This document shows positions 1 through 45,145 of a stretch of DNA of 45,145 nucleotides, piece after piece. Numbering within the stretch: the stretch's first letter is position 1; the number at the start of each line of letters is the position of its first letter. Below the pieces are notes generated by a model. It was not told the origin of the DNA. It was given only the letters and a program-made list of their open reading frames with translations, and did not search any database. The position numbers and the translations under genes were made by a program. The stretch is from a bacterium (GTDB lineage: Bacteria; Electryoneota; Electryoneia; Electryoneales; Electryoneaceae), in NCBI GenBank assembly GCA_019912845.1, contig JAIOHU010000138.1, positions 1 to 45,145 on the forward strand. The letters run 5' to 3'.

Positions 1-3000
1 GCCTGTGATGTCTGCAGGTTGTACGAGTTGAACGTTTTGCAGGTTTCTCGCACGACGTTCGAGCAAGCCAGCATGATTCGCAGTCGCGATTTCTTCGTCT
101 TCGATATAAACAATATCTGAATACCAATCTGCTGGTAGACCACCGATATTTCCAAGAGTCAGGATATCGCTATCTTGTTCACCCCAGTTTATCTCAAAGT
201 CAAAGAACTCTGGATCAACTATAAGTTCTGGTGGAATCTCGTGGTCGAGTTCGAAATCGAGTACAGTAACTTCACCTTCAATCAAATCTGCAACAACAAT
301 GTCTGAAGGATAATAACCAAATGCATCTGCCATAACATCCCAGTTACCTGTTCCTAATGGATAGGTATAGTAACCATCTGCATCTGTTTCCACTTCGGCT
401 ACTGGCTCTTCACCATTTTCAGCCCAGATCGTTACAAGGGCACCCTCAAGAGGATCGCCAGTATCTGAATCTGAAACAATACCTTCCAGTGAACCTGGAT
501 CACCAACCATCAGGGTTACCCAGACAGTGGCGGGATCAAGAGTATCTGGATAGGAAACGTTGAAGTCGATTGTTGCTTCGTAGACACCCGGAAGCTCGAC
601 GTCAATAGCATTTGCCATTACATCCAGATCAGTCTCGTCACCAATTTCAAGCCAACCATCACCTGGTTCAACTGTCAACCAGCCAGCAGAACCTGCATAG
701 AGAACAGCGTAGGCAATTGTATTGCCAAGAATGTCTGCATTTACCCAGCCAATATTCCAGCCGATTTCCCATGTCATGGTTGATATAAGAATCGTACCAC
801 GTCCCATTTCAACTTCGACCAGTGTTGGCTCACCGAGAGAAGTGGTTGCAAGAATGTTTGCATCTTCTGGAACATCATTAATGATATCATGTGAATCAGA
901 ACCACCAGTCCACTGCTCTGGAATATCCATCATGATTTCATGTTCTGGCATATTGTTAAAACCAGTACCACTTGGCGCATAGGTGTTGCTCATGCCCCAG
1001 AGGTTCCAGTTATATCTTTGGGTACATCCACCGAAGATAATCCAACCACCATCATCCATGAAGTCGAGGAAACGTTCCTCATTATCTTGAACTGTATTCA
1101 GGAAGTTCTGACTTTGAACGTTCGTGAAGATGATACAAGTGTATTCATCGAGATCATGATCAGCCATTTGACCTGAATTTATCATATCAAAAGGCACTTC
1201 CATCTCATCAAGGAATGCTTGGTGTGCGGGAGCACCCCAGGCGTCATTGTCTTGGATAATCAGGAAATAAGGATCATCCAGCTCATTTGCATAAGGAGCT
1301 GTTGGGATATTCGGGTATGCGTTAATATCTGTTGTAGAGGGTAGATTGAAGTCAGGAGTTACTCCTTCAACGATACGAGTATTCAGATACTCGCGAGCGT
1401 TGCGGCGCATCCTGTTCACTTCATCTTCCTCAATATAAGTGATGTCGGAATCCCAGTCTGCGGGAAGTCCACCATCCAAGTTGCCAAGTGTAACGATATC
1501 AGCATCATTTCCAAGCCAGCCTACTTCAAAGAGAAGTTGTTCTGGATCGGCTGTTAATACTGGCGGAGTTTCATGGACAAGGGCGATATCAAACTGAGTA
1601 ACTTCGCCTTCAACCACGTTCGCAGTCAACATATCTGATTCGTAGTAACCCAGCGCATTTGACCAGACTGTCCAGTCACCTGTACCGAGCGGATAGATAT
1701 ATTCACCGTTTTCATCGGTCTCGAGTTCTGCAATGGGTTCTTCCAGATCGCCCCAGATGACAACTTCAGCACCAACGATGGGATCTTCTGTTTCACTGTC
1801 ATAAACGACACCCTGAAGTGTACCAGGATCACCAATCAAGAAGGTTACCCATACGGTTACATCATCAAGAGTATCAGGCCATGCAACGTTAAAGTCGATT
1901 GTCGCTTCATAAACACCGGGAAGCTCAACATCAACAGCATTAGCAAGAACATCGATTTCTACCAGTTCATCAACTTCGAGATGTCCGCTGTTTGGCTCGA
2001 TTGAAAGCCAACCACCACCACCGGAAGCGACCAAGAGTGCGTTCGCCATGAGACGATCACAGTTACTTGCCGGGTTCCAACCACCATTAATTACATCATT
2101 GGATGGTGGGAAGAGACCGAGTGCGACTGTAACACCAGCATCAAGCTCTTCACGAACCGCTGCAACCGCACGTCCATCACCCCAGTCAGCGACACGAAGC
2201 GCTTCTGGATGAACTTCCATGGTTGACTGACGATAGGAAGAGGTACCACCATCAAGTTCTTCGATTTCTTCCATCATCAGGTGGTTCGCTTCAAAAACTT
2301 CACCTAATGTCTGCTGCGGACCATACTGGTTGCCTGAAGTCGGGAATGCGTAATACTGCTCTGTATTCCAACGACCAAGCATATATACACCTGCTGATTC
2401 GAACACAGCAGTTACAACACCGTATCCTTCATCAACATAGTCAGCCATTACATCACCAACACCAGCACGATCCAAGTATTGGTAGTTCGTCCAAGTCATC
2501 ACCGCATCGTATTCCATCAACTCTTCAAGAGTTGGTACCACGAAACGAGCATCTACAATTGTAATAGTTTCAAACAATTCCAATGCAGCCAATTTCGCCG
2601 CGACATCTTCTGGATAACCAGGGGTGTCTGCAGGATAAAGCAGTACATTGGCATCATCAAGCTCACCATTACCATTTATTACACGAGCGATTTGATCTGG
2701 ATTTGCAACAACATCTGGACCATTCGCACCTATGGTTGTTTCCAAAGGATAACTGGTGAGTGGACCATCAAGAATACCGGAACGTTCGATCCAGTTCTGG
2801 ACAACGCGTTCACGACGTGCTTGATCATTGTTGCCATGTGCTGCAATTTCATCTTCAATATAGGTAATGCTTCCAGACCAATCGGCTGGCAAACCACCGA
2901 TATTGCTGAGTGTCAGGATATCGCTGTCCGAACCAAGCCAACCCGCTTCAAAATCAAAGAATTCGGGATCAACAACGAGTTCGGGTGCAATTTCGTGATC

Positions 3001-5397
3001 CAGCATGATATCATGAATCGTTACTTCACCTTCCACTAACGCTACAGTTTCAACGTCGGATGGATAATAGCCCATTGCATTACCCATTACATCCCAGTCA
3101 CCTGTACCGAGTGGATAGGTATAGTATCCATCAGCATCTGTTTCAACTTCAGCTACTGGCTCTTCGAGGTCGCCCCAGATTGTTACCAGCGCACCTTCGA
3201 TGGGATCGCCAGTATCTGAATCTGATACAATACCTTCAAGTGAACCTGGATCGCCAACATTCATGGTTACCCATGATGTGACTACAGCGCCTTCTTCTGT
3301 ACCGTCATCATACCAGACATCAATTGAAGCTTCGTAGATACCAGGAAGGTCAACACCGGAAGCATCTGCAATAACATCCAGATCCATAATGCCAGCGGGT
3401 TCAACAGTACCTGCATCAGGTTCCACTGTCAACCAGGCACCAGAACCAACCCACAATGCGTCATACTCAATCATGTTGTGCATGATGTCGCCAGCAACCT
3501 GACCGTTGGGTACAGCAAATTCAAGGGTCTGGGTGCTTAATACAATATTTCCGCCACCGTATCCAAGTTCAATAAGAACTGGACGCTGTTGTGTGTCAAC
3601 GCAAAGAACAAGGGCATCATCTGGAACATTGTCAATATATCCATGATTGGCGGATGTTCCCGTGAAGTTTTCAGGAATTCCTTCCATCATAGGATGGTCA
3701 GGCATAACTACCTGGTTATTACCATCGCCTTGATGGACATAAGCCATGTCATTCCAGAATGTCCAGGTCGCCCCTTGAGTACAACCGTGGAATTCGAGAC
3801 AACCACCGCCATCAACCCACTCTTCAAAGCGATCAATGTTGTTCATGAAGTTGTTGTAGAAATTCTGACCCTGTGTGGATGGGATCATGATAACATTGTA
3901 TTCTTCCGTATCGAAGTCATAGTCTGCCATTGAAGCAGAATTGACCAGATCGAAAGGAATACCAAGTTCGTTCAGATAATCTTGATGTGAATTATTCCAG
4001 GGAACCTGATCCTGGAACAACAGGAAGTAAGGATCATCAAGTTCACTGAATTGAGGTTCAGTTGGAACAACATTGAAGATATCACTTGACGGACCGTTGT
4101 AATTAATTGTGGTACCACGAGTTGCACGGAAATTAGCTGCATTTTCGCGTACCATTCTACGGAAGTCCATAATTTCTTCATCTTCGATGTAGGTAATGTC
4201 GACCCAGAAATCGATGTCGGCACCACAATCGCCAAGATGTGAAATTGTAAGGATATCAGAGTCGGATGCGAGCCAACCCACATCAAATGTGAATTGATCG
4301 GGATCCGCACTGAGTTCTGCCAGTGGTTCCATTTCGATATCCACTACATTATCGCCTTCTTCCAACACAACGTCTACCTCTGCCATCGCAAAGCCTTGAG
4401 CCATTGCACGAGCAGTGTAGCCACGTGAATAGACGCCTTCAATCATGTAGTAACCATCTGCATCGGTGGTTGCCATCAGGTTACCGAAGTATACTTCAGC
4501 ACCTTCAACAGCTTCACCATTACAGGTGTTAGATACAATACCTTCAACGTTCGCATCCGGATCTGCGAATCCACCTTCATTGATGGTGAAACCAACTGCA
4601 GATTGTTCAGCGGGAATATCATTAGCATTGTTGTAGGTATACATAATACCATCTTGACCACCAGGACCTTCAATACCAATTGTACACCCTGCCTGGTCAA
4701 TGTTTGGCGAATAGGATAGATACTGCAAAACAATATCGCCATTTGAATAAAGGATAATCTCGGCGTTAACGTTGTTCTGGTCTGGACCATTGGGGTATTC
4801 ATCCCAATCCGCAAACTGAATAACAGTGTAGTCACCGAAGTTTTCGATGTAAGCCATACCATCCGCACCATTCGCAGGATCCATATCATCCCAGTACCAG
4901 GCAATGATGTTGTTTGGAGTTGCGGGGTTCGGAAGATCGTGGTTACCAAGATTTGTCATTCCATCGGTTTCAAAACCGATCATACCGTTGGAACCAAGAT
5001 AAAACTGATCGTACGTGTTGCCATAGAATTCGAAGTCGAATCCGATGTCAAATGGACCTGTATAGGCATCATCACCAGGGATTTCTAATGCATCGCCTGT
5101 TTCAATGATGTCAATCCAGTCATACGCTGGTCCATTGCCTTCGTCACTGTCAAAATAATAGTAACCGAAGCCGTCCGGGCCACCCGTACGATCCAATTCA
5201 TTGTCACCAACTAATGCTTCAGTGACTAATTCAATTGCTTCCTTCTGATCCGGAGTAAGCTGTCTTCCATCTTCCATTGCCTGCCAGGCTTGCTGGGCAC
5301 GCTCTTGCAAGTCATTGGAAATTTGTTGTGCAGATAACGCTGCACTGGATAGAATCAGCAGTACTCCGAGACACAAAACAAGTGAAACTTTTTTCAT
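1..5397 (-). CDS. Giant secreted multi-repeat protein (3' end outside window)
   Basis: One frame stays open from an ATG at 5397 to the left edge, giving 1799 codons without a stop, so the C-terminus is missing. An AAGGAGAG Shine-Dalgarno sits just upstream. The protein starts with a signal peptide (MKKVSLVLCLGVLL...ALSA). A nidogen-like/choice-of-anchor beta region follows at about residues 80-270. Next come carboxypeptidase-regulatory-like beta-sandwiches (LEGIVSDSDTGDPIEGA type) starting near residues 285, 715, 1190 and 1630. They alternate with a short module (VDPEFFDFEAGWLGSDSDIL type) and domains of about 200 residues resembling ThuA/class I glutamine-amidotransferase folds (DDPYFLLFQD...VDGGGCLEFHG) near 448-641, 916-1130 and 1368-1563. 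Related proteins in FCB bacteria are exported and end in a C-terminal sorting domain, which I expect beyond the edge but cannot see. The role is unknown; a surface or extracellular adhesive or binding protein is an inference. Confidence 0.85.
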   Translation of the reverse strand, partial: MKKVSLVLCLGVLLILSSAALSAQQISNDLQERAQQAWQAMEDGRQLTPDQKEAIELVTEALVGDNELDRTGGPDGFGYYYFDSDEGNGPAYDWIDIIETGDALEIPGDDAYTGPFDIGFDFEFYGNTYDQFYLGSNGMIGFETDGMTNLGNHDLPNPATPNNIIAWYWDDMDPANGADGMAYIENFGDYTVIQFADWDEYPNGPDQNNVNAEIILYSNGDIVLQYLSYSPNIDQAGCTIGIEGPGGQDGIMYTYNNANDIPAEQSAVGFTINEGGFADPDANVEGIVSNTCNGEAVEGAEVYFGNLMATTDADGYYMIEGVYSRGYTARAMAQGFAMAEVDVVLEEGDNVVDIEMEPLAELSADPDQFTFDVGWLASDSDILTISHLGDCGADIDFWVDITYIEDEEIMDFRRMVRENAANFRATRGTTINYNGPSSDIFNVVPTEPQFSELDDPYFLLFQDQVPWNNSHQDYLNELGIPFDLVNSASMADYDFDTEEYNVIMIPSTQGQNFYNNFMNNIDRFEEWVDGGGCLEFHGCTQGATWTFWNDMAYVHQGDGNNQVVMPDHPMMEGIPENFTGTSANHGYIDNVPDDALVLCVDTQQRPVLIELGYGGGNIVLSTQTLEFAVPNGQVAGDIMHNMIEYDALWVGSGAWLTVEPDAGTVEPAGIMDLDVIADASGVDLPGIYEASIDVWYDDGTEEGAVVTSWVTMNVGDPGSLEGIVSDSDTGDPIEGALVTIWGDLEEPVAEVETDADGYYTYPLGTGDWDVMGNAMGYYPSDVETVALVEGEVTIHDIMLDHEIAPELVVDPEFFDFEAGWLGSDSDILTLSNIGGLPADWSGSITYIEDEIAAHGNNDQARRERVVQNWIERSGILDGPLTSYPLETTIGANGPDVVANPDQIARVINGNGELDDANVLLYPADTPGYPEDVAAKLAALELFETITIVDARFVVPTLEELMEYDAVMTWTNYQYLDRAGVGDVMADYVDEGYGVVTAVFESAGVYMLGRWNTEQYYAFPTSGNQYGPQQTLGEVFEANHLMMEEIEELDGGTSSYRQSTMEVHPEALRVADWGDGRAVAAVREELDAGVTVALGLFPPSNDVINGGWNPASNCDRLMANALLVASGGGGWLSIEPNSGHLEVDELVEIDVLANAVDVELPGVYEATIDFNVAWPDTLDDVTVWVTFLIGDPGTLQGVVYDSETEDPIVGAEVVIWGDLEEPIAELETDENGEYIYPLGTGDWTVWSNALGYYESDMLTANVVEGEVTQFDIALVHETPPVLTADPEQLLFEVGWLGNDADIVTLGNLDGGLPADWDSDITYIEEDEVNRMRRNAREYLNTRIVEGVTPDFNLPSTTDINAYPNIPTAPYANELDDPYFLIIQDNDAWGAPAHQAFLDEMEVPFDMINSGQMADHDLDEYTCIIFTNVQSQNFLNTVQDNEERFLDFMDDGGWIIFGGCTQRYNWNLWGMSNTYAPSGTGFNNMPEHEIMMDIPEQWTGGSDSHDIINDVPEDANILATTSLGEPTLVEVEMGRGTILISTMTWEIGWNIGWVNADILGNTIAYAVLYAGSAGWLTVEPGDGWLEIGDETDLDVMANAIDVELPGVYEATIDFNVSYPDTLDPATVWVTLMVGDPGSLEGIVSDSDTGDPLEGALVTIWAENGEEPVAEVETDADGYYTYPLGTGNWDVMADAFGYYPSDIVVADLIEGEVTVLDFELDHEIPPELIVDPEFFDFEINWGEQDSDILTLGNIGGLPADWYSDIVYIEDEEIATANHAGLLERRARNLQNVQLVQPADITG
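197..3290 (-). repeat. Intragenic tandem repeat of the carboxypeptidase-regulatory module
   Basis: Three copies of a DNA segment of about 250 bp lie inside the giant gene, around 240-525, 1570-1850 and 3000-3275. A matched anchor (GGATCRCCAA...GGTTACCC on +) falls at 497, 1826 and 3248, so the spacing is 1329 and 1422 bp. The copies are near-identical over long stretches even at silent positions, which suggests recent duplication or gene conversion. A fourth, more diverged copy lies near 4323-4560. The intervening amidotransferase-like domains have diverged much more, the middle one most of all. Confidence 0.8.
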
Positions 5398-5619
5398 CGT
5401 GCCTCTCCTTGATGTCAGGTTTTGGTTTTCAGACACGTAGCCTGAAAACTCGCAAAATCATGCACCATTCTTCAGAGAAACCATGTCAGAGTTGTGCGTG
5501 AATGGACGCATCTTAATTTAGGTTACAAAATAAAATGGTTTATGGTTTATATTCATCTGGTTTTCAAATATCATGAATCACTAAAATTGATACAGGTTCA
5601 CAAAACACAAACCGTGTTG

Positions 5620-5658
5620 TATTGCATATATATTCGCAATAGCATCACACTCTGTGAT
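5620..5658. promoter_or_regulatory. Adjacent pair of inverted repeats (possible operator)
   Basis: TATTGC and GCAATA are separated by 10 bp at 5620-5641, and ATCACA-CTC-TGTGAT lies at 5644-5658. They are 225-260 bp upstream of the giant secreted gene. The second repeat is built of TGTGA half-sites in outward orientation. Function is inferred from symmetry only. Confidence 0.3.
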
Positions 5659-6041
5659 ATCTGCTACAATCAACGTTAGAAAATCTTTGTGGGCATGAAC
5701 GCAGACAATAAGGAATAGATTAGCGTATGGGTGTTCAAAATCCTGCGAAGTAGGTGCAAACGCAAAAACGAAATTAGGAAGCTATAAAATCAGAGTCAAG
5801 GTATTTTAAAATTTCGCAAAATTATTTTTCCTGCGAACTCCACGAGTGGAGACACTAGATGCAGGTCAATAATCCACGGTTTGTTCTCTGAAAACCTTCT
5901 TCAGGAGAACGCAATCAATTGGCTCACTCACTTTAGAAACCGTTCTATTGCAAGAAAATCAGTATGAACTACATTGTGCACTGCCCCAGATTCAATGCAG
6001 ATATTGGGTGCTAAGTCTGCCAGTAGATGTGGTCGTGCTCC

Positions 6042-6070
6042 AGAGATACCTGGCTCAAAGCCCTATCTCT
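6042..6070 (-). terminator. Hairpin just downstream of metG
   Basis: A 7-bp perfect outer stem (AGAGATA / TATCTCT) encloses a second small stem (GGCT / AGCC). It starts 6 bp after the metG stop codon. There is no T tract, so it may be an mRNA 3' stabiliser or a weak terminator rather than a classical intrinsic one. Confidence 0.35.
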
Positions 6071-6075
6071 CTCGT

Positions 6076-7980
6076 TTAGCTGATTTTAAGTCCGGGAGGC
6101 ACATTTGCATCAACGGTTAAGAGGTTTAGCGAATCGCCATCACGCACAGCCAATAACATCCCTTCGCTGCGCACACCTCGTATTTTAGCTGGCTGCAGAT
6201 TCGCAACCACGATAATCAGCTTTCCGACGAGCTTTTCCGGGGTATAATGTTGTTGAATACCTGCAACCAATTGTCTCTCTTCTGATCCAAGATCAATCTC
6301 GAGACGCATTAATTTATCTGTCCCCTTAACAGGCTCCGCAGATTTAATCCGAGCGGTTTTCAACTCTACTTCTTTGAAACGTTCTATGGGAAGCAATCCA
6401 TCTGGAGAAATTTTGAGTTCCTCCTTTTTAGCAGGGCTCTCTTTTTTCTCTGTGGCTTGTTTCGGAGCATTCACCCGTGGAAATACCGGCTCGTCGAAGA
6501 AGGACTCTTTGGCTCGCGTGGTAGTATTCCAAGCTGTGTCCTCCCACTCATACTGATCAGAGGCTGGAGCTCCTATACGTTTCATCAGCTCCTGAATTTT
6601 ATTGGGCATTATCGGGCTTAACAGCACTGAAGCGATTCGGATTCCCTCAAGTGCTCTGGCGAGAGCATTTCTGGCTGATTGAGGGTCGCTTTTCGCACTT
6701 TTCCAGGGTTCTGCCAGTGTAAAATCACGATTGATCGCCCTGATAAACTGAAGCGTCTCCTCTATCGCCGAGTGAATTTGAAGATTTTCCACCATGGTGC
6801 GAACAGAGAATGTTGTTTTTCTTGCCAACTCGAAAATTTCATCTTCTTCGGTATCCTCGAGGTGGAGTGTCTCTCCCGGGAAATGTTTGCTCTGTATTTT
6901 GGCAACACGACTTACAAGATTGCCGAGGTCATTGGCGAGGTCAGAGTTGACACGTTTGATAAAACTCTCTTCGCTGAAAGAGGCATCCTGCCCGAGTACC
7001 ATTTCTCTCATCAGCACATAACGAAACACATCAGCACCATAGACTGTTGCGAGGTCTAATGGTTTTATCACGTTTCCTGTTGACTTGGACATTTTGGCTG
7101 AATCTTTCGCCAGCCACCAGCCATGCGCGAAGATATGTTTTGGCGGTTCCAGGTCGGCAGCTTTCAGCATCGTCGGCCAATAGACAGCGTGAGTGGTGAG
7201 AATATCTTTACCGATGAGGTGATAATCGGCAGGCCAGGTTGGATGCGTTCCTTCTGGTGGTGAGAGGGTGGCGGAATAGTAGTTCAGCAGGGCATCAAAC
7301 CAGACATAGGTTACATAATCGGTGTCCCATGGTATCGGAATTCCCCAGCTTAATCGGCTTTTCGGACGGCTGATACAGAGGTCTTCCAGCGGTTTCCGTA
7401 AAAATCCAAGCACTTCATTCATCCGGAATTCAGGAAGAACGGCATCTTTATTTTTTGTGTAGTAATCAATCAGCCAATCCTGATATTTCGACATCTTGAA
7501 GAAATAGTTTGTCTCCTGAATTTTCTCTACAGGACGATGTCCGATGGGATCTTTTCCATCTATTAGGTCTTTTTCCGTAAAAAATTGTTCCTCAAAAACT
7601 GAATACCACCCAACATAGTCTTTTTTGTAGATTTCACCCTTTTCATTCAGTTTGTTCAGGACATCAACCACAATTTTTTCGTGTCGGGGTTCAGTTGTAC
7701 GAATGAAATCATCGTTACTGATCCCCAGTTGTTCCCAGACATCAATAAAACGTTGCGCGAGCCCATCGCAATATAATTTCGGGTCTTTGCCAGCTTTGGT
7801 TGCAGCATTCGCAACCTTTTGCCCGTGCTCGTCCGTGCCAGTCAGAAAGTGGACATCTTCACCAAAGAGACGGTGATACCTGGACAAAACATCTGCAAGG
7901 ATCGTCGTATAGGCGTGTCCGAGGTGAGGTTCGTCATTAACATAATATAGGGGAGTGGTTAAATAGAATGACTTGCTCAT
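6076..7980 (-). CDS. metG: Methionine-tRNA ligase
   Basis: Class I aminoacyl-tRNA synthetase that charges tRNA-Met in the cytoplasm. The HIGH signature is HLGH at residues 19-22 and the KMSKS signature is at 296-300. At 634 residues it has the full catalytic core, the alpha-helical anticodon domain and, from about residue 530, the C-terminal EMAP/Arc1p-like OB-fold tRNA-binding domain that mediates dimerisation in bacterial MetRS. The connective-peptide region (YVGWYSVFEEQFF) has no cysteine zinc knuckle, matching the zinc-free variant common in many bacteria. The start ATG overlaps the ricT stop by 4 bp, so the two are probably translationally coupled. It is the last gene of envC-like > holB > ricT > metG. 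Confidence 0.97.
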   Translation of the reverse strand: MSKSFYLTTPLYYVNDEPHLGHAYTTILADVLSRYHRLFGEDVHFLTGTDEHGQKVANAATKAGKDPKLYCDGLAQRFIDVWEQLGISNDDFIRTTEPRHEKIVVDVLNKLNEKGEIYKKDYVGWYSVFEEQFFTEKDLIDGKDPIGHRPVEKIQETNYFFKMSKYQDWLIDYYTKNKDAVLPEFRMNEVLGFLRKPLEDLCISRPKSRLSWGIPIPWDTDYVTYVWFDALLNYYSATLSPPEGTHPTWPADYHLIGKDILTTHAVYWPTMLKAADLEPPKHIFAHGWWLAKDSAKMSKSTGNVIKPLDLATVYGADVFRYVLMREMVLGQDASFSEESFIKRVNSDLANDLGNLVSRVAKIQSKHFPGETLHLEDTEEDEIFELARKTTFSVRTMVENLQIHSAIEETLQFIRAINRDFTLAEPWKSAKSDPQSARNALARALEGIRIASVLLSPIMPNKIQELMKRIGAPASDQYEWEDTAWNTTTRAKESFFDEPVFPRVNAPKQATEKKESPAKKEELKISPDGLLPIERFKEVELKTARIKSAEPVKGTDKLMRLEIDLGSEERQLVAGIQQHYTPEKLVGKLIIVVANLQPAKIRGVRSEGMLLAVRDGDSLNLLTVDANVPPGLKIS

Positions 7981-9428
7981 TGCTCTTCTTTTCCTTCCTG
8001 CTTCCCTCTGGGAGAGTTATTTTGGTTTTTTCTGTTCCCTGAAGGTCGATAGTTTTTTTTATTCGATCCCTGACGGGGATGTTTTTTTCTGTTGTCGTAA
8101 TTCGCAGATTTTCTGTTTTTTTGCTGGTTTTCTGGATTCTCGATTTTGCCATCATCTGGTCTGGCTAAGTCTTTGTCTGACAATACAATTACTTCGCTTT
8201 GCTGTCTGGGTTGTTGCTTTCTCTTGTTCTGGTTTCTGCTCTTCTGGGATCGATTTTTTCCGGACTCGTTTGAACGGTCGTTTTTGTTGTTCTGTCTACG
8301 ATTCCCTGAAGGTTTTTTTCTTCTGTTGTTTTTCTGGTTTTTATTTTTGTTTGTCTGCTCCTCATCGTCACTAAACTCTTCACCTCCATAAACCTGCTTC
8401 AGGTCATCGATAAAGCTGGACGAAGAGGAAGAGCCAACAAGTACACCATCACCTTTCTCGTTCTGAGACGGGTCTTCCTTGAAACGTACCACCATTTTTT
8501 CGTCAAACGTTTCTGGGTCCCAGTTCGAAAACTGACGCATCTGTTTTTCAGAATAGGAGAACTTGCTGCCATCTCTCCATGCGATACCACAGGAGACTGT
8601 GCAACGGTCTATTTTTTCTACTACCCCCTCGCCACGAGGTCCTTCTACTTTTGTGCCCAACACTGGGAAAAGACTGTTTACCGCACGGTATTCATCAATT
8701 TCATAGCGTAAACAACATCTCAACCTGCCGCAAAGACCTGTGTTCTTTTGTGGATTGAGGATAAGGTTTTGCTCTTTAACCATATTTGTGGTTACAGGTT
8801 GAAACTCTCTTATCCAACCAGAGCAGCAAAGCTCCCTCCCACAAAGCCCAATTCCACCGAGACGTTTTGCTTCATCTCTCGCACCTATTTGACGCAGATC
8901 GATCCTGGTTTTAAAATGATGTGCGAGGTCTTTTACCAGTGCACGAAAATCGACTCTACCATCCGCTGTGAAATAGAAGGTCAGTTTTTTGCGGTCGAGT
9001 TGAAATTCTGCATCCACCAGTTTCATTTCAAGATCATTGTTCCGAACAAATTCCTTGAAAATCGGGCGTGCTTCCTTCTCTAGACGTCTATTTTCTGCTT
9101 CCAACTCATGGTCGGTACGGTTTGCAAGCCTTAGTACGGTTTCCTTTTCATCTCCACATTCGTTTCGTAGTCGTTCCTGCCATTTTTCTCCGACAAGACT
9201 AACTCTACCAATATCCTCGCCACGGTCAGCTTGAACAACTACGGCATCCTCTTTTGATAATGGAAACTGCAGGGAGTTTTCATAAACACCTTTTCGACGT
9301 CCTTTGAATTCTATTTCAACAAGCAGCATATCATTTTCACCTCCTGGAAACTCCACTTCTTCATGCTCAGGTGGTGAATGTTCCTCGATTTTCAGCTCGT
9401 TTTTTTCCTCTATATCTGAATAAGGCAT
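7977..9428 (-). CDS. ricT: RicT/YaaT (PSP1-domain) protein with long basic tail
   Basis: PSP1-family protein. In Bacillus, RicT (YaaT) works with RicA and RicF as an Fe-S-containing complex affecting RNase Y-dependent RNA processing. Visible hallmarks are the PSP1 core (KKLTFYFTADGRVDFRALVK) and the two cysteine clusters GLCGRELCCSGW (about residue 195) and GLCGRLRCCLRYE (about residue 233) that supply the cluster ligands. The last ~140 residues form a low-complexity N/K/R/Q-rich basic tail absent from Bacillus YaaT; such tails are common in FCB homologues and may bind RNA (inference). It lies 16 bp downstream of holB and overlaps metG by 4 bp, reproducing the conserved holB-yaaT neighbourhood. 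Confidence 0.9.
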   Translation of the reverse strand: MPYSDIEEKNELKIEEHSPPEHEEVEFPGGENDMLLVEIEFKGRRKGVYENSLQFPLSKEDAVVVQADRGEDIGRVSLVGEKWQERLRNECGDEKETVLRLANRTDHELEAENRRLEKEARPIFKEFVRNNDLEMKLVDAEFQLDRKKLTFYFTADGRVDFRALVKDLAHHFKTRIDLRQIGARDEAKRLGGIGLCGRELCCSGWIREFQPVTTNMVKEQNLILNPQKNTGLCGRLRCCLRYEIDEYRAVNSLFPVLGTKVEGPRGEGVVEKIDRCTVSCGIAWRDGSKFSYSEKQMRQFSNWDPETFDEKMVVRFKEDPSQNEKGDGVLVGSSSSSSFIDDLKQVYGGEEFSDDEEQTNKNKNQKNNRRKKPSGNRRQNNKNDRSNESGKNRSQKSRNQNKRKQQPRQQSEVIVLSDKDLARPDDGKIENPENQQKNRKSANYDNRKKHPRQGSNKKNYRPSGNRKNQNNSPRGKQEGKEEQ

Positions 9429-9444
9429 GAGAAGTATGTGCTTC

Positions 9445-10626
9445 CTATCTTTTCATCGTGGACGTACCACGTGTGAATAAAATTGATTGTAACCGGGTAA
9501 ACAGTTGGTGTAGAACTAGTGCAGGTGACACATGGCGTTCCAGATCAAGCCTGGCACTCTCGAGTTCTTCAACAGCACTCTCAAAGTTCCTGTTCTGGCA
9601 GAATTTTGCGAATTTCACCAGTGCATCTTGTTTCCCGATATCACTATATCTTTCCGGTGCTGCATCATAACGCTGTACATCCTGCAGCCATGATGTCATC
9701 AATGGTAGTAACTGTTTAAGGTCTGATGACGATGATGATCCGGATAGTTTATCTATTTCAATGTCAATCTCGCCCGGGTCTCCACGAAGCAGAAGACGGA
9801 ATAGATCGACAATTTTTTGCATCTCTTCTTCCGGGTTTCCTTTTGCCCATCTTTTAGCCTCAAGCCATGAACCATTCGCCAGTCGGGCGGATAAATCAGC
9901 TTGATCTTCCGGAATATTTAATGAAGTTTGAAGTTGTTGAGATAGTAAATCGTTCTGCAAAGGAGCAAATCGTAGAATCTGGCAACGAGAGACAATCGTC
10001 GGCAGCAGGCGCGACTCCCGATCAGAGGTAAGGATGAACACAATTCCCGGAGGGGGTTCTTCAAGAAGTTTCAGGAATGCATTTGCCGCCTGCACTCGTA
10101 ATCTGTCAGCCTGACTGATTAAAACAACCCGCCACTTTCCGGAGTAACTGGTCATGCTGAATTCATGACGTAAAGTCCGAATGTGCTGCAGGAGAATTTC
10201 CTGCCCTCCACTAACCGAGAGACTCGTGTAATAATCCGTTGCCTTTTTATCAAGAACAGCATCTATCTCTTTCTGATGAGCTGCATTAAACGTAATTGAA
10301 GCGTCTTCATCATCTGATGATTTGGGTTTGGGTAATGGGAAAAGAATTTTCAGGTTGGGATGCTTCAGTAATTTCATTTTTGCGCACGATGCACAGCTTC
10401 CACAGGGGATAACATCCTTCGGCGCATCAGATTCGCCCAGGCAAAGCAGGATTTTGGCGAGGTCGAGTGCTACCGCCTCTTTTCCTGTGCCAGGTTGACC
10501 TAGAAACAGGTATGCGTGAGGAAAATGCCCGGAGTGAACCCCTCGAGCAAGTGTGGATATCAGTCGTTCCTGCCCGATTACTTGATCAAAACGGTAAATT
10601 TTGTTTTCTATCTGAAAAGTCGGCAT
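9445..10626 (-). CDS. holB: DNA polymerase III delta' subunit
   Basis: AAA+ clamp-loader subunit that helps open and load the beta clamp at the replication fork. The Walker A-like motif GQPGTGKE is at residues 43-50. The zinc module cysteines are C62, C75, C78 and C81 (CGSCASC), and the sensor-1 region contains IVSRCQ. At 393 residues it is a little longer than E. coli HolB (334), mainly through linker sequence. It is the second gene of the minus-strand operon, 51 bp after the envC-like gene and followed after 16 bp by ricT. The start ATG at 10626 has a GAGG about 10 bp upstream. Confidence 0.93.
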   Translation of the reverse strand: MPTFQIENKIYRFDQVIGQERLISTLARGVHSGHFPHAYLFLGQPGTGKEAVALDLAKILLCLGESDAPKDVIPCGSCASCAKMKLLKHPNLKILFPLPKPKSSDDEDASITFNAAHQKEIDAVLDKKATDYYTSLSVSGGQEILLQHIRTLRHEFSMTSYSGKWRVVLISQADRLRVQAANAFLKLLEEPPPGIVFILTSDRESRLLPTIVSRCQILRFAPLQNDLLSQQLQTSLNIPEDQADLSARLANGSWLEAKRWAKGNPEEEMQKIVDLFRLLLRGDPGEIDIEIDKLSGSSSSSDLKQLLPLMTSWLQDVQRYDAAPERYSDIGKQDALVKFAKFCQNRNFESAVEELESARLDLERHVSPALVLHQLFTRLQSILFTRGTSTMKR

Positions 10627-10677
10627 ACGCCGAAAACCTCAATCATCATGAATCTATATGAACACTCTGTGCCGGAA

Positions 10678-11967
10678 TTATCCAAGCCAAGCGAGTGGGT
10701 CCTGTTTGCTGGCTTTATGCCAGACCTCAAAATGGAGAATCGGTTCGTCGGACTGGGTGGTTGTGCCGACTGTGCCGATTACTCTTCCTGCTTCCACCTG
10801 CTCCTGCTCACGAATGAGCATTTCTCCAAGGTGGGCGTAGACTGTGTAATAACCGTCGCCGTGATGAATAAGGGCGGTGTTTCCATATCCACGCAAATAG
10901 GCAATTTTTGTACAAATACCGCCCTGTACGGCTAAAACCTCTGTGTCTTCCGGCACCGCAATGTCGATCCCGGGACTCTCAGTTAAGGTACCAGTCAGTT
11001 TATTCTTTTGCAACCCGAAACTTCTTACTACTCGTCCTTTGACCGGCCAGGGCAAGGCTCCCCTTGCTTTTCCAAAGGTAGCAAACACTGGCACCGCTCT
11101 AATAACAACTTCCATTCCATGACGGGGTCCGAGAATTAATTCCTGAGTCTGACCGGTCACACGTCGGCTCTCAAGAGAGGCAATCATGTCTGCAACCTCG
11201 CGAGCAGCCCGTTCACGTTCGGCAATCAGTTTTTTAAGTTCTTCAGTGTCGTTTCGTACTTCAACCAGTTTGGATTCGATCTGCTTTTTGTTGGATACAA
11301 GGCTGCTTCGCTCACTATTCTCTTCGTCCAAAAGTCTTGCTGCACGTTCGACAGCCTTCTCTCTGTTCAGTTTGGCGAGGTTCAGCTCCGCAATATGATC
11401 TTTAATCTCCAACCGTTGCCTGTCCTGTGCCGATCGTTTTTTTCGCAGGTTTGTGAGGTTACGAGCGTCTCGCTCCTGGATGCGTTTAACGTATATCTGC
11501 CTGCGGAAAAAATCACCTGGATTATTCGCAGCAAGCAAAAATCGAAGGGACTCTCGCATGCCTTTTTTATAGATAAATACCGCTCGACGTTTGATCAAAT
11601 CGGTCAAGTTTACAACTTCGCCATCCAGAACGGATAACCTTGATCTTGCTTTCGTGAGGGCATATTCTTCGTCCTGAATAACTGTGATATAACGTTTTAC
11701 CGCTTTCTGCTCATTTTTTACCTGAAGCTGAATCTCAGAGATCAACTTTTGTCGAGTAGCGATTTGTTGATCCAACGCTCCAATTTCATCAGCAAGATTT
11801 TTTTCGCCTTTCAACTGAATTTCTAACACCTTTGAAAGACTATCGACCTCTGCGCGGAGACGTTCGAGACGGTTGCGGGCATCTCCCTGCCCATACAGAG
11901 AGCAAGGCAACAACAGCAGTATAGCTATATAGATAACGTAAATGTTCAGCCTGTCGCGAACCAACAT
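10678..11967 (-). CDS. EnvC-like murein hydrolase activator (degenerate LytM/M23)
   Basis: Exported protein with a signal peptide (MLVRDRLNIYVIYIAILLLLP), a long coiled coil at about residues 25-270 and a C-terminal LytM/M23 domain at about 320-429, the EnvC architecture. The LytM zinc ligands are not intact: the first-ligand motif HxGxD reads SPGID, and the final HxH reads ILH. The central YAHL motif remains. Loss of these histidines is typical of EnvC/NlpD proteins, which activate N-acetylmuramyl-L-alanine amidases at the septum rather than cut peptidoglycan. The role is therefore inferred to be daughter-cell separation in the periplasm. AAGGG precedes the ATG. It is probably the first gene of the operon with holB, ricT and metG. 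Confidence 0.87.
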   Translation of the reverse strand: MLVRDRLNIYVIYIAILLLLPCSLYGQGDARNRLERLRAEVDSLSKVLEIQLKGEKNLADEIGALDQQIATRQKLISEIQLQVKNEQKAVKRYITVIQDEEYALTKARSRLSVLDGEVVNLTDLIKRRAVFIYKKGMRESLRFLLAANNPGDFFRRQIYVKRIQERDARNLTNLRKKRSAQDRQRLEIKDHIAELNLAKLNREKAVERAARLLDEENSERSSLVSNKKQIESKLVEVRNDTEELKKLIAERERAAREVADMIASLESRRVTGQTQELILGPRHGMEVVIRAVPVFATFGKARGALPWPVKGRVVRSFGLQKNKLTGTLTESPGIDIAVPEDTEVLAVQGGICTKIAYLRGYGNTALIHHGDGYYTVYAHLGEMLIREQEQVEAGRVIGTVGTTTQSDEPILHFEVWHKASKQDPLAWLG

Positions 11968-12261
11968 ATTGCCCTTAAAGTTGAAATTATAAAGTACGGT
12001 AAAATATAAACATCCATGAAATACATCAAGAGGTCTGGTGAATTGATCGATTGTTTAGCCAAGTCCTTCCGGAATGCCAGCTAACACAATGCTGGCATGA
12101 CGCGGGGTGAAGACGAATTAAGGGATAGTCAGATTTGTTGTGGAGATGATACGAGAAATAACTCCATGGATTATCTCGAACTTATACATTTTAAACATTA
12201 CAGATTGTACCTTTCCCTCAATTATATTGCAGTTGTATTCTTCCATTATTTGAGATAAAAG
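11968..12261. other. Divergent promoter region, envC-like operon / acr3
   Basis: Gap of 294 bp between divergent genes. It contains REP-like copy 1 and AT-rich sequence next to acr3. I found no gene and no convincing ArsR-type operator. Confidence 0.4.
12069..12108 (+). repeat. REP-like hairpin repeat, copy 1
   Basis: Stem ATGCCAGC (12074-12081), 9-nt loop TAACACAAT, stem GCTGGCAT (12091-12098), followed by GACGCGGGG. The same hairpin with the same flanks recurs at 29549-29594 and, inverted, at 22159-22190. It lies in the divergent gap between the envC-like gene and acr3. Confidence 0.75.
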
Positions 12262-13326
12262 ATGCCTTCTAAATATTCGAGATTGTCTTTTCTAGATCGT
12301 TACCTGACCTTGTGGATTTTCCTGGCGATGGGGGTTGGGGTGCTGCTTGGCTGGATTGCCCCTGTTGTGTCTGACTCCATAACAAAAATGTCTGTCGGGA
12401 CAACTTCAATTCCAATTGCAGTCGGCTTGATTTTGATGATGTATCCACCACTGGCGAAGGTTCGGTATGAGAACCTGGGCGAGGTTTTTCGCAACGTGAA
12501 GGTGTTGTCGATATCGTTGGTGTTGAATTGGGTTATCGGGCCGTTGTTAATGTTTGGGTTGGCGGTACTATTCCTGCGTGATTACCCCGAATATATGACA
12601 GGTTTGATTTTGATAGGGCTGGCACGTTGTATCGCAATGGTAATCGTCTGGAATGATCTCGCCGGCGGAAGCCGGGAATATGCTGCGGGGTTAGTAGCAT
12701 TCAATAGCATTTTCCAGGTTTTTCTCTACTCTGTGTATGCGTGGGTGTTTATCAAGGTATTGCCGACCTGGTTTGGAATGGAAGGCTACGATATTCATAT
12801 AAGTGTGAGTCAGATTGCTGAGAGTGTGTTCATTTACCTTGGGATTCCCTTTATTGCAGGATTCTTGACACGTTTGATCTTACGGAAGATCAAGGGTGAT
12901 GAGTGGTACACCAAAAAGTTTATCCCAAAGATCAGCCCGATAACCCTGATTGCGCTCCTCTTCACCATTGTTGTCATGTTCTCCCTTAAAGGTGATCATA
13001 TCATTCAATTGCCTTTGGACGTCTTCCGTATCGCGATCCCTCTGTTGATTTATTTTGTTCTGATGTTTTTGATTACCTTCTGGGTTGCAAAGCTCGCAGG
13101 TGCAGATTATTCACGTTCAGCATCACTATCCTTTACTGCCGCCTCGAATAATTTTGAACTGGCAATTGCAGTTGCTGTAGCGGTTTTTGGTATCCATTCA
13201 GGAGAAGCGTTTGCGGCAGTGATTGGGCCGCTTGTGGAGGTGCCAGTCTTAATCGCTCTAGTGGGTGTGTCTCTCTGGTTTAAACGGAAGTGGTTTGATA
13301 ACAGGAGAACTGTTTCCAATCCCTGA
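12262..13326 (+). CDS. acr3: Arsenite efflux permease, ACR3 family
   Basis: Integral membrane exporter of the bile/arsenite/riboflavin transporter superfamily that extrudes As(III), and sometimes Sb(III), using proton motive force. The 354 residues form about ten hydrophobic helices. The signature [16 protein letters not shown] carries the conserved catalytic cysteine (C123, the only cysteine in the protein). The conserved glutamate lies in [11 protein letters not shown] near the C-terminus. Length and motifs match the family well. No arsR, arsC or arsM gene is adjacent, which is unusual for an ars locus; it may be controlled from elsewhere. The Shine-Dalgarno is weak (GAGATAAAAG before ATG). 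Confidence 0.93.
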
Positions 13327-13373
13327 TCTTTTTTGAGTATTCTGTTGTCTATCGTAAAAATTAATTATACTGA

Positions 13374-13400
13374 AATTCAGTCGCTTATTTCGTCTGAATT
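13374..13400 (+). other. Hairpin between acr3 and the GDPD gene
   Basis: A perfect 7-bp stem AATTCAG / CTGAATT with a 13-nt loop lies 48 bp after the acr3 stop. There is no T tract. It may be an operator or an attenuating hairpin. Confidence 0.25.
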
Positions 13401-13455
13401 GATGCATCAGTAGTAAAAGTAATCTCCTGAGTAATTCAAACACTTGGAGGACAAC

Positions 13456-14373
13456 ATGAAAATCCGTGCGATTTCTGAGAGAAAAACCTTAGCCTCTTTT
13501 GCGATATTTTTTCTCCTTTTTCTCGCTCTCCAGCCTGTCCATTCAGCAAAACCAACGATCAACGAACTTGAGAATGCTCGCGACCTGCAACGATATATCC
13601 GCTGGGAAGAGGGTAGCGAAAAGCTTATCAGTGCCCATCGGGGTGGCCCCTTACCCGGTTTTCCTGAAAACTGCATAGCAACTTTTGAAAATTCACTGAA
13701 ATACGGACAATGTATTATTGAATGTGATGTGCGCAAGACGAGCGATGGTACTTTAGTTATGCTTCACGATGAAACTCTCGACCGAACAACAACTGGAAGT
13801 GGGTTATTGATCGAAAAAAGCTGGCAGGATGCTCAAAAATTACGACTGGTAGACAACAATGGAACATTGACCACATTCACTATGCCCACCCTTGATGAGG
13901 TCTTGATCTGGGCAAAAGGGAAAGCTGTATTAACCATTGACGTTAAACAGCCTGTTTCAGCGCAAGAAATCGTAGCCGCAATTGAAAGGAATAACGCCTG
14001 GGGTGTTTCAATTGTGATTACCTACACTCACGATCAAGCGAAAGAGTATTATTCTCTCAATAAAAATCTCTGCCTTTCGGTCAGCATACGTGGGATAGAG
14101 GAATTCGAGAGATTTAAGGACTCTGGCATTCCATTTCGAAATATTGTGGCATTTGTCGGGGTGCATGAACCTGATCCCGGTCTCTACCCACTTCTCCACG
14201 AAAATCATGTGCGTACGATTCTTGGCACCATGGGCAACCTGGATAAGTCAGCTCAAACCCGGGGAATTAATGTCTATCAGAATCTGTTTGAAAACGGTGC
14301 GGATATTCTTTCAACCGATGATGTGCCACTGGTCTCAGAAGCAATCGAAAAACTTTCTACATTGAAAAACTGA
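13456..14373 (+). CDS. Secreted glycerophosphodiester phosphodiesterase family protein
   Basis: GDPD-family TIM barrel that hydrolyses glycerophosphodiesters to sn-glycerol 3-phosphate and an alcohol. The catalytic pattern is visible: H61 in AHRGG, E71 in PENC, E89 and D91 in IECDV, and H104 in LHDETLDRTTTG. An N-terminal signal peptide (residues 1-30, ending PVHSA) indicates export. The start is taken as ATG 13456, because the TTG at 13444 lies within the GGAGG Shine-Dalgarno. The length (305 aa) is normal for the family. It faces the methyltransferase gene tail to tail with only 9 bp between. The periplasmic substrate could be phospholipid headgroups; the exact substrate is not readable. 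Confidence 0.92.
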   Translation: MKIRAISERKTLASFAIFFLLFLALQPVHSAKPTINELENARDLQRYIRWEEGSEKLISAHRGGPLPGFPENCIATFENSLKYGQCIIECDVRKTSDGTLVMLHDETLDRTTTGSGLLIEKSWQDAQKLRLVDNNGTLTTFTMPTLDEVLIWAKGKAVLTIDVKQPVSAQEIVAAIERNNAWGVSIVITYTHDQAKEYYSLNKNLCLSVSIRGIEEFERFKDSGIPFRNIVAFVGVHEPDPGLYPLLHENHVRTILGTMGNLDKSAQTRGINVYQNLFENGADILSTDDVPLVSEAIEKLSTLKN

Positions 14374-14382
14374 CCGCCATTT

Positions 14383-14787
14383 TCATTTTTTCTCCGCTTT
14401 CAAGCTGAACATGAGGGGAATTTTACCATGCAAAGGGGCGGGTAGTTTCCAGAAACGATCCTCTCTTACCATTCCCTCTAAAGCCGGATAGAATATTTTA
14501 TCGTATTCTCTAAAGTATTTGATCTGCAATCCCGCATCTATCAGAGAATTGATAATATCACTTATGCTCCAGTTCCACTCGTATGTCTCCACCGGTACTT
14601 TGAATTCGGGGTCTGCATAATCTGATTCCCCTGCTTCAAACCGGATAGGCTCTTCTCTGTTGAAGTATGACCATTTCAATTTCAGGTTTGCTGCTTCTAT
14701 TGATTCAATCGTCATCAAGAGAGGGTGGGTTTCCTGGATATAAAACTCACCACCCTCTTTCAGACAATTAGCGATAACCCCCCCCAA
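14383..14787 (-). pseudogene. Class I SAM methyltransferase, 3' fragment after frameshift
   Basis: C-terminal part of the methyltransferase whose N-terminal part lies at 14760-15197. The frame resumes immediately after the G8 tract as GGVIANCLKEGGEFYIQETHP, the usual strand 5 region after the SAM site, and ends normally at 14383. It has no independent start site with a Shine-Dalgarno, so it is not a separate gene. Adding one G (eight to nine) would join both parts into a protein of about 270 residues, a typical length for this family. Confidence 0.75.
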
Positions 14788-15197
14788 CCCTTCAAATCAC
14801 TCAGCCAGTTAAGTACGCCTTGTGAAGTGTATACAAGATCAAATGCTTCTACAAAGTGCGTCGGTAATTCATAGACACTGCAGCAGACAAAATCAGCCTC
14901 AAGACCCACCTGGCTTGCAATTCGGTTTGCCTGTTCGATGGAACGTTCTGAGAAATCAATTCCGGTAACCTCTGCTCCCATTCTTGCGAGTGAAAGTGTA
15001 TCCAATCCAAAATGGCACATCAGGTGAAGCACTTTTTTGCTTCTGATATCGCCAAGTTCGGCAATTTGAAGCTCGTCCAAGCTCGATTTACCTGCCAGAA
15101 ACTCAGGTACTCCCACAAAGTAGCGTCCGTACGTTTCAACGTGACGGTCTGTCACGGTATCCCACCATTTTCGGTTTATTGATTCGTGTTTTTTCAT
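14760..15197 (-). pseudogene. Class I SAM methyltransferase, 5' fragment before frameshift
   Basis: N-terminal half of a UbiE/Methyltransf_25-like enzyme (MKKHESINRKWWDTVTDRHV). SAM-binding motif I is VLHLMCHFGLDTLSLA, followed by the acidic loop VTGIDFSERSIEQA and the motif FDLVYTSQGVLNWL. The frame then enters a run of eight G (C8 at 14778-14785 on +), reads WGGLSLIV and stops. The homologous continuation is in the next frame. I use ATG 15197, preceded by GGAAAGAGG, rather than an upstream start that would run into the terminator hairpin. The break may be real inactivation, a phase-variable slip or a sequencing error. The methyl acceptor is unknown. Confidence 0.78.
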
Positions 15198-15247
15198 CCT
15201 CTTTCCATGATCGTGTTGTTGAAAATTTTCTGGGGCTTGCTCGAAAA

Positions 15248-15288
15248 CAAAAAAAGCGTAAGATTCACTCAAAAGCAAATCTTACGCT
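15248..15288 (-). terminator. Intrinsic terminator of the LamG protein gene
   Basis: On the minus strand an 11-bp perfect stem (AGCGTAAGATT / AATCTTACGCT) with a 12-nt loop is followed directly by seven T. It lies about 30 bp after the stop codon at 15320. A textbook Rho-independent terminator. Confidence 0.9.
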
Positions 15289-15319
15289 CATCTATCGTTT
15301 GGTCAAATGACCTTCGGGA

Positions 15320-17398
15320 TTATTTCAGAAGCATCAGCTTCTGAGACAGTGTTTGACCGTTGGTGGTCATACGTACAAAATAGACACCACTGGTAAGATC
15401 GCTGTCACCAAAACCGATTGTGTGTTCGCCAGCAGAACGTACGCCATTCAACAGAGACGCAACTTCACGTCCCATCACATCATACACTGCAATTTCCACT
15501 GTTCCAGCCTGTGGAAGTGTAAAGTGGATGCTGGTGCTGGGGTTGAACGGGTTCGGATAGGCTGTCAGGAGTGCAAATTCACTGGCAACCGCATTGTTCT
15601 GATCTTCAACTGAAGTTACATCGGCGATAACACGAACTTCAAATTCGTACTGATCAATACCAGCGTTGAAGGTATAGCTACTTTCACTGTTCATATCGAC
15701 TACATCACCATTGCTCAGGTTTTCAAGTACAAACTGGAATCCTTCAGGCGTTGTAAATTCGATGGAATTCCAGCTCAAAGTAACGTCTTCTTCCATGTTG
15801 GATACGACCTTGAAATCATAAACTGAAGTCCCGATTGGTAGCACATTCCGGATATCGTAGCTGAAACCTGTTTCTTCCAGTTCTGGAATCCAGTTTGGAC
15901 GAGTGATCAGAGTGCGAACAATCGCCTCATCCGGTGGAGATGGAGGTGCAGGGAAATCGAAATGGTGGTCATAGCCATTCGATGCGTTTGCATTTGCACC
16001 AATATAAAGGGCACGATCATAAATGGCATTTTGTTCAGCAGTGATATTCACAATCCAGTTGGCAGCGTTAATATCATCGCTACGTTCATCATCAAGCTCG
16101 CCATCGCCATTGTTCAAGTTTAACGCTGCGACTGGCAGTTCCATCGTGATACCTTCTTCGAGCACCAGCAACCAATAGCCAAACCATGGCTCAAATGTAG
16201 TCGTAGAAAAGTATCCTAGTTGTGGAGTGCAACCCCAGAGAACCGGAACAATCAAGCTTGAGTCGGCAGCTTCGGTCAAGGTGTAGGTGCCACCATCATA
16301 GTGGAATAACGCATCTTCAAGGTTCGCAGAAGCATTAAATGGATCACCTATGATATTCCAGTTATCTTCCAGCTCCCATTCAAAGGATTCTGTGTTTTCC
16401 AGACCTTCAACCTCGACCCATGTGGTATCGTGGGCGATTGCAAGCCAGTAGCCAGGGCCGGTGTAAACTGAATCTGGACGGAAATAGCCTGTTGAATAAT
16501 AGAACTGATAAAAGTCCCAGATACCGGGGATATCATCACCGATAACATTGTCTGGTGACTTTGGTGAATTGGGTTCGAGCGGAACACTCATCAGTGTCCA
16601 TCCCGGGTAGAACAGATGGCTGTCCTGTTCAATCTGCTGACCTTCGGGAAGATCAGAATCAATCCAGATGGGATCAAAGTTGTCTGGTCCTGGATCATCA
16701 CCGAGATAACCATCATGACCGTTTCCTGTGATATCCGTTACAGTCTGACCAGTACCTTCATCGAAATTATAGTAGGCAACAAGTCCCGCAGTTGGAACAG
16801 TAATACTGGATTCGAAATTATCCGCGATTTCCTGAGCAGTACGTGCAACATCCCAGACACGAAGTTCGTCAATGGCACCGTTCAGCGGTTCATCAAAATC
16901 GCCGTTCAACTGATCCTGGTCGATTCCGATATAAAGCGAACCGATTTCCAGGGTACCGCCTGGCATATTATCAACTTCTGCAAGCTGACCGTTGATATAA
17001 AGCTCGATGTCGCCATTTGCCTGACGTACAACTGCAGCATGGAACCATTCATTCAGGTTATATGCCGCACCTGGATCAAATGGTGTGGATTTAATATACG
17101 GGGTCAAACCGCTATTTTCCGGTGAATTCGGATACCAGTAAAAATGGGTATATTCATTGTCGTTACCCAGCTCACCAAATCCGGAAAATACCGTGGCAAA
17201 ACGGTCTTCGTTTTGTTGATCGATGTAAACCCAGTACTCAACTGTACATTCGGTTACACCATCAAGACCCGCAGCGTCCAGAACAGCAAAACGGGGATCG
17301 TCAACTCCATCAAACTCAAGTGCATATCCTGCGAAAGAATTGCTCGCAGAAAAGGCTAACAATACTCCAAGCACTAGAAAAAGCTTGAACATTTTCAT
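15320..17398 (-). CDS. Secreted LamG-domain protein with C-terminal sorting domain
   Basis: Signal peptide MKMFKLFLVLGVLLAFSASN ending near SFA. A LamG/concanavalin-like domain follows at about residues 25-200 (ALEFDGVDD, ECTVEYWVYI, NGAIDELRVWDVARTAQEI). The middle region has repeated W/Y-rich beta segments (GWTLMSVPLEPN, NWNIIGDPFN). The last ~85 residues are a FlgD-Ig-like type A sorting domain (AYPNPFNPSTSIHFTLP, VYDVMGREVASLLNG, SGVYFVRM, KLMLLK), the tail recognised by type IX-like secretion in FCB bacteria. LamG domains usually bind glycans or mediate adhesion; the ligand is unknown. AGGAGAAG precedes the ATG. The gene stands alone, with its own terminator and a 332-bp upstream gap. 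Confidence 0.9.
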   Translation of the reverse strand: MKMFKLFLVLGVLLAFSASNSFAGYALEFDGVDDPRFAVLDAAGLDGVTECTVEYWVYIDQQNEDRFATVFSGFGELGNDNEYTHFYWYPNSPENSGLTPYIKSTPFDPGAAYNLNEWFHAAVVRQANGDIELYINGQLAEVDNMPGGTLEIGSLYIGIDQDQLNGDFDEPLNGAIDELRVWDVARTAQEIADNFESSITVPTAGLVAYYNFDEGTGQTVTDITGNGHDGYLGDDPGPDNFDPIWIDSDLPEGQQIEQDSHLFYPGWTLMSVPLEPNSPKSPDNVIGDDIPGIWDFYQFYYSTGYFRPDSVYTGPGYWLAIAHDTTWVEVEGLENTESFEWELEDNWNIIGDPFNASANLEDALFHYDGGTYTLTEAADSSLIVPVLWGCTPQLGYFSTTTFEPWFGYWLLVLEEGITMELPVAALNLNNGDGELDDERSDDINAANWIVNITAEQNAIYDRALYIGANANASNGYDHHFDFPAPPSPPDEAIVRTLITRPNWIPELEETGFSYDIRNVLPIGTSVYDFKVVSNMEEDVTLSWNSIEFTTPEGFQFVLENLSNGDVVDMNSESSYTFNAGIDQYEFEVRVIADVTSVEDQNNAVASEFALLTAYPNPFNPSTSIHFTLPQAGTVEIAVYDVMGREVASLLNGVRSAGEHTIGFGDSDLTSGVYFVRMTTNGQTLSQKLMLLK

Positions 17399-17730
17399 CT
17401 AATCTTCTCCTGAATTATGAATGCTCTTTTTTTTGTGAACTGATTTTCCACTCAAGAAGCTGGCTACAGTTTGCCGAAACTGAAACCAGTATATCATTGT
17501 GTTGGATACAAAACTACGAAAGAAGTTTCCTGCATTGTCCCTGCGATGAATGCAGATTTTTAGAATCTTAGGTACGAATAATACACTAAATACAGCCGAG
17601 CTTTTTGTGACGAATCTCACAGCTCATTGCACGATATCCGTTAAGAATAAAGATAGCTCTTTTTAAACTTTGAATTTATAGTTATTTACAACCTAACCGA
17701 TTTTTTTCTCTGGAGTCATCTCCAGCGGGG
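17399..17730. other. Upstream region of the LamG protein gene
   Basis: No gene is seen in these 332 bp. They hold a CRP-like palindrome (17606-17621) and, next to the acetyltransferase stop, a CTGGAG-TCAT-CTCCAG hairpin (about 17710-17725). On the minus strand that hairpin is followed by A rather than T, so it is not a standard terminator. Confidence 0.4.
17606..17621. promoter_or_regulatory. CRP/FNR-family-like binding palindrome
   Basis: TGTGA-CGAATC-TCACA matches the core CRP half-sites exactly, with the standard 6-bp spacer. It lies 208 bp upstream of the LamG gene start, far for a class I/II activator site unless the transcription start is distant from the start codon. Binding is inferred from the motif only. 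Confidence 0.45.
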
Positions 17731-18489
17731 TCACTGTTTTGCTTTCAAAATATTTTTGAATCTTGCCTTACTAACATAATTATCTGCCACTACTTCATTG
17801 TTGTTCAAAACGGTTAGAACTCCGAATCCATTGTGGGATTGCTGTGCAATTGTGGGTGAAGTCAGCTCAATCGCTTCAAAGTCGAGATCAATTTCTGCTG
17901 CATAACCGCTGATGTCTTCTACACATTTCGCATGCATCGGGCACTGGTGGGCATAGTGCAACTGCCAGCTTTTACCCTCTCTTGTTGCATCCAAACCTGG
18001 TTGACTGAATTCGGGATCAGGGGCTTCATGGAATTTCTTTACCAGAAGATCAAAACGGTCTCGTTTGTCAACCTTTACAAATCCCTTTTTCTCGAACACC
18101 CCCGGACTGGTCATCCAGGGTCCTTCACTGGAAACGACAGCAACCCCATATTTTCCAAGTTCCCTTGCATCCTCAAGACACTTTTCGATTAATCTTCCTG
18201 CGTAACCCTTACCTGTGTGCTCCTTTTTCATGATAAAGAGGCAGTGAATGAAGAGGTATCCATCTGCTTTTACCGGACGCCAGGCATGTTCTCCGTTTGT
18301 ATATTCCAGAAACGCCAGCGAACCAGCTTTTTTATCGTGCACCAATAATATTCTGAGCCCCTCCTGCCAACGATTTTCAAGCCAGGCTCGTTTTGCTTTA
18401 TAACCGGGGTGTTTCGGGTTTTTTACGCAATAGAAGCCGTATTCATCCACGTTTGACGCATCAACAGTTACAATATTTGCTTCCGACAT
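17731..18489 (-). CDS. GNAT family N-acetyltransferase, YoaP-like
   Basis: GCN5-related acetyltransferase. The acetyl-CoA pyrophosphate-binding loop is HTGKGYAGRL (residues 91-100), followed by GVFEKKGFVKVDK, the usual final strand-helix of the fold. The C-terminal ~100 residues, with a CPMHAKC motif, resemble the extra domain of Bacillus YoaP-type acetyltransferases. Length 252. A strong AGGGGGATAA precedes the ATG at 18489. It lies 46 bp downstream of the small PGPGW membrane protein on the same strand and may be co-transcribed with it. The acceptor substrate is unknown; the paired cysteines could bind metal (inference). Confidence 0.85.
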   Translation of the reverse strand: MSEANIVTVDASNVDEYGFYCVKNPKHPGYKAKRAWLENRWQEGLRILLVHDKKAGSLAFLEYTNGEHAWRPVKADGYLFIHCLFIMKKEHTGKGYAGRLIEKCLEDARELGKYGVAVVSSEGPWMTSPGVFEKKGFVKVDKRDRFDLLVKKFHEAPDPEFSQPGLDATREGKSWQLHYAHQCPMHAKCVEDISGYAAEIDLDFEAIELTSPTIAQQSHNGFGVLTVLNNNEVVADNYVSKARFKNILKAKQ

Positions 18490-18535
18490 TTATCCCCCTG
18501 TAACGATTGGATTGTCTCGTTCAGCTCAGATGCAG

Positions 18536-18757
18536 TTAGCGAGCACCAGAAAAAGGAGTACGTTTCTTTCTTTTCAACCAGCTCATTGCCTTTGCATACA
18601 TATTTCTTCCCCATTCATAATCCGAAACGATCAGATAGAACCCAGCCAATATGGTGAGTATTCCAGGTCCCGGTAGCAAAAGCATTGGAATACCGGCAAG
18701 AATCAGTACGATTCCTGCTATAATCTTGACTATTTTTCGCAAAGTTTGAGTTTGCAT
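18536..18757 (-). CDS. Small PGPGW-type membrane protein
   Basis: 73-residue protein with two adjacent hydrophobic segments separated by LLPGPGILTILAG, the hallmark of the PGPGW family of putative transmembrane proteins, followed by a basic tail (WLKRKKR). CAGGAAATT precedes the ATG at a good distance. Function is unknown in the family. It precedes the GNAT gene by 46 bp and is divergent from the octaheme cytochrome gene. Confidence 0.8.
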   Translation of the reverse strand: MQTQTLRKIVKIIAGIVLILAGIPMLLLPGPGILTILAGFYLIVSDYEWGRNMYAKAMSWLKRKKRTPFSGAR

Positions 18758-18870
18758 AATTTCCTGAAGAATGATATTATTACCTTTTAAGGTACGTTCA
18801 AAACCATCTTTTGTTGCAGTGAACCTAGAAAAATTTCTACCTTACTGACCGCTCTCATATTTTCTTAAAT

Positions 18871-18910
18871 TTGATCCAGATAAAAAAAGGTACTCCATGT
18901 ATTGATACAT
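18871..18910. promoter_or_regulatory. FNR-like site and palindrome before the octaheme cytochrome gene
   Basis: TTGAT-CCAG-ATAAA (18871-18884) differs from the FNR consensus TTGAT-N4-ATCAA at one base. ATGTAT-TG-ATACAT (18897-18910) is a perfect 6-bp inverted repeat. Both are 100-140 bp upstream of the cytochrome start, in an AT-rich 250-bp divergent gap. Redox control would suit the gene, but this rests on motif resemblance only. Confidence 0.4.
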
Positions 18911-19009
18911 TAGTTATAGATATATTTTTCACAAACATGTAAAAAATAAAACATATTCAAATATCCTCTTCCATCCTGAGTGAATGGAATAACGGGAAGG
19001 TAGAAAGCC

Positions 19010-20362
19010 ATGAGTCAGAGATTAATTATTGCCCTGTTCAGTGTTCTCCTGCTTGTTGCGGTTTCAAGTGCTGCAACGCAGGATGTCGCCGGAAAATGTA
19101 TGACCTGCCATAAGGAGGTTTCCAACGGATTATACCAGCAATGGTTTAATTCGGGACACTCTCAGCATAATGTTACCTGCTATGATTGCCACAAAGCTGA
19201 AAAAGGCGACAAAGATGCCTATATGCATGAAGGAGCCTTGATCGCAACATTGGTTACGCCTAACGATTGTGGTCAGTGCCATGCAAAAGAGGCGAGGGAG
19301 TCAGAAAACTCCTACCATGCAACCGCTGGTGAAATTCTCGAATCTGCAGATGCTTATCTCGCTCATGTTGTCGGTGGTGACCCTGCAGCGATTGCGGGTT
19401 GCGAGAGTTGTCACGGAACACGTGTAAAAATCGACCCGAAATCCCCCAATAAACTGGCACAGTCGAGCTGGCCAAACAGTGGTATCGGAAGATTAAATCC
19501 TGATGGATCAAAAGGATCTTGTAACGCTTGCCATGTCCGTCATTCATTCTCCAAGGCTCAGGCGAGACGTCCTGAAACCTGCGGAAAATGCCACCTCGGG
19601 CCCGATCACCCACAGAAAGAGATTTACGAGGAATCGAAGCATGGCATCGCCTATTTCACCAACGTAGACAATATGAATCTTGATGAGGATCGCTGGGTTG
19701 TTGGCGAAGATTATTATGAAGCTCCAACCTGCGCCACCTGCCACATGAGTGCCACCAAGAAACAAAGTGTCAGCCATGATGTTGGACAAAGAATCTCCTG
19801 GACATTGCGTCCTAAAGTTTCTGTTCACAAGGAAAACTGGAAAGAAAAACGTGATAACATGAAGGATGTCTGCTCCTCCTGTCACGGTCCTGTTTTTGTC
19901 AATGGCCATTACTACCAGTTCGATGGTGTTGTGAATCTCTACAACGAAAAATTCGCAAAACCCGCTGGCGAAATCATGCAGATCATCACTAAAAATAAAA
20001 CCCTTGAGAACCAAGCCAGCTTCAGCAATAACCTGGAATGGACGTACTGGGAACTTTGGCATCACGAAGGCAGACGTGCTCGTCACGGTGCGGCGATGAT
20101 GGGTCCGGATTACACCTGGTGGCATGGAGTTTATGAAGTCGCCAAGCACTTTTACTTCAAGTTTATTCCAGAGGTACGTGAAACTGGCGACGCTGAAGCC
20201 ATTGCATATATCGACAAAATGCTGGCGAATGATCCGATGCACAATTGGATGAACAAGCCCACCAGCGAGCTGAAAGCAGCGATTAAATCTGGTGAAATGC
20301 AAAAAGTATTCAAGAATATGTTTGACCCTGAATTGGCAGGAACAGAAGCAAAAAAACATTAA
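19010..20362 (+). CDS. Octaheme c-type cytochrome, hydroxylamine oxidoreductase family
   Basis: Exported 450-residue multiheme cytochrome with a signal peptide (MSQRLIIALFSVLLLVAVSSA). Eight CXXCH motifs start at C30, C57, C87, C131, C171, C191, C241 and C288. The heme-free C-terminal region contains WELWHHEGRRARHGAAMMG and PDYTWWHGVYEVAKHFYF, characteristic of the HAO/octaheme family. Oxidative members turn hydroxylamine or hydrazine over at a P460 heme cross-linked to a tyrosine; reductive members lacking that tyrosine reduce nitrite or hydroxylamine toward ammonia. I cannot align the cross-linking tyrosine by eye, so direction is open. In an organism with a NapC-type partner and no ammonia monooxygenase in view, a reductive or detoxifying role is the better guess. 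A GGGAAGG Shine-Dalgarno precedes the ATG. Confidence 0.92.
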   Translation: MSQRLIIALFSVLLLVAVSSAATQDVAGKCMTCHKEVSNGLYQQWFNSGHSQHNVTCYDCHKAEKGDKDAYMHEGALIATLVTPNDCGQCHAKEARESENSYHATAGEILESADAYLAHVVGGDPAAIAGCESCHGTRVKIDPKSPNKLAQSSWPNSGIGRLNPDGSKGSCNACHVRHSFSKAQARRPETCGKCHLGPDHPQKEIYEESKHGIAYFTNVDNMNLDEDRWVVGEDYYEAPTCATCHMSATKKQSVSHDVGQRISWTLRPKVSVHKENWKEKRDNMKDVCSSCHGPVFVNGHYYQFDGVVNLYNEKFAKPAGEIMQIITKNKTLENQASFSNNLEWTYWELWHHEGRRARHGAAMMGPDYTWWHGVYEVAKHFYFKFIPEVRETGDAEAIAYIDKMLANDPMHNWMNKPTSELKAAIKSGEMQKVFKNMFDPELAGTEAKKH

Positions 20363-20418
20363 TAAATGAGCTGAAGTTATAGCTTAAATGTTGAAGTCAG
20401 CTTTAGTGGATTAACTCT

Positions 20419-20535
20419 CATGCTTTGACTGTTGGCGTTGGACTTGTCCAATGTTTAATAATTCTAGTAATGGAGATATTAGACCCTGGATAAATCCAGG
20501 GCCAATCAGTCATTCCATGTGAATCGATCCTCTAG
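20419..20535 (-). repeat. ~115-bp dispersed repeat, copy 1 (inverted)
   Basis: The reverse complement of this segment aligns along its whole length with 25756-25870, at roughly four-fifths identity by eye with a single 1-bp indel. Shared blocks include GGATCGATTCAC, CCATTAC, GAATTATTA and ACATTGGACAAGTCCAA. Internal symmetry: ATTGGAC-AA-GTCCAA and, in this copy, CCCTGGAT-AA-ATCCAGGG. It lies between the two cytochrome genes. Confidence 0.8.
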
Positions 20536-20567
20536 AAACATACTATCAAATTCAACCGGAATAGATC

Positions 20568-22076
20568 ATGCGTCATGCCTACTTTGCCTTTCTGAAGGGG
20601 GTCTCCTCAAACCTGCTGAGCAGGATTGGGGTGATTATTACGACGACGGCGTTGTTTTCATTCTTCTTTGTCGAAATACTGATGCTTCTCGGCATATTGA
20701 ACAACGCTTACATTGGCTTAATCGTCTACCTGGCGTTTCCGACTCTGTTTGTCGTGGGATTGATGATTATTCCGGTTGGGTGGTTTCAGTATGTTAAAAC
20801 GACTGGCAAAACCTCAAAAGAGCTGCTCACTGAGAGATTCCCTGACGATATTTTGAAAACGAAGGCATACGGCACTCGTCTCTATAGAACCATTTTACTA
20901 CTGACTTTATTGAATGTCATCATCATCGGAATTGCCAGCTTGCGGGCATTGCATTTTATGGAATCCGCTGAATTTTGCGGTACCGCCTGCCATAGTGTGA
21001 TGAACCCGGAATGGGCGACCTATCAGGAATCACCGCATGCACATGTACGTTGCGTAGAGTGCCACGTTGGTGAAGGCTTTGAGGCTTTGGTTGACTCCAA
21101 GTTGAATGGTGCCTGGCAAATGATCTCACTAGCATTCGGTTTATACGAAACCCCGATTCCAACACCGGTTCATAACTTACGTCCAGCACGTGAAACCTGC
21201 GAAAAATGTCATTGGCCCTCAAAGTTCCACGGCACAAAACTCGAAACCAGAGTACACTATGCAATGGATGAGTCGAATACCCCCGAATACACTACTCTCG
21301 CTATGAAAATCGGATCAGGAGACAATCGTCTCGCGAACGGTGTCCATTGGCATGTAGCAGACAAAAATGAAATTCATTATGCAGCAGCCGATTTTGAACG
21401 TTCCAAAATTCTCTGGCTCGAGGTAAAGCAGGATGATGGCAGCATCAAGCGATATGAAAACCAGTCGTTGGATCAGCCTGATCATATAGAGGAAGATGAA
21501 GTACGTCTGATGGATTGTGTGGACTGCCACAACCGTGCAACCCATATCTACGAAAACCCGGAACGTGCCATTGATGAACGCATGCAACAGGGATTGATCT
21601 CAGAAAACCTGCCCTATATCAAAAGGCAGGGGTTGGCTGCAATCCGCACAACGACTGAGGACAAGGAGCAGGGACTCAAGATCATTCGCACTCAAATCGA
21701 AAATTTCTACAGGGACAACTTTCCAAAGGTATCCACGTCACGTAGCCAGGAAATTGAACAGGCAGTCCAGACACTGCAAGCGATTTATAACCGAAATATC
21801 CACCCTGGAATGCGTATCGACTGGGGTGCCTACCCGAATCATATCGGGCATCAGGACAGCGATGGCTGCTTCCGTTGCCATAATCCATACATGCAGGATG
21901 AAATTGGGAATTCGGTTTCTGCGGAATGTACCCTCTGTCATTCTATTCTGGCTTTTGATGATAAGGAACCGTTCGAGTACCTCTCGCCACTTCCAGAGGA
22001 TACAACGCTGCACGACTCCAAATCAAAGATGCATCAGTATCTGCAGACAGAATTTCTGGAATCGTACACGCAGTAA
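20568..22076 (+). CDS. Membrane-anchored hexaheme cytochrome c, NapC/NirT family
   Basis: Quinol-cytochrome c oxidoreductase-type protein, 502 residues. Three N-terminal hydrophobic segments (about 18-43, 47-70 and 100-122) anchor it. The periplasmic part holds five CXXCH motifs (C162, C211, C317, C434, C454) and a first heme site of CX3CH type (FCGTACHSVMNPE, C137), followed by the NapC-like SPHAHVRCVECH. NapC/NrfH proteins draw electrons from menaquinol and pass them to periplasmic reductases. It follows the octaheme gene on the same strand, 205 bp apart with a repeat in between, so it is the natural redox partner, as in NapC-HAO pairs of some anaerobes. It is longer than NapC (about 200 aa) because of the C-terminal multiheme extension. 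Confidence 0.88.
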   Translation: MRHAYFAFLKGVSSNLLSRIGVIITTTALFSFFFVEILMLLGILNNAYIGLIVYLAFPTLFVVGLMIIPVGWFQYVKTTGKTSKELLTERFPDDILKTKAYGTRLYRTILLLTLLNVIIIGIASLRALHFMESAEFCGTACHSVMNPEWATYQESPHAHVRCVECHVGEGFEALVDSKLNGAWQMISLAFGLYETPIPTPVHNLRPARETCEKCHWPSKFHGTKLETRVHYAMDESNTPEYTTLAMKIGSGDNRLANGVHWHVADKNEIHYAAADFERSKILWLEVKQDDGSIKRYENQSLDQPDHIEEDEVRLMDCVDCHNRATHIYENPERAIDERMQQGLISENLPYIKRQGLAAIRTTTEDKEQGLKIIRTQIENFYRDNFPKVSTSRSQEIEQAVQTLQAIYNRNIHPGMRIDWGAYPNHIGHQDSDGCFRCHNPYMQDEIGNSVSAECTLCHSILAFDDKEPFEYLSPLPEDTTLHDSKSKMHQYLQTEFLESYTQ

Positions 22077-22120
22077 GTCTATAGAGTTCTTCTATCTTTA
22101 TTTTGTTTAGGTGATCCCAT

Positions 22121-22148
22121 TTCCGCAACATCTACGGATGTTGCGGAA
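22121..22148 (+). terminator. 12-bp hairpin with C(UACG)G tetraloop after the NapC-type gene
   Basis: Perfect stem TTCCGCAACATC / GATGTTGCGGAA closed by TACG, which gives the exceptionally stable cUACGg RNA tetraloop. It is 45 bp after the cytochrome stop. The sequence after it (CCTTTGTCTG) is only weakly T-rich, so it may protect the mRNA 3' end as well as, or instead of, terminating. Confidence 0.65.
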
Positions 22149-22158
22149 CCTTTGTCTG

Positions 22159-22190
22159 CGTCATGCCAGCATGGTGTTAGCTGGCATCCA
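22159..22190 (-). repeat. REP-like hairpin repeat, copy 2 (inverted)
   Basis: Stem ATGCCAGC (22163-22170), loop ATGGTGTTA, stem GCTGGCAT (22180-22187). Its reverse complement has the same loop (one C/A change) and the same trailing GACGC as copies 1 and 3. Confidence 0.75.
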
Positions 22191-22344
22191 GTAAGATGCT
22201 GATATTATTGATGTTAGAAGCAAATTATAAACGCAATATTCCAGAAAAATCTGAATTTTTTTGTTCTCGGTAAGACTTTTTCGCAGGAATGATGTTCATG
22301 GACAACACTTTTGATATCAACAACAAAGATAAAATTCGCAGCAA

Positions 22345-22374
22345 GTAAAAACGCGACCACAAAGGATCGCGTTG
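22345..22374 (-). terminator. Intrinsic terminator of the Fe-S protein gene
   Basis: On the minus strand the stem AACGCGATCC / GGTCGCGTT (one G-T or mismatch) with a short loop is followed by TTTTAC, about 31 bp after the stop at 22405. Confidence 0.75.
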
Positions 22375-22404
22375 ATTTATGCACAAATAGCTTTTTCGCT
22401 GTTT

Positions 22405-24021
22405 CTACATCATTTCCCAGTCAATGAACGGCTCTTTCAGCAGCTTCATTGAGTTCACGATCAATTCAACCAAGCCACCATAATAAAGCCCCGATTTCTC
22501 TGTGGCACCGTAATACTCGAAGAGGTCGCGAATCTGACCTTTGCAGTTGGAACAAGGTGCACAGACATATTTTTTCGTCTCTGGACCCGGATCAACATCG
22601 GAAAAAGCATCCAGAATCTGTTTGAATTTTTTCCGTCCACTAACCTGAACACGCCAATCAGTGAAGTTATTGCCGGACATAATTGCAAACCCACTTCCAC
22701 CTCCGCAACAGTAATTCCGTACACCATGAGGAGTCATCTCACGGAATTGTGGTGCGAGCTTACGTAACACACGCCGTTGCGGTTCGACAATACCCATGCT
22801 GCGCGCCATGTTACAGGGATCGTGCAGAGTCACTGGAAAATCATTGCGTTCTGGATCAAACTCAAGATTGCTGTTGAATACAATATCTTCCATAAGTGTC
22901 ATCGCACTTTCACGAGGTATACTACCACTGAAAATACGATCTGCGATAACGCCCAGGGCTTTATGTTCATGACCACATTCACCCATTACAATCTTTTTTA
23001 CTTTGAGCTTTTTTGCGATATCGAGGTGCTTCATGGCAACACGTGCGAGTTGAGCGTCATCATAAAAGAGACCGTAATTCACGCCGTCATACCCAACCAG
23101 ATCAGAGGAGAGCGTCCAGCTTATTCCCGCCGCATCCAGCAACAGAGCAAAGCAGCCGGGATTTTCAGGCCAGGCAAGGAATTCACCAGCGTTATGGATA
23201 AGGAGAACATCCGCGCCTTCAACATCCCATTTGGTTTCAACTTTGATTCCGCTACGGTCGGTCATGTCTTCATCGATGAACTCTACATTGTCCATCACTG
23301 CAACCTTGTTCATCCCGGTACTGGAGCCAACTTCCAACTGCTGGACAGTTCCTTTTTCGTGCAGCTCTTTTGGTGCAAGACCCATCTCCATGGAAAATAT
23401 CTTGCGGAGTTCGTGTGTGATCAAGCCATTATCAACACCGATCGGGCAGCTCTGCGCACAGCGACGGCACAACGTGCATCGATATGAAAGCTCGAGCAGA
23501 CGTGAGATCATTGTCCAGTTTGCGTCAATATCACCCTGTTGAAATTTCTTAAACAGCTTGTTGCCACCCTTTTCGTATTTGTAATAGAGGCGACGTAATA
23601 CTTCGGCTCGGAAGGTGGGACGGTAGATTTCCTCTTTTCCACTGGCTTCATAGATCGGGCAATCATCTACACAGGTCTGGCAACGCGCGCAATGCTCCAT
23701 GGAAAGCGTGAGGGGTTGGAGGAAGGTCCAGTTGTTTTCCTTGGAAAATAGATTGTGCAGCCCCCGTAAAAATGCCTCAACCAGCTTTTCTTCTTCTTCT
23801 TTTGATTCTGGTTTCGGAATACCGACTGCAATTGTATCATCGAGGGATGCTTCCAGACGATCTCGTGTTCCTTCCTTCATCTGTTTATAGCCAGGCAACT
23901 CTTCTATTTTGTCATAGGGAGCAGGAAGGTCAATTGTTTCCTCTGGATCAAATTCTGCCAGGGATTCTGAAGGAGTTGAAAAATCCTTCATGGTTACTCG
24001 TTTTTTGGTCTTTATTGCCAT
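22405..24021 (-). CDS. DsrK/HdrD-like Fe-S oxidoreductase (4Fe-4S plus CCG domain)
   Basis: Cytoplasmic iron-sulfur protein of 538 residues. Two [4Fe-4S] motifs (C111, C114, C117, C121 and C182, C185, C188, C192) are followed by a CCG region: HDPCNMARSMG, NYCCGGGSGF and CAPCSNCKGQ, the ligands of the non-cubane cluster in HdrB/HdrD and DsrK. The first CCG repeat is degenerate (GECGHEHKA only). DsrK, TmcB and HmeD proteins receive electrons from a membrane cytochrome b and reduce a disulfide or another acceptor. Here the gene overlaps its cytochrome b partner by one base (TAATG), the arrangement of dsrMK. No dsrAB, dsrC or hdrABC is in view, so the acceptor is unknown. Last gene of merR > narI-like > Fe-S. 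Confidence 0.88.
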   Translation of the reverse strand: MAIKTKKRVTMKDFSTPSESLAEFDPEETIDLPAPYDKIEELPGYKQMKEGTRDRLEASLDDTIAVGIPKPESKEEEEKLVEAFLRGLHNLFSKENNWTFLQPLTLSMEHCARCQTCVDDCPIYEASGKEEIYRPTFRAEVLRRLYYKYEKGGNKLFKKFQQGDIDANWTMISRLLELSYRCTLCRRCAQSCPIGVDNGLITHELRKIFSMEMGLAPKELHEKGTVQQLEVGSSTGMNKVAVMDNVEFIDEDMTDRSGIKVETKWDVEGADVLLIHNAGEFLAWPENPGCFALLLDAAGISWTLSSDLVGYDGVNYGLFYDDAQLARVAMKHLDIAKKLKVKKIVMGECGHEHKALGVIADRIFSGSIPRESAMTLMEDIVFNSNLEFDPERNDFPVTLHDPCNMARSMGIVEPQRRVLRKLAPQFREMTPHGVRNYCCGGGSGFAIMSGNNFTDWRVQVSGRKKFKQILDAFSDVDPGPETKKYVCAPCSNCKGQIRDLFEYYGATEKSGLYYGGLVELIVNSMKLLKEPFIDWEMM

Positions 24022-24950
24022 TAGTTTTTCTCCTCTTTACCACTCGAGGTTGCGATGTCTACCCAGTTCTTTTTGCCACCACCGTTAATGTGTGGAGCTC
24101 CCCATGAAACCTTTTGGTCCAATTGAGCTGCCAGTTGATCGCCCATTTTTCCAACCACATTGGAGTCTTCCCAGCGTACCTGGTGATAGGTGAAATATTT
24201 AGTAAAAAAGTGGGTCATGTGTGTGAAGGGCAGGTATACGACAAAAAGCAACACTATTCCAATGTGATTTAGTGCTTGAGCACTTAATTCGGGCATGGGT
24301 GATACGGTAAAGAGCGCACTGTAAATACCCGCAAAATTCGTCGCAAAATTGGGGTCGCTTCCCACCCAGAATGTGCCGGAAATGCTGATTGCGCCCATCA
24401 GAAAGAGATTGAAAAAGTGGCTGGGGGTTGCATAAAGACGCATCCCTGAATCAAAAATTCGTTTGTAAAGCATGAGAATTGCGCCAACAGCCCCGAGGAT
24501 ACATCCGAGTTGGAATATATACTGGAATACTTTTGCAATAATTCCAATTGCACTCTCATTTCCTGCAGCAACAGTAATCACTCCCAACCCCTGCAGGAGT
24601 CCACCAAGCATCGCCACAGCCATAACACCGATCAGCATATATAATCCAAAGTGCAAGGCAAAAGTCGCAAACCAAAGCTTTGGATTGTGTTCCTTTACTG
24701 CCTTCAGGAAAAGTATTTCCGGGACCATAACCTTCAACTCACCGAGATGATCCTTTTCGATGGGATGTGTCCACCAGTCTATCTGTTCAAGGCGAGAACC
24801 ACCATGATCCGCCCGTCCCTTTTCATGTGGTACGGGGTATAATTCCCAGCGCAGATGCACAGGGGTACGCGCGATTCGCATCCCACGTACGACAATCATG
24901 ATGACAAAAAGCAATGCTGATGCATAAACCAGCAAATGAAGGATACTCAT
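24021..24950 (-). CDS. NarI/DsrM-like membrane cytochrome b subunit
   Basis: Integral membrane protein of 309 residues with about five hydrophobic segments: near residues 2-22, 94-116, 130-165, 180-200 and 225-250. It belongs to the respiratory nitrate reductase gamma/DsrM/TmcC group. Histidines placed inside helices (FALHFGLY; FTHMTHFF) are likely heme b ligands. Such subunits oxidise menaquinol and hand electrons to a cytoplasmic Fe-S partner. The downstream gene supplies exactly that and starts within this gene's stop codon (TAATG), so the two are translationally coupled. AAGG lies 6 bp before the ATG. The merR gene ends 33 bp upstream on the same strand. Confidence 0.85.
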   Translation of the reverse strand: MSILHLLVYASALLFVIMIVVRGMRIARTPVHLRWELYPVPHEKGRADHGGSRLEQIDWWTHPIEKDHLGELKVMVPEILFLKAVKEHNPKLWFATFALHFGLYMLIGVMAVAMLGGLLQGLGVITVAAGNESAIGIIAKVFQYIFQLGCILGAVGAILMLYKRIFDSGMRLYATPSHFFNLFLMGAISISGTFWVGSDPNFATNFAGIYSALFTVSPMPELSAQALNHIGIVLLFVVYLPFTHMTHFFTKYFTYHQVRWEDSNVVGKMGDQLAAQLDQKVSWGAPHINGGGKKNWVDIATSSGKEEKN

Positions 24951-24983
24951 GTGTACCTTCCCCCTAAGGTTTATTGTGTGTTC

Positions 24984-25520
24984 CTATGATTTGTCCGTAT
25001 GACAGCTCGGTGTAAAACGCCCTTTTATCACTGTTCTTACCATTGACTTCAAATCCTCGGTACAGAGTGCCGCCATGCGATAAACTTCACAAGTTCGGCA
25101 ATCATCAACTACAACATTTTCAAGTTCTTGAAAAAGCATCCAGCACGGTTTTTCGCCATTCTGAAAAACATCACAATGCAAACGTTGCTCTTCGGAGCAC
25201 GATTTGAATTCCCAGCAAGGCAAAAGCGACCAGAGACGACGTATACCCTCGAAATTCAATCCCTTTTTCTTTATCAGGTGCTGGATTAATTCAATACGTT
25301 CAAGATCTTCCTTTGATAATACACGTACATTCCCAGAGGTGCGATGATAGAGGATCAAACCCGCCGCTTCATATTTTCGCAGTGCCGATTCTGACAATCC
25401 ACTTCTATCCGCTGCTTCGCTGATGGTCATGCTTGGCTCCAGCGATGCGGTTGCGAACTCTGGTGCAAAACTCTGCATCCAGCTTTTCAACTCAGAATGT
25501 GAACTGTGATCTTCAGGCAT
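24984..25520 (-). CDS. MerR-family regulator with cysteine-rich two-CW-like C-terminus
   Basis: 178 residues. An N-terminal winged helix-turn-helix of MerR type spans about residues 31-95 (MTISEAADRSGLSESALRKYEAAGL, with the wing at YHRTSGNVRVLSKEDLERI). After it lies a compact cysteine-rich segment with C102-W103, C108, C116, C126-W127, C141, C144 and C153, the pattern of two-CW-type domains, then C173. This replaces the usual long MerR dimer helix and small effector pocket. Such clusters can bind metal or an Fe-S cluster, so a redox or metal sensor is plausible (inference). It heads the minus-strand respiratory genes and probably controls them; the upstream gap is AT-rich. Confidence 0.87.
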   Translation of the reverse strand: MPEDHSSHSELKSWMQSFAPEFATASLEPSMTISEAADRSGLSESALRKYEAAGLILYHRTSGNVRVLSKEDLERIELIQHLIKKKGLNFEGIRRLWSLLPCWEFKSCSEEQRLHCDVFQNGEKPCWMLFQELENVVVDDCRTCEVYRMAALCTEDLKSMVRTVIKGRFTPSCHTDKS

Positions 25521-25927
25521 TCACGGCTTCCTGCTTCACCTTGTAATGAAAGAAACAAACATCGTGATTTCTTTCCCAATTACTATACCGTAAAGTAAAC
25601 CTCTTTTTTTCACATAGTCAAGCATTCAAGCTCTCCATCTTCAACGTTATCAGCAAGTTAAGGACGCCTAACTTATTGGGTTTATTTGTTTTTTTGTGAT
25701 TTTGAGTTGCTTATGATGGAAGATCAGTTTAGGTTATATCTTTAGACGATTTATGTGGATCGATTCACCTGGAATATCAGATTTTCCCTGATTTATCTTG
25801 GATCAGATTGGTCCATTACCTGAATTATTAGACATTGGACAAGTCCAATGCCAACTGTCAAATCATGTGAGACAGACAAGCAGTGATCATTTTAGTTGTT
25901 TTCTGATATTCAGTGACCGGGAGGAAG
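25521..25927. other. Divergent gap merR / secreted multi-domain protein
   Basis: 407 bp without a gene. It holds repeat copy 2 (25756-25870), a bulged AGTTAAGG-ACG-CCTAACT hairpin near 25655-25675 followed by T-rich DNA, and presumably divergent promoters. Confidence 0.4.
25756..25870 (+). repeat. ~115-bp dispersed repeat, copy 2
   Basis: Direct-orientation partner of the segment at 20419-20535. The ATTGGAC-AA-GTCCAAT inverted repeat is complete in this copy, whereas the CCCTG-type hairpin is decayed. It ends about 58 bp upstream of the start of the secreted protein gene. Confidence 0.8.
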
Positions 25928-26920
25928 ATGAAAATGAACAGGAACCTATTCGTACTGCTTGCCATTTTGATGATGGCTTTCTCTGTATCAGCGGAACTGG
26001 TTTTTCTTGAACCAACTCATAATAGACCAGCGAGGGGGCCTGTAATCGGGAACGACCTCGATGAATATAACGACAACTTCCTGCTGACGCGTGTCACTGG
26101 TGAAGCCGATTATTATCTGAGTTCGGGCGCAGAAGGTGATACCATGTGTGTAGTCTTCAATCCGGTGACCGAATGCTCGTTATATGCTGCTGAGATGCAA
26201 TTTTTTGCTGGTGGAAACCTGGAAGTGTTTGTCTGGGAATACAATATCGAGGCAGGTGAATTTGGTCAGGCACCTCCTCGCGGACAGAGCCCGGAATCTC
26301 CTCTTGGCGATATCATCTTCGGACCGTTCGAGACTCAAGTAACTGGTTCGATGGATTGGGAGCCCCTTTTTACTCCAAATGATATTCCCGACGAAGAAGG
26401 TTTTGATATCGGGGATGCTATGTTCGTTGTCGGATTTGTGAAAACTCAGGATGATGGCTTTCCTCAACCGCTTGCAGATGATGTTTCGCAACGCGGCTTT
26501 TGTTTTACCTGGTTCGGCGGCCCCTGGACTGAAGGCTATGATAATGTCTGGGGAAGCTATTCCTCCGATTTTAATGGCACCATCATTGAAATCATGATGC
26601 GAACCTGGGTGGGGTATTACGGTCAGATCCCGCCATTCATCAGTAATATGACAGCGTTATCAAATACTGTCAGTTTGGATAAGACTTGTGAAATTACAGT
26701 CGATATCGTTGACGATAATGGTTGGGATGGCGAGGATGAAGCGACACTTTATGTACGTAACAACTTCGAGGAAGCGGTTGCATACCCACTTGTCCCAACT
26801 GGAGAGGCTAACGAATTCATCGGTACGTTTGACCTTTCAGATTTCAACCTCGAGGAGCGTGATGAATTTCCTACTGGGTGGTTGCTGTTGATGATGAGGG
26901 GAACGAAAACTCGAATTTAG
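25928..26920 (+). pseudogene. Secreted multi-domain protein, 5' part before a frameshift
   Basis: N-terminal portion of a large exported protein with signal peptide MKMNRNLFVLLAILMMAFSVSA. ATG 25928 follows GGGAGG; ATG 25934 is an equally good alternative. About 300 residues of acidic beta-rich sequence follow, with no domain I can name, ending in an Ig-like segment (ISNMTALSNTVSLDKTCEITVDIVDDNG). At about 26865 the frame leaves the conserved sequence and stops at 26920 after unrelated residues (LLLMMRGTKTRI). The expected continuation (ISYWVVAVDDEGNENS) is in the adjacent frame, so one base, probably an A in GATGAATTT, is missing here. It is one gene with the next entry. Confidence 0.8.
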
Positions 26921-29514
26921 ATTTTATGGAGACTTTCAGAATTGTAAGATATGTCGATCCTGATCATGAAGTCTTGATCGTCCACGATGGTACTGAAGTG
27001 ATTGAAGAGGTGCTCACACATTATGTGGATGACAACAACATCAGTGCTGAAATATGGGACATGGATTTCCGTGAAGGGATCGATCGGGAATCTTTGATTG
27101 GTGGAAACTGGAACACAGTACTCTACTTTGCCTGGGGTTCTGAACTACCTACTCGTGAGTGGGAAGATTCACCTTTTGCTGCGGTGATTGAAGAAGGGAT
27201 GAATTTTGTTTTCAGTGATATGGATTATCTTTATGCAAATGGTGAGGATGAATTTCCTGAATTTGGGGCAGGAGATTTTGCTTTTGATGTCTTTGGCGTG
27301 ACTGGTGCGGTTAATGATCCAGCTCCAACCGATTCCATATTTGTCGGCAATGTAAATGATGTGCTGACGTGGAACTTTGCTGATACACCATATATTACTT
27401 ACCCGTACCTTCTCGGAGAGTGGTCAGACTTTATCACAAATTACGAACCTGATGTGATTCCGTTCTTCAGAGGTGAAGAACTTTGGAATGAACAAGCCAT
27501 TCGACGAACTGTAAACGGCCAGAAGTTCATTTATTTCGCATTCGATCCACTCTGTGCTGCCGAAAATCTTGAATTTAACAACTATTTTCCAACCGAACAG
27601 GCGGTCACCCTCCTCGACAATATTCTTGAATGGATGAACCCCACCGAACAGCCAGAACCGCATTTTGAACCAGTTGTTCCAACTGGTATTCCTTACTCAA
27701 TCGTCGTTGATGAAGCTACCTTCAGAGGTCAACCCATTGATATTCTAGATGAAATTGCCGTTTTCGATGGTAATCTTTGTGTAGGTGCTGAAGTAGTTTT
27801 TGGTGAATTGCCATTGGTCCTTACTGCTTATGAACAGGATCCCATGAATCCTTTTGAGCTTCCAGGATTTGTCGAAGGTAATCCTATTATTTACAAATTC
27901 TGGTTAGATGGGGAAGAGTTAGAAGTTTCGGCTTTTGCTTTGGAATATGTTGATGGTCATGGTGATGGATTTTTTGGAACGTTTCCCTTTACCGAAGTTC
28001 GCCTATCGGAAAGCCCAGAACAATACTTTGATCCGGTTGACCCAACCGGAATCTGGTATGCTTTTATTGTAAATGAGGCAACTTTTGAAGGTGAGGCTCT
28101 GGAACAGTTTGATGAGATTGCTGTTTTTGATAGTGACCTTTGTGTAGGTGCGACGACTGTAATTGGAGAATGGCCCATTGCATTCAGTGCTGTTGGATCA
28201 GATCCAGCCGGACTGCCCGGGTATGAGCCCGGTAACCCAATTTTATACAAATTCTGGATACATGGCGAAGAAGTAGAGGTTCCTGCTGTTGCACTGGAAT
28301 ATGTTGATGGACACGGTGATGGGATATTCGGCACATTGCCCTATGCTGAGGTTCGCCTCTCTGCAGAGGAAACTCTGACGGTGCCGCTAGAAGGAAATTA
28401 CTTTGAGTTGATATCCACGAATCTTATCCCACCCGACTTGGATGCTGTTGAGGTTTTCGGTGGTGTTGGCAATCTTGTTATCACCTATCAAAATAATGGA
28501 AGCGTCTTTATCCCCGGACAAAACCCAATTAACACCATTGGTGATATTGATGTCACTCAAGCCTACCGAATCTTCTGCGATCAGGATGATGATATCATTT
28601 TCCGAGGCGGGCAAATGGAACTGGACACCGAATATGATCTAGTAGCAAACCAGTGGAATTGGATTGGACATCCCTTCGATATTGCAAGGAATATCGTCGA
28701 AGCCTTTGCACCCATCAGAGATTTTATTCTGATCGTTCAGACTGATGATGGAGGAGTTTATCTCCCACAGCTTTTCGATCTCAACACCATTGGAGAGACC
28801 GGAGAGGGAGAGGGGTATTTTGTGTTTGTAAGCGAAGATGTAACCTTTGAATATCCACTCGATGACCCTGATGTTACCGCTCATACAAGCATTATTTCTG
28901 AACCTCCGCAACCTGTTGAAGGTACAGTCGAGGCTACTGGTCTTCCCTATGTCGTTCTAATTTCTACCGACAATGTGCCTGCTGATCAGAATATTGCCCT
29001 AATTAAAGTATTCGATGGCGATCTGCTTGTCGGTAGTGCTGTTGTAGATGGTGATGCGGACGCTATTCCTGTAATCACATGGGGTACATTACCCGGTTAT
29101 GATATTCCCGGTTTTGTTGAGGGTCATCGAATCAGGGTGGAGGTTTACGACTCAGAAGGAACACGACTCGGATCACAAAACGCTGACAGGAAATTTGGCG
29201 AGGGACCCTACGCCAATGCATCCATCACAGCCACAGATTTGATTCCCGGACAGTTTGCAGTGGAGGGAGCATACCCAAATCCATTTAATCCATCGGTGAC
29301 AGTTCCATTCGCTTTACCAGAAAATGGAATGGTTACGATATCCTTGTACAATGTGCTCGGTCAGAGAACCTATCAACTCAGTCAAAAATATGATGCGGGT
29401 CATCATAAATTCTTGCTGGCTGCAAAAAGCACTAATCTGGTGAGTGGTTTATATTTCCTCACATTCGAGTTTGAGGGGCAGAAAAACACTCAGAAAATTA
29501 TGCTGCTGAAGTAG
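26878..29514 (+). pseudogene. Secreted multi-domain protein, 3' part with sorting domain
   Basis: Continuation of the gene beginning at 25928, in the frame one base back. It opens with a domain resembling amidotransferase-like folds (DHEVLIVHDG, EEGMNFVFSDMDYLY). Two tandem modules of about 118 residues follow (27660-28012 and 28018-28372), each with PTGI-Y-VV-EATF, DEIAVFDG/S-LCVGA, GNPI-YKFW and LEYVDGHGDG, then a third, shorter relative (28918-29250). The middle has FELIST and WNWIGHPFD segments. The last ~80 residues are a type A sorting domain (AYPNPFNPSVTVPFALPENG, LYNVLGQRTY, SGLYFLTF, KIMLLK). The GTG at 26878 has no Shine-Dalgarno and is not a believable start. With the frameshift repaired, the product would be about 1195 residues. 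Confidence 0.85.
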
Positions 29515-29548
29515 GGGGTTGGTTTTCCTAACATCTATAAAATCATTG

Positions 29549-29594
29549 TCTTCCCGGATACCAGCTAACACAATGCTGGCATGACGCGGGAAGA
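29549..29594 (+). repeat. REP-like hairpin repeat, copy 3
   Basis: Inner stem CCAGC / GCTGG with loop TAACACAAT, as in copy 1. An outer 8-bp stem TCTTCCCG (29549-29556) / CGGGAAGA (29587-29594) makes one long imperfect hairpin. It lies 35 bp after the stop of the secreted protein gene, so it may also serve as a transcript end. Confidence 0.75.
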
Positions 29595-29653
29595 TAATAG
29601 ACTTTGGTTTCGGGTAGCTTGAAGCTTTAAATCGCTAACGGTATGAAACTCAC

Positions 29654-29687
29654 GAAAAATCCGCATGACCTTATGGCTATGCGGATT
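29654..29687 (-). terminator. Intrinsic terminator of the BFN-UVR gene
   Basis: On the minus strand a perfect 9-bp stem AATCCGCAT / ATGCGGATT is followed by a T run. It lies 34 bp after the stop at 29721. Confidence 0.85.
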
Positions 29688-29720
29688 ATCTTTGCTGGAT
29701 ATCTGGAAAAAATCTAGTTG

Positions 29721-30299
29721 CTAATTCTCTTCATTCCGTTGAGCTGGGGACTCTCCCGCCTCAGGGTCTTCGCTGAGGTCACGGATACGGTCTCGTAATT
29801 TTGCCGCCTCTTCATATTCTTCTGACTCGACCGCATCTTTCAGCTTTTTCTCAAGCTCTTCGAGACGGTCTTCCGCACTTATCGGCTCTGCCTGGGCGAT
29901 ATCTCCCTGCATACCCGCTTCCTTGAATATCTCAGGTGCAACATATACCGGGCTGTCAGTTTTTAATGCCAATGCGATTGCGTCACTCGGGCGGGCATCA
30001 ATCCGTTTTTCACCTTTGGAAGTCTGCAGATAGATCAAGGCATAAAACGTATTTTCTTTTAGTTCCGTTACTTCAACTTTTTTCACCGTCGCGGAAGAGG
30101 CTTCAATGATACTGTTAAACATATCATAGGTCAGGGGACGGACATATTTCATGCCCTGCAGGAGCAGGGAAATTGTGTGTGCTTCGGCTGCACCGATAAA
30201 TATCGGAAGCCACTGTTGACCCTCTTTTTCCTTAAGAATCACAACATATCCCTGAAAAGGGGGGCTGACTGATATTCCGGTGACTTCTACTGCAATCAT
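29721..30299 (-). CDS. Bifunctional nuclease (BFN/DUF151) domain protein with UVR motif
   Basis: The N-terminal ~135 residues form a BFN/DUF151 domain (VEVTGISVSPPFQGYVVILKE, LPIFIGAAEAHTI, RIDARPSDAIALALK). The C-terminal ~35 are a UVR helical hairpin (LEELEKKLKDAVESEEYEEA, AKLRDRIRDL) as in UvrB and UvrC. Plant BFN proteins have DNase and RNase activity; bacterial function is less clear, and the UVR motif suggests a protein partner in repair or an McsA-like interaction. I choose ATG 30299 (MIAVEVTG), the family-like start; ATG 30308 would add three residues. Upstream on the same strand is lexA, 274 bp away, so a damage response link is possible. It ends in its own terminator. Confidence 0.87.
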   Translation of the reverse strand: MIAVEVTGISVSPPFQGYVVILKEKEGQQWLPIFIGAAEAHTISLLLQGMKYVRPLTYDMFNSIIEASSATVKKVEVTELKENTFYALIYLQTSKGEKRIDARPSDAIALALKTDSPVYVAPEIFKEAGMQGDIAQAEPISAEDRLEELEKKLKDAVESEEYEEAAKLRDRIRDLSEDPEAGESPAQRNEEN

Positions 30300-30544
30300 G
30301 TAAACCATCCATTCATGTATAACGATCAAGACTGAGATTCAAAAACATTGTTGAAACAACGATGGGGATAATTCAACCAGTATAAGCAAAGCTGATTAGC
30401 TTGCTCACACAACTCTGTTGCAATCACTCCAGAGACGGTTGCCATCCCACACATTATTGACTTGCTTTAATATAGCAGGTGCGTCTCAATCAGTCAAGAA
30501 ATGTTATCTTCACTCGAATCCCAGTAGTAGATTATAAAGCCTGT

Positions 30545-30559
30545 TGTACCGTTTGTACA
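30545..30559. promoter_or_regulatory. TGTAC-N5-GTACA inverted repeat between lexA and the BFN gene
   Basis: Perfect 5-bp half-sites with a 5-bp spacer, 14 bp after the lexA stop and about 245 bp before the BFN start. The 11-mer CTGTTGTACYG overlapping its left half recurs at 31508-31518, about 236 bp upstream of lexA. It could be an operator shared by the two genes, perhaps for LexA itself; this is speculative. Confidence 0.3.
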
Positions 30560-30573
30560 CAACCAAGAATCAA

Positions 30574-31272
30574 CTAGATACGGCGATAAAGTCCGACCAC
30601 TTTTCCAAGGATACGAAAATCTGCGGCACCTTTTTCCACCTCGATATCTTTGAAGTCGGGGTTGTCCGGTTTCAGGATAATTCTGTCTTTTGCTGGATGG
30701 AAATATTTAACTGTCGCTTCATCGTTTATCAACGCAACGACTGTTTCGCCTCTCTCCGCTTTCTCCTGCACGCGACAGAAGACAACATCTCCGTCAAAAA
30801 TACCAGCACCCATCATGGAATTGCCTTTCACCCGTAACGCGAAGGTTTCCCCTCGAGGGGCGTAATCAGCATCCAGTGCAACATGAGATTCGATGTTCTG
30901 ATCAGCAAAAAGTGGCTCACCAGCAGCAACACGACCGAGCACCGGGATTTCAACAACCCGGCTGGTTCCGAGAACGGTTTCATTTAGTTCGACTGAACGA
31001 CCACGTCCTAGCGCATCACCACGTTGTATCGCCTCTTCCTGGTACACCTCTTTGGCAATTTTGGTCAGTTCAATCGCCCGGCTCTGATACTTGTGGCGAA
31101 TGATATAGCCCTTTTTTTCGAGGGCATCGAGTATACAACGGACTCCATTGGTCGAGCGTATCCCTTCGACAGCTCCAATCTCACGGAAAGTTGGAGGATA
31201 ACCCTGTTGACGTATTCCATCTGCGATAAGAAACAAAATGGAACGTTGCCGTTTGGTTAGTGATGTCGCCAT
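30574..31272 (-). CDS. lexA: LexA repressor
   Basis: SOS-response repressor and self-cleaving peptidase S24. The N-terminal winged helix reads KRQRSILFLIADGIRQQGYP then PTFREIG, close to the classic PPTxREI pattern. The autocleavage bond is A117-G118 (GRVAAGEP). The catalytic dyad is S152 (KGNSMMGAG) and K189 (DEATVKYF). At 232 residues it is about 30 longer than E. coli LexA, because of an extended hinge between the domains (about residues 70-107). A strong AAGGAGGT precedes the ATG. Cleavage triggered by RecA filaments should derepress its regulon; I could not identify an SOS box of a known type in its 276-bp upstream gap. Confidence 0.95.
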   Translation of the reverse strand: MATSLTKRQRSILFLIADGIRQQGYPPTFREIGAVEGIRSTNGVRCILDALEKKGYIIRHKYQSRAIELTKIAKEVYQEEAIQRGDALGRGRSVELNETVLGTSRVVEIPVLGRVAAGEPLFADQNIESHVALDADYAPRGETFALRVKGNSMMGAGIFDGDVVFCRVQEKAERGETVVALINDEATVKYFHPAKDRIILKPDNPDFKDIEVEKGAADFRILGKVVGLYRRI

Positions 31273-31548
31273 ACGACCTCCTTGATTTTAAAATGCTGCA
31301 ATTTAAATAGAGTAAAATTCGATTGGAGCAGAAGCGGGTTTGCCGATAACAGTATTGTCCGCTTCAGTCGATTCCATCCAGTTGGTTTTGTGTCCTGTCC
31401 CCTCACTCTCAACATAGCTGCTGCAAAGACAAACAGGGATTCACACTTTTCGAACTGGATCGACTGAAAAACGAAAACAAGTGCTGTTACTCAACAAACC
31501 ACTTTACCTGTTGTACTGAACATAAGATAACTAAACAAAGGTTTAACA

Positions 31549-31998
31549 TCAAGAGGTGGACTCTCGCTCCAGCATCAGGGTCACTGGACCATCATTGAGG
31601 AGTTCTACTTTCATGTGTGCGCCAAATACTCCCTCTTCAACGGGAAAACCTTCAACCCGCAACATCTGTGCGAATTTCCTGCAAAGCGGTTCTGCAATTT
31701 CGGGACGGGCTGCATGCGAATAGGAGGGACGTCTTCCCTTCCTTGCATCACCATATAGAGTAAACTGGCTGACCACCAGAATGGCTCCTTTGACATCGTG
31801 GAGGGAACGGTTCAGCTTGCCTTCTTCATCCTCATAAATCCTGATGTTAACGACTTTATTGCACATCCAGGCAAGCTCTTTTTCGGTGTCTGTTTCTCGT
31901 ATACCGACCAGCAGAAGTACGCCATCGCCTATTTTGGAGACAATCCTTTCTTCAACTGAAACCGAAGCGTGTGACACTTTTTGCAGCAATACCCGCAT
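31549..31998 (-). CDS. dtd: D-aminoacyl-tRNA deacylase
   Basis: Proofreading enzyme that hydrolyses D-amino acids (and glycine mis-attached to tRNA-Ala) from tRNA. At 149 residues it has the canonical length. Both invariant active-site motifs are present: SQFTLYGD (residues 77-84) and NDGPVT (135-140), the latter supplying the cross-subunit Gly-cisPro loop. It lies 21 bp downstream of dnaE on the same strand and is probably co-transcribed with it. Confidence 0.96.
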   Translation of the reverse strand: MRVLLQKVSHASVSVEERIVSKIGDGVLLLVGIRETDTEKELAWMCNKVVNIRIYEDEEGKLNRSLHDVKGAILVVSQFTLYGDARKGRRPSYSHAARPEIAEPLCRKFAQMLRVEGFPVEEGVFGAHMKVELLNDGPVTLMLERESTS

Positions 31999-32019
31999 AT
32001 TAATACTCGTGTGTCCGAT

Positions 32020-35000
32020 TTAATTTGTGACGTGTAACTTTAGCGCATCTTTTCCCAGGATAACTTCCAACCTGCTGAACAGTTCTGGGTCCGGGGCTAT
32101 TTTGTACCTTTTGCACTTCAAGGTGTAGCTTCCGTTATCATTGCTTGAAAAAACGAAACGAACACTGGCATCACCAGGATAAGCCTGTATCTCTTTTTCT
32201 ATCGCAAGCACGCTTTTCCCTGATACATCTTCATGTATGACAATATCCAGTCCTCGAATCATCTTCTCGATAGCATTCGTCAAAGTGTAGACTTCTTCAA
32301 CAATCAGTTCGTTGCCATTTTCACGTTTTTGTAATCGTGCGTGAATGAGCACAGGATTTTCTGTTTGCAGGTCTTCTTTCAAACGTTCGTAAGTCTTGGG
32401 AAAAACGATGAAATTAACTGGTCCAGTGAGGTCTTCAAACTTTCCCCTTCCCATCGGTGGCCCCTTGCGAGTCGGGCGTTTTTCAACATGAGTGAGCAGC
32501 CCGGCAATCGTTAGATTGCTTTCGGCTTCGCATCTGTCCAAATCGGCAACTGTCGAGGTGGAGAGTGCACGTATTTCCTTCTTGTACTTCAACAATGGGT
32601 GACCGGAAAAATAGACTCCGACAAGGTTTTTCTCGTTCGCGAGACGTTGATGTGAGGGGATATCCTCAACATTCGGTAGTGTCGGACGTGGCAGCGAAAC
32701 CGTGCCACTCTCCTCTCCAAAAATACTGACCTGCCCATTGGATTTTTCCTGACGTAATTGGTGGGCATATTGTAATGCCTGATCCAATACGTGCAAGTGT
32801 TGTCCTCGATGCCCTTCCAGACTGTCGGTCGCACCTGCATTTATCAGGTTTTCAAGCACTCTGCGATTCACGAGGGGGCTATCCACCTGTGCAACCAGGT
32901 CAAATAAATCCCGGAATTTCCCATATACATCGCGTGCTCCCAGGATCGCCTGTATCGCTGAACCTCCCACATTCTTTATCGCGACCAGACCAAATCGGAC
33001 AGAACCATCGTCTGTGACCGTAAAATCTTCTTCTGACTCATTCACATCCGGCGGCAAAACCTTGACATTCATACGTCTGCATTCATCCAGGAAGAGCACA
33101 AGTTCATCAGTGTTGCTTTGGCGAGTCGTCATACTGGCAGCCATAAATTCGGAAGGGTAGCGTGCCTTAAGGTATCCTGTCTGGTAGGCTACAAGAGCAT
33201 AACCTGCTGCGTGAGATTTGTTGAAGCCGTACTTTGCGAATCGTTCTATTAACTCCCAAATTGCTTTAGCGGTTTTTTCGTTGATTTCCCGTTTGGCACA
33301 CCCTTCGACAAATTCAGGCATCAACTCTGCCATCAATTTCTCTTTTTTCTTACCCATGGCACGGCGTAAAACATCCGCACGTCCGAGGCTCATCCCGGCA
33401 ACCAGGTTCGCGATCTTCATGACCTGTTCCTGGTATACAATAACCCCATAGGTTTCATCGAGAATCTCTGCCAGTTTCTGGTGGAGGTAGGTGATTCGTT
33501 GACGTCCATGTTTACGGTTGATGAAGTCATCAATGAACTCCATTGGGCCCGGACGGTATAATGCATTCATCGCGATAAGGTCTTCAAGACGTTCTGGTTT
33601 CAGTTTGATCAAATTTTCCCGCATACCACCCGATTCAAACTGAAAAATGCCAATGGTTTCACCATTGCTGAATAATTCATACGTCTTGGGGTCATCCAAT
33701 GGGATTTTTTCAAGATCGACTTCACCATGACGGCGTTTTATCAAGTTGAGCGTTCTCTCCAGGATGGTCAGCGTTTTCAGCCCGAGAAAGTCTACTTTGA
33801 GCAAGCCCATCTTCTCCACATTCCCCATATCAAACTGTGTGCATGGGTCGCCTTCGGCTGCTTTATATAGCGGTACGAGTTCCTGGATGGGTTGAGGGGT
33901 GATCACTACGCCAGCAGCGTGAATCCCGGCATTACGGATAGTTCCTTCGAGCAGTAAAGCCTGCTCAATCAAATCTTTGTATTGATCGCGACTTTCCACA
34001 AGTTCCCGCAAATCTTTTGTTTCCTTCAGGGCACTTTCAAGGGTGACCTTAGGACCATCCGGTATTTTTTTGGCGATTGCATCCACCTCGTGCAGAGGTA
34101 TACCCATCACACGTCCCACATCACGAACCACGCCCTTGCTCAACATTCTGCCGAATGTGATAATCTGGCTGACAGAATCATCGCCATAGGTACGGCGGAC
34201 ATATTCAATGACTTCGCTGCGGCGTGTATCAGAAAAATCGACATCGATGTCTGGATAACTTTCGCGCTCGGGATTGATGAACCTTTCAAAGAGCAGATCA
34301 TAACGAAGCGGATCGATGTTTGTGATGCCCACCAGATAACTTACCAGGCTCCCTGCAGCGCTACCGCGTCCCGGACCAACCGGGATATTCTTTGAACGAG
34401 CGTAGTCGATGAAGTCACGAACGATCAGAAAATAACTCGACAGCTTCTTGTTGACGATTACCGTCATCTCGTCGCGTAAACGTTGTTCCACGACTTCCGT
34501 TACCTCGGAATATCTTTTGGGCAAGCCTTGACGACAGAGGTCCCAGAGATAATCCTCGTCATTTTTGTACCCATCAGGAAGCGGGAAGGTCGGAAAATGC
34601 TTTTGCTTAAAATCAAACTTGAGGTCAACTTTTTCTGCGATTTCCAAGGTGTTGTCAAGCGCTTCTGGTATCTCAGGAAAAAGCCTGAGCATCTCCTGCC
34701 GGTCTTTCAGGTAAAATTCTTCGCCTGTAAAACGCCAACGGTTGGGATCGTGATAATCACTGCGTGTCTGGACACAGAGCAGAAGATCATGAGGTACTGC
34801 ATGCTTCTTTGAGAGGTAGTGGGAATCGTTGGTCATAACCAACTTTGAGCCCAAACGTGGTGCATTTTCGACGAGGAACTTTGCTACCTGCTCTTCTTCG
34901 GGAAGACCGTGGTTTTGCAGTTCAAGGTAAAAATCCTCTCCAAACATATCTTTGTGATACTCGAGGAGTTTGTAGGCTTCATCCTCTCCACCCGTGAGAA

Positions 35001-35445
35001 GTGTTTGGCTGATATGGCTTTGTATACAACCACTGAGACATATCAATCCTTCGCTATGGCTCTCAAGTATGTCATAATCAATACGCGGTTTTTTGTAAAA
35101 ACCCTCCAGGTACCCTGCAGAAGAGAGTTTTATCAGGTTCTTCCAACCTGTATGGTTTTTGGCTAAAACCACCAAATGGTAGATGGTCTGTTCTTTGCCG
35201 TACAGGTTTTTGCCGCGATCCGTTCTTTTCCCGGCAGTAAGATATAGTTCGCAGCCAATAATCGGTTTTATGTTGTTTTTTTCAGCCTGAGTGTAAAAGT
35301 CGATTGCACCGCAGAGGTTTCCATGGTCAGTCATTGCGACTGCCGGCATCTCCATTTTTGCGGCACCTTCGCATAAGTCTTTTACCTTGGTAGCACCATC
35401 GAGGAAGCTGTAATCTGTATGATTATGTAAATGGACAAAGCTCAT
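32020..35445 (-). CDS. dnaE: DNA polymerase III alpha subunit
   Basis: Replicative DNA polymerase, family C, 1141 residues (E. coli DnaE is 1160). In order: an N-terminal PHP domain (FVHLHNHTDYSFLDGATK), the palm with PDIDVDFSD near residue 400 carrying two catalytic aspartates and LKVDFLGLKTL carrying the third, GPGRGSAAGSLVSYLVGI, fingers, the helix-hairpin-helix and beta-binding region, and a C-terminal OB fold (LTIAGLLTHVEKRPTRKG). The PHP metal ligands look conserved at the start, as in proofreading-competent PHP domains, though I did not check all nine. The start ATG is preceded by GGAG at a suitable distance. First gene of dnaE > dtd. Confidence 0.97.
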   Translation of the reverse strand: MSFVHLHNHTDYSFLDGATKVKDLCEGAAKMEMPAVAMTDHGNLCGAIDFYTQAEKNNIKPIIGCELYLTAGKRTDRGKNLYGKEQTIYHLVVLAKNHTGWKNLIKLSSAGYLEGFYKKPRIDYDILESHSEGLICLSGCIQSHISQTLLTGGEDEAYKLLEYHKDMFGEDFYLELQNHGLPEEEQVAKFLVENAPRLGSKLVMTNDSHYLSKKHAVPHDLLLCVQTRSDYHDPNRWRFTGEEFYLKDRQEMLRLFPEIPEALDNTLEIAEKVDLKFDFKQKHFPTFPLPDGYKNDEDYLWDLCRQGLPKRYSEVTEVVEQRLRDEMTVIVNKKLSSYFLIVRDFIDYARSKNIPVGPGRGSAAGSLVSYLVGITNIDPLRYDLLFERFINPERESYPDIDVDFSDTRRSEVIEYVRRTYGDDSVSQIITFGRMLSKGVVRDVGRVMGIPLHEVDAIAKKIPDGPKVTLESALKETKDLRELVESRDQYKDLIEQALLLEGTIRNAGIHAAGVVITPQPIQELVPLYKAAEGDPCTQFDMGNVEKMGLLKVDFLGLKTLTILERTLNLIKRRHGEVDLEKIPLDDPKTYELFSNGETIGIFQFESGGMRENLIKLKPERLEDLIAMNALYRPGPMEFIDDFINRKHGRQRITYLHQKLAEILDETYGVIVYQEQVMKIANLVAGMSLGRADVLRRAMGKKKEKLMAELMPEFVEGCAKREINEKTAKAIWELIERFAKYGFNKSHAAGYALVAYQTGYLKARYPSEFMAASMTTRQSNTDELVLFLDECRRMNVKVLPPDVNESEEDFTVTDDGSVRFGLVAIKNVGGSAIQAILGARDVYGKFRDLFDLVAQVDSPLVNRRVLENLINAGATDSLEGHRGQHLHVLDQALQYAHQLRQEKSNGQVSIFGEESGTVSLPRPTLPNVEDIPSHQRLANEKNLVGVYFSGHPLLKYKKEIRALSTSTVADLDRCEAESNLTIAGLLTHVEKRPTRKGPPMGRGKFEDLTGPVNFIVFPKTYERLKEDLQTENPVLIHARLQKRENGNELIVEEVYTLTNAIEKMIRGLDIVIHEDVSGKSVLAIEKEIQAYPGDASVRFVFSSNDNGSYTLKCKRYKIAPDPELFSRLEVILGKDALKLHVTN

Positions 35446-35711
35446 TATCAGTACTCCAACAAAATATGTAAGGGTTGCGAGAGAGGTTGAATTGGCACTA
35501 AACGGTTAATTGTTATTAACTTAGATGTTTGACGCACATGAAGCGTGGCATAGATTCAGTATAGTAAGTTGAATGAGAAAAATCGAGGGGGAACTTTTGA
35601 TCAGATAACAAAATCGGCTATTTGAGTACTCCCGAAACGGGTATCTCGAGTGTGAGTAGATAGTTAGATCGACTCTTGTGAAAGGAGTGTTTTAAAATGT
35701 TTGTTGACCAG

Positions 35712-37103
35712 TCAGCTTAAAATTGATGTAGTGATTATCATGTATACGGTTAATCCAATAATATCGTTTGCCATGGTGATAAACGGACCAGAAGCGTGCG
35801 CGGGGTCTTGCTTTGTGCTCTTTAATATAAAGGGAATTATCGACCCTACAATTGCCGCTATCACAACGACCGCAATCATCGATACCCCGACAGCGGTAGC
35901 AACAAGAAATTCATGCCTCCAGAACCAGATAATTACTCCCAGAGTGATAGAGATAATTGTACCGTTCAACGACCCGACCATAACCTCACGTCTGACACGC
36001 CTGAACGTATGGTGCATTGGAATTTCCCCGGTCGCTAACCCTCGTACGACAATCGTTGAAGATTGAATGCCGACATTACCCGCCACAGCAATTACAACTG
36101 GAATAAAGAAAGCGATAATAATCAAGTTCCGAAGATCTACTTCGTATTTCGCTAGAATAAATACGCTGATCAACTCCCCGAAGAATGCTACCAGGAGCCA
36201 GGGCAACCGTGCACGGCTGGCACGGAAGATGTTCCGTTCACCTACTTCTTCTTCGCCTGTACCGCCAAGATAACCAAGGTCTTCTTCGGCTTCTTCCTGC
36301 ATAACATCGACGATGTCATCAACTGTGATACGACCAACCAGTTTGTAGTCTTCATCCACAACAGGTGCACTGAAAAGGTCATATCTCTGAAAACGCCTGG
36401 CGACCTTTTCCTGATCCATCTCTGTTGATATGGTGATAATATCTTTATTGGTAACATCAACTATCGAGTCTTTTGGATTTGCCAGGATCAGTTCGAGCAA
36501 AGAAACTGACCCGACTAATTGAAGGTCCTTTTCAACGACGTACACTTGGTTCAGGTTATCAATACCTGTTTTTTCAACCGCAAACCGGATTGCCTTAATG
36601 GCATCGGAAACCTTTGCGGTCACAGGAACCGTCACCATTTCAAGTGACATCAATCCACCAGCGGATTCCTCGTCATATCCGAGAAGCTGCATTACCTCTT
36701 CACGGTCTTCGATGGGAGTGGCGAGCAAAACTTTGTGGCGGGTTTGTTCGTCAAGCAGCGCTGCGATATCGGTGGCATCATCGGAATGGAGTTTTCCAAT
36801 GATATCGCCGATTTCGCTGTCTGTCATTCGATCAAGCAGTCCTTCCTGATCAATCTCTTCCAGTTCGGAAAGGACATCTGCTCGTACTTCTTCATCTACC
36901 AGATCGAAGACCATGTTACGTTCCAGGGAATCGAAACCATTCATCAGGTCTGCGATTTCTGCTGGATGCAACTCCTCCAGGAATTTGCGGGCATCCTCGA
37001 ACTGCTCTTCTTCGAGGAATTCCTCTACTTCGCGATGAAGTTTCGCGATATCTGGACGTTCCTGAGGGTACGTTTCTTCCTGTTCAATCAGGAGATCACT
37101 CAT
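35712..37103 (-). CDS. mgtE: Magnesium transporter MgtE
   Basis: Mg2+-gated inner-membrane channel of 463 residues. It contains the N-terminal superhelical MgtE_N domain (about 15-130, ELHPAEIADLMNGFD), two CBS domains (about 135-260) that sense cytoplasmic Mg2+, the plug helix, and five transmembrane helices from about residue 285. The pore motif MANDIIGLTVYMIIT at the C-terminus carries the selectivity aspartate. The start ATG overlaps the rsmA stop by 4 bp, so the pair is probably translationally coupled. No M-box riboswitch position exists between them. Confidence 0.95.
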   Translation of the reverse strand: MSDLLIEQEETYPQERPDIAKLHREVEEFLEEEQFEDARKFLEELHPAEIADLMNGFDSLERNMVFDLVDEEVRADVLSELEEIDQEGLLDRMTDSEIGDIIGKLHSDDATDIAALLDEQTRHKVLLATPIEDREEVMQLLGYDEESAGGLMSLEMVTVPVTAKVSDAIKAIRFAVEKTGIDNLNQVYVVEKDLQLVGSVSLLELILANPKDSIVDVTNKDIITISTEMDQEKVARRFQRYDLFSAPVVDEDYKLVGRITVDDIVDVMQEEAEEDLGYLGGTGEEEVGERNIFRASRARLPWLLVAFFGELISVFILAKYEVDLRNLIIIAFFIPVVIAVAGNVGIQSSTIVVRGLATGEIPMHHTFRRVRREVMVGSLNGTIISITLGVIIWFWRHEFLVATAVGVSMIAVVVIAAIVGSIIPFILKSTKQDPAHASGPFITMANDIIGLTVYMIITTSILS

Positions 37104-38119
37104 AAATCACTTTGTTTTCTGGTGTTTTTGGGGACTAGCTGGCTTGCCAGCCAGGCATATTCTTCAACTGAAACTGTTTGCGGACGTCTACTCCAGTCAA
37201 ATTCAATCTCCTGCCAGGAAGCAATATTTTTAATTCCCGGCATGGTGTTTCGCAACATTTTTCGCCGCTTGTTAAACACTCCTTTTACCAGTCGCTTGAA
37301 TGTAAGCCAATCCGGTAAAGGGTAAAGGGGGTACTCGGCAATATCCATTACCAGCACTCCCGCATCCACCTTGGGTGGTGGCGTAAATTGATCACGCGGT
37401 ACAGTCAGTGCCAGGCGGGGTTTGCCGAACAATCCCATAAATACTGACAATATGCTATATTCACTGTCTCCCGGTTTTGCGACAATCCTTTCCGCTACTT
37501 CAAACTGAACCATTACCACTAGTCTTTTAATCAAACCCGGATAAATGCGAGCATGGTCCAGGATTTGGAATAGTAAGGAAGAGGTTATGTGGAACGGAAG
37601 GTTGCCAATAAGAGAAAATGAGTTGCCACCCATAACCTCGTGGAGGTCTTCCTGTAAAACATCAGCATGCAGTAGTTTCAGGTTTTCATGTTTTTCTACC
37701 AGAGGTTGCAATGCATTCATCATCCGCATGTCGATTTCGACTGCTGTGACCGCCGCACCCCGTTGCAGAAGATATTGAGTTAATGTGCCTGGACCCGGAC
37801 CCACTTCCAGAACGTGGTCGTCCGGCTGGAGGTTCAGTAGTTGAACGATCTGCTGTGTTGCAAAGCTATCCCTCAACCAATTTTGCCCTAGAGACTTTTT
37901 TGTAGGGGGTAAACCACCATGTTTACGTCCATATCCTATTGGTGAGGCAAGACGTTCTCGGTTTTGTGCCTCTCCTGGAGACCCTGTTCGGAGAGCACGT
38001 AATTGTTCTTCAATTTCTTCTGGAGTCAATTCTCTATCCGATGGAGTTCCATCGCTGTAACTATCTGTGTTGCTTGACTTTGAAGTCTCAGAAATTATAT
38101 TTGATCGTTTCTCTGGCAT
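37100..38119 (-). CDS. rsmA: 16S rRNA (adenine1518/1519-N6) dimethyltransferase
   Basis: KsgA/RsmA dimethylates two adjacent adenines in the 3' terminal hairpin of 16S rRNA during 30S maturation. Visible motifs: KKSLGQNWLRD, SAM motif I LEVGPGPGTLTQYL (about residues 104-117), VEIDMRM and the catalytic NLPFHI. At 339 residues it carries a hydrophilic N-terminal extension of about 75 residues (Ser/Thr/Glu/Arg-rich) that ordinary KsgA proteins (about 270 aa) lack. The Shine-Dalgarno at ATG 38119 is poor, but no better in-frame start precedes the conserved domain. It is followed by mgtE with a 4-bp overlap. Confidence 0.94.
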   Translation of the reverse strand: MPEKRSNIISETSKSSNTDSYSDGTPSDRELTPEEIEEQLRALRTGSPGEAQNRERLASPIGYGRKHGGLPPTKKSLGQNWLRDSFATQQIVQLLNLQPDDHVLEVGPGPGTLTQYLLQRGAAVTAVEIDMRMMNALQPLVEKHENLKLLHADVLQEDLHEVMGGNSFSLIGNLPFHITSSLLFQILDHARIYPGLIKRLVVMVQFEVAERIVAKPGDSEYSILSVFMGLFGKPRLALTVPRDQFTPPPKVDAGVLVMDIAEYPLYPLPDWLTFKRLVKGVFNKRRKMLRNTMPGIKNIASWQEIEFDWSRRPQTVSVEEYAWLASQLVPKNTRKQSDL

Positions 38120-38703
38120 GGTGGAAGATACCGGAGTGCTCTTCGTTGTGCAAGAAGCAAATCGGCAGTGTTATTGGAGAATGGCTTCTCTGCGGTTCAA
38201 TTAGACTTGACTTTGTTGAAATGATGGTTGTACGTTCTCGTCAGTGCAAGCCAATGTTCTCCTCAGAATAGGCGTCTGCTCTCCAAAGTTTATCACGTCA
38301 CAAGCCACATTCGGTGGAATACATATAGAATATAAAAGATTCGATTGCTGAGTAGCATTTTCTGCAATGATGAGGGTTTTCTCTATACCCATAAATGCAG
38401 ATTAAACTCAGCATCGTATCGCGAGCACAATATGCTAAAACATTCGGCGCAAAGAATCCAGAGGGGGATTTGCACCTGAAACAGAATTGCTGATGAATGC
38501 AAAAAGTTGATGTAAGAGCATTATCCCTTCCAAATGCAACCATTCCAGGATTGGTACTATTAAGAAATGTGCAATTGAATTCCCAGCGCATCTCATATTT
38601 CAATTTAATCAGTACGACAATTATCCGGGATAGGATGTTTGTGTATTAACATTAATTTAAAAACAATAAAATATGATTTATACTGGTTAGGAAAGATTTT
38701 CTC
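38120..38703. other. Divergent gap rsmA / rho without a gene
   Basis: 584 bp, AT-rich toward rho. No conserved open frame, tRNA or recognisable riboswitch is seen. It must hold the divergent promoters and perhaps a rho leader, since rho genes are often autoregulated by attenuation in long leaders. I saw no strong hairpin. Confidence 0.4.
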
Positions 38704-39975
38704 ATGGAACTCGCACAACTGAACGAATTAAAAATCACGGAGCTGAACAAGCTCGCCAAAGAAGTTGGGGTAGAGGGATATAGTGGATTCCCACGAAAAG
38801 AGCTGATTTTCAAGATTCTTGAACATCAGACACAGAAGGAAGGGTTGATCTTCGCATCGGGTGTTCTCGAAATATTGCCTGATGGATATGGATTCCTTAG
38901 ATCCGTTTCCTCAAATTACCTCCCCGGACCCGATGATATTTATGTTTCCCCTTCACAGATTAAACGTTTCGGATTAAGAAAAGGGCATATCGTCTCCGGT
39001 CAGATTCGTCCCCCAAAAGAAAATGAACGTTTTTTTGCGCTTCTGAAGGTGGAAGCTGTAAACTTTGACAGCCCCGAAAATGTCCGTGAAACGATTCTTT
39101 TTGAAAACCTTGTCCCACTTCACCCGGATGAACGAATTGTTCTGGAACATGACCAAAAAGATTTTTCTACACGCATCATGGATCTTTTTGATCCGATTGG
39201 TAAGGGTCAACGTGGGCTAATTGTTGCACCTCCCCGTACAGGTAAAACAGTACTCTTACAGAAACTTGCACACGCAATCGAAGCGAACCATCCTGAAATA
39301 TACCTTATTGTCCTCCTGATCGATGAACGCCCCGAAGAAGTAACCGACTTCCAGCGAAGTATCAGCAGCGAAGTGGTTTCATCCACTTTTGACGAGAAGC
39401 CGGAACGTCATATTCAGGTTTCATCAATGGTCATCGAAAAAGCGAAACGATTGGTTGAATATGGCAAGGACGTAGTCATTCTGTTAGACTCAATTACACG
39501 TCTCGCCCGTGCCCACAACTCAGTAGCACCGCATTCAGGAAGAATTTTATCCGGTGGTGTGGACGCAACTGCAATGTGTGAGCCCAAGAAATTCTTTGGC
39601 GCCGCCCGTAACCTGGAGTTCGGTGGTAGTTTGACCATTATCGCTACCGCCCTTGTGGACACCGGAAGCCGTATGGACGAAGTGATTTTTGAAGAGTTCA
39701 AGGGAACTGGTAACATGGAATTGATTCTCGAACGCCGTCTCTCTGATTCCCGTATCTTCCCCGCTATTGATATTAATCGAAGTGGCACTCGTAAGGAAGA
39801 ACGTATCCTCGATGAACATGTGATGAACCGTGTGTTTATTCTTCGGAATATGCTCAGTGATTATAGCCCGATGGAAACGATGAAGTTTATAAAAGAAAAG
39901 ATGAGGAACTCCGATACCAACGAAGAATTCCTTATGAGCATGTCGAAAGCAGGAAGTGATATGCGCAAGAAGTAG
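38704..39975 (+). CDS. rho: Transcription termination factor Rho
   Basis: Hexameric RNA-dependent ATPase/helicase that terminates transcription. 423 residues, close to E. coli (419), with no large N-terminal insertion. An N-terminal helical Rho_N segment ([20 protein letters not shown]) is followed by the RNA-binding OB fold ([28 protein letters not shown]). Walker A is [11 protein letters not shown] (about 175-185) and Walker B ends in [12 protein letters not shown]. The R-loop (SGGVDATAM) and Q-loop region are intact. TTAGGAAAG lies about 9 bp before the ATG. The gene is monocistronic, with a strong intrinsic terminator after it. Confidence 0.97.
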
Positions 39976-40028
39976 TGTATTCAGTGATATGAAATATTGA
40001 TTGTAAATGTGTCCTTAACACATTCATG

Positions 40029-40052
40029 CCCGGAATTTATTCCGGGTTTTTT
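40029..40052 (+). terminator. Intrinsic terminator of rho
   Basis: CCCGGAAT-TT-ATTCCGGG hairpin followed by six T, 54 bp after the rho stop. Confidence 0.92.
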
Positions 40053-40161
40053 ATGTGTTTGAGATTTTAACAGGTTGGCCCCTGGTCAATAATCTGTATG
40101 GAAAATCCACTTGATTCCAGTTATATTAACGCAACAGCTATGGCTGGAAATCATGATATCA

Positions 40162-41079
40162 ATGAAATTGGATTTTCGACTGATGATGCGATATTCCCAT
40201 AGAGTTTATTTATACATTCTTCTGTTTTCTTGTCTCCCTTTCATCCATGCTTGCGCAACCGATCCCCCGGATTTCAGTGATCGTCAAACTGCGGGTACCA
40301 TAGAGCACAACAGCATCAAAGAAGCATCTGGAATGGTAGCCTCTCGTGCAAACCCCGGCATTTTCTGGATCATCAACGATAGTGGGAATGAGGCTGTTGT
40401 CTATGGCTGTGATGAACATGGCAAACATCGTGCAAAGCTGATTCTGGAAGGTGTTCACAATCGTGACTGGGAAGACATCGCGGTCGGCACTGGGGAGAAA
40501 GATGGTACTTTTGATATTTATGTTGGTGAAATAGGCGATAATCGCGCTCATTTCGAGAACATTGCGTTGTTCCGTTTTGAAGAACCGATTCTAAAGCGGA
40601 AAAAGGAAACGATACATATTCCAGAGAGCCAAATCAGCGTCATGCGGTTGAAATATCCAGATGGACCTCGTGATGCCGAAACACTGCTCGTCGATCCGAT
40701 CTCGAACGAAGTTGTCATTGTTAGCAAACGCGAATTAAATGTCCGTGCCTACCAGACTAACTGGAAAAACACGAACGACGACGTAGTAACCCTCGAATAT
40801 CTAGGTGATCTCCCTCTTTATAATGTAGTTGGGGGGGATATCTCGCCGGACGGTAGCGGGATTTTGTTGAAGACCTACGCGAGTATGTTTTATTGGTTTA
40901 AGAAGCCGGGTGAAGACTTCATCAATGCTTTTTCAAAGCAGGGGCATGTGCTGCCTTACGTAGAGGAAGTCCAGGGCGAAAGTGTGTGCTGGACTATCGA
41001 TGGCAGTGCTTATTATACTGTCAGTGAAGAAAGAGACAAGACACCTGCGGTGCTTTATTGCTATAAAATGAATAAATGA
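40162..41079 (+). CDS. Putative lipoprotein with beta-propeller-like repeats
   Basis: Exported protein of about 305 residues. A hydrophobic signal ends in PFIHAC, a lipobox-like site. The body matches a widespread secreted family by its motifs: EASGMVASRANPGIFWIIND, NRDWEDIAVG, YVGEIGDNRAHFENI, YPDGPRDAETLLVDP. These repeating beta-rich segments suggest a propeller. No catalytic residues are evident and the function is unknown. The start is uncertain: ATG 40153, 40162, 40183 and 40186 are all in frame with only weak Shine-Dalgarno sequences; 40162 is a compromise. It is convergent with the TPR lipoprotein, with 18 bp between. Confidence 0.75.
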   Translation: MKLDFRLMMRYSHRVYLYILLFSCLPFIHACATDPPDFSDRQTAGTIEHNSIKEASGMVASRANPGIFWIINDSGNEAVVYGCDEHGKHRAKLILEGVHNRDWEDIAVGTGEKDGTFDIYVGEIGDNRAHFENIALFRFEEPILKRKKETIHIPESQISVMRLKYPDGPRDAETLLVDPISNEVVIVSKRELNVRAYQTNWKNTNDDVVTLEYLGDLPLYNVVGGDISPDGSGILLKTYASMFYWFKKPGEDFINAFSKQGHVLPYVEEVQGESVCWTIDGSAYYTVSEERDKTPAVLYCYKMNK

Positions 41080-41097
41080 TTGATCCAATTTTGCTCT

Positions 41098-42714
41098 TTA
41101 CAGGTTCATTTCCAAAGATTGAATTTCCCTTTGTTTTTCAAGTGCTTTGTAATAAATAACCGAATAGAGTGCTGAATCTTTTCCCAAGTGCAGAATCCCA
41201 TCCAATAGTTTGTGCGCTTCACGATACTCGTGAAGCTTGTCCAAGGTCAATGCAAGATAATAGGTTCGCAGAAGTTCTGATTCTGGTACAAGTAGTAGTC
41301 GTTTTTTTGCCTCGCTGTAATCATTGCGATAGTATGCCATCAGTCCACTTAAGGTGTTCAGTCGCGCCTTGGAAGCCTCCAGGCGTGCGTTAAGTAAATC
41401 CCGTTCGCTTCGTGCGCTTGAAAAATTAACCGAGGGAAATACCGCAATCTGGACCGGAGTTGTGCTCTGGTTCGTACTGGAAGTTTTTTGATTTTCCTCC
41501 AACCTTGCAAGGTTTGCCAATTGGTCGTGATCGTCAATAAATGATTTTTTTATACGATTGACTGCGACCAAATCGTGAACTTTCAGCCCTCTGTACGCGC
41601 TTATGAAATCTACCTCGTCGACTAATCCCGTTGTGATGATTCCATCGTTTTCCATTTGTTTCATGAGCTGAAGAGATTCGTCCAGGAAGACTTGTGCTTG
41701 ATCATGCATATCTGCGAATATGCATATTAACGACTTCGCCATCATGTGCTGCGCCGGTACTGTGCTGCCGTCAAAACTGGTTACAAGCGAATCCAGGTCA
41801 TCAAGAGCTTTCAGGGCATCCTGGTAGCGACCTTCATAACAATAACTTCTAGCAAAACAATATTTAAGACCCAGCTTTACCGCCGAGTTACTACCTAGAT
41901 CAACCGCCTTCGCCAATTCAACTCTACCTTTTTCGAAGTCCCCCATGAAAATATAGCTGAGACCTATTTTCTGTTGAGAGAGAAAAAAACTACTATCAAT
42001 CAATACTGCTTTTCTGTAATAGTTTATCGCTTCCTCATAGTTTCCCGTACGTACCCTCATGTCAGCCATTGAGTCGTAAGGGTTGGCAACATCAGGCTCC
42101 AACCTTAAATATTCCTGAAATGCTTTTTCCGCATTTACAAAGTCTTCCTGTTCCAAATACAGATAACCCAGAAGGTTGTGTCCGAAAGAGAATTCAGGGT
42201 CAGTTTTAACAGCTTTTCTGACTTCTGCCAAACCTCTGTCAGGGTCAAGATTCCGAATCGAATATCCAAATTGCGCTCGAATACGGGCATCATTTGGGTA
42301 TTCTGCGACGATTTTTTCCATTTGCTGTAAAAAACCATTCGTGTCCTGATCAACCATCAGAGTGTAATACGCATCAATCAGTTTTTGTTCGCCATTGGAC
42401 GAATACTTCTTCAATTCTTTTGCCTTCTTGAAGTATTTCAATCGTTCCGTTTCGTCCATGATGCTTGTACCGAGGCTTAAATGTGCCATCGCAAAATTTG
42501 AATCTGCAGCTATTGCTTTTCTGAAAAAAGTTCGTGCCTTGTTTACTTCATAACCATCTATGGCATCCAGTGCCGACATATAGTGGGTCATTGCCTTTTC
42601 TGAAGATGTCGTGATTGGGATGGGTTGGGTTCTTGTACATGAAATCATTCCTGACACCAGTGCTAAGCCTGTCAAAACACTAATAGCTGACCTGATTTTA
42701 CTAAAGAATTCCAT
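41098..42714 (-). CDS. TPR-repeat lipoprotein
   Basis: About 538 residues. ATG 42714 is chosen because GAGG lies 7 bp upstream; starts further upstream run into the S1 gene terminator region. A signal segment (MEFFSKIRSAISVLTGLALV) is followed by SGMISC, a lipobox-like cysteine. At least five to seven tetratricopeptide repeats follow (AMAHLSLGTSIMD, FGHNLLGYLYLEQEDFVNAE, PYDSMADMRVRTGNYEEAIN, LSQQKIGLSYIFMGDFEKGR), then a less regular helical C-terminus. TPR proteins scaffold protein complexes; no partner domain such as a kinase or cyclase is attached in this frame. Similar TPR stretches occur in signalling proteins of this lineage. Confidence 0.85.
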   Translation of the reverse strand: MEFFSKIRSAISVLTGLALVSGMISCTRTQPIPITTSSEKAMTHYMSALDAIDGYEVNKARTFFRKAIAADSNFAMAHLSLGTSIMDETERLKYFKKAKELKKYSSNGEQKLIDAYYTLMVDQDTNGFLQQMEKIVAEYPNDARIRAQFGYSIRNLDPDRGLAEVRKAVKTDPEFSFGHNLLGYLYLEQEDFVNAEKAFQEYLRLEPDVANPYDSMADMRVRTGNYEEAINYYRKAVLIDSSFFLSQQKIGLSYIFMGDFEKGRVELAKAVDLGSNSAVKLGLKYCFARSYCYEGRYQDALKALDDLDSLVTSFDGSTVPAQHMMAKSLICIFADMHDQAQVFLDESLQLMKQMENDGIITTGLVDEVDFISAYRGLKVHDLVAVNRIKKSFIDDHDQLANLARLEENQKTSSTNQSTTPVQIAVFPSVNFSSARSERDLLNARLEASKARLNTLSGLMAYYRNDYSEAKKRLLLVPESELLRTYYLALTLDKLHEYREAHKLLDGILHLGKDSALYSVIYYKALEKQREIQSLEMNL

Positions 42715-42783
42715 TTCCATTCCTCGCCTTACCTGTGTGACTGGACAACTCGTTTGATTTTTCCTCGGTAGGGATAACATACA

Positions 42784-42814
42784 AAAACCCGAACAAGAAT
42801 ACTGTTCGGGTTAA
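42784..42814 (-). terminator. Intrinsic terminator of rpsA
   Basis: On the minus strand the 10-bp stem AACCCGAACA / TGTTCGGGTT with a 7-nt loop is followed by TTTTTG. It lies 30 bp after the S1 stop at 42843. Confidence 0.9.
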
Positions 42815-42842
42815 TGAAACTCCAAATATTTTCAAAGGAAAG

Positions 42843-45145
42843 TTATTTCTTTTCCTCTTCTTTGTTCTCCGTCGATTCCTCGGAGGCTTTGGTGTCGCTC
42901 TCTTCGGATTCTTTTGTTTCTTCAGCAGCAGGTTCATCGACACCCTTTTCGGGAGTCTCTGCGGCATCAGCAACTTCCACTTTGTCGGTATCTTCTGCTG
43001 GTGCTTCTGCCTTTGCTGTTACTTCAGCTTCCGCTCCGTCACTGGTTACTTCTTCAGCGTTGGCGTCAGCTTCAGCACCCTCTGCATCACCTTCTTTTGC
43101 TTTCTTTTTCGCTTTGGGCTTCTTCTTCGCTGACTTTTCCTCTTCCTCTGTACCTTGCATGGCTTTCAGAAGTGGGTTGTCTTCTTCAAGCGAATCAGCA
43201 ATGGTAGCACCGGACTTACCGCTTGATGGCAGATAGGAAGCTGTCATCTTGGATTCATCCTTATCTTCTGCCTGGCTATTCGACAGAATGACCTTACGTT
43301 CCATTTTGTCGAACTCAAGGACTGAAAGCTTCAGAACATCACCAATTTGAACCGAACGTTTTTTGCCTTCATAAAACTTTTTCGCGATCTGACTGTTAGG
43401 CACAAAACCTTCAATTCCATGCGACAGTTCAACCAAAACACCCTTATCAATGATACGTGTAACGGTACCCGAGGTGCGATTTCCAATTGCCGCTTCCCGT
43501 TCGAACAGCTCCCAGGGATTATCTTCAAGTTGCTTGTATCCAAGAGCAATACGTCGCTCATTGCGATCGAACGCCAGTACAATTACTTCGATTTCCTGAC
43601 CCTTTTTCAGAATTTCACCGGGATGGCGAACTTTCCGTGTCCAGGACAGATCAGAAATATGAACCAGACCATCGATGCCGTCTTCAAGCTCAACAAAAGC
43701 TCCAAAGGGTACCAGGTCGCGTACTGTACCTTTGTGTTTTGAATCAACTTTATATTTCGACTCAAAGGTTTCCCAGGGGTCCTCTTCAACCTGCTTCAGA
43801 CCCAAACTGATTTTACGATTTTCTTTATCAATGTTGAGAACCATCACCTGAACAAAATCACCCTCACGTACAACCTGGCTGGGGTGTTTCACGTGCTGTG
43901 TCCAACTCATCTCGCTGATATGAACAAGACCTTCGATTCCAGGCTCAAGCTCAACAAACGCACCATATTTCGCGAGACTTACAATCTTACCCTGTACCTT
44001 CTGACCAACGGTATATTTGAGATCAATTTCATCCCAGAGGTGAGCGTAAAGCTGCTTCAAACCGAGGCTGATTCGTTGACGATCTTCGTCATAATTCAAG
44101 ACCATCACACGGATTCGCTGATCAAGTTGAACAATTTCGCTTGGATGGGTAACACGACCCCATGAGAGGTCTGTGATATGCAGCAGACCATCAACACCAC
44201 CCAAGTCAACAAACACACCAAAGTCCGTAATATTTTTAACTGTTCCCTCAAGAACATCGTTAACTTCGAGTTTATTAAGCAGGGTTTCCCGTACTTCCTG
44301 AAGACTCTCTTCCACGAGCACTTTGTGGCTGATGACAACATTCTTACGAAGGTCATTGATCTTCAGAATGCGGAAATCCATTTCTGTGCTGATAAGTGCT
44401 TCAAAGTCACGAACTGGACGTACATCAATTTGGCTACCAGGCAGGAAGGCGTCAACGCCACCCAGGTCAACCACCATACCACCTTTGATACGCCGGGTAC
44501 AACGTCCACGAATAATGCTGTCACTTTCATAAACCTGTTTGACTCGATCCCAGACGCGCATAAAGTCTGCTTTATTTTTGGAAAGCAGTAGTTGTCCTTC
44601 ATGGTCTTCTTTTTTGTCCAGGTAGACATCAATTGTATCGCCGACTGTCAGGGTTGAGGGATCACCAAATTCTTCAATCGGCACAACACCCTCAGACTTA
44701 AATCCGATATCAACAGCAACTTCTTTCTCGTGAATCGCGATAATACGTCCGGGAACAATTGACCCTTCTTCAATTTTGGTCATCGTCTCGGAATACATCT
44801 GCTCCAGTGCACTCATTTCGGTAGGTGTATAGACCGAATCTTCCGGCAAATCTTCAAGCCTGATGAATTTTTCGCCATCACGGTATTCGATTTTGGCTTC
44901 CTGCAACGATGGGTCGAGATAAGGTTTTTGCGGTTCGGCTGCTTTCTTTTCCTTCTTTTCCTCAACTTTTTCTTCAACCGCCGGATCTTCCGCTTTTTTC
45001 TCTTCTTCTACTGCGGGTTCTGCTTTCGCCTCAACCGGCTCTTCCTTTGCAGTTGTTTCATCTGGTTTTTTCACTTCGGAAGCTGCTTCGGGGGGGGTGG
45101 GCGTTTCTTTTGTTTCTTCGTTTTGTGGGGCTTTTTGTTCTTCAC
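42843..45145 (-). CDS. rpsA: Ribosomal protein S1 (5' end outside window)
   Basis: 30S protein S1, which binds mRNA and helps initiation. Six S1 OB-fold repeats are visible. The first two are divergent (VPGRIIAIHEKEVAVDIGFK; GRCTRRIKGGMVVDLGG). The next four are canonical (GTVKNITDFGVFVDLGGVDG, GKIVSLAKYGAFVELEPGIE, GTVRDLVPFGAFVELEDGID, GTVTRIIDKGVLVELSHGIE). The frame is open to the window edge: upstream of the GTG at 45074 it continues with the same acidic E/K/P/A-rich composition (KETPTPPEAASE), so that GTG is not a reliable start. At least 767 residues. Both the N-terminal extension and the C-terminal ~150 residues are highly charged, low-complexity tails not found in E. coli S1 (557 aa). 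It ends with a strong terminator. Confidence 0.95.
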   Translation of the reverse strand, partial: EEQKAPQNEETKETPTPPEAASEVKKPDETTAKEEPVEAKAEPAVEEEKKAEDPAVEEKVEEKKEKKAAEPQKPYLDPSLQEAKIEYRDGEKFIRLEDLPEDSVYTPTEMSALEQMYSETMTKIEEGSIVPGRIIAIHEKEVAVDIGFKSEGVVPIEEFGDPSTLTVGDTIDVYLDKKEDHEGQLLLSKNKADFMRVWDRVKQVYESDSIIRGRCTRRIKGGMVVDLGGVDAFLPGSQIDVRPVRDFEALISTEMDFRILKINDLRKNVVISHKVLVEESLQEVRETLLNKLEVNDVLEGTVKNITDFGVFVDLGGVDGLLHITDLSWGRVTHPSEIVQLDQRIRVMVLNYDEDRQRISLGLKQLYAHLWDEIDLKYTVGQKVQGKIVSLAKYGAFVELEPGIEGLVHISEMSWTQHVKHPSQVVREGDFVQVMVLNIDKENRKISLGLKQVEEDPWETFESKYKVDSKHKGTVRDLVPFGAFVELEDGIDGLVHISDLSWTRKVRHPGEILKKGQEIEVIVLAFDRNERRIALGYKQLEDNPWELFEREAAIGNRTSGTVTRIIDKGVLVELSHGIEGFVPNSQIAKKFYEGKKRSVQIGDVLKLSVLEFDKMERKVILSNSQAEDKDESKMTASYLPSSGKSGATIADSLEEDNPLLKAMQGTEEEEKSAKKKPKAKKKAKEGDAEGAEADANAEEVTSDGAEAEVTAKAEAPAEDTDKVEVADAAETPEKGVDEPAAEETKESEESDTKASEESTENKEEEKK

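Follow-up and report, generated by a model that had tools for sequence, protein, structure and literature searches.

A giant protein of an uncultured Electryoneota bacterium as a probable type IX-secreted scaffold for exchangeable ThuA/GATase-like modules

Why would an enzyme-shaped fold recur along a giant exported protein, and why do its copies differ from one repeat to the next? The question is raised by a gene at the start of the window, by which we mean the whole stretch of 45,145 nucleotides analysed here, taken from an Electryoneota genome that is a draft of 297 contigs. We consider it reasonably probable that the protein is a type IX-secreted scaffold carrying exchangeable ThuA/GATase-like cassettes in beta-sandwich sockets, and that it has been diversified by module exchange.

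Gene layout, missing end and export

The open reading frame runs stop-free on the minus strand from a GTG at 5436 to window base 1, and an ATG at 5397, with a signal peptide behind it, gives a product of 1799 aa. Window base 1 is also base 1 of its contig (C51), which makes the truncation of the gene real. Pfam and our own HMMs place along the protein, in order, a signal peptide, a nidogen-like head (NID), three units of the form CPR-BN-insert-BC and a partial fourth unit that is cut within its linker by the contig end. Measured from CPR start to CPR start, the complete units are 437, 476 and 443 aa long. The features are as follows.

1-5397, minus strand: exported giant protein, 1799 aa, truncated at contig end
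5329-5397, minus strand: signal peptide, aa 1-23, called by eye
4570-5214, minus strand: NID, N-terminal nidogen-like head, with ELD at aa 67-69 (own HMM, 358 bits)
4321-4557, minus strand: CPR1, carboxypeptidase-regulatory domain (Pfam and own HMM)
4171-4323, minus strand: BN1, first half of the socket beta-sandwich (own HMM)
3448-4170, minus strand: insert 1, linker, ELD and ThuA-like module of type a
3247-3447, minus strand: BC1, second half of the socket, BACON-like
2992-3249, minus strand: CPR2
2842-2994, minus strand: BN2
2023-2841, minus strand: insert 2, linker, ELD and module of type b (diverged ThuA-like)
1825-2022, minus strand: BC2
1570-1827, minus strand: CPR3
1417-1572, minus strand: BN3
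694-1416, minus strand: insert 3, linker, ELD and module of type a
496-693, minus strand: BC3
238-498, minus strand: CPR4
88-240, minus strand: BN4
1-87, minus strand: linker of insert 4, with a probable in-frame continuation on contig C165 (from colinearity with the paralog L026)

On the NID head, the Pfam model NIDO scores 13.6 bits, and on the copy of this domain in the paralog L025 it scores 20.1, against a cut-off of 25.

Much of this layout agrees with the initial annotation, which had described a giant exported protein of repeated units with carboxypeptidase-regulatory modules; four CarboxypepD_reg stretches are matched by Pfam, and the repeated units, the length and the signal peptide are as given above. 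Its statement that the beta-sandwich units are nearly identical at the DNA level was too strong for this gene, since the copies of the three main DNA repeat families (218, 128 and 100 nt, three copies each, at spacings of 1329-1332 and 1422-1425 nt) are only 66-87% identical to the reference copy. Between paralogs, the closest framework pair has 93% DNA identity. Taken as a whole, that reading is partly supported; it overlooked the nesting of the module, the differences in module from socket to socket and the fact that the C-terminus can be placed.

Retrieval of that C-terminus had been proposed as a way of looking for a sorting domain, and contig C165 very probably carries the missing end. 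Offset by one unit, the alignment of the window protein with its paralog L026 covers 2993 nt and reaches the last window codon (window residues 822-1812, numbered from the GTG, match L026 residues 334-1324), and C165 (L034:5807-7813, minus strand) resumes in frame at the next L026 residue, 1325, with zero gap and zero overlap. The continuity of C51 and C165 rests on this colinearity with L026, no overlap having been found between the two contigs; if joined, they would encode a protein of about 2468 aa with sockets filled in the order a-b-a-c. The stretch on C165 adds a module of type c, BC4 and a type IX sorting tail (TIGR04183, 37.7 bits, cut-off 23), the domain that the annotation had sought. 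Such tails were found in all four proteins scanned, three of them from this genome, at 36.6-40.8 bits.

The genome also encodes secretion genes, each scoring above its cut-off: SprA (805.6 bits), the T9SS sortase model (PorU; 642.4 bits) and the PorV family (281.4 bits). SprA is the type IX translocon, and sorting tails of this kind lead to the cell surface. At least 150 such tails are present in the genome (150 of the 332 candidates scored), as detected with a profile to which 2 of 14 control genomes also respond, 1 of them above the cut-off. Elsewhere in the window, another gene for type IX cargo occupies positions 15320-17398 (692 aa, with a sorting tail of 53.8 bits), and positions 7977-9428 encode a 483-aa protein whose long, low-complexity tail consists largely of N, K, R and Q; its gene adjoins one that we take to be metG-like. 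On contig C13, a gene open at its 5' end (L033:2-1753) has a NID head and a CPR domain and reaches its stop with no sorting tail visible.

Sockets, cassettes and the mosaic among paralogs

Every complete insert of the window protein is flanked by BN and BC, as detected with our own HMMs. L030 has a BN (66 bits) that runs straight into a weak BC (12 bits), an arrangement without an insert that we read as a putative natural empty socket; across its join, Cep192_D6 and an OCRL-like ASH domain score 19.8 and 18.0 bits, both below cut-off. When the socket halves of the three window units were joined, BACON_2 gave 16.0, 19.0 and 15.3 bits (cut-off 25), and two of the three matches span the join. For a half alone the corresponding scores are 15.9 in unit 1 (second half; joined 16.0), where the first half alone has no BACON match, and 13.0 in unit 2 (joined 19.0), unit 3 being without this control.

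Within the inserts, ELD lies shortly upstream of the recognised module in 21 of 22 cases. It is also present in five of the seven N-terminal segments, the other two belonging to truncated genes with a different head, and ahead of the head in all 10 genes examined from the window's family (f1). As a universal rule the motif was rejected: L028 and L029, both NID proteins, lack it, it does not precede the type c module of L031 or the NID of L032, and it is absent from the f2 and other distant type-a stretches that were examined (L049, L050, L052, L053, L054). Unrelated module types come after linkers that contain Arg pairs and ELD (for example in window 3448-4170), and such a linker may be a processing site or a shared joint.

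The cassette in the third socket of L025 has a likeness outside the sockets. It aligns with the N-terminal heads of all five paralogs compared, starting at about the signal-peptide end, with 50-53% identity over 244-254 residues to the heads of the window gene, L022, L023 and L024 and 42% over 245 residues to that of L027. Aligning in this way from the signal-peptide end on, the insert looks like a mature N-terminal head, leader included, that may have been put into a socket.

Besides the window gene, the genome has six more genes with three sockets. Their contents, assigned from our own HMMs and from alignments, are a-b-a-c for the window gene with C165, a-b-a for L022, a-b-c for L023, b-b-a for L024, a-b-NID for L025, b-a-c for L026 and x-a-b for L027, where module x has no Pfam match up to E 1. 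Segments were compared among these seven genes with three or four sockets, L025 and L026 being without their first residues. In socket 1 of L025 and L026, the framework has 93% DNA identity before the insert and 87% after it, while the inserts themselves are of type a and type b, respectively. In 30-nt bins, identity at the left edge is 83-100% up to the end of BN and then 7-33%, and at the right edge it is 20-50% before the start of BC and 73-97% after it; the drop and the rise each take place within one 30-nt bin, at the socket edges.

When each segment was matched to its closest relative in the other genes, that relative occupied the same-numbered socket in 19 of 22 cases for the framework, as against 10 of 20 for the inserts; leaving aside the first framework segments, which are shorter, have no BC half and may favour their own kind, the framework figure becomes 12 of 15. 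Two further inserts, NID and x, have no homologous insert and stand outside the 20, and the fourth-socket segments of the window have no same-socket partner. Of those 20 inserts, 17 do not share one nearest gene with both of their flanks; such conflicts include near-ties (window I2b: L026 0.825, L022 0.822). Triplet permutation tests (20,000 permutations) reached the floor of p=0.00005 in at least one direction for five of six triplets and gave 0.002 for the sixth; the six were picked after the segment comparison, three being in register and three having partner segments placed from other sockets. In all 17 segment pairs analysed (10 insert, 4 framework and 3 N- or C-terminal), dN/dS by the Nei-Gojobori method is 0.08-0.36, values that are rough, with dS up to about 1, and that point to purifying selection.

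A contig-end tract apart, no exact match between any of the 13 genes compared exceeds 137 nt, and the exact tracts of at least 60 nt that L025 and L026 share do not cross their breakpoint. Contigs C183 and C241 start with an identical 141 nt inside a family gene (L025:9345-9485, L026:1-141), a sequence with no third full copy in the genome. This looks like an assembly branch point, and the start of both the L025 and the L026 gene is therefore missing.

Fold of the modules and competing explanations

The initial annotation had read the domains of about 200 residues as ThuA/GATase-like, a fold that Pfam, a structure match and a moderate model support; we find that this reading holds for type a and probably also for types b and c. 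Pfam ThuA (PF06283) matches the whole window protein with E 1.5e-13 and 51.9 bits summed over three stretches (cut-off 33.4). None of seven matches to single modules exceeds that cut-off, the best being 30.1 in the window's own genome; relaxing the threshold to E<=0.1 brings in 10 of the genome's 11 type-a modules and 7 of its 9 type-b modules. Searched against the PDB, the type-a profile finds ThuA-like 4jqs at E 5.7e-5 and the type-b profile has no match up to E 1, and profile-profile comparison relates type b to type a at 95.7% (E 9e-9) and type c to type a at 91.3% (E 9.5e-7). Structure prediction, which had been suggested for each module, yields a GATase-like model of window module 1 (type a; built from 6 sequences, mean pLDDT 60, pTM 0.63), whereas the whole unit is poorly predicted (4 aligned sequences, mean pLDDT 43), its CPR part alone being well predicted. 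The best Foldseek matches of the module-1 model are class I glutamine amidotransferases (2a9v: E 9.1e-6, TM 0.51, rmsd 6.7). VIA Z scores against the ThuA-like structures 4pxy, 4jqs and 1t0b are 10.0, 9.9 and 9.6, tied with other chains at 10.2-10.5, and this range of 9.6-10.5 is only somewhat above the 7-8 that is the tool's typical level without a clear match. The middle copy, which had been taken to show specialisation or decay, does differ, as a separate module type, b, that occurs nine times in eight genes of the genome; decay is rejected, since type-b modules of the paralogs are 40-91% identical to it and all four type-b pairs tested have dN/dS of 0.08-0.18.

An enzyme-shaped fold invites the reading that the protein is a multi-domain extracellular enzyme, whose modules act on sugars or amides and whose module types confer different substrate specificities. 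Conservation within type a agrees with it, in that 27 of 212 columns are invariant among the 11 modules of the genome, Glu177 being present in all 11 and Cys90, after the fourth strand, in 10. However, Cys90 is replaced by Ala in L032 and in the sister-genus module L041, and types b and c, which retain other residues, do not conserve it. The elbow of GATases has the motif small-X-Cys-X-small, and the G-C-T-Q found around Cys90 in most type-a modules does not fit it. A nidogen-like domain, which is another fold, moreover occupies the same kind of socket in L025. The earlier enzyme-like reading thus keeps its fold, for type a, and loses ground as regards the enzyme: of the Cys-His-Glu triad that was to be checked, the Cys is not conserved across module types, and the His and Glu cannot be placed on a model whose stretches under pLDDT 50 (90-111, 130-140 and 160-184) contain or adjoin the relevant residues. 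We think an enzyme rather unlikely. Given that no catalytic Cys is conserved, and given the design of these proteins, the modules probably bind ligands, perhaps glycans, instead of acting as glutaminases.

The arrangement of the modules might instead have arisen by old paralogy, in which whole units were duplicated, lost and diverged with no exchange of cassettes, and module order would record the units that were retained. The number of units is indeed variable, and window sockets 2-4 and L026 sockets 1-3 have the same b-a-c order in an alignment of 2993 nt shifted by one unit. What makes this decidedly unlikely in our judgement is that the framework keeps its socket position more than the inserts do, that the similar flanks of L025 and L026 enclose unlike inserts, and that relatedness switches within genes, in-register triplets included. 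An assembly or binning artefact, with the mosaics produced by wrong joins among a handful of real genes in a draft rich in repeats, could draw on the several family genes that end at contig ends, on the 141 nt with which C183 and C241 both begin and on the parting of C51 and C165 within a gene. We hold it to be very improbable, since shared exact tracts are short and those of L025 and L026 miss the breakpoint, the segments are diverged rather than copies of one another, open frames are long and dN/dS is well under 1.

We return to a secreted scaffold with exchangeable cassettes. The protein would be secreted via the type IX system, probably to be held on the surface, and would present four sockets, each an Ig/BACON/ASH-like beta-sandwich whose halves, BN and BC, enclose a linker, ELD and a globular module, with a CPR domain linking one socket to the next. 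Cassettes would have been transferred from socket to socket and from one paralog to another, the simplest route being gene conversion or homologous recombination within the conserved BC-CPR-BN stretches, which is also what has been suggested for HsdS. A bolder form of this idea, which we offer as speculative and improbable, is live diversification, in which mature type IX heads (leader, ELD and module) would be mobile cassettes copied into the fixed sockets of giant surface proteins, each lineage drawing on heads from all over its genome to assemble a multi-ligand array of its own. The interest of the locus lies in an enzyme-shaped fold that seems to serve as an interchangeable module, with breakpoints at the socket edges, in an uncultured bacterium; if the proposal is true, it provides a testable account of how giant surface proteins diversify, together with small modules that could be screened for ligands.

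Relatives and known systems

Matches to the type-a profile were found in 15 of 41 genomes searched, the 40 other than the window's own including none of the same genus. By group, they occur in 5 of 7 genomes of family f1 (own genome included), 8 of 9 of f2, 1 of 2 of f8, 1 of 2 outside the phylum and 0 of 21 others, the matches in f8 and outside the phylum being weak. A scan of genome contigs gave 1 locus from 59 candidate stretches. BC units are spaced 475-525 aa apart in three f2 proteins, and in L054 and L051, from f2, the units mostly resemble one another more closely in their first ~250 residues than further on, L055 being less clear. Related genomes have open frames of 10816 aa (G026:C357), 10055 aa (G023:C21) and 8938 aa (G017:C108) that show weak type-a matches.

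Candidatus Electryonea clarkiae (phylum Electryoneota), of the window's family and another genus, has tandem type IX genes (L041-L045) with similar tails and varying heads. Among its six complete genes that are headed by an a or b module, tails have 74-88% DNA identity and a versus b heads 42-47%; the tail of a NID-headed gene has 57-59%. These genes share with the window's genome the same a, b and NID heads, the CPR domains and the sorting tails; their heads, however, are single and N-terminal, and our own HMMs found no BN/BC socket in them.

A literature search, with most subscription papers outside it, found no description of this protein family. In the main text of an Electryoneota paper (PMC10439189), secret-, adhes-, type IX, giant and ThuA are absent; another paper (PMC7686228) touches on ThuA and the glutamine amidotransferase fold. 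The ThuA-like structures 4jqs and 4pxy (BACUNI_01602) and 1t0b have a similar fold but are separate proteins, whereas here the modules are repeated inserts in exported scaffolds. Class I glutamine amidotransferases such as 2a9v are likewise alike in fold, but their catalytic Cys is not conserved across the present module types.

As described in a study of the HsdS subunit of Type I restriction systems, domain movement (DOMO) acts on an x-(domain)-y-x-(domain)-y layout, with the flanking repeats proposed as the recombination site and with changes in domain number (Furuta et al., 2011; PMC3077401). The present proteins resemble HsdS in this layout, in domains common to positions and loci, in changing domain number and in conserved flanking repeats; as in DOMO, such repeats surround variable domains, and related domains are found at different positions. 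They differ in that HsdS carries DNA-recognition domains that vary as alleles at one locus across strains, whereas here secreted proteins, paralogs within one genome, carry several module types. Rearrangement and exchange of adhesin domains have also been described for Kgp, RgpA and HagA of Porphyromonas gingivalis (Dashper et al., 2017; PMC5266723), which are type IX-secreted surface proteins with domain exchange and with repeats that break assemblies, features that the present family would share. In P. gingivalis, however, the domains are cleaved-adhesin and DUF2436 domains, and here they are ThuA/GATase-like modules nested in a beta-sandwich socket. Other bacterial proteins are known to have a mix-and-match design, and a human oral pathogen provides a precedent for domain exchange in type IX surface proteins; what sets the present case apart is the kind of module, the socket in which it is nested and the apparent origin of at least one cassette as an N-terminal head.
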